Positions 1 to 64,000 of a stretch of DNA of 64,000 nt are shown in pieces. The notes below the pieces were generated by a model. The model saw only the letters and a list, made by a program, of their open reading frames with translations. It ran no database searches and had not been told where the DNA came from. The position numbers and the translations under genes are program-made. Position 1 is the first letter of the stretch. Each line of letters opens with the position of its first letter. The stretch is from Acinetobacter populi (GTDB lineage Bacteria > Pseudomonadota > Gammaproteobacteria > Pseudomonadales > Moraxellaceae), in contig NZ_NEXX01000003.1 of the NCBI RefSeq assembly GCF_002174125.1, forward strand, positions 137,749 to 201,748. The letters are read 5' to 3'.

Positions 1-271
1 TATATTTTGCCAAAGCTCTAGCTGCATGCAAAAGTGAACCATCGCCACCTACTACTACAACCAGATCTGTGACTTGTCCCAGTAACGCACGCGTACTGGT
101 TTGAACATTGTTAAACTGGCCTAGCTCGGCAGTTTCATGATCAAATATTGGACGTAAGCCGCGTTCCAGCAAATACTGATAAATTGCCGTAAGCGTTTCA
201 ACGACAGAAGATTTTCCAGGACGACCTATTAAACCGATATTCCGAAATGCTCTCGAGAAATGATGTTGCAC
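1..271 (-). CDS. nadK: NAD kinase, N-terminal part (cut by window edge)
   Basis: The minus strand reads into the window start and encodes about 90 residues of the N-terminal half of an NAD kinase, which phosphorylates NAD+ to NADP+ in the cytoplasm. The diagnostic GGDG motif is visible as VVVVGGDGSLLHAARALAKY near the window edge; in this family it binds the nucleotide. I chose the GTG at 271 (protein beginning MQHHFSRAFRNIG) because an AGGGAG ribosome site lies eight bases upstream; a GTG nine bases further upstream lies too close to that site. The C-terminal half lies outside the window. The gene is divergent from mrcB and the two share a 236-base promoter region. Confidence 0.9.
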   Translation of the reverse strand, partial: MQHHFSRAFRNIGLIGRPGKSSVVETLTAIYQYLLERGLRPIFDHETAELGQFNNVQTSTRALLGQVTDLVVVVGGDGSLLHAARALAKY

Positions 272-507
272 CCAATTCACTCCCTTGGAATTAGTCTTTA
301 ATCATAACACTTTGCGGGTTTTACACCAATTGGCTAAAAGCGCTATTATGATTTTTTCATCAAAAATTCTACAAAAAATCCTGATACTTTAAAAAGTTAT
401 TATTTATGTTTAAAGATCATTTATACTTTATTAGCAATTTACAACATAGTTAGCATTGCATATACAGAAATGCTATCGCATTATTTACACACTTTATTTT
501 TGACTTT

Positions 508-2958
508 ATGAATTTTATATCAATGCAGAAACAACGTGGTATCGGTCTGGTCAGCTCAATTATTGTCATTATTTTTCTTGTCGTATTTATTGCGCTTGGC
601 ATCTATCTGGTTCGGCTCGACAATATTGTACGGGATCGTTTTGAAGGACAACGCTGGGATATTCCCGCCAAAGTCTATGCCCGTCCGCTAGAAATTTATG
701 CGCAGTCTGATGTCTCCCGCCAAGATATTTTAGATGAGTTAAAATTATTAAATTATCAAAGTTCGGATAATTATCATAAACCCGGTACGTTTAATAGTAA
801 TAATAGCCAAGTATTTATCCATACTCGTGGCTTTGATTTTGGTGACAATAGCGATCCGGAACGTGTAATTGAAGTCAATTTTGTTCAGGATAAAATTAGT
901 ACCATCCGCACCACACAACCATCGAGTACCGGCATCTTGCGTCTTGAACCGATGTTGATCGGTGGTATTTATCCGCAACATAATGAGGACCGAGTACTGG
1001 TTAAGCTGGATAAAGTGCCACAACCTTTAATTGATGCACTGATTGCTACAGAAGATCGTAATTTCTACAAGCATTTTGGTATTTCTATTCGTGGTACTGC
1101 CCGAGCATTGATGAGCAATGTCACTGGCGGTAAACGTCAAGGTGGTTCTACCCTGACACAGCAATTGGTCAAAAACTTTTATCTAAGTCCGGAAAAAACA
1201 TATAAACGTAAGGCTAACGAAGCATTAATGGCCTTGTTACTGGAATTGCATTACAACAAAAATGAAATTCTTGAAGCTTATTTAAATGAAGTAAATCTCG
1301 GTCAAAATGGCAATTACTCTGTCAACGGCTACGGTCTGGCATCGCAATTTTATTTTGGTCAACCTTTAGGCGAGTTAAATACTGCACAGCTGGCCTTTCT
1401 GGTCGGTCTAGTCAATGGTCCTTCTTATTACAACCCGTGGAAAAACCCGGAACGTGCCACAGAACGTCGTGATGTTGTACTCCATAACATGCTGGTGATG
1501 GGCAAATTGACGCAGGAACAATATGAAACAGAAAAAGCCCGACCACTGGGTGTCATGAATAAACCGGGGGTAACTGCCGTTCGTTTCCCAGACTTTATGG
1601 ATATTGTGCGCCGCCAGTTAAAACAGGAATATCAGGAAAATGATTTAACTAATCAAGGCTTACGCATTTTTACAACACTTGATCCGGTCGCACAGACCCG
1701 TATTCAGAACAGTTTTGAAAATACTGTGAATCAACTGGTTAAACGCAATCCAAAACAACTGACAGGCTTACAGGGTGCAGTTGTGGTATCACATCCGGAA
1801 AATGGTGAAATTATTGCTGCAATTGGCAGTACCGCAAACTTTACCGGATTTAACCGCGTAGTTGATGCCAAACGTCAGGTCGGTTCATTGCTTAAACCTG
1901 TGATTTATATGCAGGCATTACAATCCGGTCGCTACAATTGGGCCAGCCCGATTCAGGACACCAGCATCGTGATTAAAGGTGTCGGGGAAAAAGACTGGAT
2001 TCCAAAGAATTACAGTGGGACAGAACATGGTTTAACCACTTTACAAACTGCACTTGCCAACTCATATAACTTATCGGCTGTTCGTTTGGGTTGGGAAGCC
2101 GGCATACCAACATTTACCAATAATTTACGTCGTTTGGGCGTACAATCTGATATTCCAAATTACCCTTCCGCTTTATTGGGTGCAGTCAATTTATCTCCGC
2201 TGGAAGTTTTGGGTATTTATCAGAACTTTGCCACTGGCGGGTTTAATTATCCAACTCGCACCATTCGTTCGGTTGTCGATGCCAATGGACAACTCTTACA
2301 ACGCTATAGTTTGCAGGTACAAAATACCATTGATCCAGCCACTGCCTATCTGATCAATTATGGTTTACAAAAGGTCATGAGTTCTGGTACAGGCCGTGCA
2401 GGTTTCAATAGCTTTCCGAATCTGGGTCTGGCCGGAAAATCAGGAACCACCAATGATGCCCGTGATTCATGGTTCGCTGGTTATAGCGGCAACTATCTTA
2501 CTGTTGTATGGTTAGGTGAAGACAACAATAAACCGATTGGTTTAACAGGTTCATCAGGTGCCTTGCCGGTATGGATCAATGTAATGAAACAGCTTAAAAA
2601 TACGCCAAACAATATTCCACAACCAAATGATGTACAGTGGCAATGGATTGATAGCACGCAAAATCTGTTGTCTGCACAAGGCTGTGCTGGCGCAATGTAT
2701 ATCCCTATGCTTACCAATACTATTCCACGTCAGGCCACAGCATGCGGTCTATCACATTATCAACTAGAATCAAGCATGCCACAGGAAAGCTATGTTGATG
2801 AATTTGGCAATCCAATTCCGCCAACACCATCAGATCAGCACCAAAGTGGTGATGCAATTGAAAACTTTATCCGTGAAAGCGAATCACCAAAACCGGCAGA
2901 ACAACCCAAACCGCAGGTGATTTCACGTGGTGGCTATACCATTGGGAGTACCAATTAA
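508..2958 (+). CDS. mrcB: Penicillin-binding protein 1B, bifunctional murein glycosyltransferase/transpeptidase
   Basis: Class A PBP that polymerises lipid II and crosslinks peptidoglycan in the periplasm while anchored in the inner membrane. Visible in order: an N-terminal membrane anchor (about residues 12-35), a UB2H-like segment (about 55-150), a GT51 glycosyltransferase with catalytic E182 in EDRNFYKHFG, the RQGGSTLTQQLVKNFYL block (210-226) and the EAYLNEVNLGQNG block (256-268), then a transpeptidase domain with S460-L-L-K463, S519-Y-N521 and K644-S-G-T. The 816-residue length is normal for PBP1b. The start is uncertain: no clear ribosome site precedes Met1 or Met6. Its stop overlaps the start of the following lipoprotein gene (TAATG), so the two are translationally coupled. 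Confidence 0.95.
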   Translation: MNFISMQKQRGIGLVSSIIVIIFLVVFIALGIYLVRLDNIVRDRFEGQRWDIPAKVYARPLEIYAQSDVSRQDILDELKLLNYQSSDNYHKPGTFNSNNSQVFIHTRGFDFGDNSDPERVIEVNFVQDKISTIRTTQPSSTGILRLEPMLIGGIYPQHNEDRVLVKLDKVPQPLIDALIATEDRNFYKHFGISIRGTARALMSNVTGGKRQGGSTLTQQLVKNFYLSPEKTYKRKANEALMALLLELHYNKNEILEAYLNEVNLGQNGNYSVNGYGLASQFYFGQPLGELNTAQLAFLVGLVNGPSYYNPWKNPERATERRDVVLHNMLVMGKLTQEQYETEKARPLGVMNKPGVTAVRFPDFMDIVRRQLKQEYQENDLTNQGLRIFTTLDPVAQTRIQNSFENTVNQLVKRNPKQLTGLQGAVVVSHPENGEIIAAIGSTANFTGFNRVVDAKRQVGSLLKPVIYMQALQSGRYNWASPIQDTSIVIKGVGEKDWIPKNYSGTEHGLTTLQTALANSYNLSAVRLGWEAGIPTFTNNLRRLGVQSDIPNYPSALLGAVNLSPLEVLGIYQNFATGGFNYPTRTIRSVVDANGQLLQRYSLQVQNTIDPATAYLINYGLQKVMSSGTGRAGFNSFPNLGLAGKSGTTNDARDSWFAGYSGNYLTVVWLGEDNNKPIGLTGSSGALPVWINVMKQLKNTPNNIPQPNDVQWQWIDSTQNLLSAQGCAGAMYIPMLTNTIPRQATACGLSHYQLESSMPQESYVDEFGNPIPPTPSDQHQSGDAIENFIRESESPKPAEQPKPQVISRGGYTIGSTN

Positions 2959-3560
2959 TGAAACACTGTCACTATACATTGCTGCTATGTGCTGCTGCCT
3001 TCTTGGTAGGCTGTCAAACCACACCACCAGTTTCAAAATCTTCTGTCCCTATTCCAGAAGATAAAACGCCTGTGGTTCAACAAACACCTGAATCCAGTTC
3101 CAAGGTGCAAATCACACCATTGCCAGATCATGGTATCCAGTCCCAATCACAACCCTTACCATCTGCCCCTGTAGCATCAGTACCACCTCGCGTGATTTTA
3201 CCACCACAAACAACTGCGCCTTCTAACCTAAAAGATGGGCGTGGGATTGCTGCATATCAAAAACTGATGGAAGATTATTTGCAAAGTTTACGCAATAACG
3301 ATATTGCCAGTGCAGAAAACTATTTGATTCAGGCACAGCGTATCGCACCTCAATCTGCTGATGTTTATCGGGAGCTTGCCCGTCTTGCCAATCTGAAAAA
3401 ACAAGGTACAAGCGCAGAAGCATTTGCTCGCAAAGGACTCACCTTTGCCCAAAATAATGCCCAGCGCAAGCAACTATGGCAGCAAATTCTGCAATCGGCA
3501 CAATTACGCAATAATGCAGTCTTAATCCAGCAAGCACAGCAAAATATCGCAAAATATTAG
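2958..3560 (+). CDS. lpoP: TPR-containing outer-membrane lipoprotein, probable PBP1b activator (LpoP-like)
   Basis: A 200-residue lipoprotein: signal peptide with lipobox LVGC (Cys19), a proline/serine/glutamine-rich flexible linker (about 20-90), then a helical C-terminal region (about 95-200) whose AENYLIQAQRIAPQSADVYRELARLANLKKQ segment looks like TPR helices. In Pseudomonas, a TPR lipoprotein called LpoP is encoded next to PBP1b and activates it. The same position, architecture and one-base overlap with mrcB support the same role here. The role is inferred from family and context; the lipoprotein nature is seen directly. The gene ends in a hairpin terminator. Confidence 0.75.
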   Translation: MKHCHYTLLLCAAAFLVGCQTTPPVSKSSVPIPEDKTPVVQQTPESSSKVQITPLPDHGIQSQSQPLPSAPVASVPPRVILPPQTTAPSNLKDGRGIAAYQKLMEDYLQSLRNNDIASAENYLIQAQRIAPQSADVYRELARLANLKKQGTSAEAFARKGLTFAQNNAQRKQLWQQILQSAQLRNNAVLIQQAQQNIAKY

Positions 3561-3574
3561 GACGGTATCGAATT

Positions 3575-3602
3575 GCGGCGATAAAAAAAGCCGCTTTTCT
3601 TT
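3575..3602 (+). terminator. Intrinsic terminator after mrcB-lpoP
   Basis: GCGGC at 3575-3579 pairs with GCCGC at 3590-3594 across a ten-base loop, followed by TTTTCTTT. It lies 15 bases after the lipoprotein stop and faces the convergent Nudix gene. Confidence 0.7.
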
Positions 3603-3635
3603 ATAACAATCCAATATTGTGCATCGTATAAAAAG

Positions 3636-4541
3636 TCACGCTGTCCAGAAATTAGAAATACCTGCGATACCATAAGCTGCATGCTGCTGTGCAGCAGGTA
3701 AATCTTCAATTTGCATACCGCCTAACGCATACACCGGCATCTCGGCTTGTGCTGCAAGATGGTGGAATTGCGGCCAACCCATACCCTGTTGCTCCGGATG
3801 GCTTGGTGTTGCCAATACCGGACTTAATAAAATTGCATCACATCCCAATTGATTGGCTTTTACAATATCTTCGGTACAATGACAGGCTGCAATAATATTA
3901 ATATTCTCAAACTCTGCCAAATCCTGACATTGTGCAAGTTGCTCGCCATTGAAATGAATAGCAAACACCTGTTGTTGTAATGCCTGATCCAAGACAAGAT
4001 AATCTTGTAAACGTAGAATTAATTTGATCTGTGGCAAATATGTCTGAAGCATCCTAATCAATTTTAGCTCAGGTACACTGCTGGTTCTTAAATAGACTAA
4101 TTCAATGTTATTTTTTGGCCTACGTTGCTCAATATTTTCCGGACTCACCGCCAGATATCTTGTCCAGTTCAATCGTTTGATAATCACATCATTTGCTGCT
4201 GGGAAAGTTAACTGCGACAATTGATCTATATCTACCCATTGCCAATGCTGAAAAGCCTGTTGTCCGGCATCACTTAATCTGCATAGATAAAAATCCAGCT
4301 TGACATGACGATCCGGATACTCAAATTGCAAGCGATGAAATAGTTTGACCACAATGATCTCAAGATTCACTTCTTCTTTGATCTCACGAATCACCGCCTG
4401 GCGACTATCTTCATGTGCTTCAACTTTCCCTCCGGGAAATTCATAACATCCACCTTGATGCAAACTCTCATCGCGCCAGCCCACCAAAATCTTACCCTGA
4501 TGCATAATCAAACCAATGGCAACATGAACAACTTTTTGCAC
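3636..4541 (-). CDS. mutT: Nudix (MutT-like) hydrolase fused to a ThiE-like domain
   Basis: A 301-residue fusion. Residues about 1-130 form a Nudix hydrolase: the Nudix box is intact as GGKVEAHEDSRQAVIREIKEEV, with the REIKEE metal-binding core, as in MutT, which removes 8-oxo-dGTP. Residues about 170-301 resemble thiamine-phosphate synthase (ThiE/TenI barrel): FNGEQLAQCQD, a CDAILLSPVLATPSHP stretch and a C-terminal PVYALGGMQ segment. This fusion is known in gamma-proteobacteria, where the ThiE-like half is of uncertain activity. The first half probably does nucleotide-pool cleaning; I make no claim for the second. It is convergent with lpoP. Confidence 0.85.
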   Translation of the reverse strand: MQKVVHVAIGLIMHQGKILVGWRDESLHQGGCYEFPGGKVEAHEDSRQAVIREIKEEVNLEIIVVKLFHRLQFEYPDRHVKLDFYLCRLSDAGQQAFQHWQWVDIDQLSQLTFPAANDVIIKRLNWTRYLAVSPENIEQRRPKNNIELVYLRTSSVPELKLIRMLQTYLPQIKLILRLQDYLVLDQALQQQVFAIHFNGEQLAQCQDLAEFENINIIAACHCTEDIVKANQLGCDAILLSPVLATPSHPEQQGMGWPQFHHLAAQAEMPVYALGGMQIEDLPAAQQHAAYGIAGISNFWTA

Positions 4542-4633
4542 CGTTTTAACTCCTACCTACTCATTGTAAAAATATGTAAATCTGCCACGAAAAAATACAA
4601 AAAATTTATTGAAAATAATTGACAGATGTATTC

Positions 4634-4650
4634 GATAATGATTATCATTT
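4634..4650 (+). promoter_or_regulatory. Fur box in front of hemP
   Basis: GATAATGATTATCATTT matches the classical Fur consensus (GATAATGATAATCATTATC) closely. It sits 34 bases before the hemP start, so iron-replete Fur would block transcription. Confidence 0.85.
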
Positions 4651-4683
4651 AAATCGTTAAGCAAACACCACGGAGCAACGACA

Positions 4684-4854
4684 ATGAACGCACCTTTTAC
4701 CTTATTTACTCGCAGCAACGAAACTCAGCACAACCTACCAATGCTACATTCTAGCAACCTATTTGCATTGGGTCGTGAAATTCGCATTTTACATGCCGGT
4801 GAAGAATACCGTTTACGTTTAACACGTAATAACCGTTTAATTCTAACCAAATAA
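4684..4854 (+). CDS. hemP: Hemin uptake protein HemP
   Basis: A 56-residue protein. The C-terminal core, GREIRILHAGEEYRLRLTRNNRLILTK, is the HemP family signature (EIxIxHxGxxYRLRxTRxxKLILTK). HemP is a small protein tied to heme-uptake gene expression or function in several proteobacteria; its biochemical role is unsettled. A GGAG ribosome site lies seven bases before the ATG, and a strong Fur box lies just upstream. The gene stands alone here, away from its usual heme receptor and transporter genes, and is closed by a palindromic terminator. Confidence 0.88.
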   Translation: MNAPFTLFTRSNETQHNLPMLHSSNLFALGREIRILHAGEEYRLRLTRNNRLILTK

Positions 4855-4894
4855 ATTTAACTGTAGCAAAGAATAAAATACAACACGTGGGAAA

Positions 4895-4926
4895 AATTAA
4901 TGCGATCTAATTAGATCGCATTAATT
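4895..4926. terminator. Palindromic bidirectional terminator between hemP and gspE
   Basis: A perfect 16+16 base palindrome (arms 4895-4910 and 4911-4926, centre TCTAATTAGA). It lies between two convergent genes. The A/T-rich outer arms supply a U-tract in either direction. Confidence 0.7.
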
Positions 4927-4944
4927 TATTAAACACTCTCCAAT

Positions 4945-6720
4945 TTATAATGGTACAACCCGCATGACTTCTTCCAAACTGGTTACTCCTTCCGCAATAC
5001 GTTTTGCCCCTGCCAGTCTTAATGGCTGCAATCCTTCTTGATAAGCATGTTGCCGGATTTGGTCCAGAGATGCATTTTTCCCAACCAGCCGTTTTAAATC
5101 ATGGCTTAAGGGCATCATTTCATATAAGCCTACACGTCCTTTGTAGCCGGTATGTCGACAATGTTCACAGCCCACTGCTTCATAAACCATAGGAGGAACA
5201 TTGCCATTCCACGGCTGAGTTAGTTTTTGCCACAAAACCACATCAGTAGGAACAGCCGTTTTACACTGCGGACAGAGTGTTCGAACCAGTCGTTGTGCCA
5301 GCACCCCCAGAATAGTTGCAGCAGATAAAAAAGGTTGTACACCCAAATCGCCCAATCGGGTTAAACTCGATGGTGCATCATTGGTATGCAAAGTTGATAA
5401 AACCAGATGCCCAGTTAATGCAGCCTGAATCGCCATATTTGCCGTATCCTGATCACGAATCTCACCAACCATGATAATATCCGGATCCTGACGCATTAAG
5501 GCCTTGATTCCATCGGCGAAGCCCAGATCAATTGCTGGATTAATCTGCATCTGGTTAAAGCTTGGCTCAAGCATTTCGATTGGATCTTCCACCGTACAGA
5601 CATTGACCGCATCCGTTGCCAGTTGCTTGAGTGTGGAATATAAAGTGGTGGTTTTTCCCGAACCTGTCGGACCAGTGACCAAAATAATGCCATGGGTATG
5701 ACCCGTCAGTTGCTGCCAAGTCTCGAGTAATTGCCCACTAAACCCCAGTTGAGCAAAAGACCGCACCAACACTTCTGGATCAAAAATCCGCATTACCATC
5801 TTTTCACCAAACGCGGTGGGTAAAGTGGATAGTCGTAATTCTGTTTCCAGACCTTTCGGTGTTCGTGTTTTTAATCGTCCATCCTGTGGTTTACGTTTTT
5901 CTGCAACATTCATGCGCCCAAGAATTTTAATCCGTGCAATCACTGCAATTAAGATATTGGTTGGCATATCATAAATATTATGCAGTACGCCATCGATACG
6001 AAAACGCACTCGGCCCATATCTTTACGTGGTTCCAGATGAATATCACTGGCACTTTGTTCGAAAGCAAATTGTAAGATCCAGTCGACAATGCGGACAATA
6101 TGTTGATCATTGGCATCCGGATTATTACTGACATCCCCAAGCTGTAATAATGCTTCTACACTTTTATCCGACTTAAATGCACCCAGTCCCTGTGCTGACG
6201 CCACTGCCCGACTAACCTGATAATATTCATGTAAATAACGTGTCAATTGCTCCGGATTAAGAAGAACAATCTCCAGTTTTTGATGTTTAAGGGTATTGGA
6301 TAAATCATTTTGCCAGCTTAAAGAGAAAGGTTGATCGGTACCAATCACCACCTGTTCGGCATCCACCTCTACCGCCAGTATGCGATTACGCAAGGCAAAT
6401 TCTTGCGACATAACCTGAGTCAATAGACTGACATCTGCTTTAAGTGGATCAATCACAAAATAGTCAATCTGTGCTTTTTGCGCCAGCCATTGACATAACC
6501 TGTTTAGGGTTAATTTTGTTTCAGGACTGCTAATATCCTGCACACTAAAATAGGCAATCCATTGCAACGGATGCCATGTTAATTGTTCTCTGGATCGAGA
6601 TGTGGTTAAAATTAAATTGGCATCTTTTTCACTGAGTTTATGATCCAGTTTTAACTGCTCTACACACCAATACAAATCAATTTTCAAATGTTGCGGTAAT
6701 CCTGCCAATTGTGTTTGCAT
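4945..6720 (-). CDS. gspE: GspE/PulE-family type II secretion (or type IV pilus-like) ATPase
   Basis: Cytoplasmic hexameric ATPase of the secretion superfamily. Seen in order (counted from the chosen Met): an N-terminal N1E-like region; the ASDIHLEPR motif (about 224-232); Walker A GPTGSGKTT (350-358); the Asp box TVEDPIE; Walker B DPDIIMVGEIRD; the His box LVLSTLHTNDA; and a zinc tetracysteine CPQC...CEHC that is typical of GspE/PilB. I start at the ATG at 6720 (MQTQLAGLPQ): an AAGAG lies nine bases upstream, whereas the longer frame would need a TTG. No other secretion genes flank it, which fits the scattered gsp genes of Acinetobacter. Whether it serves protein export or pili cannot be read from the sequence. 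Confidence 0.85.
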   Translation of the reverse strand: MQTQLAGLPQHLKIDLYWCVEQLKLDHKLSEKDANLILTTSRSREQLTWHPLQWIAYFSVQDISSPETKLTLNRLCQWLAQKAQIDYFVIDPLKADVSLLTQVMSQEFALRNRILAVEVDAEQVVIGTDQPFSLSWQNDLSNTLKHQKLEIVLLNPEQLTRYLHEYYQVSRAVASAQGLGAFKSDKSVEALLQLGDVSNNPDANDQHIVRIVDWILQFAFEQSASDIHLEPRKDMGRVRFRIDGVLHNIYDMPTNILIAVIARIKILGRMNVAEKRKPQDGRLKTRTPKGLETELRLSTLPTAFGEKMVMRIFDPEVLVRSFAQLGFSGQLLETWQQLTGHTHGIILVTGPTGSGKTTTLYSTLKQLATDAVNVCTVEDPIEMLEPSFNQMQINPAIDLGFADGIKALMRQDPDIIMVGEIRDQDTANMAIQAALTGHLVLSTLHTNDAPSSLTRLGDLGVQPFLSAATILGVLAQRLVRTLCPQCKTAVPTDVVLWQKLTQPWNGNVPPMVYEAVGCEHCRHTGYKGRVGLYEMMPLSHDLKRLVGKNASLDQIRQHAYQEGLQPLRLAGAKRIAEGVTSLEEVMRVVPL

Positions 6721-6796
6721 CAATGTAACTCTTATATACAACAGATTTATTTTTTATCTTAGCACCTTATCATCATTTAAAAAATTCTATTCGGCA

Positions 6797-6834
6797 TAAA
6801 AAACAGCTTTAATAACATGATGTATTAAAGCTGT
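6797..6834 (-). terminator. Intrinsic terminator of the ParBc_2-like gene
   Basis: Perfect 12-bp stem (6803-6814 with 6823-6834, loop of 8). On the minus strand it is followed by a run of Ts, 39 bases after the stop of the gene ending at 6873. Confidence 0.75.
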
Positions 6835-6872
6835 ACTTTCACTTATTTCAGGATTAATGAACTATATTGATA

Positions 6873-8123
6873 TTACCAGCCCCAACACGCACGGCTAACT
6901 TGATCCTGTGGAACCCCACATTTTTGATACTTGATGGCATACCAGATTTTACCACCAGTACGTGGTGAACCGTCTTTTTTCACATCTGTACGCACCAAGT
7001 CATTAAAATCATCGCTATCACGCGTAGTGTTAATATCCAGCGCGCCCATATCCTGTGCGGTTTTATCTCCATAGATAATGTCTGTAGGTTGAGTTGATCC
7101 CATCAAAATCGAATAATTGGCAACAGCAGCCTGATAACCGGTCGCACTCCCTGACAGTAATAAAGTCTTTTTAATGGAAGTTTCTGCAAGAATCTCTTCA
7201 ATTGTGTATTGATTGATATCTAAATGGAAATCCGATAAAGCCGGAACCGAACCTGCTTCAATTTGTTTATGGAACCAGTCTTCCCATAGGAACTCTGCAA
7301 AATCTGCGGCACCATCTACTTTGCTATAGCCAATATCACGGGTAAAATAAACCAGTGAACGATACGGATCATTCTCCATTCCATCCGGGTTGCTGGTAGA
7401 TTTAAGGCCTAGATTCTTAGGTAACTGGCTATAAGTAATGGTTTCATTGGCACCATTTTTCAGCCATGCCTGCCCATTGTTAACCATTTTTGCCCAGAAC
7501 TCATCTGCTGTGGTTGAATCGCTATAATTGCCAGCAACACGAACAAAAACTTTGAGGTCCTTACCACCATCGGGTAATTCCAAAAATTCCGTCATGGTAT
7601 GGTGACCATCGGTTAAATAAAGTTTACCGTCATAGCCAACCACTACGGTTTTTAAACTGGCTGTTTGTGAGCCCAGCTGTTCTTTACATGCAAAAGTACT
7701 AGGATCACTAAGTTTGGCCTTTTTCAGGGCATCAATGGTCTCAAAGTCCTTGCCCTCAACCCCACCCATATCTTCACAATAATCACTAAATTTTTTACCC
7801 ACAGTTTTATTGAGATAATCCAGCTCTTGTGCATCATTGGATAACCATGTAGTACGTTCCCAATCGCCTTGCCAGCGACCTAATTTATAATAAATCTGAT
7901 CATAACCAATAGCACCCTGGGTAGGATTTAAATCCGAGATACTCACTTCCAGAACATCATCTGTCTTTGCATCTAAAAAGCGTTGATCACGTGTATCTAC
8001 CGGCTGCTCAGGCGTAACAACTGTTTGTTCCTGATCATCATTAGAATCATTACATCCCGCCAACCCGATAAAACAGCTTAAAGCAACCGTCAGACTTAAC
8101 ATTTTAAATGCTTGATGTTTCAT
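6873..8123 (-). CDS. Secreted lipoprotein with a ParB-like (ParBc_2) domain
   Basis: A 416-residue exported lipoprotein: signal peptide and lipobox GLAGC (Cys24), then an acidic Asn/Asp/Gln linker. The middle carries LYLTDGHHTMTEFLEL, the DGHH signature of the 'putative ParB-like nuclease' family (PF08857); a short Cys pair in the C-terminus (KCGVPQDQVSRACWGW) could form a disulfide. Members of this family are often extracytoplasmic and their substrates are not known; DNA cleavage has not been established for the secreted ones, so I do not assign nuclease activity. It is monocistronic, with its own terminator at 6797-6834. Confidence 0.75.
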   Translation of the reverse strand: MKHQAFKMLSLTVALSCFIGLAGCNDSNDDQEQTVVTPEQPVDTRDQRFLDAKTDDVLEVSISDLNPTQGAIGYDQIYYKLGRWQGDWERTTWLSNDAQELDYLNKTVGKKFSDYCEDMGGVEGKDFETIDALKKAKLSDPSTFACKEQLGSQTASLKTVVVGYDGKLYLTDGHHTMTEFLELPDGGKDLKVFVRVAGNYSDSTTADEFWAKMVNNGQAWLKNGANETITYSQLPKNLGLKSTSNPDGMENDPYRSLVYFTRDIGYSKVDGAADFAEFLWEDWFHKQIEAGSVPALSDFHLDINQYTIEEILAETSIKKTLLLSGSATGYQAAVANYSILMGSTQPTDIIYGDKTAQDMGALDINTTRDSDDFNDLVRTDVKKDGSPRTGGKIWYAIKYQKCGVPQDQVSRACWGW

Positions 8124-8227
8124 TATATATAGTGTCCCTAAAATTAAACTTTTAGAGTTTCACCGTCAAACATTTAATATTTGTGACATTTATATCTCAA
8201 TTTTATGACAATCCATTCAATACACGC

Positions 8228-8959
8228 CTAAGATGCTCCGATCAATTCAATAGAAATCATTTCAACATGATCAGTGAATATCCTAAATTTCACATTGACA
8301 TGTGCATAACTCAGTCCATAAATTTTGCTCTCATCTGTTTGGTAGGCAGGTTTTGGATTAAGTGCAACAACCTGTTCAATTTCTGACAGTATAGCTGGCG
8401 TTAAATGTCCTGTATCTAATAACCGTTGTTGTTGTTCGCGGGCATTTTCCTGCCACAATACGGCTAATAATAACGGTGCTTCCTGCGCATAACCACTTTT
8501 TGCCTCGGCAACAGCATCTCCATAAACCAGATAAGGTTTAATATCAATAATCGGCGTGCCATTGAGTAAATCGGAACCCTTGACATAAACTCGTGTTTCT
8601 TTGCCTACTCGTTTTACTTCAATTAATTGCACCACAGACAACCCTACAGGCGCAGGTCGATACATGCTGCGGCTGGCAAATATTCCTATTTTTTGATTAC
8701 CACCCAATCTGGGAGGACGAATTAACGGCTGGAAATCTTTATCATGATTTTTTCTTTTATTATCATGAAATTGCCAAAGTAACCAGATATGACTAAATTG
8801 TTCTATCCCAATAAAAGCACTTAGGTCGTCATAGGGTGGATTCATTACCACATAAGATATTGAATTTACTAAATTTGGTTGCCGTGGAATACCAAATTTT
8901 TCAATAAAAGGTGAATGCATATAACCAATTACTGGCAATAATAAGACGTTGTTCATCAT
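8228..8959 (-). CDS. trmO: tRNA (N6-threonylcarbamoyladenosine(37)-N6)-methyltransferase TrmO
   Basis: TrmO (YaeB/TsaA family) transfers a methyl group from S-adenosylmethionine to t6A37 of tRNA-Thr. Family blocks seen: IGYMHSPFIEKFGIPRQPNLV near the start, GIEQFSHIWLLWQFH (about 51-65), RPPRLGGNQKIGIFASRSMYRPAPVGLSVVQL (about 83-114) and DIKPYLVYGD (about 139-148). The 243-residue length is normal. No good ribosome site precedes the start; Met1 and Met2 are both possible. It is divergent from fpr across a 97-base region. Confidence 0.9.
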   Translation of the reverse strand: MMNNVLLLPVIGYMHSPFIEKFGIPRQPNLVNSISYVVMNPPYDDLSAFIGIEQFSHIWLLWQFHDNKRKNHDKDFQPLIRPPRLGGNQKIGIFASRSMYRPAPVGLSVVQLIEVKRVGKETRVYVKGSDLLNGTPIIDIKPYLVYGDAVAEAKSGYAQEAPLLLAVLWQENAREQQQRLLDTGHLTPAILSEIEQVVALNPKPAYQTDESKIYGLSYAHVNVKFRIFTDHVEMISIELIGAS

Positions 8960-9056
8960 TTTTTTTGATAAAGACCATTAATTATATTCAGTGTATCGAG
9001 AATCATTTTAGATTAGAATAGCAAACTGTTTTTATTGGACAATTATTGAGAAATAG

Positions 9057-9836
9057 ATGGCTGCATTTAATGTAGAGCGTATTACCCACGTTCACCATTG
9101 GAACGATACTTTATTTAGTTTTAAAACTACTCGTGACACTGCACTTCGTTTTAAAAATGGTCAGTTTGTGATGATTGGTTTGGAAGTGAATGGAAAGCCG
9201 TTAATGCGGGCTTACTCTATTGCCAGTGCCAATTATGAAGAAGAACTGGAGTTTTTCTCAATCAAGGTGCCGGATGGTCCATTAACTTCTATTTTGCAAA
9301 AAGTAAAAGTTGGTGATGAAATCCTGATTTCAAAAAAACCAACAGGTACACTGGTACATGACGATTTAAATCCGGGTAAAAACTTGTATTTCCTCTCTTC
9401 CGGTACTGGTCTGGCACCTTTCCTGTCATTGATTCGTGATCCTGAAACCTACGAAAAATTTGAAAAAGTAATTCTGGTGCATGGTACACGCTGGATTAGC
9501 GAACTTGCTTACCAAGACCTGATCTTAAATGAACTGCCAAACAACGAATGGTTTGAAGAACTGGATATCAAAAACAAACTGATTTATTACCCAACCGTAA
9601 CCCGTGAACCGTTTAGAAATGAAGGTCGCGTGACAACAGCAATCGAAACAGGCGAATTATTTGAGAAAATCGGTTTGCCACCTTTCAATCCGGAAACAGA
9701 CCGCGCCATGCTGTGTGGTAGCCCACACTTTTTAACCGATGTTGCTGCCTTGCTGGATAAAGCTGGTTTAAAAGAGTCACCACGTATGGGTGTACTAGGT
9801 GATTATGTAATTGAACGTGCTTTTGTAGAAAAGTAA
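9057..9836 (+). CDS. fpr: Ferredoxin--NADP(+) reductase
   Basis: A 259-residue flavoprotein that moves electrons between NADPH and ferredoxin or flavodoxin and supports oxidative-stress recovery and Fe-S enzymes. FAD binding is shown by RAYSIAS (about 51-57), and NADP binding by SSGTGLAPFLSLIRD (about 115-129) and the MLCGSP block (about 219-224). The terminal ERAFVEK resembles the usual bacterial C-terminus of the subclass. It is monocistronic, divergent from trmO, with a strong terminator. Confidence 0.93.
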   Translation: MAAFNVERITHVHHWNDTLFSFKTTRDTALRFKNGQFVMIGLEVNGKPLMRAYSIASANYEEELEFFSIKVPDGPLTSILQKVKVGDEILISKKPTGTLVHDDLNPGKNLYFLSSGTGLAPFLSLIRDPETYEKFEKVILVHGTRWISELAYQDLILNELPNNEWFEELDIKNKLIYYPTVTREPFRNEGRVTTAIETGELFEKIGLPPFNPETDRAMLCGSPHFLTDVAALLDKAGLKESPRMGVLGDYVIERAFVEK

Positions 9837-9849
9837 TTTTTCTATTATA

Positions 9850-9877
9850 AAAAGTGAGGTTTATCCTCACTTTTTTA
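9850..9877 (+). terminator. Intrinsic terminator of fpr
   Basis: AAAAGTGAGG (9850-9859) pairs with CCTCACTTTT (9865-9874) over a five-base loop and runs into TTTTTT. A textbook terminator 13 bases after the fpr stop. Confidence 0.9.
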
Positions 9878-9910
9878 TTTTATGTAAATAATTAATAAAA
9901 AGGTCAATAT

Positions 9911-10855
9911 ATGAAAGAACAACAAAATCTTCTTGCAGATAAAAATTCTTATAAGGCTATAATGCAATTTCTTTATGATTTTAGAGATGAGGAAGAACAA
10001 AGTAACAGAGTAGATGCGCTAGTCTGGCTAAGTTCCAATTTGGATCATTTTTTCTATTTCCCTGTCTATCTTAGCTGTGATAAATCAATATCAACTGAAA
10101 TGGAAAATTCTACAGAACATGCCATATTTCCCCATATTAGCATTTTAGATGTTGAAGATGACCAAGGTATAGTACAAAAAACTTATATTATTCAAGCAAT
10201 GGCATTTGCTCCTACCCCAACAATGTTAGTTGAAGCAGAACAATCAGATATTGTATACCATAAACTTAACTTAGAAATTGTCTTGTTAAAGCTATTCCAA
10301 AATGTACAACAACAATATGAAAATACTGTCGTTTATATTCAATTTCCATCAGAATTACATCAGCAATTATTCCCAGAAAACACAAAACAACCAATGGTAA
10401 TATTATTTGATAATGATATTGAAATATTAAAAAAAATGATGTTAACAGTAATATCTATACAGAATCCGATTATTAGTGAACAGTTATGGGAAAATGCTTT
10501 ACCTCCTCGCACCTTTAGAAACTGTTTATATGATTTTGGTTTAGAAAATACACAGATTAAAAAAATCTATTGCTGGGGATTAAGCACACAGTGCTACGTT
10601 ATTTTAGACTGTCCAGCATCACTGATGACCGCATACCAACAAAAACTTAAAGAACTGTTATCGCCTATTTTAACTAATCCTCAAATTAGTTTAGAAATAT
10701 TAAATCTATCAGACATAAAATCCGATAAATTCAAGCAAGATGCTCTAAAATTAGACATGAGCATAAGCTATCAAAAGACATGGAATCATTTTTTTCTATT
10801 CCGCTGGTGGCGAAATAGACGCCCTATCCCTATTATTACCATCAAACCAGAATAA
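9911..10855 (+). CDS. Hypothetical protein, 314 aa
   Basis: I do not recognise this protein. It is soluble, acidic in the N-terminal half (DFRDEEEQSN), and has no signal peptide, transmembrane segment or catalytic motif that I can name. It ends with a basic, aromatic tail (HFFLFRWWRNRRPIPIITIKPE). An AAAGGTC lies before the ATG. Base composition is more AT-rich than fpr and ahpF, which flank it, a hint of separate origin. It sits alone between two terminators, so it forms its own transcription unit. Confidence 0.6.
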   Translation: MKEQQNLLADKNSYKAIMQFLYDFRDEEEQSNRVDALVWLSSNLDHFFYFPVYLSCDKSISTEMENSTEHAIFPHISILDVEDDQGIVQKTYIIQAMAFAPTPTMLVEAEQSDIVYHKLNLEIVLLKLFQNVQQQYENTVVYIQFPSELHQQLFPENTKQPMVILFDNDIEILKKMMLTVISIQNPIISEQLWENALPPRTFRNCLYDFGLENTQIKKIYCWGLSTQCYVILDCPASLMTAYQQKLKELLSPILTNPQISLEILNLSDIKSDKFKQDALKLDMSISYQKTWNHFFLFRWWRNRRPIPIITIKPE

Positions 10856-10872
10856 AAGCTCTATCTGAACAA

Positions 10873-10904
10873 AAAACCAAAGCCATTTACATGACTTTGG
10901 TTTT
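10873..10904. terminator. Bidirectional terminator between the 9911 gene and ahpF
   Basis: AAAACCAAAG (10873-10882) pairs with CTTTGGTTTT (10895-10904). The A and T runs on both sides serve both convergent genes. Confidence 0.85.
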
Positions 10905-10916
10905 ATCAATAATGAA

Positions 10917-12482
10917 CTATTGACCGGAACGGATCAGATAATCAAATGCACTTAAAGACGCTTTGGCACCTTCACCAGTGGCAATGATGATTTGTTTATA
11001 CGGTACAGTGGTACAGTCACCTGCGGCAAATACACCTTGAACGTTGGTTTCATTGCGTTCATTAATCACAATTTCACCACGATTGGTCAATTCCACTGCA
11101 CTGTCTTTGAGGAAATCTGTGTTTGGTAACAAACCAATTTGAACAAAAATCCCTGCAAGCTCGACCAGATGTTCTTCATCAGTCGCACGATCTTTATATT
11201 TCAGACCTGTTACCTGACTACCATCACCCACTACTTCTGTACTTAACGCATTCATAATGACTGTAGTGTTTGGTAAGCTATGTAACTTATCTTGCAACAC
11301 TTGATCGGCACGTAATTTGGTATCAAACTCGAACAGTGTCACATGTTCAACGATACCGGCAAGGTCAATGGCCGCTTCAACACCTGAGTTACCACCACCA
11401 ATGACTGCAACACGTTTGCCTTTAAATAACGGACCATCACAGTGTGGACAGTAAGCAACACCACGTGTCGCATATTCCACCTCACCAGGAACGCCCATTT
11501 TTCTCCAGCGTGCACCTGTAGACAGGATCACTGCTTTGGATTCAAGTTTTGCGCCATTTTCCAGTTCTAGTTCGACCAGACCATTGGCTGTTTGATCTGC
11601 ACCAGTAATTTTATTCACTTTTTGCAGATTCATGATGTCTACGCCATAGGCACGAACATGCGCTTCTAAATCTTCACCGAATTTTGGTCCCACTGTTTTT
11701 TGTACAGTGGTAAAGTTTTCGATGTCCATGGTATCCATTACCTGTCCACCAAAGCGTTCGGCCACAATACCAGTTTTGATCCCTTTACGCGCTGCATAAA
11801 TCGCTGCTGTACCGCCTGCTGGGCCACCACCAACAATTAATACATCAAACGCATCTTTGGCATTAATTTTGGCAGCTTCTTTTTCCGCAGAGTTACTATC
11901 CAGTTTTGCAACAATTTCTTCAATGGTCATACGACCTTGACCGAAATGTTCATTATCCTGAAACACCATCGGTACAGCCATGATTTTGCGCTCTTCGACT
12001 TCTTCTTTAAAGAAACCGCCTTCAACCATGGTGGTAGTGGTATTCGGATTGTAAATTGCGATCAAGTTTAATGCCTGTACTACATCCGGACAGTTATGAC
12101 AGGTTAAAGAAACAAATACATCAAAGTTTGCAGTTAAATCCAACCCTTTAATTTGTGTCAGAATTTCATCAGACACTTTTGGTGCATAGCCGGAAGTTTG
12201 TAGCAAAGCCAGAATTAAAGATGTAAATTCATGTCCCATTGGCAAGCCGGCAAAGAATACCCGTGGTTGCTCTCCAGCTTTGGCAATACCAAAACTTGGA
12301 CGACGGTGATGTGTACCATCATAACGGGCAGTCACCTGATTAGAAAGCTCGGCCATCTCACCGACAAGCTCTTTCACTTGCGCAGATTTATCAGAATCAT
12401 CGAGGGAGGCGATAATTTCAATGGGAGATTCCAAACGCTCTAAATAGGCTTTTAATTGTGTTTTTACATTTTGGTCTAACAT
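10917..12482 (-). CDS. ahpF: Alkyl hydroperoxide reductase subunit F
   Basis: A 521-residue flavoenzyme that passes electrons from NADH to AhpC, which reduces organic peroxides and H2O2. The N-terminal double-thioredoxin domain has its redox pair in TC128-H-N-C131. FAD binding is seen at [21 protein letters not shown] (about 214-234). The second redox-active CPHC lies in [15 protein letters not shown] (about 344-347), and the second nucleotide fold is [20 protein letters not shown] lies upstream of the ATG. No ahpC is adjacent, so its partner must lie elsewhere. Confidence 0.95.
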
Positions 12483-12749
12483 CTTTATTCTCCAATAATA
12501 AAGTCTTTCATTTCGTTAACTGTATAGTAGGCTTTTTTCCATGATAGGTAAAACAGAATGTTTTTATAAAAACTATCGGTTTTTTAAATCAAAATCTCTA
12601 AATGCCCCATTTCACTATAATATGAGGGCTATTGTGCTGAAATACAAACATCTTTCTCATTGAATCAATAATGTATTTTCAGCTTAAGTTGCCCAAATCG
12701 GAATATCCTTTTAGAATAGCGCAGTTTTTCTTAAATTCTTTTTGTCCCC

Positions 12750-13475
12750 ATGTCAGATCATTTGCAAAACGCTACAACACAAGATATCCAAGATCTGGAT
12801 AATCTTACCGAACATCGTGAAATTGTGACGTTTATGCGTCGCTCGTCACCTCTGAATACTTCACAGCGTACAGCGTTGGAAAAGCATCAGGAATTTATTT
12901 TGCAATATCCAGTTGGCGACTTGCGTCAGGCTTTTCCTCATCCGGAACGGCCACTGACTGTAGAAATCGGTTTTGGTATGGGACGTTCGCTGGTACTTAT
13001 GGCCAAGGCCAATCCTGAACGTAATTATGTCGGAATTGAAGTGCATATTCCAGGTATTGCACAATGCGTTTACGAAGCTGGTCTGGCAGAATTAAATAAT
13101 TTACGTGTACTCGATGCCGATGCCATTCAGGTCTTAAAAGAAATGCCTGATGACAGCATTGATTGTATTCAACTATATTTCCCCGATCCATGGCAGAAAA
13201 AACGTCACTTCAAACGCCGTTTTGTGATTCACGAGCGTATGGCTTTGGTAGAACAAAAGCTAAAAGTCGGTGGTACTTTCCATGCTGCAACCGACTGGGA
13301 ACCTTATGCAGAATGGATGCTGGATATTCTCGAACACCGTCCGCGTTTAAACAATCTGGCAGGAAAAAATAAGTCTTATCCTCGTCCCGAATGGCGTCCG
13401 CTGACAAAATTCGAAAAACGTGGACTAGAAGCAGGACACCAGATTAATGATTTTATTTTTGAAAAAATAAATTAA
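12750..13475 (+). CDS. trmB: tRNA (guanine-N7-)-methyltransferase
   Basis: TrmB makes m7G46 in the variable loop of tRNAs, using S-adenosylmethionine. The SAM motif is EIGFGMGRSLVLMAKANPERNYVGIEVH (about 72-99), and the catalytic/substrate motif is the diagnostic YFPDPWQKKRHFKRR (about 144-158). The 241-residue length is normal for the gamma-proteobacterial form. It is followed by an 11-bp hairpin. Confidence 0.95.
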   Translation: MSDHLQNATTQDIQDLDNLTEHREIVTFMRRSSPLNTSQRTALEKHQEFILQYPVGDLRQAFPHPERPLTVEIGFGMGRSLVLMAKANPERNYVGIEVHIPGIAQCVYEAGLAELNNLRVLDADAIQVLKEMPDDSIDCIQLYFPDPWQKKRHFKRRFVIHERMALVEQKLKVGGTFHAATDWEPYAEWMLDILEHRPRLNNLAGKNKSYPRPEWRPLTKFEKRGLEAGHQINDFIFEKIN

Positions 13476-13496
13476 TCACCTTAAGTCCTTATCATT

Positions 13497-13527
13497 GCTT
13501 GTAACATCACCACGCTATGTTACAAGC
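13497..13527 (+). terminator. Hairpin after trmB
   Basis: GCTTGTAACAT (13497-13507) pairs perfectly with ATGTTACAAGC (13517-13527) over a nine-base loop. There is no U-tract after it, so it may be a transcript-stabilising hairpin rather than a terminator. Confidence 0.45.
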
Positions 13528-13611
13528 GTCTCAGTAGCACCAACCAGATACCAATACAAATAAAAAAATCTTTCTATTTTTACATTCGAGTTGCAGTTAT
13601 GCTACAATTAA

Positions 13612-13630
13612 GAGAATAGTTATCATTTAC
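13612..13630 (+). promoter_or_regulatory. Probable Fur box before the fecI-like sigma gene
   Basis: GAGAATAGTTATCATTTAC matches the 19-bp Fur consensus at 13 positions by my count, with the TATCATT half intact. It ends 14 bases before the sigma-factor start. Confidence 0.6.
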
Positions 13631-13644
13631 ATTTAATATTTATT

Positions 13645-14133
13645 ATGCGTGATTCGTTTCAGCAATTATATCAAGAGCATCATTCTTGGTTATATCAGTG
13701 GTTAAGAAAGCGCTTAAACCATTCAGAAGATGCCGCTGATCTGGCACATGATACCTTTTTACGTGTGCTGAAACGGCACGAACAATTTCATTTTGAACAA
13801 CCTCGTGCCCTACTCACCACCATTGCCAAAGGTATTCTGATCAATTGGTATCAGCGTCAATCAATTGAAAAAGCCTATAAAGAGGCCTTGGCAACTCAAC
13901 CTGAACAGTATCATATTTCACCCGAACAGCAATTACAGTCGATTGAAGCATTATGTTTAATCAATGATTTATTGAACAATATGCCGACACGACAACGTCA
14001 AGTGTTTATCTGGTCACAACTCGAAGGCATCACCCAACAAGAAATTGCTAATCGTTTAAATATTTCAACCCGAACTGTAATACGTGATCTTTTGCAAGCC
14101 ATGACCATTTGCCTGACCGTGATGGATGACTAA
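13645..14133 (+). CDS. fecI: FecI-like ECF sigma factor
   Basis: A 162-residue ECF sigma factor of the iron-starvation type. Region 2 is seen as LYQEHHSWLYQWLRKRLNHSEDAADLAHDTFLRVLK (about 8-43), and region 4 as MPTRQRQVFIWSQLEGITQQEIANRLNISTRTVIRDL (about 113-149). It should direct RNA polymerase to the TonB receptor gene two genes downstream. A Fur box sits immediately upstream. The next gene, fecR, starts eight bases after its stop. Confidence 0.9.
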   Translation: MRDSFQQLYQEHHSWLYQWLRKRLNHSEDAADLAHDTFLRVLKRHEQFHFEQPRALLTTIAKGILINWYQRQSIEKAYKEALATQPEQYHISPEQQLQSIEALCLINDLLNNMPTRQRQVFIWSQLEGITQQEIANRLNISTRTVIRDLLQAMTICLTVMDD

Positions 14134-14141
14134 GCAGCAGC

Positions 14142-15134
14142 ATGAATCAACAGGAAATCCTCGCACAAGCCGCCGAATGGCTCTTAAAAATTCGCTCAGG
14201 TGAATTAAGCCAGCAACAATTACAAGAACTGGAACAGTGGAAACACAGCAGTCCAGCACATGAAAAAGCCTGGCAAAAGGCAGAAAAATTGCTCAATGTG
14301 CTCAATGATGTACCGCAAAACTCAGACGCTATTTTACAACATGGACAGCAACATAGTCGTAAGATACTGGGCAAACTGGTACTAAGTCTATTATTTGCAA
14401 GTACGGCAATCTATTTCTGGCAGGACAATTGGTACTATCGTTTATTTGCCGATTACTACACTGCCCTTGGAGAACAACAGCAGATTTTACTGCAAGATGG
14501 TACACAACTGGATCTCAATACCAGTACGGCACTGGATGTACAATATACAGCGCAACAACGTTCAGTTCATTTACATTATGGTGAAATCTGGATTAAGACA
14601 GGTCATCTGGCTGCATACAAAGATCAACCCTTTATTGTCACCACCAAATATGCAGATATACAGGCACTTGGCACCGTATTTAGTGTACAGCAATTGCAGA
14701 AACAGCAACAAAGCTGTGTTGCCGTATTAGAAAGTGCAGTTAAAATCACGCTTAAAGATTCCCATACGCCACAGATTGTGCATGCTGGCGAACAATTATG
14801 TTTCGATGCACGACAAAGTTTTGATAAACAACCTGTACAACCCAACCAATATCTTTGGCGTAATCAGGTAATTATGGCTTATGACATGCCACTTAAAACC
14901 CTGATTCAACAGCTTGGACGTTATCAAAAACGTTATTTCCGTCTGGCACCTGAAATCGAAAATATTAAAGTTTCTGGTTCTTTTCCTTTACATGATCTTG
15001 ATCAATTGATTCAGGCATTACAACAAAGTTATCCAGTAGATGCACAAACTTATTTAAATCAACGGCTAGTGGTCATAAAAGCCAGAACTTCGCATCAACA
15101 GACACAAAAGAAACAGAGGCATGTTGAACATTAA
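14142..15134 (+). CDS. fecR: FecR-like inner-membrane anti-sigma/sigma regulator
   Basis: A 330-residue transmembrane regulator. The cytoplasmic N-terminus carries the DUF4880 pattern (QAAEWLLKIRSGELSQQQLQELEQWKHSSPAHEKAWQKAEKL), one membrane helix follows (about 75-92), and then a periplasmic FecR domain (ADYYTALGEQQQILLQDGTQLDLNTSTALDV). The C-terminal part ends with an STN-like segment (LKTLIQQLGRYQKRYFRLAPEIENIKVSGSF) that receives the signal from the TonB receptor. It pairs with the FecI-like factor upstream and the receptor downstream, forming a cell-surface signalling set. Confidence 0.88.
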   Translation: MNQQEILAQAAEWLLKIRSGELSQQQLQELEQWKHSSPAHEKAWQKAEKLLNVLNDVPQNSDAILQHGQQHSRKILGKLVLSLLFASTAIYFWQDNWYYRLFADYYTALGEQQQILLQDGTQLDLNTSTALDVQYTAQQRSVHLHYGEIWIKTGHLAAYKDQPFIVTTKYADIQALGTVFSVQQLQKQQQSCVAVLESAVKITLKDSHTPQIVHAGEQLCFDARQSFDKQPVQPNQYLWRNQVIMAYDMPLKTLIQQLGRYQKRYFRLAPEIENIKVSGSFPLHDLDQLIQALQQSYPVDAQTYLNQRLVVIKARTSHQQTQKKQRHVEH

Positions 15135-15231
15135 TTACCTTTTACTGTTTATTTAATCCATAGATTAGGAATACCCTAATGCCAGATATAGATTAAAAAA
15201 CTTTAAAATACAAAACTTTAAAATTTTATTT

Positions 15232-15250
15232 ATAAATAATTATCATTTTC
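15232..15250 (+). promoter_or_regulatory. Possible Fur box before the TonB receptor gene
   Basis: A 19-mer ending in AATTATCATTTTC matches the Fur consensus at 13 positions by my count. The receptor may thus be under direct Fur control in addition to the FecI-like sigma factor. Confidence 0.5.
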
Positions 15251-15315
15251 ATGTCACTTATTAAACGCTTAACGGGTATTAAGGATGTTCATACAAATTT
15301 TTGCTTGAGGTGATC

Positions 15316-17898
15316 ATGATTTTTCGTAAAAAAGCCTTGCCAATGTTGGTGCAGGCGTTATGCCTAGGATTTCTCCCCTTTTCAATATCGCATGCTGAAG
15401 AGACACAAGCTTCTGTACAACAGCTACAGAACTATCAAATTGCAGCAAATGATTTGGGTTATGTTTTATCTAGCTTTGCAGCCCAGTCCGGTGTGGTATT
15501 TAGCTTTGATCGTGAACTGCTAAAAGGTCAGCGTAGCGAAGGATTACAGGGTCAATACAGTGTTGCACAAGGTTTCGCCAAAATCCTGCAAAACCAGCCC
15601 TATCATGTCATCAAACAGAATAATAATTATCTTCTCGCCATAAAAGATACTGCACATGCTGAAGCCGCACCGGAACAACAGCCCAGTCAGGATCTGGTTA
15701 CGGTTGCAGCCAAACGAGAGGATGTACCGGTACAACTTCCTGTGCTCGTTGTTAAAGCCGAGCCTATTCTTAGCACGACCAGCAAAGGTCGGGAGGAATT
15801 ACAGCAATTTCGGGGTACAGCAAATGGTGATGCTTTTGCTGGTATTGCCAGCGTACAATTAAACAGTCTACGAAATGAAGCTGGCGCAATTGATGTCGGG
15901 ATTCGTGGCTTGCAAGGCGAAGGCCGGGTACCTGTCATTATTGATGGGAGTCTACAAGCGACCCATACACATCGTGGTTATCAGGGAGAAAGTGACCGTA
16001 CCTATATCGATATGGACTTAATCAGTCAGCTCAGCGTAGAAAAAGGTGCATCCAATAATCGCTATGCCACAGGCGCAATCGGTGGCACTGTACAAATGAA
16101 AACCTTAAGTGTTAATGATATTTTACTTGAACATAAAAATGTCGGGGTTTTGCTTAAAGGCACACTCTATAACAATAACCAGACACCCAATATTCCCGAA
16201 AATACGCGAGAGCAGGATCGTTATTTATTAACCAATCATCTTAGCAGTAGCAAATTCAATAATGGTGCATTTACTACCGCTTTTGCCTATCGCAATGATT
16301 TACTGGATCTAGTTGCAGCCTATAGCCAGCGTAAAGTCGGCAATTATTTTGCCGGAACACACGGCAAGGAAAACTATCAACAGGAAAGTGCTATGGTGAG
16401 TCCGGGACAGGAAGTGGTCAATACCAGTTATCAAAATAAATCCGGGATTATGAAACTAGGCTGGAATATCACCGATGAACAACGTCTGGAACTCAATTTT
16501 CGCCGACATCTGCAACAGGCAGGTGAAGTTCTGGCAGCTTATTGGTATAAGGCTCCTACTTATGATCCGAACTACCCAGACTATTGGACACCACCAGCAG
16601 GCAGAGATTCGATGGCACAGTGGTCATTGGGTAATGCCAATGTCAATGCCTATAGTACAGAATATCATTATAATCCTGCCAATCATGGCTTAATTGACTT
16701 AAACATTAATATTGCAAAAACCGATGCCAAGATGCATCAGCATAATGGCTTATGGACCAACTGGGGATCATTGGCAGACCAATATCGGGCAAGCTATCGA
16801 GATGAGCGTACAGCAATACAGATCAGTAATAAAAGTCGTTTTTCCACACTCCCTATTGTCTTGGAATATGGCTTAAGTGCCGATGAACAGCGTATGCAAC
16901 CGAGATATTTCTATGAATTTGATTCTGCACGCAATGCCAAACGCCAGAGTCAAGCCGCATTTCTGACCACCAATCTGGCCACAAAAATTGCTGATTTTGC
17001 CTTAAGCACTCGTCTGCATGAATCGAAAACCACGGATTATATCGGGGAGCGTACGCTAGATTATAAAGCACATGTTGATGTCTTAACCCATGCCGCTTTT
17101 CATCTCAATGATCAAGTTGATCTATACGGCAAACTTGGCAATAGCTATCGCAATCCAAGCTTGTTTGAATCAACAGAATCACGAGAAACATTTAATTATT
17201 ATCCACATAATCCCATTCGGGCAGAAAATTCACGTCATGCAGAACTCGGCCTTCAGGGACAATATGCGGATCTGTTCACTGCAAAGGATGAATTAAATGT
17301 CAGCCTCAATTATTTTTACAATAATATCAAAGATTATTTATCCCAAGGTGCAATACCGCCCGGCCCTGATTCCGGCTGGTGGGAAACTTACTTATTGGCC
17401 TTTAAAAATTATGACAAAGTTGTGTTGAAAGGCACCGAGTTAAATGCTAATTATCAACATCCTGCTTTTTCTATCGAAGCCAATGCAACCTTTAATGCAA
17501 CGGCAAAAATTTGTCCGGTGAAAAATCAATGTAATGCGGTAGGCGATGCCTGGAGTTTGATCAGTACCCGAATCGCACCCAAACGTACGATCAACTTAAC
17601 CCTTGCGAAAAACTTTCTGGATCAAGACTTAAGTATTGGTACACGTGTACGCTATCATTCGGAAAAACACAATCCACGTGGTTGGTTTGCCGGTACGGCC
17701 ATTACTGGTCGTGCTGTAGAAGATATTCCTGCTGATACACTGATTGATCTGTTTGCCAGATATAAGTTAAATCAACATGCAAACCTTAATGTGAGCATTG
17801 AGAATTTAACCAATCGGTATGCCTTTGATCCCGGTACAGTAATCGGTATGCCAACACCGGGACGCACTGTACAAGCCAGTCTGGAACTGCGTTTTTAA
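15316..17898 (+). CDS. TonB-dependent receptor with STN signalling domain, probable heme or siderophore receptor
   Basis: An outer-membrane receptor of about 860 residues. In order: signal peptide ending in ISHA; an STN domain (about 40-105: NYQIAANDLGYVLSSFAAQSGVVFSFDRELL) that talks to FecR; a plug with GAIDVGIRGLQGEGRVPVIIDG and NRYATGAIGGTVQMK; and a 22-strand barrel ending in the expected LELRF. The segment YRNPSLFESTES...NPIRAENSRHAELG resembles the FRAP/NPDL region of heme and hemoglobin receptors, so a heme ligand is plausible but not proven. I start at the ATG at 15316 because TTGAGG lies just upstream; the longer frame starts with TTG. With fecI-fecR it forms an inducible iron-uptake unit. 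Confidence 0.85.
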   Translation: MIFRKKALPMLVQALCLGFLPFSISHAEETQASVQQLQNYQIAANDLGYVLSSFAAQSGVVFSFDRELLKGQRSEGLQGQYSVAQGFAKILQNQPYHVIKQNNNYLLAIKDTAHAEAAPEQQPSQDLVTVAAKREDVPVQLPVLVVKAEPILSTTSKGREELQQFRGTANGDAFAGIASVQLNSLRNEAGAIDVGIRGLQGEGRVPVIIDGSLQATHTHRGYQGESDRTYIDMDLISQLSVEKGASNNRYATGAIGGTVQMKTLSVNDILLEHKNVGVLLKGTLYNNNQTPNIPENTREQDRYLLTNHLSSSKFNNGAFTTAFAYRNDLLDLVAAYSQRKVGNYFAGTHGKENYQQESAMVSPGQEVVNTSYQNKSGIMKLGWNITDEQRLELNFRRHLQQAGEVLAAYWYKAPTYDPNYPDYWTPPAGRDSMAQWSLGNANVNAYSTEYHYNPANHGLIDLNINIAKTDAKMHQHNGLWTNWGSLADQYRASYRDERTAIQISNKSRFSTLPIVLEYGLSADEQRMQPRYFYEFDSARNAKRQSQAAFLTTNLATKIADFALSTRLHESKTTDYIGERTLDYKAHVDVLTHAAFHLNDQVDLYGKLGNSYRNPSLFESTESRETFNYYPHNPIRAENSRHAELGLQGQYADLFTAKDELNVSLNYFYNNIKDYLSQGAIPPGPDSGWWETYLLAFKNYDKVVLKGTELNANYQHPAFSIEANATFNATAKICPVKNQCNAVGDAWSLISTRIAPKRTINLTLAKNFLDQDLSIGTRVRYHSEKHNPRGWFAGTAITGRAVEDIPADTLIDLFARYKLNQHANLNVSIENLTNRYAFDPGTVIGMPTPGRTVQASLELRF

Positions 17899-17973
17899 GG
17901 TTTGCGATTCAATCTCTTCACTATTTGGTTCAAAAACAAAGTCAAATATATTCTAATCATTGCACCTAGCAAC

Positions 17974-17995
17974 GATGCTCACCAAAGTGAGCATC
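17974..17995. terminator. Hairpin between the TonB receptor gene and nnr
   Basis: Perfect 9-bp stem GATGCTCAC/GTGAGCATC with a four-base loop between two convergent genes. The following U-tract is weak. Confidence 0.5.
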
Positions 17996-18030
17996 CATTC
18001 ATCATCAAAAGAATATAAATATCCTTTAGT

Positions 18031-19539
18031 CTAAATATTTACCACCTGATAAATTGCATCGACCATATGCTGTGCCTGTATGCCTCGCATCCCTTGTTTG
18101 GCCAGTTCATCACCGGCTAAAGCATGCAAAGCCACAATCTCGGCAAGAGAAATTTCATCTTTAAACTGTGCTTTTAAGCCTGCCATCATACCCGATAACA
18201 CATCACCCATACCGGCAGTTCCCATGCCCGCATTGCCAAATGCACAAATGTCCAAATGCAGATCACCTTGCGAATCTTGTTCCAGCGTTAACGAACCCGC
18301 GCCTTTTAATAACCATTTCCCCGCATACTGTTGTTGCAATTGTTCAATTGCAGCGACCCTGTCCTGTTCAATGTCTGCCACATTACACGCCAATAAACGT
18401 GCGGCTTCTCCCGAATGTGGCGTAGCAATCCACTGCGCTTGTAATTGAATATCATGTTGATATTGTGCCAAAAACCATAACGCATCGGCATCGAAAATAA
18501 CCGTATGTATATGAGAGTGTTGTTTTAGTGCATTCATTACCATATGGAAATTGGTTTCTGACCAAGCATCACGTCCCAATCCCATACCAAAACACACCAC
18601 ATCAATTTGCGCCAAAAATTTGCTTAATGCAGCAACATCAGTCTGTGCAATGTCTTTAAGCATAATATTCGGACTACGTGCCACAATCGCAGTATGGTGT
18701 CTGGCATCGCACATGACCGTAACTTTGCCGGCACCACTTGCCATGGCTGCTTCTCCAGCCATCATCACAGCACCACCCATATTGGGATGACCACCAATTA
18801 CCAGCACATGGCCAAAACTACCTTTATGCTGTGTTGCCTGTCTTTTGGCTAAAACAGGTTTGTTATAATTAATATAGGCACTGGGTTTTAATTGTTCATC
18901 CTTGGGAATTAACGGCAACTCAATTAATTCACCAACATAATTCTGTGCCTGACCAATGACTAATCCCAATTTTAATGCCATTACCGACAAGGTCAAATCC
19001 GTTTTAACGGCTACCGGCAAAGGTACACCTGTATTGGGATGCAAACCGCTGGGTATATCAATCGCAATCTTAAAGCCCGGTTGTGTATTCAATTGGGTAA
19101 TGATCTGTTGTGGAAATTGATCCAACGGACGGTTTAAACCAACACCAAATAGCGCATCGACATGAATATTATAATTTTTGTCTAGTGGCAATTGTGAATA
19201 AATATGAATACCGGCAGCAATGGCTTCATCTCTGGCACGCTGTGCATCCTGACTCATTGCCGCTTGCGGTGCATAAATGGTCAGATGTAAACTTTTCTGT
19301 TTTAAATATTTAGCAATCAGATAGCCATCGCCTGCATTGTTGCCCTGTCCACACCAAACCAGAATCTCCTGATGTACCAGTTGCTTTTGATATAGCATTT
19401 TTTCAATCTGCAAGGTCATGGCCAATGCCGCCTGCTGCATCAGCCCATAGGAACAATTATTTGCCGCAAACCATCGCTTCTCCCATGCTTGTACCGACTG
19501 GCTATGATAAACTGGATGACATCCAAACAACGCTTTCAT
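18031..19539 (-). CDS. nnr: Bifunctional NAD(P)H-hydrate epimerase / ADP-dependent dehydratase
   Basis: A 502-residue metabolite-repair enzyme that restores hydrated NADH and NADPH. The N-terminal YjeF_N epimerase domain (about 1-220) shows ILVWCGQGNNAGDGYLIAKYL and VDALFGVGLNR. The C-terminal YjeF_C dehydratase (about 235-500, ribokinase-like) shows GSFGHVLVIGGHPNMGGAVMMAGEAA and the catalytic NAGMGTAGMGDVLSGMMAG. A GAGGG ribosome site precedes the ATG. It is divergent from queG, a common bacterial neighbour. Confidence 0.95.
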   Translation of the reverse strand: MKALFGCHPVYHSQSVQAWEKRWFAANNCSYGLMQQAALAMTLQIEKMLYQKQLVHQEILVWCGQGNNAGDGYLIAKYLKQKSLHLTIYAPQAAMSQDAQRARDEAIAAGIHIYSQLPLDKNYNIHVDALFGVGLNRPLDQFPQQIITQLNTQPGFKIAIDIPSGLHPNTGVPLPVAVKTDLTLSVMALKLGLVIGQAQNYVGELIELPLIPKDEQLKPSAYINYNKPVLAKRQATQHKGSFGHVLVIGGHPNMGGAVMMAGEAAMASGAGKVTVMCDARHHTAIVARSPNIMLKDIAQTDVAALSKFLAQIDVVCFGMGLGRDAWSETNFHMVMNALKQHSHIHTVIFDADALWFLAQYQHDIQLQAQWIATPHSGEAARLLACNVADIEQDRVAAIEQLQQQYAGKWLLKGAGSLTLEQDSQGDLHLDICAFGNAGMGTAGMGDVLSGMMAGLKAQFKDEISLAEIVALHALAGDELAKQGMRGIQAQHMVDAIYQVVNI

Positions 19540-19578
19540 ATTTTCCCTCTATCTTTAGCAATCTCTTTTTGATTTTAC

Positions 19579-20673
19579 ATGTCTAAATCTTTATCGACCC
19601 TTGATCTCGGCTTACGTGATGATCCCCCAGCATTAAAACACTGGATTAAAGCACAGGCAATTGCACTGGGTTTTAATGACTGTGTAATTGCAAAACCTGA
19701 TACCAAGGATCAACTGGCACATTTTCAGCGTTATCTGGACAATGGCTATCATGCCGATATGCACTATCTCGAAGAAAATCTGGATAAACGCGCCGATCCG
19801 ACCCTGCTTGTTCCAGATACACAAAGTATCATCTGTGTTCGATTGAATTATTTACAAGATAAACCACAAGCCCGTTATGTGCCAGACCAACCCGATCTTG
19901 GCATTATCGCACGTTATGCACGAGGACGGGATTATCATAAAGTCATGCGTGGCCGATTAAAGCAACTGGCACAGCGTATTGAAGCCAAAATTGGTCCTTT
20001 TAGTTCCCGTCCTTTTAGTGATTCTGCCCCGATCTTTGAAAAAACTCTGGCCGAAAATGCCGGTATGGGCTGGACAGGTAAACATACCTTACTGATCAAC
20101 CGACAATCCGGTTCTTTTTTTGTACTGGGTGAGTTGTTTTGCAGTCTGGCATTACCCTTTGATACACCAGCCAGTAAACATTGCGGTTCTTGCTCGGCTT
20201 GTATTGATATTTGTCCCACCCAAGCGATTGTTGAACCATATATGTTAGATGCACGAAAATGTATTGCCTATCTTACCATTGAATATAAAGGCAGCATTCC
20301 ACTTGAATTGCGTGCACAAATCGGTAATCGTATTTTTGGCTGTGATGATTGTCAGCTAATTTGCCCGTGGAATCGCTATGCTAAAGTGACCACACTCGAT
20401 GACTTTCAAACCCGGCATGGCCTAGATCAAACCGCTTTACTGGATTTCTGGCAATGGGATGAAGCCACATTTTTGGCAAAGACCGAAGGCAGTGCCATTC
20501 GCCGTACCGGATTTCAAAGTTTTAAACGCAATGTTGCTGTCGCTTTGGGAAATGCCCCTTTTTCCACGCAGATTTTAGCTGCCCTACAGCAACATTTTAG
20601 CGAACATGAGGCAGTAGTGAATGAGCATATTGCTTGGGCAATTTCGGTGCAACTGCAAAAAAAACGGGCATAA
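19579..20673 (+). CDS. queG: Epoxyqueuosine reductase
   Basis: A 364-residue cobalamin- and iron-sulfur-dependent enzyme that makes queuosine from epoxyqueuosine in tRNA (last step of the pathway). Two 4Fe-4S ligand sets are visible: CGSCSACIDICPT and CDDCQLICPWN (about 205-275). The N-terminal DUF1730 segment includes YARGRDYHKVMRGRLKQLA (about 111-129). Start and length are normal for the family. Confidence 0.95.
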   Translation: MSKSLSTLDLGLRDDPPALKHWIKAQAIALGFNDCVIAKPDTKDQLAHFQRYLDNGYHADMHYLEENLDKRADPTLLVPDTQSIICVRLNYLQDKPQARYVPDQPDLGIIARYARGRDYHKVMRGRLKQLAQRIEAKIGPFSSRPFSDSAPIFEKTLAENAGMGWTGKHTLLINRQSGSFFVLGELFCSLALPFDTPASKHCGSCSACIDICPTQAIVEPYMLDARKCIAYLTIEYKGSIPLELRAQIGNRIFGCDDCQLICPWNRYAKVTTLDDFQTRHGLDQTALLDFWQWDEATFLAKTEGSAIRRTGFQSFKRNVAVALGNAPFSTQILAALQQHFSEHEAVVNEHIAWAISVQLQKKRA

Positions 20674-20937
20674 ATTTTACTTACATCTCACTCAAATAGT
20701 GCACAAAAATCTTTATCACATTGCGAACGTGCATCCATATTTTTTAGAAATTTCATCATGACTTGACAGTTTTTCGCTGAAAATCGAAGCATCAAAGATG
20801 TGATGTATTTCACATAAATTTTATTTTAATATTAAAAATCAATGAATTATATTTTATTAATTTTAGTCTAACAGCTGTTGTTTTTTTATTTTAAAAGCGT
20901 ATAGTGCGCGCTATGTCAGGTTATTAATGATTGTTAT

Positions 20938-21165
20938 ATGAGTTTTTTGCAACGCTTTATTCTGTCTAATCAACAGCACAATTCCCAATTGAATCATATT
21001 ACATGTATTGAAAATGATTTCGCTGCGAAATCTTGCGAACAGCTTTTCCAGATTCTTGGCACCACACAAGATCCTGATCTTATTTCTGGTCTTAAAAAAT
21101 TATTGCTTTCCCGTGGTTATACTCGTCGGGAAATCCAGCAAGTTATTCAACCACGCACGCACTAA
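20938..21165 (+). CDS. Small conserved-looking hypothetical protein, 75 aa
   Basis: Not recognised. It is a small soluble protein with a mixed charged helix (GLKKLLLSRGYTRREIQQVIQP) at the C-terminus. A 264-base AT-rich spacer lies upstream. Kept because the frame has a plausible start and codon use like its neighbours, not because of any family match. Confidence 0.5.
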   Translation: MSFLQRFILSNQQHNSQLNHITCIENDFAAKSCEQLFQILGTTQDPDLISGLKKLLLSRGYTRREIQQVIQPRTH

Positions 21166-21452
21166 GTTGCTTGTGGGCAGATCAATAATCCACTAAAGCC
21201 AATCGCAACCACAGGATTATTGATCATCACCTTAATTATCTTCTCTATTTCCTTTCTCTTAATCTAAGATACCAAACACTGATCTGCCAATTGGCACTTT
21301 TGCAAAAATCATGCTGAATCTATGAAAACCCGTCATAATAGATTACTTTAAGTGTGTTGACTGTTTTTAAAAATATAACCACTTAAAAGTATAATATAGG
21401 CTAAACTTTTTCGTCTTATTGCTACTTTAAATCGCAATATATCGAGTAACCT

Positions 21453-22337
21453 ATGGATTCTGCATCTATCAAATTATCTGCATCGCGCGCAATTCACCCC
21501 AGCCCGATGAATTATATTGGTGGTAAGGCTAAGCTACTGCCGCAGATTTTGCCGCATTTTCCGAACAACATTTCAAGGTTTTATGATGTGTTTGCTGGTG
21601 GCGCGAATGTTGCTGTCAATAGCAATGCAAATCAAATCATTATCAATGATATTAATTGTTATGTAATTGAAATTCTTCAAGCCTTCTATCAGCAGGACCT
21701 TGATGACTTGCTGACAAGCATTCAGTTTTATATTGACCAATATCAACTGAGCAAAGACAATAAACAAGGTTTTTTAACATTACGTCAGGATTATAACCGA
21801 CACAAACAGCCGATGATGCCCTATACCCTGATGTGCTACTCCTTTAATTATCAGTTTAGATTTAATAATCAACACCAATATAACAATCCATTTGGTGCAA
21901 ATAGAAGCCAATTTTCGACCATACTGCGACAAAAACTCATCCATTTTGTAAATCAACTGAAAAGCAAACAGGTGGCATTCTCGCAACTGCCATTTTGTGA
22001 ATTATTAACTCAGACCCAATTTACAGCTGATGATTTTGTTTATCTGGATCCACCCTATTTTATCACCACGGGCAGTTATAATGATGGTAATCGAGGATTT
22101 AAGGATTGGACTCAGGAACAAGAACAAAAATTACATGACTGTCTCGACAGCTTAAATCGTCAAAAGATCAAATTCGCCATGTCCAATGTGCTTGTGCATA
22201 AGGGAAAAACCAACGATCTATTGATCGAGTGGGCTAAAAATTACCATGTGATCCATTTACATCATAATTATAATCATAGCTGCTATAACACGGTAAAAGG
22301 CAGCTCGAAAGAAGTGCTAATTACCAATTATCTTTAA
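21453..22337 (+). CDS. D12-class DNA adenine methyltransferase (Dam-like), apparently solitary
   Basis: A 294-residue N6-adenine methyltransferase of the D12 class. It shows the N-terminal motif NYIGGKAKLLPQILPHFP (20-37), the SAM motif YDVFAGGANV (44-53) and the catalytic DPPY (199-202) followed by F. Proteins of this class methylate adenine in GATC or similar sites. There is no restriction endonuclease beside it, so it is either an orphan regulator of methylation or the remnant of a restriction-modification pair. It sits about 4 kb left of the prophage edge. A minus-strand terminator follows it. Confidence 0.85.
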   Translation: MDSASIKLSASRAIHPSPMNYIGGKAKLLPQILPHFPNNISRFYDVFAGGANVAVNSNANQIIINDINCYVIEILQAFYQQDLDDLLTSIQFYIDQYQLSKDNKQGFLTLRQDYNRHKQPMMPYTLMCYSFNYQFRFNNQHQYNNPFGANRSQFSTILRQKLIHFVNQLKSKQVAFSQLPFCELLTQTQFTADDFVYLDPPYFITTGSYNDGNRGFKDWTQEQEQKLHDCLDSLNRQKIKFAMSNVLVHKGKTNDLLIEWAKNYHVIHLHHNYNHSCYNTVKGSSKEVLITNYL

Positions 22338-22435
22338 TCTAATTTCACTTCTAAAAATATTTTCTCTTTAATTATTCTTTTGAGTAATTAAGCTCTAAAC
22401 CTCTTATATATTTATCCACTATAAAAATTAAACAA

Positions 22436-22463
22436 AAAAAAGACCGCCGAAGCAGTCTTTCTT
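22436..22463 (-). terminator. Intrinsic terminator of the dat-ddc operon
   Basis: On the minus strand GACTGC and GCGGTC pair around a UUCG-type tetraloop, with one G-U pair, followed by a T run. It lies 18 bases after the ddc stop. Confidence 0.85.
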
Positions 22464-22481
22464 TACATTAATTACAGCATC

Positions 22482-24014
22482 TTAATCAATTGCTGGTACA
22501 TAGCTACCAGTCGCAATCGCATCCTTGATACGGTCTGCTTCAACAAGAACCAATGCCAGAAGACCCTGAACATCTTCAAATGTCACGACAGGGCTTAAGG
22601 TGGTCATTTTCAATGACTGAACATCACCCACTTTCGTCACACCAATATTGGCTTCACCACGGGCAAATAATTCATCGGCCACATTCTGATTCAGGCTATC
22701 GATAAACTCAAGCGGATAATCTTTTGGTACCACGCGGAACAATACTGATGCAAATTGTGGCTCAACCAGAAGTTCCAACCCATCTGTTGCCTTGATATAA
22801 TCAGCAACCTGACGCGTCAGTTTAACCCCATGGTCAATCATCGAACCATACAGCTCTTCGCCTAATGCCTCAATGGTCATCCATAATTTTAATGCATCAA
22901 AACGACGTGTGGTTTGCAATGATTTTGATACCAGATTTGGCACACCATGTTCTTCATCATAGGCAGAATTTAAATATTCCGCTTCATAATGCATGAATCG
23001 ATAGTTTGCTTCATCTTTAAGTAAAAATGCACCACAGCTAATGCTTTGGAAATAATGCTTATGGAAATCCAGTGTCACAGAATCTGACAAAGATAAACCA
23101 TCTAACCAATGCTTATAAGCATTCGAAAGAATTAATGCACCACCCCAAGCTGCATCGACATGCATCCACGCACCATATTTACGGGTGATTTCACGCACCT
23201 GTGGTAATGGATCAATCGCACCGGCATCAGTCGTCCCCGCAGTTGCAACCACACAAGCCACGATTTTACCTTCTGCCTGCAAATGCGCCATAGTTTTTTC
23301 CAGCGCATCAACATCCATCTGGGCTTTGTCATTCACAGGGACAGTAACCACAGACTGAAAACCCATGCCCATCATAGCCATGTTCTTTTGCACAGAAAAA
23401 TGCGCATTTTCAGAACAGATCACTTTAACTTTTTTCAAGGCTTCAGCAGGTAAACCATCACGTTGTACAGACCAAGGCTGACCATTTTCATCCTGCCAGT
23501 TTTTGGCAATACACCAATCTCGTGCCAGTAATACACCCATCAAGTTGGACTGCGTACCACCTGAAGTAAACACACCTGCGGTACCTGTGCCATAACCAAC
23601 TTTTTGGCGTAACCAGTCAATCAACTGTACTTCCATCAAAGAACCAGCTGGGCTTTGATCCCAAGAATCCATAGATTGATTGGTGGCATTAATCAACACT
23701 TCGGCAATTTGACTGGTGACCATGGTAGGACAATGCAAATGTGCCAGAGAATGTGGATGATGGACTTTCAGACTTTTATTCAGGAAAAGCTCAACCATGC
23801 GCTCTAATGCTGGTTGTAAGCCCATACCCTGTTGAGACGGATTAAAGGAAATCGCTGCACGCAATTCCTTAATACTGCCGCCTGTATACATTTTGTCATT
23901 TTGCAACCATGCAGATACAGCCTTGACGGCATCAGTCATTGCCGACTGATAATCGGCAATAGACTGTGCATCATTGCACAATAACGCTTTACGATGCTGG
24001 GCAAAATCAACCAT
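22482..24014 (-). CDS. ddc: L-2,4-diaminobutyrate decarboxylase
   Basis: A 510-residue PLP-dependent group II decarboxylase that turns 2,4-diaminobutyrate into 1,3-diaminopropane, a polyamine typical of Acinetobacter. The PLP-lysine motif is [22 protein letters not shown], containing the PLP-binding Asp, lies upstream (about 280-289). Its start overlaps the dat stop (TAATG), giving translational coupling. Confidence 0.93.
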
Positions 24015-25387
24015 TATTGCGCGCCTCGTACAGCAATAAGTGCTTCACCCACAGCTTTCTTAAAGCGTTTCAATACTTCTTCACACTCTTCTTGCGTAAT
24101 AATCAGCGGACAAAGTAAACGAATCACAGTACCACCACGACCACCTTTTTCCAGCATCAGTTTATTGTCAAAACATGCTGTTTGGATCGCTGCTGCCAAT
24201 TGTGAATCGGCTGGATAAGCACCCAGATGATCTGGTGCCTGACGCTCATCAATAATTTCGATACCGATCATCAAACCACGACCGCGCACATGACCGATAC
24301 AAGGCAATTCTGCTTGAAGTTTTTTCAATTCTGCCTGTAAAAAGTCACCACGTTGCTGTGCATTCTCAGCCAGATTATCTTTTTTGATGGTATTTAAAGT
24401 CGCAAGACCTGTACCCATCGCCAACTGGTTACCACGGAATGTACCGGTATGTCCTGCTGGTTGCCATGCATCGAATTTACGTTTGATACCCAATACCGCC
24501 AGCGGCAAGCTACCACCAACAGCTTTAGACATCACCACCACATCAGGTTCAATTCCAGCATGCTCGAATGCAAACATTTTTCCAGAACGGGCAAAACCCG
24601 CCTGTACTTCATCCAGAATCAACACAATATTGTGCTTTTCTGTCACTTCACGAATTTTTTTCAACCATTTTGTTGGGGCAATAACGACACCGCCTTCACC
24701 TTGAATGGCTTCAAGAATCACCGCAGCAGGACGGGTTACGCCACTTTCTACGTCTTCGATCAACTGTTCAAAATAATACGTTAGCGCATCAACGCCTGCT
24801 TCACCACCGATCCCAAACGGGCAGCGGTATTCGTGTGGATACGGCATAAACTGTACATATGGCATTAAACCATTCACAGCATTTTTTGCACTCAGGTTAC
24901 CGGTCATTGCCAATGAACCATGTGTCATACCATGATAGCCACCAGAAAAACTGATCACTGTACTGCGGCCAGTATAGGTCTTGGCCAATTTAATTGCAGC
25001 TTCTGTCGCATCTGCACCAGATGGACCACAGAACTGTAAGCAATACTCTTCCTGACCACCCGGCAAATAAGATAACAATGCTTCTGTAAAAGCATCTTTT
25101 AATGGAGTCGTCAAATCAAGGGTATGCAGTGGCAAACCACTTGCTAAAGTGTCTTGAATACTTTGGATTACAGCAGGGTGATTATGACCTAATGCCAGAG
25201 TACCTGCACCAGCTAAACAGTCGAGGTATTCATTACCCTCGACATCGGTGACCCAACAGCCTTTCGCTTTCGCAATTGCTAAAGGTAATTTACGAGGATA
25301 ACTACGAACATTTGATTCCATTTGACTTTGGCGGGTCAAATAATATTCATTAGTCTTGGCAGTTGGATCGTTTGAAGATACGCTCAT
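24014..25387 (-). CDS. dat: Diaminobutyrate--2-oxoglutarate aminotransferase
   Basis: A 457-residue class III PLP aminotransferase. It makes L-2,4-diaminobutyrate from aspartate semialdehyde, feeding ddc. The PLP-lysine motif is [18 protein letters not shown], preceded by [20 protein letters not shown] (PLP-binding Asp). Substrate-glycine block: [15 protein letters not shown]. The operon dat-ddc is transcribed leftwards from the spacer next to the prophage. Confidence 0.93.
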
Positions 25388-25829
25388 ATCGGATTACCAT
25401 CTCAGATAAGGGTAAAAAGAAATAAGCCTTAGCAATCTAAGACTTATACCATAGTAGCTAGTTTAGGATAATGCTTTGTTCTATCTTAGTCCTAGGCAGC
25501 CGATCATACAGAATTTTTAAAGAAAAAAAACATTTTTATGCAATTTTGCCGAGAAAAAATGATGATTTTTCAAAAATATTCCAATGCTCTTCATAGTGCT
25601 TAAGTCTAACAATGAATAAAGTAAAATAAATGACAAAAAATCAAAAAATACAAAAAAATAATAAAAATTACCATAAGCGCATAGCTGAGCGGAAAACATA
25701 CTGTTTTTTGTTCAGGGAAATCTCCATAGCACGTAAATAAACTGGATTTAGTTTTAAATAAGAAAATAGAGTTTAAGAGGAAAATTTCTAAACCAAATTA
25801 TTTAACTTCATTGCTTTTATTACAAAATA

Positions 25830-25849
25830 TGGACGGAGAGACTCGAACT
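25830..25849 (-). other. Candidate attachment-site remnant (tRNA 3'-end-like)
   Basis: The minus strand reads AGTTCGAGTCTCTCCGTCCA, which looks like the T-loop (TTCGAGT) and acceptor 3' end of a tRNA. The upstream half does not pair as a tRNA, as expected for one end of an element that recombined within a tRNA gene. No second copy is visible in the window; the other end should lie beyond base 64,000. Confidence 0.35.
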
Positions 25850-25971
25850 ATATTCGATACTTTTGGATAGCTTCTATTAAAGGCTAATTCGTTTATTTTC
25901 AAATATTTAAAATCTTATAGATTCTATTAGATTATAATAGTTGTGCCCGAAAACGTGCCCTGCTCTTTTAT

Positions 25972-26006
25972 ATAAAAAAAGAAACCAATGCGGATTCCTT
26001 TTTTCT
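25972..26006 (-). terminator. Terminator downstream of hicB
   Basis: GAAACC (25981-25986) and GGATTC (25992-25997) pair imperfectly, flanked by A and T runs on both sides. It closes the minus-strand toxin-antitoxin cargo. Confidence 0.5.
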
Positions 26007-26024
26007 GCTTAAATCACTTTTTAA

Positions 26025-26408
26025 TTATTGCAAAGCCATCTCTGCACTTTTTACCAAGAAAGCCGAACGGCTAAGATGTTGTTTCTTGGCAACCGCATCG
26101 ATACGTTTTACCAATGCTTCTGGCATACTGATATTAATACGCACGGATTTTGTATTCACTTTTGATATGTCGATGTCTACCAATAACCAATACCCTCCTT
26201 CAAAGCGTTCATCGCCGATCCATTGTTCGGGGCTAGAAGGCTCAGGTAATGCTATATCTTCACCGTCGAAATGGCATTCTACCGCTTCTTGTGCCATACG
26301 CTGAATATCCTGCATTTCATCAGCAGCACTAAAGCAGCCTTCAAAATCCGGGAAAGTTAAGCCATAGGCAGTATCAGGATCTTTATGAACATATACTGGA
26401 TATAACAT
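26025..26408 (-). CDS. hicB: HicB-family antitoxin (orphan)
   Basis: A 127-residue antitoxin: N-terminal HicB fold (YPVYVHKDPDTAYGLTFPDFEGCFSAADEMQD) and a C-terminal ribbon-helix-helix DNA-binding domain (VRINISMPEALVKRIDAVAKKQHLSRSAFLVKSAEMAL). I start at the ATG at 26408: GGAGG lies just upstream, and the longer ATG would begin inside this ribosome site. Its partner hicA survives only as a 20-codon 3' stub directly upstream, so HicB is left without a toxin to neutralise. It may still act as a repressor or as an anti-toxin against related HicA proteins. Confidence 0.88.
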   Translation of the reverse strand: MLYPVYVHKDPDTAYGLTFPDFEGCFSAADEMQDIQRMAQEAVECHFDGEDIALPEPSSPEQWIGDERFEGGYWLLVDIDISKVNTKSVRINISMPEALVKRIDAVAKKQHLSRSAFLVKSAEMALQ

Positions 26409-26410
26409 AT

Positions 26411-26473
26411 TTACCTCCATTCCCAGCCAGCTTGTTTATAAATATTACGCAGTGTACCAATTGGCGTATCTTT
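26411..26473 (-). pseudogene. hicA: hicA toxin remnant, last 20 codons
   Basis: The minus strand reads KDTPIGTLRNIYKQAGWEWR then stop, two bases before the hicB ATG; this is the typical HicA C-terminus and the typical hicA-hicB spacing. A stop codon in the same frame lies immediately upstream, and doc ends nine bases further on, so the front of the gene, including the dsRNA-binding core and active-site His, has been deleted. Confidence 0.75.
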
Positions 26474-26481
26474 TTATCATT

Positions 26482-26868
26482 TTAAATCTCAGATAATTCA
26501 TATAAAAAGTCTGATACTTTCTGAGCTAAAATCTCATGCTCATCATGGCTTTCAACGATATCTACCATTAGATCATCCAGACCAGTTTGTTCCTTAATAG
26601 TTACACCCTGAATTTCCAAAAACGTAAGCATTACCGCAAGTCCTGTCCGCTTGTTACCATCAACAAATGCATGACCTTTTGCTAAAGCAATACCAAACCA
26701 TGCAGCTATTTCGAATAAATCCTGAACATTGTTGTAATACATCTGCTGGTCAATACGGCTTAAAACACCTTCAAGCTTATCAATGTTGCAACCTTCTCGA
26801 CCAACTCCTGTCTGTCTCAAAATCTCATCATGAACTGCTATAACAAATGTTGAATTAATCAGATTCAT
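26482..26868 (-). CDS. doc: Doc-family toxin (Fic fold)
   Basis: A 128-residue Doc (death on curing) protein. The Fic motif is HAFVDGNKRTGL, with the Lys in place of the second Gly that distinguishes Doc kinases, which phosphorylate EF-Tu, from AMP-transferring Fic enzymes. Start-side text (VIAVHDEILRQTGVGREGCNIDKLEGVLSRIDQQMYY) is typical Doc. Its ATG overlaps the end of the antitoxin gene by four bases. Together they form a two-gene addiction module, now fused on its left with a hicA remnant. Confidence 0.85.
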   Translation of the reverse strand: MNLINSTFVIAVHDEILRQTGVGREGCNIDKLEGVLSRIDQQMYYNNVQDLFEIAAWFGIALAKGHAFVDGNKRTGLAVMLTFLEIQGVTIKEQTGLDDLMVDIVESHDEHEILAQKVSDFLYELSEI

Positions 26869-27044
26869 TTATATGCAAGCTCTTGGATTTCTTCTCTATG
26901 CTGCTTAATCACTCTTTTTGCGCTGTGCATAACAACACGTTTAGTCGCTTCGTCTTTTCCAAAAGAAATAGGTAAAATTTGCCCTGAAATAGCAGGACGA
27001 TCCTTACGCTCATCAACATTGTAATCTTTAAGACGTTTACTCAT
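26865..27044 (-). CDS. Antitoxin partner of Doc
   Basis: A short basic protein of about 59 residues (MSKRLKDYNVDERKDRPAISGQILPISFGKDEATKRVVMHSAKRVIKQHREEIQELAYK) encoded directly before doc, with a four-base overlap. Order, size and overlap fit an antitoxin, although the sequence does not look like classical Phd. I start at 27044 because AGGTG lies six bases upstream; the longer frame would start with GTG. Confidence 0.7.
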   Translation of the reverse strand: MSKRLKDYNVDERKDRPAISGQILPISFGKDEATKRVVMHSAKRVIKQHREEIQELAYK

Positions 27045-27126
27045 ATCTATCACCTATATGATCCCATATTGAGATTATGCCTGCTGATTTTAGCATAAAG
27101 CCATTATCTCAAGCAGGCACATTATA

Positions 27127-27378
27127 TCAAGGTTTAGGAAAATACTTATCCTGATATTCTTCCCGGTCGCAATCAAATAGATTTGCCCAGCTTTCTGCGT
27201 GGCAACGTGCAACATGTGCCAAAGCCTTTACATCGCTACGCTCTGCTGCCTTTTCCTCAATGGTTTTACACATGACATCAAGCTGTCCGGCAACATCACT
27301 GGCAAAACCTAATAATTGGATCATGTGTTTTAAGTCTGCCTTAACCACGATGACCTGATCTTTCATTGCCATGTTCAT
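27127..27378 (-). CDS. Small hypothetical protein, 83 aa
   Basis: Unrecognised, soluble, largely helical, with scattered cysteines (VMCKTIEE, VARCHAES, FDCDREEY). Its start overlaps the end of the gene upstream by four bases, so they are one unit. The sequence KALAHVARCHAESWANLFDCDREEYQDKYFPKP might be a phage cargo protein; no function is assigned. Confidence 0.5.
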   Translation of the reverse strand: MNMAMKDQVIVVKADLKHMIQLLGFASDVAGQLDVMCKTIEEKAAERSDVKALAHVARCHAESWANLFDCDREEYQDKYFPKP

Positions 27379-27695
27379 AGTTTTGGCTCCTGTGCTTGGT
27401 GATTCAAAGCCTTTAATGCCATTTCGATTTGAGTTTCCATACCTGAAATCGCATCAATAATAATGCTATGGCTGAATCGAAAACCTAACTTGATACTTGA
27501 ACCGTTATCAATCAAAAGTTTTGCTGTGGCCAAGGCCTGTGTTAATAAGATATTTGCAACATCATGAGCATCTGCGTCATCTGCATTTTGATCGGTGGTA
27601 AAAAAGTTTTCCGCGCAACCATAATATACAAAAGGTTTCGATTCTTCTGATCCAGAATTTTGCATATCAGGTATAACATGAGCTATACTATTCAT
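27375..27695 (-). CDS. Small hypothetical protein, about 106 aa
   Basis: Unrecognised. The central part is acidic (ENFFTTDQNADDADAHD) and the C-terminal part helical. The start at 27695 (MNSIAHVIPDMQNSG) has AGGAA upstream; the longer frame lacks one. It is translationally coupled to the 27127 gene. Confidence 0.5.
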   Translation of the reverse strand: MNSIAHVIPDMQNSGSEESKPFVYYGCAENFFTTDQNADDADAHDVANILLTQALATAKLLIDNGSSIKLGFRFSHSIIIDAISGMETQIEMALKALNHQAQEPKL

Positions 27696-27772
27696 CGTTG
27701 ATATTCCTATATGTTGACAACTGAAAGCCCTTGATTCCTGCAAGTTTCGTGAGGGCTTTTTTATTGCCTAAA

Positions 27773-28483
27773 TTAAACATTGTTGTTACCCAATAATTTA
27801 GAAAGTTTGGTTAAGCCTTTTGGTGTCACTCTCACCTGCTCTGAAATCTTGATCGAGCCATCGGGCATTGGAATATCCTTAACCTTATGTTCTAAATACC
27901 CTGATTTGATTTTCTCCTGATAAGCAACCCAATGTTTGCTGCCAGTACGTTTATAGATCCAATCATTCAGATTAAGCCACTTGTTAAATTTGTGTGGTTC
28001 CTGCTGTAAAGTTTTGGCTGCATCGGTTAGACATAAACTGCCGTCTGCTGTAGCGATGCGATCAAATGCATCTATGGTCGGTTGCATGACTTCGACTTTC
28101 TGCTCTAGTTCAATGACTTTCTCTGAATAGGTCAGTAATGCGTTACGTAACAGGTTTGGATTAGCTAGGAGTTGCATTGGGTCTATTGGTTTATTGATCT
28201 GTGCTTCCAGTTCTTGCCAACGTACATTGATTTTATGCCGTGCATTTACGTCATAACCTGTCATCAAAGTGATGCTTAGATTTTTATTCAACAAAAACTC
28301 AGATGTATAGCCACGATTATCTTTAAGCTCTTGATATTCTTCATGACTCAATATTGAGTCATCTAAGCTACCAAGCATTTGACGAGTATCACGAACAACA
28401 TTGTCATGTCGTTTACCTGTTAATTCTGAAATTTCACGACTAGACATGAATTTTACTTGTTGCAGCTTTGTTAACGCATTCAT
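27773..28483 (-). CDS. Rha/KilAC-type phage antirepressor
   Basis: A 236-residue phage regulator. The N-terminal part (MSSREISELTGKRHDNVVRDTRQML, then LLNKNLSITLMTGYDVNARHKINVRWQELE) is a Rha-type DNA-binding domain. The C-terminal part (ADGSLCLTDAAKTLQQEPHKFNKWLNLNDWIYKRTGSKHWVAYQEKIKSGYLEHKV) is the KilAC antirepressor domain. A GGAGA site precedes the ATG at 28483. It lies two bases after an Arc-like gene, and the pair sits behind three palindromic operators. The layout matches the arc-ant operon of P22, in which an antirepressor can turn off prophage immunity. Confidence 0.85.
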   Translation of the reverse strand: MNALTKLQQVKFMSSREISELTGKRHDNVVRDTRQMLGSLDDSILSHEEYQELKDNRGYTSEFLLNKNLSITLMTGYDVNARHKINVRWQELEAQINKPIDPMQLLANPNLLRNALLTYSEKVIELEQKVEVMQPTIDAFDRIATADGSLCLTDAAKTLQQEPHKFNKWLNLNDWIYKRTGSKHWVAYQEKIKSGYLEHKVKDIPMPDGSIKISEQVRVTPKGLTKLSKLLGNNNV

Positions 28484-28485
28484 TT

Positions 28486-28632
28486 TCAAATCTCCATTTG
28501 TTGCTTAAATTGCTTAATCGCTTTCACGACTAAATAATTCATTGAACGATCATGCTTCACAGCTAATTCTTTAAGCCAAGCATGTAATTCAGGCGGTATA
28601 CGAACTGCCATTTGTGTATCTGATCTTGCCAC
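28486..28632 (-). CDS. Arc-like ribbon-helix-helix repressor, 48 aa
   Basis: A 48-residue protein (MARSDTQMAVRIPPELHAWLKELAVKHDRSMNYLVVKAIKQFKQQMEI): a beta strand (QMAVRIP) and two helices, as in Arc/MetJ-type repressors. The GTG start at 28632 has AGAGG seven to eight bases upstream. It is the first gene of the leftward unit that ends with the antirepressor and stands across three palindromes from a Mnt-like gene. Confidence 0.75.
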   Translation of the reverse strand: MARSDTQMAVRIPPELHAWLKELAVKHDRSMNYLVVKAIKQFKQQMEI

Positions 28633-28650
28633 AATTTGTTCCTCTTGTGC

Positions 28651-28703
28651 TATTACGGTACTAATGTTAGCACCGTACTAATATTGTGTCTAGTACCGTA
28701 CTA
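28651..28703. promoter_or_regulatory. Three 13-bp palindromic operators between two divergent repressor genes
   Basis: Three related sites in the divergent promoter: TATTACGGTACTA (28651-28663), TAGCACCGTACTA (28668-28680) and TAGTACCGTACTA (28691-28703). The third is a perfect palindrome with arms TAGTAC/GTACTA and one central base. The other two each differ from it in the left arm. The centres are 17 and 23 bases apart. The likely binders are the two flanking ribbon-helix-helix proteins, which would repress both directions. Confidence 0.75.
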
Positions 28704-28738
28704 TCATATTCTTATAAAAAATTTATTTGAGTTATGTA

Positions 28739-29098
28739 ATGGCTAGAAATGACCCTCAATTCAACTTACGTGTACCTGTTGAGCTTAAACAAAAAGTTGA
28801 AGAAGCGGCTAAAGAAAGTGGAAGGTCTATTAATGCTGAGGCAGTGTACCGACTTGAAGAAAGTTTTATTGAAACAATCCCTGCTGAAGGACTTAACCAA
28901 ATCGTTGCTGCCTATCTTATGGGAATGCATTCTCGTTACTTGTCTGAAAGAGATGATTTAGTGGCTATGTTGCAACAGAAATCAAATAATAGTGAATTAA
29001 AAATAAAAATCGAAAAATATGATCTTTTGATTTCTGAAATTAGATCTAATGCAGAAAGACTATTTCCTAATGCATTTAAAAAAAGTGATGAAAGCTAA
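28739..29098 (+). CDS. Mnt-like ribbon-helix-helix repressor
   Basis: A 119-residue protein whose first 40 residues (MARNDPQFNLRVPVELKQKVEEAAKESGRSINAEAVYRLEES) resemble the N-terminus of phage P22 Mnt and Arc: the NDPQFNLRVP strand and GRSINAE helix start are the hallmarks. A long helical C-terminal part (about 55-119) probably forms the tetramer. I start at the ATG at 28739, since the longer frame begins with TTG. Divergent from the Arc-like gene across three operators. Confidence 0.85.
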   Translation: MARNDPQFNLRVPVELKQKVEEAAKESGRSINAEAVYRLEESFIETIPAEGLNQIVAAYLMGMHSRYLSERDDLVAMLQQKSNNSELKIKIEKYDLLISEIRSNAERLFPNAFKKSDES

Positions 29099-29139
29099 CT
29101 TTATCTTATTTCAAGAAAAAAAGTCTTAGGATTTAATAA

Positions 29140-29865
29140 ATGAATGGACTTCGATTATGTTGGATATGCGAAGAAAATATTGCAGATACATCAGAACACG
29201 CTTTAAAAAAAACAGATATTGTTCGGGCTTATGGCAAAGGCTCATATCGCAACTTAAATGAAAAGCAACCCATACACTTTAAAAATGGTAAAGAAACTAA
29301 ATTACAAGGTGCTAACTCTGATATAATTAAAAATCTAAAAGATTTATGTAAGCAATGTAATAATACTCTGAGTCAGCCATATGACCGTGCATATGACAAA
29401 TTCATTGAATATGTTTTGAATAATAGTGAACTAATTTTAGAAAGACGCTTTATTGATTTTGAAGAAATATATGGAGAAGATTTTGCTATTCAACAAACTA
29501 ATTTATTTAAGTATTTCATAAAGTCTTTTGGTTGTAGAGTCTATGCAAATCCAGATTTTGTGGTGCCAAGAGATCTGGTTAATATATTAAAAGAAGATTT
29601 AGACCATTTTCAAACACGCTTAAAAATCACAATGAGTATTAGCACCGCATGTATCAAATTATTAGGTGAACAATGCTTTGATTTTATTGGAAAGACAGAC
29701 ATGAATTATTATAATATGTCTGATTATCCAAGTCAGTATGGTTTTAGTTTTAAAGAGCATGTTGGCTGGTTATTCATCAATTATTATTATCTTATCGATA
29801 TTGAACCGCGAAGCGGTGTTGAATGGGTCGCTGACAGAAAAGTTATTTTTTTAGGTGAATTATAA
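29140..29865 (+). CDS. HNH-like zinc-motif protein, 241 aa
   Basis: Not a family I can name with certainty. The front has CWICEENIADTSEHALKK and then LCKQCNNTLSQPYDRAYDKF: two CxxC knuckles around a central His (EH), a pattern of HNH endonuclease folds. The rest is soluble and rich in aromatic residues. An AGGA site precedes the ATG. It lies in the AT-rich cargo region and could be a defence or conversion gene, but the DNA target and activity are inference only. Confidence 0.55.
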   Translation: MNGLRLCWICEENIADTSEHALKKTDIVRAYGKGSYRNLNEKQPIHFKNGKETKLQGANSDIIKNLKDLCKQCNNTLSQPYDRAYDKFIEYVLNNSELILERRFIDFEEIYGEDFAIQQTNLFKYFIKSFGCRVYANPDFVVPRDLVNILKEDLDHFQTRLKITMSISTACIKLLGEQCFDFIGKTDMNYYNMSDYPSQYGFSFKEHVGWLFINYYYLIDIEPRSGVEWVADRKVIFLGEL

Positions 29866-29877
29866 AAAGCACCGTGA

Positions 29878-29909
29878 TGAACTTCACCCCAAAAGTTGGA
29901 CACTTTTAG
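29878..29909. mobile_element. Possible IS3-family terminal fragment
   Basis: The run containing CACCCCAAAAGTTGGACACT resembles the terminal inverted repeat of many IS3-family elements (TGNNCTGACCCCAAAAAGTTGGACA). Only one end is present and no transposase follows. It touches the last codons of the minus-strand gene ending at 29906. Confidence 0.35.
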
Positions 29910-30910
29910 TCTAATTTAAAAGATGCTTTTCTATAGGGCTGGCACTCACTACTTAATAATTCTTTAATTGGACCAAAATAATCTCTATATGAGATTTGAT
30001 TTTCACCAACTGCTTTTATTGTATCTTGAAGTAATTGATCTACAATGCTTTTCAATTTAATATCAGAGTCATAATTATCATGTATCTCAAAAACCATATC
30101 AATTAAACTTTGAAAAAAACTATCAGCACTATTCAACATTTCTAATGAAATAATCTTATTTCCTTTAAAATCTCTTACTAAACCATGATGCATATTGTTA
30201 TTTGATTTTAATTTATTGATTAAATCAATAAACCTCAAAGACAATTCATCACATTTTTTTCCAAAAAAATTAAGCTCATCATCATTTTTTAAACATCTAA
30301 ATTCAGTAGTGATTGCCATTAATTCTTCTAAGCAATTTTCTAGTTCTAGAATAACAGTTAGAAGATTTAAAGATACTTCCTTATTAACTTCATACTTCTT
30401 TTGAATTCTCCAATCACTAAAAACCCAAATAGCGACAATAGGTGCGAGAAGATAGGTTGCCCAAATAAATATATTAATAATATCAGATTTATTTGAATTA
30501 CTTATCTGATTTCCTGTAAACTTATATAGCATCAATCCTAAAAGACATAGTGAAATATATACACAAAACATCATTATAATTGCTTTATACTTAATTAATC
30601 CTTCAGTATCTTGTCTATTGAAATATTTTTTCAATTTCATATCAATATCTTTCGCAAGATCTTGTTTTTGCCTTAATTTTAAAAGTATTAGCAAAAAAAA
30701 TAATATAATAAATTTCATATAAATATTAGAACTAACAATCATTAAAATAAATTTATTGATGAAAGCAACCAATAAAAAAATAGATATTATTAAAAAACTC
30801 AAAAAAAACCCAAGTAATAAAGTCAAAATTAAAATATTAGAAATAAATCCAATTGAATAAGAAATATCATTTCTTTTATCCAACTCTAACAAATCATATA
30901 TCAATTTCAT
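29906..30910 (-). CDS. Multi-pass membrane protein, 334 aa, downstream of the GHKL-nuclease gene
   Basis: Unrecognised. The N-terminal half has four hydrophobic segments (about 23-50, 58-78, 108-130 and 146-166); the C-terminal half is soluble and helical (about 170-334: NLLTVILELENCLEELMAITTEFRCLKNDDELNFFGKKC). It lies 41 bases after the GHKL-nuclease gene on the same strand with no terminator between, so the two are likely one operon. The last codons overlap a possible IS end. The membrane N-terminus and cytoplasmic helical C-terminus suit an effector or anchor, but that is inference. Confidence 0.65.
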   Translation of the reverse strand: MKLIYDLLELDKRNDISYSIGFISNILILTLLLGFFLSFLIISIFLLVAFINKFILMIVSSNIYMKFIILFFLLILLKLRQKQDLAKDIDMKLKKYFNRQDTEGLIKYKAIIMMFCVYISLCLLGLMLYKFTGNQISNSNKSDIINIFIWATYLLAPIVAIWVFSDWRIQKKYEVNKEVSLNLLTVILELENCLEELMAITTEFRCLKNDDELNFFGKKCDELSLRFIDLINKLKSNNNMHHGLVRDFKGNKIISLEMLNSADSFFQSLIDMVFEIHDNYDSDIKLKSIVDQLLQDTIKAVGENQISYRDYFGPIKELLSSECQPYRKASFKLD

Positions 30911-30960
30911 ATAGTGCTTTAAATTCCAATTTAAACTACATTTAAGATATTATAGTAAAA

Positions 30961-32952
30961 TTAAATATTATCAATACACTTAGGAATATATTTCCCATGT
31001 ACTTCTTTTAAGTACTTCTGAGAACTTTCTTGTGTGACTTCATATTGCAGATGCTGATTAATAAACTGTAGCTTGGCTCTTGCATTCGCAATAATTTCAG
31101 ACCACGTTTTAACCCATACTGTAATATTCTGCTGTGAAGAATCATGTATTAAACCCTTTGGTTTATTTCTTTGATTAGATTCTTCTTCCGCATAAGCATC
31201 CAACTCATTAGAAATAGCGAGGAAAGTCCACTTGGCTGGAACATTATGAAATCTTTCATCCATAGCAACAGCAGTGGCATATTTTTTGATTTGAACAATG
31301 ACTTCAGCATCAACTTTTTTGGATGGTCGTTTTAGCTCCACAACCAAGTAATCAAACTCTCCATGACGTGTTTGGTTTACTTTACTTAGCATCAAATCAA
31401 TACGCCCTGTTCTACCATCTGAGAGTAGTACTGGATCAAAGCTTTCTATTGTATCTTCACGATCGCCTAGTTTGGAGATATGCTTTTTTAGTACCGTTTC
31501 TAAACGTTCTTCAGATTGAGATAAAGTAAAATTTTCATCAAAAATCCATGCTTCATTTTCAAGCATTTTATGTAATTGGTCTCTTTCAGTGAAGATTTTC
31601 TTAGTCTTGTCCCCAAATAGAAGACTCTCTAATTCATCTAGGAAATTTAACCTGTTTGCCACAATCGTTGCAGATGAAATAATTGAAGAAAGTTCAGTAT
31701 TGTTTAATAATTCTGCCAATTTATCTTGATCCTCTTTGCTTAAACCCAAAACTTCAGTAATAATTTTTTGAACAGATTCTGGATTTTCTGTAATAGCTTG
31801 AGCAATTAGTTTAAACATAAATTTCTTAGATGTCGTTTCAGTTTTATCAAAATTTGGTAAAAATGTTTGTACATTCACAGCAAGAATATCAAACACCTCT
31901 TGTTCAGCTTTCTCTACAGAAGTCAGACTACTTTTATCTTTATATGGGTAAATATCTTGATCTTTCCACTCTTGAACAATACCACTATATTTTTCTGAAA
32001 TTCTTTTTCTAAAATGTGCCTGAATAGTCGTTATTGCAATATCAATGATAGTTTTTACTGTTGGTTCGAGTTCAGCTAATCCTAATGTCCCTGTATTTTC
32101 TAATTCTTGAAAATATTCACTTTTTAAATATGCAGTAAAATTAAAACCTTTCGCTTTAATTCTATTTTTTGGTTCGTATTCATTTAAGGAGATACCTTTT
32201 GCTGAACATAAATTGATGACTCGATCAGTTTCTATATCCCATTCAACGATAGTTAGTGTTACTGAGTGATCTGTAATATAACTACAATCTTCTGTTAGAT
32301 CATAATTTCTTGAGCATATTTGAACACTTTTAGGATCTATTTTTACTCCATTAAAATTCAATTGTAAATTTGGATACTCAGTTAAAAATACTGCAAAACA
32401 TTTCGTTAATTCATTTAGTGTTTTATCTTTTATTAATTCATCGGCTTTTTTAAATAAATTTGAAATAATAACTCTAGTCCCTTTTTGACCTTTATCATTA
32501 TTTTCTAAATCGCTAGTTTTAAACTCCTCAATTTGATTATGATTACCAAGAATTGAATAAGTACTATATTTATTCTGATCTAAGAAAGTCGTTTCCCACT
32601 CTATATCTGCACCTAAACAAAATGCTTTAAATCGTCCTTTACCATTTTGACCATGTAAAGGGTGATGATAGTTATCTTTTTTTAATTTTTTCCATGAGTC
32701 ACCAATCTCTCCAAAGTATGATGCTACATCTTTAAATGGAATTCCATCACCCTGATCTTCAACAATGATAGAGTCAAGACCCTCCATAGAATTATATTTA
32801 AGTGTTACAGTTACTATTTGAGATGATGCATCAAAACCATTCCAAATAAGCTCACTCAATGCCTTAGTTGCGGATGCTTCTGTTAAAGTTTTTATATGCC
32901 CAGGCGTTGCGACAATTTTTAACGGTTTAAAATTTTGAGTTTTTTTGTCCAT
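30961..32952 (-). CDS. GHKL ATPase fused to a Shedu-like PD-(D/E)xK nuclease
   Basis: About 663 residues with two visible modules. Residues 1-170 (counted from the GTG frame, Met1 at 32961) are a GHKL (Hsp90, MutL, gyrase) ATPase: N box with E38, N41 and D44 in SELIWNGFDA; G1 box DQGDGI (69-74); G2 box GQNGKGRF (104-111); G3 KGTRVII (about 159-165). Residues about 459-600 look like the Shedu (DUF4263) nuclease: the LHKMLENEAWIFDENF helix, then D522 in GRIDLML, E542-x-K544 in VVELKRP, Q557 and Y561. This is a complete PD-(D/E)xK set. The family context is anti-phage defence, and the prophage cargo position agrees. I start at the ATG at 32952; a GTG nine bases upstream is also possible. Confidence 0.75.
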   Translation of the reverse strand: MDKKTQNFKPLKIVATPGHIKTLTEASATKALSELIWNGFDASSQIVTVTLKYNSMEGLDSIIVEDQGDGIPFKDVASYFGEIGDSWKKLKKDNYHHPLHGQNGKGRFKAFCLGADIEWETTFLDQNKYSTYSILGNHNQIEEFKTSDLENNDKGQKGTRVIISNLFKKADELIKDKTLNELTKCFAVFLTEYPNLQLNFNGVKIDPKSVQICSRNYDLTEDCSYITDHSVTLTIVEWDIETDRVINLCSAKGISLNEYEPKNRIKAKGFNFTAYLKSEYFQELENTGTLGLAELEPTVKTIIDIAITTIQAHFRKRISEKYSGIVQEWKDQDIYPYKDKSSLTSVEKAEQEVFDILAVNVQTFLPNFDKTETTSKKFMFKLIAQAITENPESVQKIITEVLGLSKEDQDKLAELLNNTELSSIISSATIVANRLNFLDELESLLFGDKTKKIFTERDQLHKMLENEAWIFDENFTLSQSEERLETVLKKHISKLGDREDTIESFDPVLLSDGRTGRIDLMLSKVNQTRHGEFDYLVVELKRPSKKVDAEVIVQIKKYATAVAMDERFHNVPAKWTFLAISNELDAYAEEESNQRNKPKGLIHDSSQQNITVWVKTWSEIIANARAKLQFINQHLQYEVTQESSQKYLKEVHGKYIPKCIDNI

Positions 32953-33097
32953 GTTATTCACAATATTGACTTATATAACAAGTTTATTGAGATAATATAC
33001 CCCATCATGAGGCATTGTGATATGGTTTAGCTAGATTTTTTGAACAGAACAAAAGATTGTTTTCAAAGTTAGTGGAACAATAGAAGAAGATCATATC

Positions 33098-33259
33098 GTG
33101 GATTTTTTATTTTTATCGCTGCTTGTTATTTTTATCATCTTACTGGTTAAGCGATATGGCTTAGATCAACCCTCTGCAAGCTTTGGGGATTCGCTCTGGT
33201 ATCTATTTCTTTTCGGGCTGTTAGTTTTAGTCCTAAAAATTAGGCGATATACTGGGTGA
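33098..33259 (+). CDS. Small membrane protein, 53 aa
   Basis: An open frame from a GTG (AGAAGA upstream) encodes two hydrophobic helices (FLFLSLLVIFIILLVK and LWYLFLFGLLVLVLKI) joined by a polar loop. It ends in the basic RRYTG. Function is unknown. Too short for routine detection, but the regular hydrophobic pattern and ribosome site support it. Confidence 0.5.
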   Translation: MDFLFLSLLVIFIILLVKRYGLDQPSASFGDSLWYLFLFGLLVLVLKIRRYTG

Positions 33260-33342
33260 GTCGTGATTGTCTTATGGTTGCAATCTGGGGAAATACTAGC
33301 TTTGTGCTGGTGAATTGAAGAAATTCTAAAAAAGAGTGATAT

Positions 33343-34146
33343 ATGAAAATTAATATTAATTTCGACTGGGCATTTATTACATCAGTTTTTACTATTTTTC
33401 TTTATTGGTGTGGCTACTGGTATAACTACGGTTATATAAAATATTTTGAGTATAGTATTAATGCTTTTGATATTCCAATACCTAGCATGGTAATGGACGG
33501 TCTTCTTGTTGGTATTGATAAGTTCTTTTCTTTAATTATGCTTTTTCTACTAGTTTCGCTAATTGCAAGCATTACTCTCACTGGTTGGAAGAAAATATTA
33601 TTAGAGGTCTTTTCAAAACTTACATTCTTTTTCATATTTTTATACTACTTAATTTATAAACATTTTTATAAAAAAACCATCATAAATGACAATATACATA
33701 AAAATTTATCTTTATATTTTAGAACCATTTATATCATTAATGTAATTAGTAAAAAAATTAAAATAAATAATTTCTATATATCATTTAATAAAAATATTTA
33801 TTCTTACCATAAAAAAAATGAAGAAAACCTAATCTATGAAAAATTTCAATTTTCTTTTATATTACATTATCTTTTATTAATTTTTCTATTGATTGGAACA
33901 CTAAAATTTTTTGATGTAGGAAGTGTACTTATTTATAAAGGTGAAAAAGCTGCACAAGAATCCTTTTTAGCTACTATTCATAATAAAAAAGAGAAAAAAT
34001 TTCCAAAAGTTAATATAAAGGATGAAAAAAGCCAGTACATATCATACTATCTTACAGATATATGCTTAAAAGGTTCCTGTCTTGTTACAGATATTAAAGG
34101 TAATTCAAGTATTCATGATGCTAAGGAAATTAAAGTGATTCACTAA
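33343..34146 (+). CDS. Membrane protein, 267 aa, unknown function
   Basis: Unrecognised. Hydrophobic segments lie at about 8-28, 53-75, 83-110 and 165-190, with a soluble C-terminal domain (about 190-267: FDVGSVLIYKGEKAAQESFLATIHNKKEKKFPKVN). It is Lys-, Asn- and Ile-rich and strongly AT-biased. It begins a short plus-strand cargo unit, with an AGAG ribosome site before the ATG. The next gene, a small membrane protein, starts 37 bases after its stop. Confidence 0.6.
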   Translation: MKININFDWAFITSVFTIFLYWCGYWYNYGYIKYFEYSINAFDIPIPSMVMDGLLVGIDKFFSLIMLFLLVSLIASITLTGWKKILLEVFSKLTFFFIFLYYLIYKHFYKKTIINDNIHKNLSLYFRTIYIINVISKKIKINNFYISFNKNIYSYHKKNEENLIYEKFQFSFILHYLLLIFLLIGTLKFFDVGSVLIYKGEKAAQESFLATIHNKKEKKFPKVNIKDEKSQYISYYLTDICLKGSCLVTDIKGNSSIHDAKEIKVIH

Positions 34147-34183
34147 CTTAAACCATCTATGTAGTATAAAAGGAAGTTTGAAT

Positions 34184-34354
34184 ATGTCAGCATTTTTGAT
34201 TATTAGTGGATTTACTCTGGCTTTTTCTGGAATGATTTTTGGTCCTTATATGTTCCACAAGCATATAAAAAATCATTATGATGCAAAGGCTGTTGGTTTG
34301 CTATCTATGTTACCAGGGATATTCTTATTTTGTCTCGGCTTCTATCTTAGATAA
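34184..34354 (+). CDS. Small membrane protein, 56 aa
   Basis: AGGA lies upstream of the ATG. The protein has two hydrophobic helices (AFLIISGFTLAFSGMIFG and GLLSMLPGIFLFCLGFYL) separated by a basic His-rich loop (HKHIKNHYDAK). Function unknown; plausible as the second gene of the unit beginning at 33343. Confidence 0.5.
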   Translation: MSAFLIISGFTLAFSGMIFGPYMFHKHIKNHYDAKAVGLLSMLPGIFLFCLGFYLR

Positions 34355-34452
34355 AAAGTTTTGACTCAAAACCACACCCAAAAGGTGAGGTTCTGTAAAC
34401 ATGTAAATAATGAGATGAAGCTTGGACTCCACCTACTTTAGTAATGCTAACA

Positions 34453-34773
34453 TTATTTATTCTGCTTAGTTCCAGCATCAATTGCTTTTTTAAGCAATTC
34501 CTTGCCTGTACATTTTTCTATCGCTTCATAATGCTGTTTATCTGTTACCATATTATTCTGCTGTATCCCTACACCTTTGGTCATCTCACATTTACAGAAT
34601 TTCGTGGCTTCTGCCTTGGTCAATTCTTTAGGTGCATTCGATACACAAAGCTGGATAAAGTTCTCTACACTGAGTTGTTGGGATAGATTCATACCTGCTG
34701 TATTAGCAAAAGACATACTTGCCATGCAGGTAAAAAGTAAGATAGCTAAACTTCTTTTAAATGTAATTTTCAT
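34453..34773 (-). CDS. Exported small protein, 106 aa
   Basis: Signal peptide MKITFKRSLAILLFTCMASMSFANT with a cleavage site after FAN or FA, giving a mature protein of about 80 residues that is rich in Lys and Cys (four Cys, including FCKCEMTKG). It could be a periplasmic disulfide-bonded protein. The next gene on this strand is a small acidic protein encoded about 155 bases upstream. Function unknown. Confidence 0.65.
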   Translation of the reverse strand: MKITFKRSLAILLFTCMASMSFANTAGMNLSQQLSVENFIQLCVSNAPKELTKAEATKFCKCEMTKGVGIQQNNMVTDKQHYEAIEKCTGKELLKKAIDAGTKQNK

Positions 34774-34927
34774 AAATAATCCTCAGTTATCTGTTTAGAA
34801 AATATTGATAAATGAGTAATTATTATACAAAAATAAATTACATTATCATGAATGCTGCTCATGATTTAATAAAAAACAGCATTCCTTAAGTATCAAACAG
34901 TCTAAAAATGCTTATTCAACATTTAGG

Positions 34928-35068
34928 CTATTTTTGTTCTCTAAGCGGATTCTCAGGTTCCGCATTAGGCTTTTTCTCTGGTTTTGTATTCTCATAAGAA
35001 TCTTGATCCCCTTTGTCATCATTAGATTCTTTTTGCTCATTTAATGTTTGATCTGATTTGGTAGTCAT
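34928..35068 (-). CDS. Small acidic protein, 46 aa
   Basis: Highly charged, no hydrophobic core: MTTKSDQTLNEQKESNDDKG then a Pro/Glu-rich end. A strong GAGG precedes the ATG. Low complexity limits confidence; it may be an intrinsically disordered phage cargo protein. Confidence 0.45.
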   Translation of the reverse strand: MTTKSDQTLNEQKESNDDKGDQDSYENTKPEKKPNAEPENPLREQK

Positions 35069-35167
35069 ATTTATTGTCCTCGTGTAGATGATTATTTAAT
35101 AAATATGACATTTGGCGTTAATAATCCATTATATTTATGTAGTGGTCGAATGAAGTAATTGTTATCA

Positions 35168-35191
35168 AGAAAGAACCCTCAATTGAGGGCT
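35168..35191 (-). terminator. Terminator at the end of the late operon
   Basis: CCCTC (35176-35180) pairs with GAGGG (35185-35189) around AATT, followed on the minus strand by TTCTTTCTTG. It lies about 55 bases after the endolysin stop. Confidence 0.65.
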
Positions 35192-35244
35192 ACACGCATC
35201 AATTATCCTTGGCAGCATACTTTAAATTGTCTGCACAGCGAAGC

Positions 35245-36000
35245 CTAAGCCTCGCTCACTTTAGTAGCAGTAACATTATTTAAGATTGGCAGATTATATC
35301 GACTATCTGCCGGACGTGATGTTTTGCCATACCATCGGAATTCTTGAAAGTCAGAGGGATTGTAAAGTGCGTAACACACCATATTTGACTGATTACCGCC
35401 AATACACACCAGTTTACCATCTTTGGTTTTACCAGCGACAAAACAGACATGGCCGCCACCGCTGCGGGTTTTAATCGCCACACAACCATATGCTGGTTTA
35501 AGTAACTTTGCCCCGCCCTCAGTGTAAGCCAATGCACGGTACCAGTGTTTAGGATATGCGACACTAGATTGCTTCAAACACCACGCCACAAAGACACCGC
35601 ACCAGGGCGTTTCATCCTCAGACCACCATGCACCTAATGATTTAAGCCATTTTAAAATGGTTGGATTATGAGTGGTTTTGCTGGTGTTCTCTTTCAACCC
35701 GATATGTTTTTTTGCTTCAATCATCCAAGCCAGATCACCGGTTGCTGTACTTACAAGCGGCTGAATTGTAGCAAACTGATTCAGATCCGGAGCATGCAAT
35801 TCCGGCTGTTTGATCTTTTTCCCAAGAACGGCCAACAGCGGTAAAACCACGGTTAAAATTGCTGCATGATATTCAGCAGGAATTAGCTGTAAGTCCATGC
35901 CATTTTGCAACAACACGGGAATCACGCCCAAAATAAAAGCCCCGATCAATGGGGCCTTTACACTTAAATATTTAAATGCACTTTCGTCTATAAACTTCAT
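35245..36000 (-). CDS. Endolysin (NlpC/P60- or CHAP-like, TIGR02594 type) with an N-terminal membrane segment
   Basis: A 251-residue lysis enzyme. The catalytic domain (about 95-235) shows ETPWCGVFVAWCLKQ (catalytic Cys), SGGGHVCFVAGK (catalytic His) and VCIGGNQSN (Asn). These are the CHAP/TIGR02594 blocks. Before it lie two hydrophobic segments (about 14-32 and 45-60), so it carries its own membrane anchor or signal-arrest-release unit. The start overlaps the stop of the holin gene by four bases. It is expected to cut peptidoglycan peptide bonds at the end of infection. Confidence 0.8.
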   Translation of the reverse strand: MKFIDESAFKYLSVKAPLIGAFILGVIPVLLQNGMDLQLIPAEYHAAILTVVLPLLAVLGKKIKQPELHAPDLNQFATIQPLVSTATGDLAWMIEAKKHIGLKENTSKTTHNPTILKWLKSLGAWWSEDETPWCGVFVAWCLKQSSVAYPKHWYRALAYTEGGAKLLKPAYGCVAIKTRSGGGHVCFVAGKTKDGKLVCIGGNQSNMVCYALYNPSDFQEFRWYGKTSRPADSRYNLPILNNVTATKVSEA

Positions 36001-36284
36001 AGTTTGTCTACCTTTCGCTTAATAAAATCACTGACGACATGGGTACCAAAATAACCAATGGCACTGGCCAGTCCGACCGCAACCATCTGGGGTATTGATA
36101 ACCAGTCTAAAAATGTCCAAATTCCAACCGCAAATAAACCGCACATAATTGATTCAAGCATGTCCGCTCTCCCCGTTGTTTGGTAAGTCCTGAGAATTGC
36201 CATTAAAAAAGCCATCACAAATGCTGCAATGGCTGTTTGAAATGAGATCCAGAACTTGGTTAGGAATGTTATAAAGTCATCCAC
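35997..36284 (-). CDS. Holin, 95 aa
   Basis: Three hydrophobic segments (about 12-30, 46-60 and 65-83) and a basic C-terminus (KRKVDKL), the plan of a class I holin (PF05106-type, like LydA or lambda S). It opens the inner membrane to let the endolysin act. It lies directly upstream of the endolysin gene with a four-base overlap. Confidence 0.8.
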   Translation of the reverse strand: MDDFITFLTKFWISFQTAIAAFVMAFLMAILRTYQTTGRADMLESIMCGLFAVGIWTFLDWLSIPQMVAVGLASAIGYFGTHVVSDFIKRKVDKL

Positions 36285-36304
36285 AGTTTCCCCTTATATT
36301 TAAG

Positions 36305-36330
36305 TAAAAAATCGCCCAAAAGAGCGATTA
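36305..36330 (-). terminator. Hairpin between tail-tip gene and holin
   Basis: AATCGC (36310-36315) pairs with GCGATT (36324-36329) and on the minus strand is followed by a T run. Confidence 0.65.
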
Positions 36331-36363
36331 TGATATGTTGTCCAATCCATCATCGGTATCCCA

Positions 36364-38853
36364 CTATTCACTGGTGGTCACACTGATCTGGTTTGAGTAA
36401 TTCCAGGATGTTTCTCGCCATTTATCACGAGCACAGACACGCAAGTAATAATTGGTAGTCGATTGCAAGCCAGTGAATGTGTGTGAAGTGGTCGTTCCTG
36501 TCCAACTGGCCAATATAGTTTCCGGATTAAATCCAGACGTTGTACTTAGCCATACCTGATAATCTTTCAAGTCTGGTGCTGTACTGGCACCCCAATTGAT
36601 CGAGATGCTGTCACCGGTTGCAGCCACATAGATGTTATCCAGCATTGTAGGAATTGGGTTACTGATGTTCAGTTCAGCAAATGTGCTGGTTTGTGCATTG
36701 GCAACACTGGCGACCCGAATCGTATAAGCGCGCCAGATACCGTCAGTTTCGGCTTCTTCCAGAGAATAGCTATAATCGGTATTGGTGGTTTCAACTTCAC
36801 GCAATTTCTGTCCGTTGGCCCATATCTGGACAATGTACTTGGCTGCACCAGATACTTGCTGCCACTGCACTTTAAAGGAAGTACCTACAAATGCGGACTG
36901 CAAAGATAAACCGGCAACACCAGAAGGCTGTCCACCGTTTAGTGTGTAGCTGTATGCGGCAACTTCATCGAGCGTTTGTTCCTTAGCCTGCAAGCCGTTA
37001 AAACTGGTGAATTTAAGATAGATGGTTTTACCGATTAAGCTTCTATTCATTTGGTAAGTGAATATGGCCCGATCCAATCGCACAAAATGTTCACCCGCAG
37101 CATGTGCAAGCGGATCGGCATATCGTCCACGGATCACACCGGATAATTGATACAAGCCGCTACCCAATAAAGTGGCGTCAACATAATTGGCATATTCATT
37201 ACCAATCTTGAATAAGGTTGCATCTGCGGCCGCATCAACTTGTGTTCCACTGTACATCTGGTTGTTGGTGGTATTGAGTTGTACCTGTAAAGCAGTATCT
37301 GTGGCTGTTATGGCTTGTACCAAGTTGCCATAGCGCGCAGATCCATAAATGGTACCAATTGCCTCATACGTCTGGTTATCATAACTTGCCCAAACATTAC
37401 AGCCGCCCCAGTTCAAGCCACCTGCCACAGCGACATAGACCTGATTTTCACCATTGGTTAAATCCAGTGGCGGTTCAAAGATGACTGGTGCATAGACATC
37501 ACCGGGTTCTTCACTACCCCCCTGATAGCCATTAGCAGATTGCAGGTCATATTCAATTGCCGATCGTGTACCAATCGCCAATTCTTCAGCCGTGATATTC
37601 AGATAACCATCTTCATCTTCTTCAATTTCCAGAATTCGGACAGGAAACTGATTCAAGCCCAGTGATGGATCGGTTAAGGTGACAATATCCATCGGTTCGA
37701 GTAAACAATGGTTCCAGCCCAGCCGAAATTCGTATTGATTACGCACATAAAGCTGACGCTGTAAACGCAGTTGTGCGGCATGCCGGGCAATTTTAGGTTC
37801 GCAGAAAAAATCGTATTTCACGCTGTCTTCTGTGCGTAAGCCGTACATTTCGATATTGGCCTGATCTTTGGCTTCGACTGTTTCGGTGTTGTACTGATTG
37901 TTACGGTTTATATATTCAATCTGCACATGGTTATAGGCATCGGTATCCCGACTGCGCTTGACCCGCACCGGTTCGTCTTCATCCATAAAATCATCATCGG
38001 TCAGATGGGCTACTGCGGTTAGATCCGGGGTGTAAGTCACACCATGATTGCTTAATACCGCATCGCCATAACTTTTGATTTTTAGCCCATCTACACTTGG
38101 TACCACCGCACAATTGACCGCCTCCACAATCTCGTTAATGATTTCATAAGCAGGTCGCTGTTCGGTAATTGCCGGACTAATCAGTAAATTTGCTGCCGTG
38201 CAATAGCTGCGAAATTCGGTTAGATCATCAATATTGATATTCGGTGCTGCACCATACCGTGGGTTTTGCATAAAATCTTCAATTACATCGGCTGGGTTTG
38301 CATCATGAATGCTATCTGAAAATGTAATCTCAGAAACGACTTCAAAGTTATGATTAGACAGGCTGGCACTATCCCCCATATCATAATTTGAAGCTGCTAC
38401 ATAGGCGGTAAATGGATAGTTCAAGGCTTGATCAGGATGATAAGTCTGTAAATATCCCCATGCGGCATTATGATCGCCGTTGAAAAACTCAAAATTGAGC
38501 TGATCGATCGGTTCTTGCGTAATGCCACTTTCTGTTTTAGCAATAATCTGTTCTTTGTCTTTCCAGACCAGCCCAATTTTACGCACTTTGTTGGCACATA
38601 AACCCAGCATGATTGAGGCAGAATAGGTATAAGTGGTATTTTTGGTTTTTACCCCGCCACCTTTACCACCGGCTTTTTGTGTGGTGGTGTGTGCAATTGC
38701 CTTGAAATCACCGTACCAGAACATATTTGCGGCAATACGGTTTTTACCATACACCAGATACTGTGGCAAACCATAGGCTGAGGTCTGTACCCGCATCGAA
38801 TTGATCCGTGTATCAGACGTGCTGATGGTACCGCCACCGAATACGCCACCCAT
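36364..38853 (-). CDS. Tail tip/host-specificity protein (J-like)
   Basis: About 829 residues. The front (MGGVFGGGTISTSDTRI) and the tail-hub part (about 110-450, with NPRYGAAPNINIDDLTEF and VDGLKIKSYGDAVL) match the phage tail hub family of lambda J and GTA proteins; the back holds two FN3-like repeats (about 670-740 and 745-825), ending in TNYYLRVCARDKWRETSWNYSNQISVTTSE. I start at 38853 because AAGGGG lies upstream; the longer frame starts 33 bases earlier. It should bind the receptor and organise the central fibre. Confidence 0.85.
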   Translation of the reverse strand: MGGVFGGGTISTSDTRINSMRVQTSAYGLPQYLVYGKNRIAANMFWYGDFKAIAHTTTQKAGGKGGGVKTKNTTYTYSASIMLGLCANKVRKIGLVWKDKEQIIAKTESGITQEPIDQLNFEFFNGDHNAAWGYLQTYHPDQALNYPFTAYVAASNYDMGDSASLSNHNFEVVSEITFSDSIHDANPADVIEDFMQNPRYGAAPNINIDDLTEFRSYCTAANLLISPAITEQRPAYEIINEIVEAVNCAVVPSVDGLKIKSYGDAVLSNHGVTYTPDLTAVAHLTDDDFMDEDEPVRVKRSRDTDAYNHVQIEYINRNNQYNTETVEAKDQANIEMYGLRTEDSVKYDFFCEPKIARHAAQLRLQRQLYVRNQYEFRLGWNHCLLEPMDIVTLTDPSLGLNQFPVRILEIEEDEDGYLNITAEELAIGTRSAIEYDLQSANGYQGGSEEPGDVYAPVIFEPPLDLTNGENQVYVAVAGGLNWGGCNVWASYDNQTYEAIGTIYGSARYGNLVQAITATDTALQVQLNTTNNQMYSGTQVDAAADATLFKIGNEYANYVDATLLGSGLYQLSGVIRGRYADPLAHAAGEHFVRLDRAIFTYQMNRSLIGKTIYLKFTSFNGLQAKEQTLDEVAAYSYTLNGGQPSGVAGLSLQSAFVGTSFKVQWQQVSGAAKYIVQIWANGQKLREVETTNTDYSYSLEEAETDGIWRAYTIRVASVANAQTSTFAELNISNPIPTMLDNIYVAATGDSISINWGASTAPDLKDYQVWLSTTSGFNPETILASWTGTTTSHTFTGLQSTTNYYLRVCARDKWRETSWNYSNQISVTTSE

Positions 38854-38854
38854 T

Positions 38855-39265
38855 TTACTGCCCCTTAATACGATAAAAGCCCGCAATTCTGCGGGCTAGA
38901 CTTCCTTTAGTGCCATCACTGAGTATGACACCCTGTTTGATATAGGCATGAATGATCATTGGCCATTCCACCACAATCCCGGCATGACTAATACATTTAC
39001 CAAAGTGATAAAGCACGATATCACCGGGCTGTGGATCATGTACTTCGTCACAATATTGTTTGACCCAGCCCAGATACTTTTGTTCCATCTGGTGTAAATG
39101 CCAGTCGGCAGGATATGGACGTGGATCGATATAAGGCACAAGACCACAGGCATGATAGACTTCACAAAGCAGCATGCCACAGTCTGTACCAACGCCTTTG
39201 ACACGGCCTTGATGATGGTAGGGTGTGCCAAGCCAAGCGCGGGCTTCGTTGATGATGTTTTGCAT
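38855..39265 (-). CDS. Tail-tip NlpC/P60 peptidoglycan hydrolase (K-like)
   Basis: A 136-residue NlpC/P60 enzyme with GTDCGML (catalytic Cys), ISHAGIVVEW (catalytic His) and a second His in MIIHAYIKQ. It matches the tail-associated lambda K protein, which thins the cell wall during DNA entry. The 3' end contains a strong hairpin. Confidence 0.85.
   Translation of the reverse strand: MQNIINEARAWLGTPYHHQGRVKGVGTDCGMLLCEVYHACGLVPYIDPRPYPADWHLHQMEQKYLGWVKQYCDEVHDPQPGDIVLYHFGKCISHAGIVVEWPMIIHAYIKQGVILSDGTKGSLARRIAGFYRIKGQ
38874..38897 (-). terminator. Intragenic terminator-like hairpin in the end of the NlpC gene
   Basis: AGCCCGCA (38878-38885) pairs perfectly with TGCGGGCT (38890-38897) around a four-base loop; on the minus strand TTTTAT follows. 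It lies within the last 14 codons of the NlpC gene, before the tail-tip gene. Confidence 0.6.
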
Positions 39266-39276
39266 AGATTTTTTGC

Positions 39277-40089
39277 TTAAATCGACTTCACATATTCAAA
39301 CATTGCTAAGATTTCAGCGTCTGAAAAATCTCCCCTATATACACCTAAATACTTCAAGAAAAATTGTGGTGTATAGCTTGAATTTCCTTGATTAACAGCT
39401 AATTCTCCAATATTTATTGCATCAATATTTCCAGAGATTGTGCTTGCAACTGCCGCTTTTGATATTTCATTCGAAATCGATGTAATGTGCTTTAATTCAA
39501 GAGAGCTAGATACATGACATAAGATTGTAATCCATCCATCTATTGCATCAATTGTTAAAAAGGGAATTGGTCCCAACCCACTTACAATTAATTTATTTTT
39601 AAACTGACAAATTCGAATGATATGATTAGCACCATTCACTCCACCTGTACTCGCAATTCGAAAACTACTTAATACATCTCCAGCATTCCAAGCTGGCAGA
39701 TAATCTGCATTCCAGTTTGTTACTTTAAATTTTATTGTAAGTAAAATTCCGTTGCTGCCATTATTACTTGAATCCGGTAGATCTGCATTAGATCTTAGAT
39801 AACAGCGAGCATCATTGTTGCTTCGTGATAAGTCTAGATAATAGCCCTCCGAATCAAATCGTAAAAAAGGTCCAATTCCGCCCGAATTCCACACACCGTT
39901 ACTTTTGATATCTGGCGCACTTGTTTTGCTGACGATATTGGGCATAAAAGAGTTAATTCTTGAACCCACAGTATTGTGCGCTAAACTTCGTACATCAAAA
40001 ACATAGACTTGTTTGTCTGTCAAAGCTGTACGTTGTATTGCACCGGGTGTCATTGCTTCATTGGCTTTGATAATTAATGCTTTGCTCAT
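39277..40089 (-). CDS. LamG/concanavalin-like tail or fibre protein, 270 aa
   Basis: Unassigned tail protein with a probable jelly-roll (LamG-like) fold: strand-rich text such as YYLDLSRSNNDARCYLRSNADLPDSSNNGSNGILLTIKFKVTNWN and the C-terminal LGVYRGDFSDAEILAMFEYVKSI, as in laminin-G-like tail proteins. It sits beside the SGNH tail protein and probably belongs to the receptor-binding apparatus. More AT-rich than the tail genes around it, which fits exchange of host-range genes. Confidence 0.6.
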   Translation of the reverse strand: MSKALIIKANEAMTPGAIQRTALTDKQVYVFDVRSLAHNTVGSRINSFMPNIVSKTSAPDIKSNGVWNSGGIGPFLRFDSEGYYLDLSRSNNDARCYLRSNADLPDSSNNGSNGILLTIKFKVTNWNADYLPAWNAGDVLSSFRIASTGGVNGANHIIRICQFKNKLIVSGLGPIPFLTIDAIDGWITILCHVSSSLELKHITSISNEISKAAVASTISGNIDAINIGELAVNQGNSSYTPQFFLKYLGVYRGDFSDAEILAMFEYVKSI

Positions 40090-40092
40090 TGG

Positions 40093-41592
40093 TTAATCCT
40101 CGCTTAAAATGTTGTACCAGCCAAATTCAACAAGTATTTGTTTAACTTGCTTAATGACTGCTGTTTCTGCTGCGTCATTCATATGAAGTGAATCTAAAGA
40201 AAGAGAATCAGGCTTACGATTATCGGATTGTTGTGCAAGATCATTTGATGTTGGTGTAATAGCAGTGTCTATCCATACTTTTTCTGACATTAAATATGCT
40301 TGCAGGTCATAATAGCTCTCCCCAAATTCTGTTTTTAAGAGTGAGTTATATGTCAAAACACGTGTTTTTTGATCTTCATCTGCGCCTGTATCTACAAAGT
40401 GCCCCATAACCAACACAAACTTATAAAACGGCTTACACCACTGGTGTGCCTTTTTTGTGCATTCAAAAACATAATCGGGCAAACCATAGGGCGATACACC
40501 ATAATTCAAATTATTTTTCCCAATATTCAGAACACAAACTGAATTTCTAAATGCGACAGAATCTGGAATAAACTCATATTCCATAGCTGAGTCAACTACG
40601 ATGTCTTCACCTACTTCATCACGCATAAACCATAGCTGTGTTGGATTTGCTGATTTATATGACAAAGTTCCATGTATGCCGAATAGCGTTCCAGCAAATG
40701 GCTTCAATGCTGATGCACCAATTCCGGCATCAATATAAAAGTTGGTTACTGTGACTGCTTGATTATCTGTTGAGCCACTTAAAATACCGCTGGGTATGAG
40801 TAACTTCGCAGGAATAGAACCTTGTCTTGCGCATATTGTTTCTGCTGTTTCCGCACCTTTCCCACCCAAAAGAACATTTATGAAACCCAAATCATTCGCA
40901 AGTTGCGCCCATTGCGTATGACTGTTTTCTATTGTAGAACTACCCCATACCGAAAATTTTGTCGTATCTGAAAATGCTCTATTTGCAACATTAATACGCT
41001 GTTGAATATCTTGAATAGCAATATTTGAAAACGTACCATTTTTTTTGACAGATAAAGATGTTGGTACATTATTAATATCAGTAATTGCAAATAATAAATC
41101 GTCGTCTGTGATGTCTTTATTTTCTAAAAATGCATTCTGCTCTTTAACAGCAGTTGCAATTTTTTCAGCAGATTGTTGTGTGACACCACCTGTTTTATCG
41201 GCTTCAATCCACGTTCTAACATTATTAATATCAGTAATTGCAAATAATAAATCCTCGTCTGTGATGTCTTCTTTCTGTGCATAAATATCGACTAATTCAA
41301 GTATAGAATCATTTGTATGTTGGTTTGCATTTAATAATGGATCATCATCAGACTTTGTTAATGCTCCACCATCCCAAATATACAATTCTCCTGCAACTAC
41401 AACAGAAGAACCAGCCGGGATCTTAGTTTTATCCGCCTCAAAATCTTCAAGAGATTGAAAACCATATTGTATGGCAACCGTTTTATTTCCAATTTCTGCA
41501 ACATAGTCAATCAGCTTGGCTTGGGCTTCTTTAAACTGTGCTTCTGTCACAGTCGGTGCATTAAACTGATCGGCACTTGGTAATTCAGCCAT
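40093..41592 (-). CDS. Tail fibre/spike with an SGNH (GDSL-like) hydrolase domain
   Basis: A 499-residue protein. The front (about 1-140) is a tail-attachment segment with a repeated DITD(E/D)DLLFAITDINNV block; the rest (about 190-499) resembles an SGNH hydrolase: FSVWGSSTIENS (Ser block), GGKGAETAE (Gly block), VLNIGKNNLNYG (Asn block) and LDSLHMNDAAETAV (Asp/His block). Such domains deacetylate or cleave capsule and cell-wall sugars. The catalytic order S-G-N-D/H is complete, so enzymatic activity is plausible; the substrate cannot be read. Confidence 0.7.
   Translation of the reverse strand: MAELPSADQFNAPTVTEAQFKEAQAKLIDYVAEIGNKTVAIQYGFQSLEDFEADKTKIPAGSSVVVAGELYIWDGGALTKSDDDPLLNANQHTNDSILELVDIYAQKEDITDEDLLFAITDINNVRTWIEADKTGGVTQQSAEKIATAVKEQNAFLENKDITDDDLLFAITDINNVPTSLSVKKNGTFSNIAIQDIQQRINVANRAFSDTTKFSVWGSSTIENSHTQWAQLANDLGFINVLLGGKGAETAETICARQGSIPAKLLIPSGILSGSTDNQAVTVTNFYIDAGIGASALKPFAGTLFGIHGTLSYKSANPTQLWFMRDEVGEDIVVDSAMEYEFIPDSVAFRNSVCVLNIGKNNLNYGVSPYGLPDYVFECTKKAHQWCKPFYKFVLVMGHFVDTGADEDQKTRVLTYNSLLKTEFGESYYDLQAYLMSEKVWIDTAITPTSNDLAQQSDNRKPDSLSLDSLHMNDAAETAVIKQVKQILVEFGWYNILSED
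41066..41270 (+). repeat. Near-identical 52-bp direct repeat inside the tail-fibre gene
   Basis: Copies at 41066-41117 and 41219-41270 differ at one base. They code for the DITD(D/E)DLLFAITDINNV block and are 153 bases (51 codons) apart. Probably a recent in-frame duplication. Confidence 0.85.
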
Positions 41593-41615
41593 ATGTTACT
41601 CCAAAATTTAGACAT

Positions 41616-41640
41616 TAAAAAACCTCGCATTTGCGAGGCT
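41616..41640 (-). terminator. Hairpin after the BR0599-like gene
   Basis: CCTCGC (41623-41628) pairs with GCGAGG (41633-41638). On the minus strand TTTTTT follows, 18 bases after the gene ending at 41659. Confidence 0.75.
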
Positions 41641-41658
41641 CTAGTTAATAGGTTAGGT

Positions 41659-42516
41659 TTAAACAGCAGTTTCCGGCACCGGAATAAAAGGTTCGCCCCG
41701 GAATCGGTTCAAATTATTAAAGCGATTATCACAAGTCTCTAGGCGTTTATCACAGCCCGGATACACACTGATTTGCTCGCCTACTGCCGGTAACTCAAGT
41801 AAAGGCAAGGTAAGCAATAAGGATCCGGACTCATGCAGGCGAATGGTACGTTTAATGCCTTGATTGATTCCTTGGCTAAACTGCACCACACCTTGGGTAA
41901 AATATCCCTGTGGTTGATTAAGGCTACACACTATCCGGTTTAAAGTGCTGCCTGCTTCTACAATGGCCGTCACAGCATGTTCTTCACGAGATAGACCACA
42001 CCCGGCATCAAATAAAGTGTTTTTACAACCCGGTTGCCATAGATCACGGGGCATTTGCACGTCCAGCACATCTAAATCTGATTTCACAGAAAATTCTAGG
42101 CTATTACGTGTAAAATCAGGCTCAACAATTAAGCCCTCAAATAACTTGATGGTTTCTGCACCGGTATCAAATGGATCAGCAATATCTATAAATACCCGTT
42201 CCAGCTTAAAGCGTGCACCGTCTAACTGTCCATTATGTACTGCCTGTAAAAACGGCAATGAGCCAAGCATGACATCATCATTTACCAATACCGTTACGCT
42301 CAAGCTATCTAACTCAATACCCACCTTATAGCTCAAACTGTCACGCTCAATAATTGGACCATCTGACCGATATAAAAAACCACCTACGGTGAGGTGGTAA
42401 TCATAATTGGTATAACGATAAATATTGCCCTGTGTGGTCTGAATCGTATAGAGTTCAGCCATGACAAATTGATTACCTGCAAGCAATGCTTTGAGTCTGT
42501 CTGAAACCTGTCTCAT
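41659..42516 (-). CDS. Phage BR0599-family tail protein (DUF2163)
   Basis: A 285-residue tail protein with the DUF2163/BR0599 blocks: YRSDGPIIERDSLSYKVGIELDSLSVTV near the start and CDKRLETCDNRFNNLNRFRGEPFIP at the end, the latter with a conserved Cys pattern. It sits between the tape-measure side genes and the tail tip and is thought to form part of the distal tail. Its start overlaps the stop of the DUF2460 gene by four bases. Confidence 0.8.
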   Translation of the reverse strand: MRQVSDRLKALLAGNQFVMAELYTIQTTQGNIYRYTNYDYHLTVGGFLYRSDGPIIERDSLSYKVGIELDSLSVTVLVNDDVMLGSLPFLQAVHNGQLDGARFKLERVFIDIADPFDTGAETIKLFEGLIVEPDFTRNSLEFSVKSDLDVLDVQMPRDLWQPGCKNTLFDAGCGLSREEHAVTAIVEAGSTLNRIVCSLNQPQGYFTQGVVQFSQGINQGIKRTIRLHESGSLLLTLPLLELPAVGEQISVYPGCDKRLETCDNRFNNLNRFRGEPFIPVPETAV

Positions 42517-43169
42517 ATTTTATTCCCTAAAGAACCGATCAAATCGACCCGCTTTGCTTTCCAGAGTTTATGCATAAAATGTGTGTACTCCTGTTCATCC
42601 TCAGCAAAACGACAGCGGTAATAATATGTACCAGCCACATGCAAAATCTGCCCTTCTGCCAAAGGCATAGACAAGGTTAATAACCCATCTTTTGTGATGT
42701 GGTAACTCATATTTACCGTCCACATCAAAGTTGTATCATCGGTTGACCACATCAATTTGTGTGGATTCTGATTCCACATCAGTGGATTTGCCTGCCCGTT
42801 AATCACTTCTTCTGTATGAGATAAAGGAATCTGCAAGCTATAGGTTGTCTTATAGAGCTGGAATTGTGTCGTGTTACCATCACCTACAAACTCACATTGG
42901 TAATCATGATCCTCTGGGAATTTATATAAAAAGGAATCAAAAGCACCACGACGTTCTATAAAAAAACTTTCTAGTTGCTGCAATTCCTGTTTATCCTGCC
43001 ATTCCCGTAGAAAATCAAATGACAGTCCAATTTCATAGGTGGGTACTGCCTGATAACTTGCACGCAGTTCACGGCCATTTACCGATTGCATAATTTTGGT
43101 ATGAAAGACAGGCTTTTTTGTGGCTTCCCATTGTAAACCAGGTAATTCAGGAAAGATTTCGTCAGACAC
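42513..43169 (-). CDS. DUF2460 tail protein
   Basis: A 218-residue tail protein of the DUF2460 (TIGR02217) type: FPELPGLQWEATKKPVFHTKIMQSVNGRELRASY at the front, FFIERRGAFDSFLYKFPEDHDYQCEFVGDG in the middle. Probably a distal-tail (Dit-like) component. A pair of repeats PLMWNQNPHKLMWSTDDTTLMW is present at 135-160. It is coupled to the BR0599 gene. Confidence 0.8.
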   Translation of the reverse strand: MSDEIFPELPGLQWEATKKPVFHTKIMQSVNGRELRASYQAVPTYEIGLSFDFLREWQDKQELQQLESFFIERRGAFDSFLYKFPEDHDYQCEFVGDGNTTQFQLYKTTYSLQIPLSHTEEVINGQANPLMWNQNPHKLMWSTDDTTLMWTVNMSYHITKDGLLTLSMPLAEGQILHVAGTYYYRCRFAEDEQEYTHFMHKLWKAKRVDLIGSLGNKI

Positions 43170-43179
43170 GTATTACTCC

Positions 43180-46152
43180 TTATTTACCAAAATTACGGCC
43201 ATAACTTTTTAGCCCACCCGCCACAGCTTTACCATTTTTACGCATAAAGCGTTTGATATCCCGACTATCCCATGCCTGAATATTATAAGTATCACCCATA
43301 CTAGGAGTGGCCGCCATTGCCGGTGTGCTTCCTTCACCACCATTCATTATCATTTGACCAAGCTGACGGATGGTATTGGCATGCTGTGCAGGTAAGACCA
43401 TTTCTTGCTCATGTAATTGAGTCAGTGGATTTACCCCTGCCGGAATATCATAGCCTCCTCGCGCAGAGGCAACTTTACCTACCAGAGCAGCAACACCAGC
43501 AAATGCAGCCGCACCCAAGCCAACATTCAACGGAAATGGAATTGAAGCCATCGTTTTTGCCATAGCTTCCCATGCACTTAGCAAAATTGATTTGGTGGTT
43601 TCCCCTATCTTCATTGCCAACCTTGCTAAAACACCTGTACCTGTAGCTGCTGTTTTTGCAGCTTCTCCAACAACGACAGCACCCGTCTGTGCGGCTTGTC
43701 CTGTTGCTTCGGCTGTGGTCTCGGCTGCGATAAAACCATACTTACGGGCAAGTTTGATGGCTTGTAATTTCAGCCATTGCTGCAATTCCTGTGTAGCTGT
43801 CTGAATCGCAAAACTTGCCATATCTGTAAGTACAGCATTGGTTGCATTACACCAGGTCAATGTGCCATTCATCATGGCCGTAATACCTTTATCCCAAAGA
43901 CTAGAAATTCGATTGGTAAATCCACCAAACTTATCTTCAAAATCTTTCATTTCGGCATTATTCAATAGACTTGGCATCTGGACATCACGAATGGTACGTT
44001 GATTATCCAAATCAGACACTTGCTGATTTAAACCGCTCTGCCCGGCTGGTTTGCCAGTCAATGCTGTCTGCTGATCTTCCAGATCAAGACGTCGTAATAA
44101 ACCGTCTCGTTTGATCTGATAAAGCTGATTTTCCAGCTGTTGTTCACGTTGAGCTTTTTGAAGATTGGATAAACCTCCTGCATCGAATTCAGCCTGTAAC
44201 AAGGCCATTTCAATTTCATACTGACGTTGTGCAGATTTTTCAGATTCTTCAATTGCCTGCTCTTCCAGCTTCTTCTGTTTATCAAAAGAATCCTGTTTGA
44301 GTTTTAAACGCTTTTCCTCAGCGGCCTGTTCTGCCTTAAGTACATATTCCCGTTTTTGATCTTGTGTCAAAGTTGAGCCATTGATTTTGTCCAACTCTTT
44401 CTTCAGATCAATTGCAATTTTCTTTAATTCATCGGCGTACTTATACTCAAGCTCCAGACGTTCTTTTTCAGCCTGTTCAGCCAGTCGCTTTCTTTCCCTT
44501 GCCTCGGCATCAGCCTTAGCCTTAGCCTTGCCACCATCGGACTTAGCACCACCCGATGATGGGGTGGTCCCAGTTCCCATACTGGAACGGATATTTGGAG
44601 CCAGTTGTGGTACAGTTGATGAAGATGAGTAATTTTTTGTCCCCATTCCCAGAATCATATTATTGATACCAGATACAGAATTAAAAAACGTATTTTTGAA
44701 ATTGGTACGTCCTTCATCACGCATGGCAATATTGGCTTGGGATTTTGCCATTGCCTCCTGATTGATCTTGGCAATCGAGTTGGCACGTTGTCTGGCCAGA
44801 TTTTCAAGATTATTAAAGCCCTGCTCCCATGCCGACTGAATGCCTGAGAAATTCAGATTTAAAGCATTTTCGGCAATATTGGCAAAGGTTTTTAAGGCTG
44901 AACCCAAAGCATCCAGATAAAACTGCACATTGGCTTTAAAGGTGGCAAAGTTTTTTTCTGCGATAATGACTTGGTCAATCACAATAGAAAGGGCTTCAAC
45001 CACGATCTGGCGTATCAAGGCGAAAGCAGCCTGAATTGCCGCACGCACAGCAGCCACAATGATCGCTAATGCCTGAAAAGCACCTTTTAGAATATCCAGA
45101 ATACTCATCTGCTGGATCGTTTCAGAATCAGTCGTTGCAGTTAAATCACGCCATAAATCACCAATGGTATTAAAAATATCCTGCACAATACCCAGTAATT
45201 CCTGAAAGATCAGAATAATGGCTTGAACACTTCCATCAATTGCTTCCCGGTTATCAGTCGCAAATGTTAGAAAATCATTGGCCAGCTCGGTCAATATAGG
45301 TGCAACCTGAGCAGCCATACGATTCATGGTGCCTTGTACAGTTTGTTGTACCAAACCTAATGCAGAATTAAACTCCTTGGTCTTGGCAATGGTTTCCTGA
45401 TCCATAATGATGCCAAGATTATGCGCTTGCTCGGCATACTGCTTAAGCATTTCCCCATTATTTTCCAGCAATGGCGATAACAGCGAAGCATCATCGGCGA
45501 TTGATTCCATATAAAAAATCATATCGGCATGCGAGACATTAGCCTTTTGTAAGGTGTTATAATATTTACCCAACACCTGTGGACCGGATAAACCCTGAAA
45601 TTCCTTGGCTGTCACACCCACCTTAGGTGCAACTTTTTCAAAGAAATCGGCCATTTCTCCGCCACCGGTCTGCATAAAGTCACCCAGCTTGTCATTGACA
45701 TCTTTCATAATGTCACCAAGCTTTTCTTGCTCTACACCGACTTTGCTTGAGGCAAATTGCCATTCCTGTAATTCTGTAGTAGTGGCATTGGCAATACGTG
45801 CCTGATTCTCGATCTGTTTGGCTGCTTCACCTACATTTTTAGTAAGCGTACCAAGTGTACCAATACCTGCCGCCGCAACTCCCGCTATACCAACAACAGA
45901 TAATGCCAAACTTTTAGACAAAATCCCTGATATATCATTACCAATAGATTGAAATTTACTTTTAATATCATCACCCAAATCAGAAAACTTCTGTTTTAAA
46001 TTTGAGGTATCAATATCCAAGTCAATGTCTTTACCAGCATTTTCAATTTCTTTGGCTGTGGTTTTAGCCTTTTGTTCAGCCTCATCCAGACCTTTCTTTA
46101 AATCAGACGTCGTAGCGGAAATCTTTACTTCAATTTTGTTTTCGTCAGCCAT
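43180..46152 (-). CDS. Tail tape-measure protein
   Basis: About 990 residues. Long helical protein with hydrophobic segments near 85-110 (SLALSVVGIAGVAAAGIGTLGTL), in the middle (about 350-400) and near the C-terminus (PLNVGLGAAAFAGVAALVGKVAS); a charged coiled coil (about 555-700, RKRLAEQAEKERLELEYKY). The early ISATTSDLKKGLDEAEQK is typical of phage tape measures. It sets tail length. I start at the ATG at 46152 (MADENKIEVKIS) because GCAGG lies upstream; the longer frame reaches 46212 and lacks a site. Confidence 0.9.
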   Translation of the reverse strand: MADENKIEVKISATTSDLKKGLDEAEQKAKTTAKEIENAGKDIDLDIDTSNLKQKFSDLGDDIKSKFQSIGNDISGILSKSLALSVVGIAGVAAAGIGTLGTLTKNVGEAAKQIENQARIANATTTELQEWQFASSKVGVEQEKLGDIMKDVNDKLGDFMQTGGGEMADFFEKVAPKVGVTAKEFQGLSGPQVLGKYYNTLQKANVSHADMIFYMESIADDASLLSPLLENNGEMLKQYAEQAHNLGIIMDQETIAKTKEFNSALGLVQQTVQGTMNRMAAQVAPILTELANDFLTFATDNREAIDGSVQAIILIFQELLGIVQDIFNTIGDLWRDLTATTDSETIQQMSILDILKGAFQALAIIVAAVRAAIQAAFALIRQIVVEALSIVIDQVIIAEKNFATFKANVQFYLDALGSALKTFANIAENALNLNFSGIQSAWEQGFNNLENLARQRANSIAKINQEAMAKSQANIAMRDEGRTNFKNTFFNSVSGINNMILGMGTKNYSSSSTVPQLAPNIRSSMGTGTTPSSGGAKSDGGKAKAKADAEARERKRLAEQAEKERLELEYKYADELKKIAIDLKKELDKINGSTLTQDQKREYVLKAEQAAEEKRLKLKQDSFDKQKKLEEQAIEESEKSAQRQYEIEMALLQAEFDAGGLSNLQKAQREQQLENQLYQIKRDGLLRRLDLEDQQTALTGKPAGQSGLNQQVSDLDNQRTIRDVQMPSLLNNAEMKDFEDKFGGFTNRISSLWDKGITAMMNGTLTWCNATNAVLTDMASFAIQTATQELQQWLKLQAIKLARKYGFIAAETTAEATGQAAQTGAVVVGEAAKTAATGTGVLARLAMKIGETTKSILLSAWEAMAKTMASIPFPLNVGLGAAAFAGVAALVGKVASARGGYDIPAGVNPLTQLHEQEMVLPAQHANTIRQLGQMIMNGGEGSTPAMAATPSMGDTYNIQAWDSRDIKRFMRKNGKAVAGGLKSYGRNFGK

Positions 46153-46241
46153 GGTTGGACCTGCAATTAAAGATATCAAAAAACTTGTCACATATCGTTT
46201 ACCGATATACAATAAATTAAATTCAGCGAGGAATATTGTTC

Positions 46242-46520
46242 GTGATCAAAAGTTTTAAATGTAAAGACACCGAAACTTTATTCACGACAGGTACAACGAA
46301 ACGCTGGAGTGCCATTGCGAATGTTGCGATGCGGAAACTGGCACAACTGGATGCTGCGGCTACGTTAGAATTCTTGCGTTCACCACCAGCGAATCATCTA
46401 GATAAACTCGCTGGTGACCGCGAAGGTCAATACAGTATTCGCATCAACAAACAATGGCGCATTTGCTTTGTCTGGACAGAGCAAGGCGTATTAGATGTTG
46501 AAATTATTGATTACCTTTAG
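46242..46520 (+). CDS. higB: HigB/RelE-type toxin
   Basis: A 92-residue toxin on the opposite strand to the tail genes. The RelE/HigB pattern is clear: KSFKCKDTETLFTTGTTKRWSAIANVAMRKLAQLDAA, then LRSPPANHLDKLAGDREGQYSIRINKQWRICFVWTEQGVLDVEIIDYL. HigB proteins cut mRNA in the ribosome. GAGG lies ten bases before the GTG at 46242. It is followed at 46531 by its antitoxin, toxin first, as usual for hig. Confidence 0.88.
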   Translation: MIKSFKCKDTETLFTTGTTKRWSAIANVAMRKLAQLDAAATLEFLRSPPANHLDKLAGDREGQYSIRINKQWRICFVWTEQGVLDVEIIDYL

Positions 46521-46530
46521 GAGTCAAATC

Positions 46531-46833
46531 ATGATTAAAAACGGTATGCGTCCGATCCATCCTGGTGAAATCCTTCGAGAAGACTATCTTGTCCCGCTTG
46601 ATATGAGTGCGAATGCATTAGCCAAAGCATTAGGTGTAACGCCTGCACGTATTAATGAAATTATTCGGGAACGTAGAGGGGTTTCAGCCGATACAGCTTT
46701 ACGTTTAGCACAATATTTTGGTGGTGATGCACAAAGCTGGTTAAATCTGCAAAAAACGTATGAATTACGCATTGCAGAAATTGAATCGGCAGATCGGATA
46801 CGTCAGGAAATTCATCCTTATCAATATGCTTAA
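46531..46833 (+). CDS. higA: HigA-type antitoxin (HTH_XRE)
   Basis: A 100-residue antitoxin: MRPIHPGEILREDYLVPLDMSANALAKALGVTPARINEIIRERRGVSADTALRLAQYFG is a HigA/XRE helix-turn-helix, and the rest (WLNLQKTYELRIAEIES) is the antitoxin tail. AGGAG lies just upstream of the ATG, 10 bases after the toxin stop. Both form a cargo module inserted between tape measure and tail chaperone. Confidence 0.9.
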   Translation: MIKNGMRPIHPGEILREDYLVPLDMSANALAKALGVTPARINEIIRERRGVSADTALRLAQYFGGDAQSWLNLQKTYELRIAEIESADRIRQEIHPYQYA

Positions 46834-46847
46834 GCCACAAGGATGTT

Positions 46848-47105
46848 TTACCCCTGTGGAAACTGCATTAACATATCAAGTAAATCGGGTTCATCGTTTT
46901 TAGTATCTTGTTTTTCAGTTTCGATGCCAAAAAATGATTCCAGCATCAAACATACTCGCTGCATACTCACCTGAACGGGAGGAAACTTTTCATAATACGC
47001 ATTCAAGGCACTTAATCTAGGAAGATCAACCTCGTTACGCACGTAATCGTAATCCTTAGCCAACCTCAGTACCAAATGCGTATAAAGTTCCTCCCAGTCT
47101 ATTCC
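46848..47105 (-). CDS. Tail assembly chaperone, frameshift extension (T part of G-T)
   Basis: An open frame of 85 codons that continues the chaperone gene after a -1 slip. It reads GIDWEELYTHLVLRLAKDYDYVRNEVDLPRLSALNAYYEK, the typical C-terminal extension of siphovirus tail chaperones. It overlaps the first frame at a run of five Gs (47104-47108 on the plus coordinates) immediately before the stop of the first frame. No good independent start is present. The fused product would have about 186 residues. Confidence 0.75.
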   Translation of the reverse strand, partial: GIDWEELYTHLVLRLAKDYDYVRNEVDLPRLSALNAYYEKFPPVQVSMQRVCLMLESFFGIETEKQDTKNDEPDLLDMLMQFPQG

Positions 47106-47407
47106 CCCGATGCTTGACCCTCGCCACGACCTTTTAATCCGGACACAGACATTACCGCTTCCATTACTTCGCTTAACTGATCCATATAAATCAGATCGGC
47201 AACATCATCACGCTGAATATCCGGATAATTACGTTTCAATGATTTATGTGCCACATCAATGACAGTACCGACATCATTGGGCTGAAAAGTCTGTAATGCC
47301 GGTAACAACTTTTCAATTGCACCCAATGATAAAGGCGCAAATACAAAAGATTGGCCATCGATGACAACCGGTGTACCACGTGGGTTTTCGACTTGGTTAA
47401 ATGTCAT
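47099..47407 (-). CDS. Tail assembly chaperone (G part)
   Basis: A 102-residue protein between the tail tube and tape measure, the place of tail chaperones. It shows GTPVVIDGQSFVFAPLSLGAIEKLLPALQTF and ends GRGEGQASGE with a stop. The stop lies three bases after five consecutive Gs, where a -1 slip joins the next frame, so both a short and a long form are expected. These coat the tape measure during assembly. Confidence 0.8.
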   Translation of the reverse strand: MTFNQVENPRGTPVVIDGQSFVFAPLSLGAIEKLLPALQTFQPNDVGTVIDVAHKSLKRNYPDIQRDDVADLIYMDQLSEVMEAVMSVSGLKGRGEGQASGE

Positions 47408-47413
47408 GGGCTA

Positions 47414-48181
47414 TTACTCCGATAAAATATGTTTATAAATACGACCAAGATCGTCGGCCATAGGTTGAAATTCAAACTCAGGTAAATCGTAATCATCCTG
47501 TTTTGAACTAAATGCCAACTTGTTACTTGTGCATCGATAAAACTCCATACCTAGGAATTTCCCTTTGTAATCGCGCTGTAGGTCCACCGCAAATTCTGGT
47601 GTATATCCCATGTCAATATTGGAAACGACAATAGATTTGGCTCCAGCCACAGTAGCTGCATATTTAAAACTAATGAAAACCACTTTTCCTACATCTGCCG
47701 TAGCAAATGTATAGGCACCTGTGGTCGGATTAATACTGTATTGCCCCGAAACTGGTGCAGATGCGACACGCACCATAGGAACTGCCTTAGCATCGGTTAC
47801 ACCCAAATCCTTTACAAAGGTACCAGCATTAGGAACTACAGGTGTAATTACCCCGCCAGCTGGAACGACTTCACCATTAATGGTTTGTGCCACGGTTTCA
47901 ATACCACCCTCAGCCACTACCCCACCAAAGAAAATCGAATTCAGTAATGCGCCATTGATACGACCAAAACTTGCCTTACATTTAATGGAACCTTTACCCC
48001 GTGCTGCATCTACGGGAAACTGGCCACGACCATACAGTTCCTTTAAATCAAAACTCATATCTACAGATACGGATTGCAGAACACCAACTTCAACAGGTGT
48101 GGGGTTGCTGATCGGTTGACCATAAATATCCTGGATTGGTGTGGCAAAGACTTTACCTGCACCAAATAAATATTGCGCCAT
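47414..48181 (-). CDS. Major tail tube protein
   Basis: A 255-residue structural protein. GAGKVFATPIQDIYGQPISNPTPVEVGVLQSVSVDMSFDLKELYGRGQFPVDAARGKGSIKCKASFGRINGALLNSIFFGG resembles siphovirus tail tube proteins; the middle (about 115-170) carries an Ig-like insert (PVSGQYSINPTTGAYTFATADVGKVVFISF). It forms the tube around the tape measure. A hairpin lies upstream. Confidence 0.8.
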   Translation of the reverse strand: MAQYLFGAGKVFATPIQDIYGQPISNPTPVEVGVLQSVSVDMSFDLKELYGRGQFPVDAARGKGSIKCKASFGRINGALLNSIFFGGVVAEGGIETVAQTINGEVVPAGGVITPVVPNAGTFVKDLGVTDAKAVPMVRVASAPVSGQYSINPTTGAYTFATADVGKVVFISFKYAATVAGAKSIVVSNIDMGYTPEFAVDLQRDYKGKFLGMEFYRCTSNKLAFSSKQDDYDLPEFEFQPMADDLGRIYKHILSE

Positions 48182-48202
48182 TTTTTACCTCACTAAAATG
48201 AC

Positions 48203-48226
48203 AAAACCGCCAGAACAGGCGGTTAT
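48203..48226 (-). terminator. Hairpin before the tail tube gene
   Basis: AACCGCC (48205-48211) and GGCGGTT (48218-48224) with a six-base loop, followed on the minus strand by TTTTG. Confidence 0.6.
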
Positions 48227-48241
48227 AAAAATGATATTAAA

Positions 48242-48685
48242 TTAATTGGTGGTCAGGATTCGCACTGGGATAATGGCGATTGCCTGATCATCTAACAGAT
48301 TTTCTACTGCTTCATAGACCTCGATGGTGCCATCAATCCAGCAATGCTCTACCAATCCATTTAAGGTTTGATATTCGCACACCTCTGGATGCGCCGGTTT
48401 AATGGCTTCACGGATCCTGTCAATATAAAGGTTCAATTGGGTACACGGTGCTTTATCATGATCACCTTCATGAATATAAAGATAGAGTTCCGCTGCCAGC
48501 TCGACTTTGGCATCAAGCCCCTTGATAGGGACTTCCTGCTGATTACCCTGGGTAATGAATAAGGCAGGTCGTTCTGCTGGTTGTACATGACTAAAGTGAC
48601 GTAAACGGCGGTTTACTGTAGCCAATCCCTCTATATGCATACTCAACCAATCAAACAACGCCTGATAAATCGCTTCACTATCCAC
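48242..48685 (-). CDS. Tail terminator/completion protein, 147 aa
   Basis: A neck-tail gene directly before the tail tube gene. MDSEAIYQALFDWLSMHIEGLATVNRRLRHFSHVQPAERPALFITQGNQ and LYIDRIREAIKP match the general fold of tail-terminator (minor tail U-like) proteins; identity is inferred from position. Start overlaps the gp10-like gene by eight bases. Confidence 0.6.
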   Translation of the reverse strand: MDSEAIYQALFDWLSMHIEGLATVNRRLRHFSHVQPAERPALFITQGNQQEVPIKGLDAKVELAAELYLYIHEGDHDKAPCTQLNLYIDRIREAIKPAHPEVCEYQTLNGLVEHCWIDGTIEVYEAVENLLDDQAIAIIPVRILTTN

Positions 48686-49163
48686 TATTCAACCCTCGCT
48701 GAATTGCAGCATCGATATTCTTGGGTACAATTTTGGCCACTTCTTGCAGTGCATCTCGCATCATACGGCGTTCTCTAAATTTCACATTTCTGGAATGGGC
48801 ACCCACCATAACCTGACGAGGTGTAATCGGCTTGCCAAAGGCTTGCTTGATCTGGCGTAAATGGGCTTTTATCCCCACTTGCGCAGTCAAGCCAAACTCA
48901 TGGATAAACAGATACTTCACATGGCTGCCACCTGCACTGACTGCACCCTTTACTTGATCGACCTGTTCTGTGACACGACCAACCACAGAACCACGTAAAC
49001 GCCCGGAATCAACTTTTAAATAAGGCGAACCACTGCTTAGATTCCGTTTGACTACTTCTTCCAAACGCCCCGTCAATGCCACAATGGTTCGTTTGATTTC
49101 AGCCTTTACCCGCTCATTTTCCGCATCGAAACGGACACGATGATCAACTGTAAAGTCCACCAT
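48678..49163 (-). CDS. HK97 gp10-like neck protein
   Basis: A 161-residue protein with the HK97 gp10 pattern (LTGRLEEVVKRNLSSGSPYLKVDSGRLRGSVVGRVTEQVDQVKGAVSAGGSHVKYLFIHEFG). It probably forms part of the head-tail or tail-completion ring. It is coupled to the downstream tail terminator gene. Confidence 0.7.
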   Translation of the reverse strand: MVDFTVDHRVRFDAENERVKAEIKRTIVALTGRLEEVVKRNLSSGSPYLKVDSGRLRGSVVGRVTEQVDQVKGAVSAGGSHVKYLFIHEFGLTAQVGIKAHLRQIKQAFGKPITPRQVMVGAHSRNVKFRERRMMRDALQEVAKIVPKNIDAAIQRGLNSG

Positions 49164-49170
49164 ACGGCAC

Positions 49171-49362
49171 CTATGATTTTGCCGAAATCACTTTTTTGCT
49201 GTCAGGTATTTCCACATTCCGCTCAAAACCTAAGGGCTTCAAGATGTGATAAATATCCTGCCCAGATTCAATCACTCCGTTTTTCACCGGTAATTGCTCA
49301 CCGGACACTACAATTGTGGTTGGCTTATAGCCTTCCGGTGCTTGATATTTAAAGGACATCAT
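49171..49362 (-). CDS. Small hypothetical neck protein, 63 aa
   Basis: Unrecognised small protein (MMSFKYQAPEGYKPTTIVVSGEQLPVKNGVIESGQDIYHILKPLGF) in the neck region. Beta-rich, soluble; spacing to neighbours is 6 and 7 bases, so it belongs to the operon. Function unknown. Confidence 0.6.
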   Translation of the reverse strand: MMSFKYQAPEGYKPTTIVVSGEQLPVKNGVIESGQDIYHILKPLGFERNVEIPDSKKVISAKS

Positions 49363-49368
49363 TTTCTC

Positions 49369-49752
49369 CTAGATCACAAAAGCACCAATACCCAAGCGAT
49401 TGGGATTGGTACCTTGATCATCAATTGGTATAGAATTTTTAAGGGCAAGATAACGCTGACCATAAATACTTTGGTCATAGAATGTTTCCTTACCAGAACG
49501 AGAGTAACTCACACCCTGTCCTGCCAGCTGTAGGCTTACGGCATTGGAATAAGCCGTGCCATTTTTACTATTGATTTCAACTTTGAGAATATGTGCTGCA
49601 TATAGACCTACAGCACGTTCTTTTAGATTTCCAAACTCAATTTGCGACACCACATCGTTGGCCTCTTCCAATGCGTCCTGAATCGTTGTGTCGGGTAAGT
49701 TCGCCAATGCCATATCTACGGCAAACTTCTGCCGAAATGCCTGTATGTCCAT
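49369..49752 (-). CDS. DUF4054 head-tail connector
   Basis: A 127-residue connector of the DUF4054 type: FRQKFAVDMALANLPDTTIQDALEEANDVVSQIEFGNLKERAVGLYAAHILKVEINS, and a C-terminal TFYDQSIYGQRYLALKNSI that is conserved in the family. It lies between capsid and tail completion genes. Confidence 0.75.
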   Translation of the reverse strand: MDIQAFRQKFAVDMALANLPDTTIQDALEEANDVVSQIEFGNLKERAVGLYAAHILKVEINSKNGTAYSNAVSLQLAGQGVSYSRSGKETFYDQSIYGQRYLALKNSIPIDDQGTNPNRLGIGAFVI

Positions 49753-49761
49753 ACCATCGCC

Positions 49762-50160
49762 TTATTCTTTTGCCTGTTCCAGCTTCGCTTGCAGCTGCTC
49801 CAGACTTTCATCATCAGTAAACGTGATTTGCAATTCTGTTAAGCTTGCTTTAACGGCAGTCAATGCCGCCTGTTCTGCTTCATTTGCTGCTTTTTCAGCA
49901 TTGGCTGCCGCGGTACCTGTCTTGCCACCTTTACCTCGACCAGATCCAGTTTTACTGCTTGCCTTTGTAGCAGCATCTTCAGTAATTTCCTCAATCACCA
50001 GTTCGCCCTTATCAATTAGATACTTTGCAAACTTATTTCCGGAAAGTTTCTGGTGAACATCTTCATCGACTGCTGTGGCCACGCCTTGAGATAAAATCAC
50101 CACACCAGAAAAAACGAAAGCGGCTTGAGAGCCGCCATAGGTATATGTATATTTCGCCAT
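49762..50160 (-). CDS. Head protein with an Ala-rich linker and HeH-like tail, 132 aa
   Basis: A small structural protein. Beta-rich N-terminus (MAKYTYTYGGSQAAFVFSGVVILSQGVATAVDEDVHQKL), an Ala/Gly/Lys-rich linker (about 65-95), and a C-terminus (LTELQITFTDDESLEQLQAKLEQ) that resembles HeH/LEM-like helices found at the end of phage head proteins. Function is inferred from its place after the capsid gene. Confidence 0.55.
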   Translation of the reverse strand: MAKYTYTYGGSQAAFVFSGVVILSQGVATAVDEDVHQKLSGNKFAKYLIDKGELVIEEITEDAATKASSKTGSGRGKGGKTGTAAANAEKAANEAEQAALTAVKASLTELQITFTDDESLEQLQAKLEQAKE

Positions 50161-50173
50161 GTTGATTTAATCC

Positions 50174-51148
50174 TTATGCATGATCCAGATAACGGAGAGA
50201 ATCCACACGTTTTAACCACACGCCCTGATATTTGTAGTGCCCGGGTACTTTAATATCCAGACCATCGGGTTGTGCTGCCAGAAAAGAAACATCGTCGCAT
50301 TTCATCTGAATACAGGAAGGATCACGACGGTAAATGATAGAGCGATCAGCATCGGCCGTACCCTTAGCATTGGATCGACCCAATCCACGAATAGTTAATG
50401 TTTTTCCCTGTGTACTGAAGATATTATTTTCTTCAATATATTTCAGGAAGGTTTTACCACCAGAATCTGGAACAACACGTGTTGATAGGTGCATATATTG
50501 ATTGGAGGCCATTAAATAGGTATCTGGCTGGACCGATACATCGCCATCAAACAAATCATCTGCATCTGACAAGCTGGCATTAAAATCCGATAAAACTTCT
50601 TCGATGGTTGCAGTCGCCCAATTGTGTTGAGCTGTGACTACAGTGACACCTGTCTGTTCCAAGAAACCTTTTACACCGGTCTTGCTGTTGCCATACCATG
50701 CAATCTGGCTTAAATGTTTTTCCGCAGCCAATCGGGCAGCCTGAACCTTATCCGATTCCAGTTGCAGCCCCATTTTTTGTGCAGCTGCCAGTTCCATGAT
50801 GGAATACCAATAACTGATCACACCGACTTTAATTGGTAATGATACGGTATCAAATTCGACTTCTGCCACAGGCAAATCATTACCTGTCCCGGCATAATCC
50901 TTACCAATACCGACACCCCATTTACGGGATAATACCTCTCCACCACCAAACACACCATTTACCGGGGCCACAGGAATATATTTGGCATAATCCATGACCT
51001 GTTCCAGTTGCGGTGTCATTTCGTTGGTTTCTTCCAACTTGACAAATAACTGTGCCAACTTTTCGATATTAAAAGCATCACCTACCGATGCTTGAACGAT
51101 TTGGGCTACGGGTGTTAAACGTAGCTTCATTTGAGCAACTTTACTCAT
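50174..51148 (-). CDS. Major capsid protein (DUF2184 type)
   Basis: A 324-residue capsid protein of the DUF2184 group. It reads TPVAQIVQASVGDAFNIEKLAQLFVKLEETNEMTPQLEQVMDYAKYIPV, and GVGIGKDYAGTGNDLPVAEVEFDTVSLPIKVGVISYWYSIMELAAAQ, both typical. It directly follows the decoration and scaffold genes. It would form the head shell. Confidence 0.85.
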   Translation of the reverse strand: MSKVAQMKLRLTPVAQIVQASVGDAFNIEKLAQLFVKLEETNEMTPQLEQVMDYAKYIPVAPVNGVFGGGEVLSRKWGVGIGKDYAGTGNDLPVAEVEFDTVSLPIKVGVISYWYSIMELAAAQKMGLQLESDKVQAARLAAEKHLSQIAWYGNSKTGVKGFLEQTGVTVVTAQHNWATATIEEVLSDFNASLSDADDLFDGDVSVQPDTYLMASNQYMHLSTRVVPDSGGKTFLKYIEENNIFSTQGKTLTIRGLGRSNAKGTADADRSIIYRRDPSCIQMKCDDVSFLAAQPDGLDIKVPGHYKYQGVWLKRVDSLRYLDHA

Positions 51149-51153
51149 CTTCT

Positions 51154-51624
51154 TTATGCCCCTAATAAGCGAACAACAGCAAAGCCTTGTTCATTTGAAA
51201 TTGATTCCCAAGATGCATTGGGTAATTCGGTACCATCGCTTGCCGTGGACGATAAAGAACCCAGTGGTGCATCAGCCGTGGCATTTGCAGTTTTTACATA
51301 GACTTTGGCATTGATATCAATGACGGGGGCAGTGACTTTTACCCAGATCGAACCAATGGTCATGACTGGCGCCACATCGGTTGCCTGATATGCCTCCTTG
51401 CCTAATGCTGTCTTGCCTGATTTACCCACACCATGACGTAAGATAATGCCGAATTTAGTATTGCTGGCACCTGTCACCGCAGAAACAGTCTGACCGTCAC
51501 TATTACGCACGACCACATCACCATCATTTACCACTGTCGTACCTGAAACCGGCAAAGATAAAATATCTTCCGGACCATAGAGATGGGCTTTCATACCCGG
51601 TACCACATCATATTGTTGAACCAT
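51154..51624 (-). CDS. Capsid decoration/cement-like protein, 156 aa
   Basis: A structural protein between scaffold and capsid, the position of decoration proteins (lambda D-like, DUF2190 type). It is rich in Gly, Val and Thr and has no Trp except in IGSIWVKVTAP and NASWESI. AGGGAG lies about ten bases before Met4 (51624), so I start there; the earlier Met is too close to the ribosome site. Confidence 0.6.
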   Translation of the reverse strand: MVQQYDVVPGMKAHLYGPEDILSLPVSGTTVVNDGDVVVRNSDGQTVSAVTGASNTKFGIILRHGVGKSGKTALGKEAYQATDVAPVMTIGSIWVKVTAPVIDINAKVYVKTANATADAPLGSLSSTASDGTELPNASWESISNEQGFAVVRLLGA

Positions 51625-51639
51625 GGTGTTCATTCTCCC

Positions 51640-52242
51640 TTAAATATTTTTGTATGCATCGGCTTTGTTATAGCCGCTACGTTCATGACCATTTGGCTGC
51701 TCATCACCTGTTTTTACTGGTTGCTGCTGTTGGTTTAGAACATCACCAACCGGATTATTCGGGTGAATTCCTTTAACAGCAGACAACGCACGAAATACCG
51801 TATCAATCTGTTCAGGCTTGGCATCACCTACAGCAATACCACCCAGTACCGCTGTGACCACTGCATCACCAGCCTTTGCAGCAACTACATCACGCTTGAT
51901 CTGCTCACAGCTACAGCCTTCAGTTTTCACTGTGGACACCAATGCCTTGGCATCAGCAATCACTGCCGCACGTTCTGCCGTGGCTTGTTCAAGTTTTTCC
52001 GGTGTAAGCTGGTTTTGTTCCAGATTGACAATTTTCTGTTCAAGCTGGGCTTTTTCCGTATGTAGTTGATCAACCACGGCCTGCACAGCAGTCAATTCAT
52101 CTCCAATCGAAAATTGCTTATCACCGACTTTTAATTTTGCAGCCTTTAAATTTTCAAGCTGCTCTTGTTGAAGTTTTAAGGCATCTGCTAAGGGTTTGTT
52201 ATCACCAATATCAAAGCGAATGCCATTTACAATGATCTCCAT
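51640..52242 (-). CDS. Nested in-frame scaffold protein (internal start)
   Basis: The ATG at 52242 is in frame with the DUF2213 gene (codon 199) and is preceded by AGAGGAACACACA, with GAGG at an ideal distance. The product, starting MEIIVNGIRFDIGDNKPL, is a 200-residue helical protein that would serve as a scaffold, as lambda Nu3 arises inside gene C. The position of the start and ribosome site is seen; use of the start is inferred. Confidence 0.5.
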   Translation of the reverse strand: MEIIVNGIRFDIGDNKPLADALKLQQEQLENLKAAKLKVGDKQFSIGDELTAVQAVVDQLHTEKAQLEQKIVNLEQNQLTPEKLEQATAERAAVIADAKALVSTVKTEGCSCEQIKRDVVAAKAGDAVVTAVLGGIAVGDAKPEQIDTVFRALSAVKGIHPNNPVGDVLNQQQQPVKTGDEQPNGHERSGYNKADAYKNI

Positions 52243-52836
52243 TGTGTGTTCCTCTTGTGGTTTGGGGTTTTGGTCACCGATGCGACAATCACCGCCACAG
52301 CGACCGTATTTCACCAGTGCCACGTGATTGCCATTAAAATTGATAAATTTGGCCTGATACGGCGTACCGTCTGGTGCCGTGCCCTGCTCTAAAACCAGAT
52401 TTGCAGCATAGCCAAGCGACATCTCAATGCGTTCATTACTCTGGATCAGGTCAATGCTGTTTTTGTCTTTAATCAGCAGATCGCCGATCAGATAATCCCC
52501 TTCCTGCCGAACATTCTCGCAATAACCAATGTGATATTCTTTCCAGTTAGAAGCATTAATTTCGTTCTTGGGTGGATGATAATCCGTTGCATCGACATCA
52601 TTAAAACTAGCCACCGTGTCAGGCTTAAATAATTCATCTGCCGGGGTATAAACATTAATGATCTGGTCTGCTGTAAATCCCTCCAGCGAAGGAAATTCAT
52701 AAGCATAGTACTGGCGTACCTGTGGTGCCTTTGCCATACGGACATTGATACATTTCAGATACCCTTCAGCAGTAAATGAACGTGAGGATTCACTTGGTGC
52801 AAAATCACCAATTTTGAGTTGATATAGGATTTTCAT
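51640..52836 (-). CDS. DUF2213 prohead protein: protease-type front with scaffold-type back
   Basis: A 398-residue protein. The front (about 1-185: RSFTAEGYLKCINVRMAKAPQVRQYYAYEFPSLEG..., ending NGNHVALVKYGRCGGDCRIGD) is the DUF2213 domain, the likely prohead protease; the back (199-398) is helical and charged (EQLENLKAAKL, EKAQLEQKIVNLEQNQLTPEKLEQATAERAAVIADAK), as in scaffolds. An internal ATG with a strong ribosome site lies at codon 199. The combination resembles the lambda C/Nu3 pair in one frame. Confidence 0.75.
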   Translation of the reverse strand: MKILYQLKIGDFAPSESSRSFTAEGYLKCINVRMAKAPQVRQYYAYEFPSLEGFTADQIINVYTPADELFKPDTVASFNDVDATDYHPPKNEINASNWKEYHIGYCENVRQEGDYLIGDLLIKDKNSIDLIQSNERIEMSLGYAANLVLEQGTAPDGTPYQAKFINFNGNHVALVKYGRCGGDCRIGDQNPKPQEEHTMEIIVNGIRFDIGDNKPLADALKLQQEQLENLKAAKLKVGDKQFSIGDELTAVQAVVDQLHTEKAQLEQKIVNLEQNQLTPEKLEQATAERAAVIADAKALVSTVKTEGCSCEQIKRDVVAAKAGDAVVTAVLGGIAVGDAKPEQIDTVFRALSAVKGIHPNNPVGDVLNQQQQPVKTGDEQPNGHERSGYNKADAYKNI

Positions 52837-52850
52837 AAATTGCGCTCAAT

Positions 52851-52872
52851 AAAAAACCCACCGAATGGTGGG
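52851..52872 (-). terminator. Hairpin after the head morphogenesis gene
   Basis: CCCACC (52857-52862) pairs with GGTGGG (52867-52872) around GAAT. On the minus strand TTTTTT follows. It lies immediately after the stop at 52873. Confidence 0.8.
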
Positions 52873-53688
52873 CTAATCAATTAAAATATCCTCATAATTT
52901 GGTACTGCCGTACACCGACAACCAATCGATTCCCCCGGATGTCCGCCACTTGGTGGGCTGTCCCATCGAAATGTCTTACCCTGTTTATGTTGATGGTCCA
53001 GTCGTACGCGGTCATCTTTTGCGGTCTGCCAGGTATAACTTTCAAAACCCATAGATAAATGACGGGTTTTGGTGATGTTACTGTTGATCTTTCCCATCTG
53101 GTCCCGTGCAATTAATCTGGCACGGGCATCGGTACTATGCCCCAGTTTTTTAATTTCCTTTGCCAGTTCCTCGTTGGTCTGACCAGTCTGTAAAGCATTC
53201 AACACCAGTGTTTCAATCCTATCTGCATATTGCTTTGGAATGGATTTGATCAATGCCACATTGGCACGGATATTATTGTCTACCGTATCCTGAATATCTT
53301 CTGCCTGATAAAATGCGGTAAGATCAACACCAATTGCGGCTTTGGAATGATTAGAAATTTGTTGATCCACTTCCTCACGCACGTCTATTACAATCTTTGT
53401 GGCCAATGGCAACGCAATTTCGACCATAAAACTTTCAATGCGCTGGCGAAAGCTACTCAACATATTATCCAGCCAACTATCACCAATATTTTCACCTACA
53501 GTCGGTATAATCAGATCTTTGGCCTGATCCTGACAAAATTTAGAAATCACCAGTAATTGCCGGGTGTAATACAGCTCTGTACGACGATTGACCTTGATAG
53601 GTTTGGATTTTGCCTTAGGCCCCTTTTTACGCTTGTGAATCTGTTGTAGCTGTGGTTTAAGCAGTTGAATCAGTGTCATCTTTTTCAT
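52873..53688 (-). CDS. Phage head morphogenesis protein (Mu F/SPP1 gp7 type)
   Basis: A 271-residue minor head protein. It ends with the family signature ARLIARDQMGKINSNITKTRHLSMGFESYTWQTAKDDRVRLDHQHKQGKTFRWDSPPSGGHPGESIGCRCTAVPNY, with CRC near the end. It is attached to the portal and needed for DNA ejection or head assembly. It overlaps the portal gene by 32 bases. Confidence 0.85.
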   Translation of the reverse strand: MKKMTLIQLLKPQLQQIHKRKKGPKAKSKPIKVNRRTELYYTRQLLVISKFCQDQAKDLIIPTVGENIGDSWLDNMLSSFRQRIESFMVEIALPLATKIVIDVREEVDQQISNHSKAAIGVDLTAFYQAEDIQDTVDNNIRANVALIKSIPKQYADRIETLVLNALQTGQTNEELAKEIKKLGHSTDARARLIARDQMGKINSNITKTRHLSMGFESYTWQTAKDDRVRLDHQHKQGKTFRWDSPPSGGHPGESIGCRCTAVPNYEDILID

Positions 53689-54970
53689 CTACATTCACCA
53701 TACTTTCCAGTAACTTGATATGATCCTCATCAATCACGGAATAAACCCCGTCTACCAACAACTGCCGGGCGATCTGTGGTTCGGTGATAATTGCCATCTC
53801 CAGATATTTTTGATCCCGTTCGGCATTGTTCTTTTCCACTTCAGAACGGATTTTAGGATCCATTTGCCACAAGGGATTAAACACGATATTTAAATCGGGA
53901 AACTGCCGACCAAATGTCGTCTGACAAATCACTGCCAGAAACTTCATCATAATTGGCTTAAGCTGCCATTCCTGCTTTGTGGCAATGCTATCGTAATAAT
54001 TGCGGGTATCATGTTCCCCTGTGGCATTCATACCCGCTGGCGATTGACCGAATAAAATGGTATAGGGAATTTCCGCTGCACCTGCGGTCTGGATCGAAAA
54101 CTCCCGCATCATGTCCGGTAGGCCTGCAAAGTTATAGGTTTTGGAGTCATATTCTTCCTCCTTATCCAACACCAGCATGCCATTTAAACTTTTAAGCAAT
54201 CCCACACTCAAGAAACGCTCTGTCACTGCCCGCATATCTTCCCGGATTTTATCGACCAGACTCGGCGTCCGAATCACATCAATCTTGGATTCGTGTACTA
54301 GGCTTGCCGAACCACTCTTAATACTGGCATGGTCAAGTAAATCCTGATAAACCTCTTGCAAAATGCTTTGCGGCTCTTCATTGACAATATCGGCATGACA
54401 AATCTTAATCAAACGGCTGTGGTGAATTTTCTGCTGAGGTCGACCATCATTCATTTGCAGATTGTAAAACACGGGCTGTTTTAGCAGACCACCGCATTGA
54501 CTAGGCGGTAAATATTGATTGGTATCAGCCTTAATGTATTTTTTCTTGATCACCGTAAAAAACTCTAAGCGACCCACACCCAGTTTTTCTAAATCAAACG
54601 GCTGATCTAGATGACCACCGTCCACAGTACCCAATAACACATAAACAACGCCATACAACCTGGATAGAATCAAACCCGATAACAACACCTGATTAAGATT
54701 GAAATGCTTACACGCTTCCTCTAGCTTGATCAAGTCACCATTCTGAATCCCTTCATAAAACCAGCCTGCCCGCAGCATGTCACTGGCAGGACGATTAACA
54801 ATCCGTTTTGCCAACCAATGCTGATATACCGCTTCCAGTTGATCATCAGGAATATCATGGCGCACGAAATGTCCGTGTGTTGCCTTATCTCGCCCAGTAC
54901 CAATATTAGACACAAAATTGGTATATGCGCCGGCATCACCAATTGCATCAGGCTTTTTTATTTTCGCCAT
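53657..54970 (-). CDS. Portal protein (DUF1073)
   Basis: A 437-residue portal of the DUF1073 group. HWLAKRIVNRPASDMLRAGWFYEG (about 51-74), ILSRLYGVVYVLLGTVDGG (about 100-118), IPYTILFGQSPAGMNATGEHDTRNYYDSIATKQEWQLKPIM (about 299-339) are the family blocks. It forms the ring at the capsid vertex through which DNA is packaged. The distance to terminase is eight bases. Confidence 0.88.
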   Translation of the reverse strand: MAKIKKPDAIGDAGAYTNFVSNIGTGRDKATHGHFVRHDIPDDQLEAVYQHWLAKRIVNRPASDMLRAGWFYEGIQNGDLIKLEEACKHFNLNQVLLSGLILSRLYGVVYVLLGTVDGGHLDQPFDLEKLGVGRLEFFTVIKKKYIKADTNQYLPPSQCGGLLKQPVFYNLQMNDGRPQQKIHHSRLIKICHADIVNEEPQSILQEVYQDLLDHASIKSGSASLVHESKIDVIRTPSLVDKIREDMRAVTERFLSVGLLKSLNGMLVLDKEEEYDSKTYNFAGLPDMMREFSIQTAGAAEIPYTILFGQSPAGMNATGEHDTRNYYDSIATKQEWQLKPIMMKFLAVICQTTFGRQFPDLNIVFNPLWQMDPKIRSEVEKNNAERDQKYLEMAIITEPQIARQLLVDGVYSVIDEDHIKLLESMVNVDEKDDTDSTA

Positions 54971-54978
54971 ATATACCT

Positions 54979-56505
54979 CTAATCAAATACAGTGGGTGAC
55001 TCGGCAAGTGTTTCATTAATCGCATCAATGGTCGGGTCCCACTGGTCATCATGATCATGTGTCATGTCCGCAGTCAGACCCTCTATTTCCTCAATGTAAT
55101 TCAATAACCATGGCGCCGAATAAGGCAACATGACACGCCCATCTTCGACATAGAACACCACGTCCATGGTCCTAGTGAGTTTATCCGTGCTACGTTGTAT
55201 CGCTTTAATCGGAAATATATTTCCCCGTGATATGGTCTGAATCAACATGGTGCCACTGGATTTATCCTCAACTGCCATATGACGTAACTTGCCAATCTTG
55301 GTATTGCTGTGCCGATGCTTGGTAATAAAGCTCTTGGCTTCCTTGATCAGCTCTGGTGCTTCCCATTTACCACGCTTGACATCAATGATATACAGCTTAT
55401 TGTCATGACCCAGACCACCACATAGAAAGACCGAATAGTCATTATGCTCTTTGGTTTTTTGCGCAGTATCGACCCAGATCGCACGCCATTTCAGAACTGG
55501 TAATTCCGCATAGCGACCAAACCATTCTGCCTTGACCAGATCACCACCTAATTTTTTAGGTTGCTGCTGGTACTGGCTGCTAAAGGTGTAACGGGAAACA
55601 ATGGCACCGTCTTTGTCCTGACCGCCCTGTTCCAATTGCAACAATGAATCTAATGATTCCTTGAGTGGCCAATAGCTTTGACGACCCTTTTCATCACGAT
55701 CTACATTACGCGGTATTTTCTTCTGGATATGTTTGGGTAATGACTGCATGTAATCGTCATCGATCAAGGCAGGAATGCAGATTTGTTCCCATTCCCCCGG
55801 CACATTACCCGTCATGACAAAGTTGGTCGGGTCTTCAACATGCAAGCGCTGCATAATCAGAATAATCGGTGTATCTGACTTAGCCTTACGCGAATTGACC
55901 GTATTAAGGATTTTCCGATTTGCCTTCTTACGGGCAGTCTGACTAAACGCATCTTCCGGTTTTAAAGGATCGTCCAGAATAATCGCCCCGGTAAAACCCT
56001 CATTAGCCAATGTCCCTGCACGACGACCTGTAACCTGTCCTCCCATACTGGCTGAATAAACATGACCGGCATCATAACCATCTACCGTGGTTTTCCAGTT
56101 GGATTTTGCATCGGTTGCCGTGGAAATATTGACTGACCATAGTTTCTGAAAATCCTCAGACTTGACGATATTACGTGCCGTTGCCGATACGTCCTCCACC
56201 AAAGACTGCGAAAATGACAAATATAAAAACCGCGAACGTGCATTTCTGGCAATGCCCCGGGCAATTAGATTGGTTAAAAGTTCAGTCTTACCACTACCCG
56301 GTGGGACATTAATCACCAGATTTTTTACTTTGCCTGCAATTACTTCATCGATCTTGTCGGCAATATATTCATGATGCCAATTGACCGAAAACTTAAAGCC
56401 CATACGTGGCAGAAAAAAACGGCGGGTAAAAAATAGATGGTCCCGCTCACATTTTTCCCGTTCAAGCTGCATTTCCAGCAGGCTAGTATTTACTTTCGAG
56501 TTCAT
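54979..56505 (-). CDS. terL: Terminase large subunit
   Basis: A 508-residue DNA packaging ATPase/nuclease. Walker A INVPPGSGKTELL (about 65-77), Walker B GAIILDDPLKP (about 168-178), the motif LIMQRLHVEDP, and a nuclease start WVDTAQKTKEHNDYSVFLCGG (about 345-365). It cuts phage concatemers and drives DNA into the capsid through the portal. It overlaps terS by 23 bases. Confidence 0.92.
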   Translation of the reverse strand: MNSKVNTSLLEMQLEREKCERDHLFFTRRFFLPRMGFKFSVNWHHEYIADKIDEVIAGKVKNLVINVPPGSGKTELLTNLIARGIARNARSRFLYLSFSQSLVEDVSATARNIVKSEDFQKLWSVNISTATDAKSNWKTTVDGYDAGHVYSASMGGQVTGRRAGTLANEGFTGAIILDDPLKPEDAFSQTARKKANRKILNTVNSRKAKSDTPIILIMQRLHVEDPTNFVMTGNVPGEWEQICIPALIDDDYMQSLPKHIQKKIPRNVDRDEKGRQSYWPLKESLDSLLQLEQGGQDKDGAIVSRYTFSSQYQQQPKKLGGDLVKAEWFGRYAELPVLKWRAIWVDTAQKTKEHNDYSVFLCGGLGHDNKLYIIDVKRGKWEAPELIKEAKSFITKHRHSNTKIGKLRHMAVEDKSSGTMLIQTISRGNIFPIKAIQRSTDKLTRTMDVVFYVEDGRVMLPYSAPWLLNYIEEIEGLTADMTHDHDDQWDPTIDAINETLAESPTVFD

Positions 56506-56971
56506 CTAATACCTGCTTAATATCTCCAGGCTTGGCGGTGACATAGGTTATATTTTCAGTTTGCAGGGGTTTCCCATCTTTGCCGGTAAGCTCAGTTTTG
56601 GTTTGGTTGGTGTACTTACCACCAGCATCCTCAGCCACTTGCTTAAGGATCGTCAGTTGCAATATCGGGTTACGTTTGTTTTGTGGATTATTCAGCAAAT
56701 TTTCATAATGTCTCAACCGTACAGCGAGATTGGCCAAGGGCATTTCATCTGTATTTTTTCGGAACTGCTCTCGAGTCTTATAAAATTCATCAGATAATGC
56801 CTTACTTAAATTTTGACCTGTCCGCTTAGTTGGATCATAAGCTTCACACTGCTGACGTGAAATTGTGATGTCAAACTCTTGTTGGACAAGCTCAACGGTT
56901 TCAGTAGGTGTATTCCACTGTGCCAGGCTACGCACGATAAAGAGTTTGTGCTTTTGATTTAGCGTTGCCAT
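56483..56971 (-). CDS. terS: Terminase small subunit (DUF2280)
   Basis: A 162-residue DNA-recognition subunit of the DUF2280 type: LNQKHKLFIVRSLAQWNTPTETVELVQQEFDITISRQQCEAYDPTKRTGQNLSKALSDEFYKTREQF. It recognises the packaging site. It starts the packaging-head operon. Confidence 0.85.
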   Translation of the reverse strand: MATLNQKHKLFIVRSLAQWNTPTETVELVQQEFDITISRQQCEAYDPTKRTGQNLSKALSDEFYKTREQFRKNTDEMPLANLAVRLRHYENLLNNPQNKRNPILQLTILKQVAEDAGGKYTNQTKTELTGKDGKPLQTENITYVTAKPGDIKQVLDELESKY

Positions 56972-57105
56972 TGCTCTCTATCCGTCCAACTTCGTCCAAG
57001 TAAATGAACAAAAAAATTTAAATCACCTTCTAATAACAGGTACCGCATGCACAATCCGGACGTTGCTGTATCACAAAGCCAAGTTGATTTATAAATTTCA
57101 CCCAT

Positions 57106-57134
57106 AAAAAAACCCATCATTTCTGACGGGCTTT
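57106..57134 (-). terminator. Terminator of the 57149 gene
   Basis: CCCATCA (57113-57119) and TGACGGG (57124-57130) pair with one G-U; on the minus strand TTTTTTT follows. Confidence 0.8.
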
Positions 57135-57148
57135 ATTATTAAACTGAT

Positions 57149-57349
57149 TTAAAGATCGGTACCGACAAACACACTGGAAATAAAAAAGTCCTCATCCAAA
57201 TCTTCAGACGATTCAAATTCCACATCGAGATAAATCACCTCTGCACCTGTCTTTTCTTTAAAATCGGCAAATTTCTGCGCTAAAAACTCTGCAATTTCAT
57301 TTTCTAAATTCGCACGTTCAAGACGATATTCTTCTAAAGCTTCTTTCAT
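57149..57349 (-). CDS. Small hypothetical protein, 66 aa
   Basis: Soluble acidic helical protein (MKEALEEYRLERANLENEIAEFLAQKFADFKEKTGAEVIYLDVEFESSEDLDEDFF). Unrecognised. It has its own terminator and precedes terminase. Confidence 0.6.
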   Translation of the reverse strand: MKEALEEYRLERANLENEIAEFLAQKFADFKEKTGAEVIYLDVEFESSEDLDEDFFISSVFVGTDL

Positions 57350-57410
57350 GATCGTTCCCGATGGTTATTGGAATCTACATCAAAGCAAACTAATGTGAAA
57401 CTACAAAGAC

Positions 57411-57437
57411 AAAAAAGCCCACACATCAATGCAGGCT
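57411..57437 (-). terminator. Repeated terminator, copy 1
   Basis: AGCC...GGCT hairpin (57416-57437) with inner CAT/ATG pairs, T run on the minus strand. It follows the small membrane gene at 57460 and belongs to a family of similar hairpins (57745, 58541, 58765). Confidence 0.55.
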
Positions 57438-57459
57438 CTAATTCAAGGCTAAATATTGT

Positions 57460-57651
57460 TTATACCGCACTTAATTCCTCATCTGTAGCCAAAACAACAG
57501 ACGCGACAATTGGAATACCCAAGATTATCGGCATCATCATGATCCAGAATGTAGTGGTATTGCTTGAAAAGAAGAAATGGATACCAATTGCTGTAAGCGC
57601 AATCACTGCAAATAAAATAACTGCAAACCGGGTGACAAATTTTAGAAGCAT
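57460..57651 (-). CDS. Small membrane protein, 63 aa
   Basis: Two transmembrane helices (RFAVILFAVIALTAIGIHFFF and FWIMMMPIILGIPIVASVVLA). I start at Met 57651 (MLLKFVTRF), seven bases after GGGG. Unknown phage cargo or holin-like gene. Confidence 0.55.
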   Translation of the reverse strand: MLLKFVTRFAVILFAVIALTAIGIHFFFSSNTTTFWIMMMPIILGIPIVASVVLATDEELSAV

Positions 57652-57744
57652 TTTTTTACCCCACATCATAATAGTACATTTATTCTACGCCCTAAATTTA
57701 ATAGTAGTGCGTTTGCAGCTATCAAAATTACAATTTTTAAAACT

Positions 57745-57772
57745 AAAAAAGCCCACATTTTCATGCGAGCTC
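57745..57772 (-). terminator. Repeated terminator, copy 2
   Basis: AGCCCACAT...ATGCGAGCT (57750-57771), with T run on the minus strand. It is nearly the same as the hairpin at 58765-58794 and follows the DUF3800 gene. Confidence 0.65.
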
Positions 57773-57846
57773 TCAAATCTTTCAGGTCATTTATTAACAA
57801 CTACGACCAATTTACCATAAAAATAGCACTTACCTTGATCAAGCAA

Positions 57847-58524
57847 CTATTCGAAAGGGAAGAATAATTTATGATTCGTTATGCGGGCATGACACATGAA
57901 CTGACGCATTCTTTTATCTTGATATTCATACATTGCCCAAACTAAACCTGCATAAAAATCAATAAATTGTAGTTCTAAATATTTTGCACTATCCATTGGA
58001 CTAACATTACATTGCTGGTTTAGTACATGCTTCTCCAGGCTCTCTTCCTGAATCATCTGATTAAGGTATTCCCCCATATTCCATTTTGTATTAACACGCT
58101 CACTTCTTCGGTCTGGAATAAAATCCACAAACTCAGACTCACAAACCGGCTTAAGTATTAGTAATTTAACCATATAATTATAAAGAACATTTGGATCACT
58201 CTTCATTCTTTTATTAACGTATTCTTTATGTACAGTAATAGAGCGTAATTGAATGTCTTTGTGTTCAGTAAGTAGCTTAGTGGTTAATTTTAAAAATAGC
58301 TCTTTATCAGCAGAGTTTAAATCTACAGATTTTAATTCATTTTTAAGAGGCCTTTTTCTTTTTGCATATAATGCACGCACGATTCGTTGAACATATTTCT
58401 GTTTGGATTCTGGCATACATACAGCTGCCAATGTAAGCATACGACTGGATCCACCTCTCTGATATGGTTCTTCCATATTCCAACCTAAATCACCACTTTC
58501 ATCGAGATATATCAGGGTTCGCAT
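57847..58524 (-). CDS. DUF3800 protein, 225 aa
   Basis: DUF3800 family: it begins MRTLIYLDESGDLGWNMEE, with the conserved YLDESG motif, and continues DFIPDRRSERVNTKW (about 139-153), NVSPMDSAKYLELQFIDFYAGLVWAMYEY (about 177-205) and the conserved D/Y patch near the end. The fold is RNase H-like, and members often occur in mobile and defence regions; the substrate is unknown. I start at Met 58524, the residue in front of RTLIYLDESG. Confidence 0.75.
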   Translation of the reverse strand: MRTLIYLDESGDLGWNMEEPYQRGGSSRMLTLAAVCMPESKQKYVQRIVRALYAKRKRPLKNELKSVDLNSADKELFLKLTTKLLTEHKDIQLRSITVHKEYVNKRMKSDPNVLYNYMVKLLILKPVCESEFVDFIPDRRSERVNTKWNMGEYLNQMIQEESLEKHVLNQQCNVSPMDSAKYLELQFIDFYAGLVWAMYEYQDKRMRQFMCHARITNHKLFFPFE

Positions 58525-58540
58525 AATTATCCAGTGCATT

Positions 58541-58568
58541 AAAAAAGCCCCATATTTAAATGAGGCTC
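58541..58568 (-). terminator. Repeated terminator, copy 3
   Basis: AGCCCCAT (58546-58553) pairs with ATGAGGCT (58560-58567), one mismatch, then a T run on the minus strand. It has no clear gene in front of it. Confidence 0.55.
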
Positions 58569-58764
58569 AAAATCAGGTGCGGCACCTAGAGGCAACTTAC
58601 TTACAGTAAGTTTACGATTATCGCAGAATTTATCGTACCTGAATCTAGGCGTGGGTGTATTTATACCGCACTGCGACTACATTTCTATTATGGAGCAACT
58701 CAGTTACTATTTCAAGCTAGGATCAGAGATACCTGTAAGTTTTAATCCTTTAGGTTTACCGATA

Positions 58765-58794
58765 TTAAAAAAGCCCACATATTCATGCGAGCTT
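58765..58794 (-). terminator. Repeated terminator, copy 4
   Basis: Nearly identical to copy 2 (26 of 28 bases by my count). It follows the zinc-motif gene at 58860. Confidence 0.65.
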
Positions 58795-58859
58795 CATTCA
58801 ATCGAGCGCTTAATTGATAAAACGCCCACTATACAAATATTTAACCTCAGATGTTCTGT

Positions 58860-59615
58860 CTATGTCAAGCATTCTTGTTGTTCTGGACAATCTACTTCAA
58901 AATAAAATGAGCGTTTTAGCCGTCCTCGAATTTCATTTTCCCACTGCGCCACGATCGATTCTCCCAACAACTCATATTTTGCATAGCGTTCGGAATATCC
59001 GGATTTTGTAACATTCAACTTTGCAATCGTGATTTTTTCATTGAGTGTATATGGACGTTTACCTGTGCCCTGACACTTTTCACACAACTTTTGACCAATA
59101 TGTTGGCTGGCTTTAAATAATTCCAGTTTACCTAGTCCACAGCAATAGCCACACATGGCCTTGACAAAAAGGTGTCCTCGTAACACCACTTCTGCAATAC
59201 CCTTGGCAATATGGCTTAAATCGCCCTGTGCGTTATTCGGCTTAAAATTATTTTTGATCATTTCCTGATGGATCATAAATGCCAACTGGTTACGCACCCG
59301 AAAAAAATTAGCAGATTTAATCGGTCCATGCACAAATTCAACTTTACCGGGTACGTCCTCAATCCGGCGTTCGTACTGGTAGTTAAAATCGTATCGACTG
59401 TAAAACGTCCGGGTTTGTTTTTGTGGTGGGGTAATGATGGCAATACGCTCAAAATCCACCTTTTCCAGCAGTAAAGTGGACCATAGATGTGCCGGTCGTG
59501 ATAACAGTGCCATTTCCCCCAGCACCACGTCCTTTGAGATATTCTTCCCCTCTGCCACACCCTGAGCAATAGCAAGGCGTAATAACTCTAAAAAATCAAA
59601 TCGTTCAACTAACAT
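58860..59615 (-). CDS. Zinc-motif phage protein, possible Q-type late antiterminator
   Basis: A 251-residue protein with two CxxC motifs in DnaJ-like context: CGYCCGLGKLELF and LCEKCQGTGKRPYT (about 156-195), followed by KLNVTKSGYSERYAKYELLGESIVAQWENEI. Phage antitermination Q proteins carry such a zinc domain, and this gene lies between replication and terminase genes, the place of Q. Family membership is not certain. A role in letting RNA polymerase pass the many hairpins of the late operon would fit. Confidence 0.45.
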   Translation of the reverse strand: MLVERFDFLELLRLAIAQGVAEGKNISKDVVLGEMALLSRPAHLWSTLLLEKVDFERIAIITPPQKQTRTFYSRYDFNYQYERRIEDVPGKVEFVHGPIKSANFFRVRNQLAFMIHQEMIKNNFKPNNAQGDLSHIAKGIAEVVLRGHLFVKAMCGYCCGLGKLELFKASQHIGQKLCEKCQGTGKRPYTLNEKITIAKLNVTKSGYSERYAKYELLGESIVAQWENEIRGRLKRSFYFEVDCPEQQECLT

Positions 59616-59677
59616 AATCGCCTTCCTGTTTTGTTCTCAATACATTTCTTGATTATCTGACTGGGTCCGATCATCAC

Positions 59678-60625
59678 TCACCCATACTTCCCGGCAAACT
59701 GTTCAATCGCTCTGATTTCATCTGAATGGCGAAACAGACACGTCAATTTAATCAGGTTGTCTTTCTTCAATAACTTATTGCCCCGCACGCAAAATCGACG
59801 TAATTCCTGTAAATTCTGGTCATAGTCTTTCAGGCGCTTTACCAGTTTTTTAAATACATCATCCGGCATACCGACAGGATTTCGGATCTCACGATGGATC
59901 TTTTCAAAATAGTCTTTAAGCTTTTCGGCTTCATGCCATTGATAGACCACATCAAAATTCTCAATCTCTGCGACCAATATGTTCTTGGTGTCCCGCACAT
60001 AACGCTGTGTGTCACTGGATTCATCGCCTTTCATGTGACGTTCAATCGCTTTTTCCTCATCAGTTTTGGGAACTTCCTCAAAAATCATTCCCAAGCTTGA
60101 AACCTTATTTTTGATGGTCTGCGTGATCCAGTAACTCAAACCACCACCGACCAGTCCATAGATACCGTTTTTAATCTCAACAAAGGAAAGTTTGCCTGTA
60201 TGCTGTAAGGTATGTTCAAACACCTGTCGTGACGCTTCTAGCTGCTCGTAGGCTGCTTTGAGTGCATGAAATTGATCGGCATGGATACGCAGTGCCCGAA
60301 ACTCTTTTTCCTTGTTGGTAAAGTCCACACCAAAATTATTCTTTCCGCAGACATGGCCCATCATGATCTCCTGACCATTGGACAATGAAGCGATATAGCC
60401 TTTGGCATGTTTGGTGCCACAACTGGCAATTCCACACTTGACCTTATCCCGAAATTGATACTGCCCGATGATGTTATCCAGTTTGATACCGTCATCACCG
60501 GCAAAGTTGACCGATGCTTTTTCCACAAAATTCGGTCTGGAAAAAATCTCGCCAATATCCTGAATTAAAGCGTATTGTTTCAAATCTGCTGCTTGTTCAA
60601 TCGGATTTATCCCTGTCATGTTCAT
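59678..60625 (-). CDS. Hypothetical phage protein, 315 aa
   Basis: Unrecognised. A small metal-like motif (CGIASCGTKHAKGYIASLSNGQEIMMGHVCG, about 63-94) and a helical C-terminus rich in Lys and Glu. It overlaps dnaB by four bases and so belongs to the replication unit. A DNA-replication or recombination function can be suspected only from position. Confidence 0.55.
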   Translation of the reverse strand: MNMTGINPIEQAADLKQYALIQDIGEIFSRPNFVEKASVNFAGDDGIKLDNIIGQYQFRDKVKCGIASCGTKHAKGYIASLSNGQEIMMGHVCGKNNFGVDFTNKEKEFRALRIHADQFHALKAAYEQLEASRQVFEHTLQHTGKLSFVEIKNGIYGLVGGGLSYWITQTIKNKVSSLGMIFEEVPKTDEEKAIERHMKGDESSDTQRYVRDTKNILVAEIENFDVVYQWHEAEKLKDYFEKIHREIRNPVGMPDDVFKKLVKRLKDYDQNLQELRRFCVRGNKLLKKDNLIKLTCLFRHSDEIRAIEQFAGKYG

Positions 60626-61956
60626 TCAACTTCCCCCTGAATATCTGCGAAATGACACATTTCCAATACACATGCCACCCGAGCCGTTCCGGTTGCACCA
60701 TGGCGGTTTTTTGCCACGATGATTTCTGCCACCCCAACTTCCTGAGAATTTTGGTTATAGACTTCGTCCCGGTATAACAACAGGACCTGATCGGCATCTT
60801 GTTCGATCTGACCCGACTCCCGTAGATCCGACAGTATCGGTCTAGGCGGTTTACGCTTTTCACAATCCCGACTGAGCTGTGACAGGGCCACCACGGGACA
60901 ATGAAAATCCTTGGCCAGTTTTTTCAACTGACGGGAAATTTGCGAAATTTCGTCATAGCGGTTGCGTTGGGTCGGATCACGCAGTAATTGCAAATAATCG
61001 ATAATGATCAAGCCGATGCTGCCGTATTCTGATTTGACCTTTCTGGCAGACTCCCGTATCTCGGGAATGGTCGCTGCCGCTTTCTGCTCGATTTTTAGCG
61101 GCAGGTCATTCAGAATGCGAGTGGTAGTATCTATCCACATCGCATAATCTTGTTCGCTCATGGTGCCGCGCTTGATATCCGAGAATTTAATCCGACCCAA
61201 GGCACTGACCATTCGGGCTGCAATCTGGTCGCCTGTCATCTCACAGGAAACAAACAGCGTAGGCGCATGATTCCGTCTGGCTGCGTTCAGGGCAATCATC
61301 TGTGCGAGTGTCGTTTTACCCATGGCAGGCCGTGCCGCAATCACACAAAAATGCGTTGGTTCGATGTCACCCACGATATAATCGACCGTACTCAATCCGG
61401 TATTCACGCCATAGGCCAATCCGGTATTATTACGTTGACGACTCAATCGTTGTTCGATGATATCGAGCGCCTCGATACTGGCATCGGCGATATGGATCAG
61501 GGTCTTGTTACGATCCGGATTTTCCAGCGTATTGATCAAATCCTGTGCCCTTAGCGTCAGGTCATCGGCATCGGGTGATTTTGCCAGTATGATCATTTTT
61601 TTACCGACTTCATCGACCTGACGACGCTCGGTAAATTTTTTCAGTTTGATCACGTAGCTGTTCACGTTGAACAGTGAGGTGGATGATTCATACATGATCG
61701 TATTCAGGTGATCGTCACCACCGCAATCATCAAATAGCCCCTGTTGTTGTAGATGGTTTTTGACCAGGGTCATGTCGTATTCTTCACCCCGTAGTGCCAG
61801 TTGCTCAATCGCAGTAAAAATATAACGGTGACGCGCGGCATAGAAATCATCGACTGTGGGTTTGGTGTCCAGTTGCTCGTAACAGTTGGCAATGGTCATC
61901 AGGGCAGCCAATACCGACATTTCCAGACTGGTGGAGTGCAGCTCGTGTTCAGACAT
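60622..61956 (-). CDS. dnaB: Replicative DNA helicase (DnaB)
   Basis: A 444-residue hexameric helicase. The front (LHSTSLEMSVLAALMTIANCYEQLDTKPTVDDFYAARHRYIFTAIEQL) is the DnaB N-terminal domain; the back holds Walker A ARPAMGKTTLAQ, Walker B GLIIIDYLQLL and the arginine region SQLSRDCEKRKPPRPILSDLRESGQIEQDADQVLLLYRDEVY. I start at Met 61956, with a GGAG upstream. It works with the O-like initiator encoded directly upstream. Confidence 0.93.
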   Translation of the reverse strand: MSEHELHSTSLEMSVLAALMTIANCYEQLDTKPTVDDFYAARHRYIFTAIEQLALRGEEYDMTLVKNHLQQQGLFDDCGGDDHLNTIMYESSTSLFNVNSYVIKLKKFTERRQVDEVGKKMIILAKSPDADDLTLRAQDLINTLENPDRNKTLIHIADASIEALDIIEQRLSRQRNNTGLAYGVNTGLSTVDYIVGDIEPTHFCVIAARPAMGKTTLAQMIALNAARRNHAPTLFVSCEMTGDQIAARMVSALGRIKFSDIKRGTMSEQDYAMWIDTTTRILNDLPLKIEQKAAATIPEIRESARKVKSEYGSIGLIIIDYLQLLRDPTQRNRYDEISQISRQLKKLAKDFHCPVVALSQLSRDCEKRKPPRPILSDLRESGQIEQDADQVLLLYRDEVYNQNSQEVGVAEIIVAKNRHGATGTARVACVLEMCHFADIQGEVE

Positions 61957-61958
61957 GC

Positions 61959-62957
61959 TCACCACTCCATCGGTTTGGCAACGACACTCGATGGTCGCTG
62001 ATTGAGCTGCATGAGGGGTCGTTGCTGCTGAGGATTGTGGATGTGTCGTTCAGGCAAGGGGCTATCCTGTGTCTGTAAACTTGCCACTGCGCCTTGCCAA
62101 TTCCACGATGCGTCAAAACCCTTCCAGTTTTGCTCAACGCAGATTCGCAGCACGGTATTCAGGTCCAGACCGGATTTTTTGTATTCACGGACAAAACCAT
62201 CAAATGCGGTTTGGGTATTACTGGCTTTTTTGGTTTTTCGGACATGTAACCAATCGGTGATTAATTTCGGATCTGCTCCCAAATTTTTTAAGGCAGTGAC
62301 GAATGAAAATTTTTCTTTGTCGGGTTTGGGTTTTTCAGAAATTGCTTTTTCCGCTTTCGGTTTTTTCGCTGCGTCAGCACTAAAAATAATATCTGTAGTA
62401 ATCTCTGTAGTATTCTCTGTATTTGTCCCCACTTTTAACTGGGGAGACTCCCCATTTATAACTCCATAGGTATCTTGTTTTAACTGGGGAGGGTCATCAT
62501 TTAAAACTTCATAGCCTATCGAGTTAAAACTTGATAGGGTGGTCAATTTTAATAATGTAGATGGATGTAATTCGATGAATAAAACATTATTCGATTTTGA
62601 ATTTCCTGTCAGAATTGTTCGAAAATGACGGGTAATTACCCCCGCTTTTTCCAGCCGTTCTAGAGCATCACGAACTTGAATTTTTGTGAAACCAAATTGA
62701 TCGGAAAAACTATTATAACTACGCTGTAAAAAATCAGCTTTAAAGCGTTTTTTCATGCCGATGGTCTGCCCTGTTTTTTCATCACGCACGATGACAGGTC
62801 GGTACCAATACACGATTTCAGACAGCAAGATCACGGCATTCACATCAGGTTTGCCATTATCCAGTTTGAAGATATTGAACCAATGTGTCGGTATGACATT
62901 GCCCTCGATGGGGAAATTGTTCATTTGATCGACTGTAGAATTGCCTGTGCTAAACAT
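61959..62957 (-). CDS. Phage replication initiator (O-like), winged-helix front
   Basis: A 332-residue initiator. The front (about 35-130) has a winged-helix pattern (LSEIVYWYRPVIVRDEKTGQTIGMKKRFKADFLQRSYNSFSDQFGFTKIQVRDALERLEKAGVITRHFRTI). The middle (about 140-210) holds repeated DPPQLK/ESPQLK units whose DNA may be the origin; the back (about 215-332) resembles a helicase-loading tail. It is directly before dnaB, as lambda O precedes P. Confidence 0.75.
   Translation of the reverse strand: MFSTGNSTVDQMNNFPIEGNVIPTHWFNIFKLDNGKPDVNAVILLSEIVYWYRPVIVRDEKTGQTIGMKKRFKADFLQRSYNSFSDQFGFTKIQVRDALERLEKAGVITRHFRTILTGNSKSNNVLFIELHPSTLLKLTTLSSFNSIGYEVLNDDPPQLKQDTYGVINGESPQLKVGTNTENTTEITTDIIFSADAAKKPKAEKAISEKPKPDKEKFSFVTALKNLGADPKLITDWLHVRKTKKASNTQTAFDGFVREYKKSGLDLNTVLRICVEQNWKGFDASWNWQGAVASLQTQDSPLPERHIHNPQQQRPLMQLNQRPSSVVAKPMEW
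62433..62538. other. Candidate replication origin inside the O-like gene
   Basis: Two exact copies of TTTTAACTGGGGAG at 62433-62446 and 62478-62491, 45 bases apart, and an imperfect inverted repeat at 62515-62538 (arms CCTATC/GATAGG) whose centre holds the reverse AGTTAAAA. A repeat set inside the initiator gene is the lambda plan. Confidence 0.45.
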
Positions 62958-63420
62958 GCGTTACCTCTCTATTGCTGTCTACACAGCGATTAATTTGTTT
63001 TTCCAGCGTCACAAGTTGCTCGATCATTTGATGGACGATGGTGGACATGTCACGGGCTTCTCCGGCGGTGATCCGACCATCTGCCATCATTTGTTTAAAC
63101 ACGCCCGAGCAGTCGCCTTTTTTGATATCGACATTGAGCATGAGTTCCATGAGCGTGGTATCCCGTTGGCTTTCTGGGATATCTGGCAGGTCTATGGCGA
63201 CCTTGCCGAGTTCTGCACACAGGCTTTGCAAGATGCGGTAATCGCCTGTAATAACCATCAGCTTGACTGCTTCGAGTAAGGTGATGTGGTGGGTTTCGGT
63301 ATTGGGATTGACCTTGCTGTTGAGCACAGCCGGGCTTCTGATACCCAGCCGTATGGCCAAAGCCGTTGCCCCGCCCTTAAAGTCGTGAACCGTGTGATAT
63401 ACAGCATCTAATATGTTCAT
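62950..63420 (-). CDS. CII/CP76-type phage regulator
   Basis: A 156-residue DNA-binding regulator of the Phage_CP76 (PF06892) type: NILDAVYHTVHDFKGGATALAIRLGIRSPAVLNSKVNPNTETHHITLLEAVKLMVITGDYRIL holds the helix-turn-helix. Related proteins govern early lysogeny decisions and lie next to cro in many phages. It overlaps the O-like gene by eight bases. Confidence 0.8.
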   Translation of the reverse strand: MNILDAVYHTVHDFKGGATALAIRLGIRSPAVLNSKVNPNTETHHITLLEAVKLMVITGDYRILQSLCAELGKVAIDLPDIPESQRDTTLMELMLNVDIKKGDCSGVFKQMMADGRITAGEARDMSTIVHQMIEQLVTLEKQINRCVDSNREVTHV

Positions 63421-63444
63421 GATGGTGTCCTTTGAACGTGTTTA

Positions 63445-63696
63445 TTAGATGGTGGTGGCATTACTATTTTGGTTATTAATATTACCTTCGGAGTACGACG
63501 CAAAATGACGCATCAATTCAAGCTCAGAAACTTTGCCATTGCTGTTTTTAACTAATGCTTTACGCAAAGCCCTACGAGGTTCTTTATAGCCATAAAGTAA
63601 ATGTGTCTTGAGATAACCTGTTGTTGTACCTGAATCTTTTGCATATTTTTCAAGTTCAACATCATTCAACTCAAGAATGAACGCACGAAATTCCAT
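63445..63696 (-). CDS. Cro-like regulator, 83 aa
   Basis: A small DNA-binding protein (LEKYAKDSGTTTGYLKTHLLYGYKEPRRALRKALVKNSNGKVSELELMRHF) with a helix-turn-helix of Cro/YdaS type. It faces the CI-like gene across three operator candidates and starts the leftward early operon. Confidence 0.7.
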   Translation of the reverse strand: MEFRAFILELNDVELEKYAKDSGTTTGYLKTHLLYGYKEPRRALRKALVKNSNGKVSELELMRHFASYSEGNINNQNSNATTI

Positions 63697-63723
63697 AGAT
63701 TGATCCTCTTAATTAACCTAAAT

Positions 63724-63824
63724 ATTATCTTTTTGGTAATTAAAATACAACCTTTTTTCTTGTTTACCTTTTTGGTGAGCTAAGTAAACTTAGTTAAGGT
63801 GAAAAAAATCACTATTTGGGTGAA
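63724..63824. promoter_or_regulatory. Three 17-bp operator candidates between cro- and cI-like genes
   Basis: Sites: ATTATCTTTTTGGTAAT (63724-63740), TTTACCTTTTTGGTGAG (63763-63779) and ATCACTATTTGGGTGAA (63808-63824). They share the plan NTTAYC-N5-GGTRAN with dyad symmetry and are 39 and 45 bases apart (centre to centre). Number, length and place match the right operator of lambdoid phages, though the spacing is wider. Confidence 0.6.
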
Positions 63825-63845
63825 TTTTTATCAAGTTGAGTTTAT

Positions 63846-64000
63846 ATGGATAGTAAAAGTATTCGTTATCAAAACACTCGATTACTCGTAGATTCTGTGG
63901 GTGGTGTATCTAACTTCGCCGATAAAATCGGTAAAGGGCAATCTCAAACAAGCCAGTTTGCAGGTACTAATCCCATCAAAGGGATCGGCAATAAAGTCGC
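63846..64000 (+). CDS. CI-like repressor, N-terminal part (cut by window edge)
   Basis: The first 51 residues of a phage repressor read MDSKSIRYQNTRLLVDSVGG then NFADKIGKGQSQTSQFAGTNPIKGIGNKVA, a helix-turn-helix of the type found in C2/CI-family repressors (S24 peptidase group). It is the only plus-strand gene at the right end, divergent from cro. The rest lies beyond base 64,000, probably followed by the integrase. Confidence 0.75.
   Translation, partial: MDSKSIRYQNTRLLVDSVGGVSNFADKIGKGQSQTSQFAGTNPIKGIGNKV

Follow-up and report, generated by a model that had tools for sequence, protein, structure and literature searches.

A putative immI-type immunity switch near the end of an Acinetobacter populi prophage, and a module family in which operator sequence tracks the Mnt-like repressor

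Introduction

P22 immI is a textbook second immunity system. Two divergent ribbon-helix-helix (RHH) genes, three palindromes and an antirepressor gene lie near the left end of a prophage in Acinetobacter populi. Do they form a second immunity switch of the immI type, and which of the two RHH proteins reads the palindromes? We approached both questions in the window, i.e., the whole 64,000-nucleotide stretch of A. populi DNA that was analyzed, and in a family of related modules from IMG/VR contigs and Acinetobacter genomes. The published immI region (mnt, arc, ant, sar) served as the model for the layout (excerpts of PMC8022706, PMC2629481, and PMC7549136).

Results

The module and its place in the prophage

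The original prediction described divergent RHH genes flanking three 13-bp palindromes in 27773-29098 of the window. Pfam, the sequence itself and a shuffle test agree that they are present. The features, in window positions, are:

25831-25849, no strand: left attachment repeat of 19 bp, also found in the tRNA-Leu gene at the right end of the prophage
27127-27378, minus strand: small gene, possibly in the same operon as ant (similar ORFs, by eye, after ant in modules L011-L013)
27375-27743, minus strand: small gene after ant, possibly in the same operon, ORF start uncertain (ORF list; family not found in Pfam)
27773-28483, minus strand: Ant, antirepressor of 236 aa with N-terminal Rha and C-terminal KilAC (Pfam; PHROG anti-repressor Ant, 3e-54)
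28486-28632, minus strand: S, short Arc/HicB-like RHH protein of 48 aa with a GTG start (Pfam HicB and Arc)
28651-28663, no strand: candidate operator O3, TATTACGGTACTA, directly downstream of the proposed -10
28664-28692, minus strand: proposed S-ant promoter (TAGACA, 17 nt, TAACAT), the only sigma-70-like match
28668-28680, no strand: candidate operator O2, TAGCACCGTACTA, within the spacer of the proposed S-ant promoter
28691-28703, no strand: candidate operator O1, TAGTACCGTACTA, a perfect palindrome touching the -35 of the proposed S-ant promoter
28739-29098, plus strand: D, Mnt-like RHH repressor of 119 aa, with an RHH head (residues 1-45) and a helical C-terminal part (Pfam Arc, PDB matches)
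63846-64000 and on beyond the window, plus strand: CI-like repressor of 130 aa, presumed target of Ant (PHROG transcriptional repressor, 4e-13)

The prophage measures about 46 kb, with its left end at 25831, and extends past the right edge of the window; the right-end copy of the 19-bp repeat lies inside the tRNA-Leu gene L224:7894-7978. An IMG/VR contig (45,692 bases) starts at window position 26025, and its D and Ant are identical to those of the window. The repressor-like gene expected at 63846 exists and reaches the equivalent of 64238 past the window. The module is indeed remote from it, at a distance of about 35 kb, and lies about 2 kb from the left attachment site. The CI-like protein matched nothing in Pfam, hence no peptidase S24 domain was found, and for this reason the antirepressor may be its main off-switch.

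D matches the Pfam Arc family (PF03869: E = 7e-14, 51.8 bits, curated cut-off 20.4) and, by sequence comparison, pArc, Mnt (1mnt), and Arc in the PDB; its predicted model has helices at 14-27 and 31-44, then at 49-80 and 85-108. The start of D had been called close to Mnt; D does have a Mnt-like start and a PDB match to Mnt, but its strand triad is the Q-N-R of Arc. The proposed profile search for Arc and Mnt likewise succeeded in part: both D and S carry an Arc domain above cut-off, but the Mnt C-terminal domain PF11423, which P22 Mnt has, was not found in D up to E = 1 (Pfam). A fold search with the D model returned nothing at E = 0.001 or better; PadR and coiled-coil proteins headed the matches listed, which included no Arc or Mnt. 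In its C-terminal part, D shares 60% identity with the D protein of L367, whose head reads DIQFNLRI.

S passes the curated Pfam cut-offs for both HicB (1e-7) and Arc (7e-5; 23 bits, cut-off 20.4), and matches a RelB-like antitoxin model weakly, below cut-off. Its strand reads Q-A-R, similar to the Q-N-R of D. The Rha/KilAC antirepressor gene follows two bases after S, as predicted, the stop codon of S occupying 28488-28486 and the ATG of ant lying at 28483 (stop at 27773; the mechanical ORF extends to a TTG at 28489). Both domains of Ant are recognized by Pfam (KilAC (ANT) 5e-31, Rha 2e-8), and its predicted model is weak (mean pLDDT 71.3, pTM 0.37). The same genome encodes, at G000:C1:1144503-1144874, a protein related to the N-terminal portion of Ant (37% identity, E = 2e-12), which may mean that the host holds another antirepressor.

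Several observations concern the surroundings. Window positions 26025-27053 carry, on the ant strand, a HicB-type antitoxin gene, directly upstream of which a HicA gene would not fit, and a Doc-like toxin gene preceded by an unnamed 62-aa ORF; in L014, a HicA-like ORF (labeled by eye) precedes the HicB-like gene after ant. Candidate defense cargo lies at both prophage ends (L224:352-3473 and window 30961-32961) and comprises a PD-Lambda-5_A-like protein (1e-13), a DruM-like cytosine methylase, and a GHKL-type ATPase. Past the window, at the right end of the prophage, the integrase frame L224:6192-7397 contains one in-frame stop that divides it into ORFs of 228 and 155 aa, and excision may therefore be impaired in the A. 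populi genome.

Three operators and a proposed switch

An unsupervised search for the best six-base half-site with three non-overlapping palindromes returned a triple scoring 34 of 36 in the window, compared with a mean of 27.3 (SD = 0.8, maximum 31) in 400 dinucleotide shuffles. When a pattern derived from the window itself was scanned with up to two mismatches, the three operators were the only matches in the 64 kb (shuffles: mean 0.46; three matches in 0 of 100). The 3.69-Mb genome contains one further operator-like site, with one mismatch, so that D looks like a local regulator. In the window alone, the S-ant promoter match is no better than chance (one found, 1.0 expected in shuffles). 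Across the family described below, 92 of 108 modules have the center of O2 inside the spacer of their best sigma-70 match, a count made without a chance control.

The start of S (28628-28639, minus strand) reads ACAAATTGTGGC, which is near one operator arm of the class with DHTIV heads. The likeness is probably due to chance, and is possibly a leftover of an earlier cassette.

We propose that the module is an immI-type second immunity switch, in which D silences S-ant and Ant, once made, disables the prophage repressor; we give this reading a probability of about three in four. D would be made in the lysogen and would keep ant silent by occupying the three like 13-bp operators, which surround the S-ant promoter at its -35, its spacer and its start region. 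If D were lost, or if the phage entered a cell without a matching D, the S-ant operon would be expressed, the CI-like repressor from 63846 would presumably be inactivated by the Rha/KilAC protein, and lytic growth would follow. S would then damp the S-ant operon. The parts, the non-random operators and the correspondence between operators and D are computational observations; beyond them, we infer binding and repression by D (with any control of its own gene), an effect of Ant on the repressor, and what S does.

A family of modules fronting several kinds of antirepressor

We collected related modules from IMG/VR contigs and 175 Acinetobacter genomes with a script that picked divergent RHH pairs by protein homology and made no use of palindromes, and found 136 distinct modules. 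They represent a sample of the family, since two of the scans took the best 80 of 412 and the best 80 of 338 relatives, and they were deduplicated by exact string only, with close relatives remaining. Two modules lacked the length needed for the operator scan. The triple palindrome array exceeded all of a module's own shuffles (30 each) in 108 of the 134 modules scored and failed to do so in 26; in seven of these (L162-L166, L217, L219), operators that are visible in the sequence were lost through the script's choice of start codon.

The gene after S was located in 135 of the 136 modules. Pfam assigned these 135 genes to KilAC (28), Bro-N (27), Rha (25), KilA-N (23), and P22_AR_N (20), and less often to ORF6C (9), AntA (6), ORF6N (3), ORF11CD3 (3), P22_AR_C (1), and DUF7874 (1), one protein being able to match several families. 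One switch type therefore fronts unrelated kinds of antirepressor. Among polylysogens, none of 13 module pairs belonged to one class, compared with 1.97 expected (P = 0.11, not significant; the count covers modules on loci hand-mapped to genomes, with a head score > 25). This count leans, without reaching significance, toward classes that would act as separate immunity groups.

Operator sequence tracks D

Pairwise comparison covered 106 modules, with R-x-R heads misread by one register. Pairs that agreed in the D strand (at least 7/8) but had S below 50% identity had 4.93 of 6 half-site bases in common (175 pairs; 71% with at least five). Where S was at least 80% identical and the D strands differed, the value was 4.17 (18 pairs; 11% with at least five), and it was 2.70 where D and S both differed (3697 pairs; 7% with at least five). 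In a joint regression on operator likeness over the same modules, the coefficient of D was 2.72 (permutation maximum 0.54); that of S was smaller, 1.36, but still above its permutation maximum of 1.27.

Natural swaps show the same association. The D heads of L257 and L348 are 86 and 84% identical to that of the window, while S (31 and 35%) and the next gene (15 and 14%) are not related to the window's, and yet their operators are of the window's type and in nearly the same places. L182 and L184 have the same next gene (100% identity) and nearly the same S (94%), but the operators are of the CCCC type and the CCACA type, respectively, and the D heads differ. D heads and operators also differ between L170 and L171 (S 94%, next gene 66% identical), and modules L162 and L164 have operators of the CCACA type vs. 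the CACCC type in L163, L165, and L166, with equal S residues over the displayed stretch. Exchange extends to the C-terminal part of D: heads differ in 47 of 125 related C-terminal pairs, a count that leaves out eight L285 pairs, which are not head swaps, and L030 and L174 have different heads on C-termini that are 97% identical. Operator sequence thus tracks D across the family, and the covariation and the natural swaps support the prediction that the Mnt-like protein reads the palindromes.

D and S could instead be rivals for the three operators, like CI and Cro, in a two-way switch in which S is more than a damper. In its favor, the Q-A-R strand of the window's S is of the same type as the Q-N-R of D, the triads of D and S are often alike among 90 modules (QNR/QNR 19, QNR/QAR 10, QKR/QKR 7), and S strands in these modules covary with the operators (up to z = 13.6). 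In the same 90 modules, however, a different D triad beside a fixed S triad cuts the match at bases 4-6 from 2.30 to 1.75 of 3, whereas a different S triad beside a fixed D triad cuts it only from 2.30 to 2.17. Moreover, the T-K, I-R, and T-R classes show the same S types beside different operators; in these classes, S is probably not the reader of the class-specific bases. We therefore give the two-way switch appreciable but clearly less than even credence. In the window's lineage, S could share the three palindromes, as its strand there is similar and S is associated with operators.

Two strand residues and half-site bases 4-6

In a set of 45 distinct strands, position -2 (counted from the conserved Arg) covaried with half-site bases 4, 5, and 6 (z = 8.8, 7.8, and 7.5), as did position -4 (z = 3.3, 8.6, and 6.0). 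The buried positions -3 (z = 0.1, 0.0, and 1.3) and -1 (z = 1.6, 0.5, and -0.2) showed no such covariation; they serve as an internal control because they have their ancestry in common with -4 and -2. The control is imperfect: in the same strands, z is as high as 5.1 for positions -6 and -5 with single bases, and bases 1-2 give up to 4.0 with -3 and 3.7 with -1. In a less deduplicated set of 74 combinations, z with bases 4-6 was 3.0 to 6.7 for -3/-1 and 13.4 to 20.8 for -4/-2. The weaker contrast in this set, together with the z of up to 13.6 for S, indicates that common ancestry or binding by S contributes. The strand Arg itself is invariant, and the covariation in the 45 strands supports putative operator contacts by -4 and -2.

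Q-N strands (n = 16) go with CTA (6), CTT (5), ATA (3), TAA (1), and GTA (1) at bases 4-6, and Q-K strands (n = 12) with GTT (5), GTC (5), ATC (1), and GTG (1). All 14 T-K-R modules with significant arrays have ATGGGG, and the half-site ends in TGG in 16 of 16 I-R-R modules and in AGG in 3 of 3 T-R-R modules. Leave-one-out prediction of bases 4-6 was right in 77 of 114 cases from -4/-2, compared with 63 of 123 from -3/-1, 49 of 117 from -1/+1, and 57 of 99 from -5/-3; the code is therefore coarse.

Two checks against known proteins agree with these groups. P22 Arc (Q-N-R) has, by eye, CTA at positions 4-6 of both half-sites, as do 6 of the 16 QNR strands. AmrZ (K-V-R) recognizes GGC half-sites through its strand residues K18, V20, and R22 (excerpt of PMC3325190), and the KVR phage head of L082 goes with TGGC..GCCA sites whose spacing, by eye, is that of AmrZ. 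The triad of P22 Mnt (H-N-R; half-site GTGGAC by eye) was not found among the family modules. The operator of the window has an Mnt-like inner GT and an Arc-like outer CTA, and this mixture fits a D strand with an Mnt-like start and an Arc triad; its half-sites mostly have A at position 3, where G stands in 43 of the 45 strands.

We consider it somewhat more probable than its opposite that there are many immI-type immunity groups with movable cassettes of a D head and three operators, in which two strand residues largely set bases 4-6. Head and operators would be swapped as one block between unchanged C-terminal domains of D and unchanged arc-like and antirepressor genes. The RHH code would then be readable, with Q-N mostly giving CTA or CTT, Q-K mostly GTT or GTC, T-K GGG, I-R TGG, and T-R AGG, and the window would be placed in the Q-N group. 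Among the open-licence papers listed, no title or abstract beginning described head-operator covariation or cassette exchange of this kind.

Discussion

Two further alternatives to the immI-type switch are both unlikely in our judgment. D might control a cargo operon, with the KilAC protein an ordinary DNA-binding regulator of host or prophage genes and the CI-like repressor untouched. Small genes do follow ant on the same strand, with Doc-like and HicB-like genes after them, and KilAC and Rha are domain labels. This reading is opposed by the several unrelated antirepressor-domain families that occupy the place after S, and by the lysis of Acinetobacter baumannii 19606 cells upon knockdown of a prophage Arc-family gene (excerpt of PMC10865783). 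The module might also be intact but idle in a defective copy of the prophage, as the in-frame stop in the integrase frame past the window could suggest; D, S, Ant and the three operators are, however, all uninterrupted, and an IMG/VR copy has an identical D and Ant. A toxin-antitoxin pair with an RHH antitoxin is very improbable, despite the match of S to HicB and its weak, below cut-off match to the RelB-like antitoxin model, given that the gene coupled to S encodes an antirepressor rather than a toxin and that the best family of D is Arc.

The immI-type switch that we prefer would have wider meaning. The presence of the immI architecture in many Acinetobacter prophages, with several kinds of antirepressor, suggests that RHH-gated silencing is common. 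Naturally matched sets of heads and operators open the DNA choice of RHH proteins to direct testing, and would let one predict between which prophages protection or induction occurs.

An RHH-gated antirepressor may also explain why an Arc-family gene tops a knockdown screen in A. baumannii. In a CRISPRi study of strain 19606, no knockdown was depleted more strongly than that of the prophage Arc-family gene GO593_00515. Growing cells lysed when this gene was knocked down, whereas strains from which the prophage, and the gene with it, had been deleted were recovered; the study genome is CP046654 (excerpts of PMC10865783). Genome G085, presumably of that strain, has a divergent RHH module at 98.9 kb. 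AGCA-N4-TGCT sites recur there (by eye), a gene with an AntA domain lies downstream of the short RHH gene, and crude ORF counts that leave five tRNA genes uncounted place this module at tags 00505 to 00565. GO593_00515 therefore probably belongs, judging from position, to a module of the window's kind, although the short RHH gene beside D in G085 is also of the Arc family. Like D as we propose it, GO593_00515 of A. baumannii ATCC 19606 is an Acinetobacter prophage Arc-family gene required against lysis (excerpts of PMC10865783); its probable locus differs in being of the AntA type instead of Rha/KilAC and in having another D head and operator. By analogy with this gene, identified from its position, lysis upon loss of D is plausible.

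The comparison with P22 immI had been the core of the original prediction, and it stands for the divergent genes, the operators and the antirepressor but fails for the type of Ant, the room for sar and the single type of site. In both systems, an Mnt-like gene diverges from an arc-like/ant operon with operators between them, there are two RHH proteins and an antirepressor, and one operator lies in the spacer of the ant promoter. P22 Ant, however, consists of P22_AR_N and P22_AR_C only, whereas the window's Ant is Rha/KilAC; P22 has sar in the arc-ant gap, for which the 2-bp gap of the window is too small; and P22 has one Oarc and one Omnt, in contrast to three sites of one type. The P22 region lies between genes 16 and 9, and the window module beside attL. 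D differs further in combining an Mnt-like start with the Arc triad Q-N-R. Relative to P22 immI, the window is set apart by its type of Ant, a gap too small for sar, operators that are all alike, and its location.

Other known systems share single aspects with the module. The "ant moron" of P22-like phages is likewise a mobile, variable block with an mnt-like gene and an antirepressor, but sits in the late operon (excerpt of PMC2629481). Trans-acting antirepressors have been published for Salmonella prophages (PMC3121763). AmrZ of Pseudomonas aeruginosa has a related RHH head (PDB 3qoq; excerpt of PMC3325190), but is a chromosomal regulator, whereas D would belong to a phage switch.
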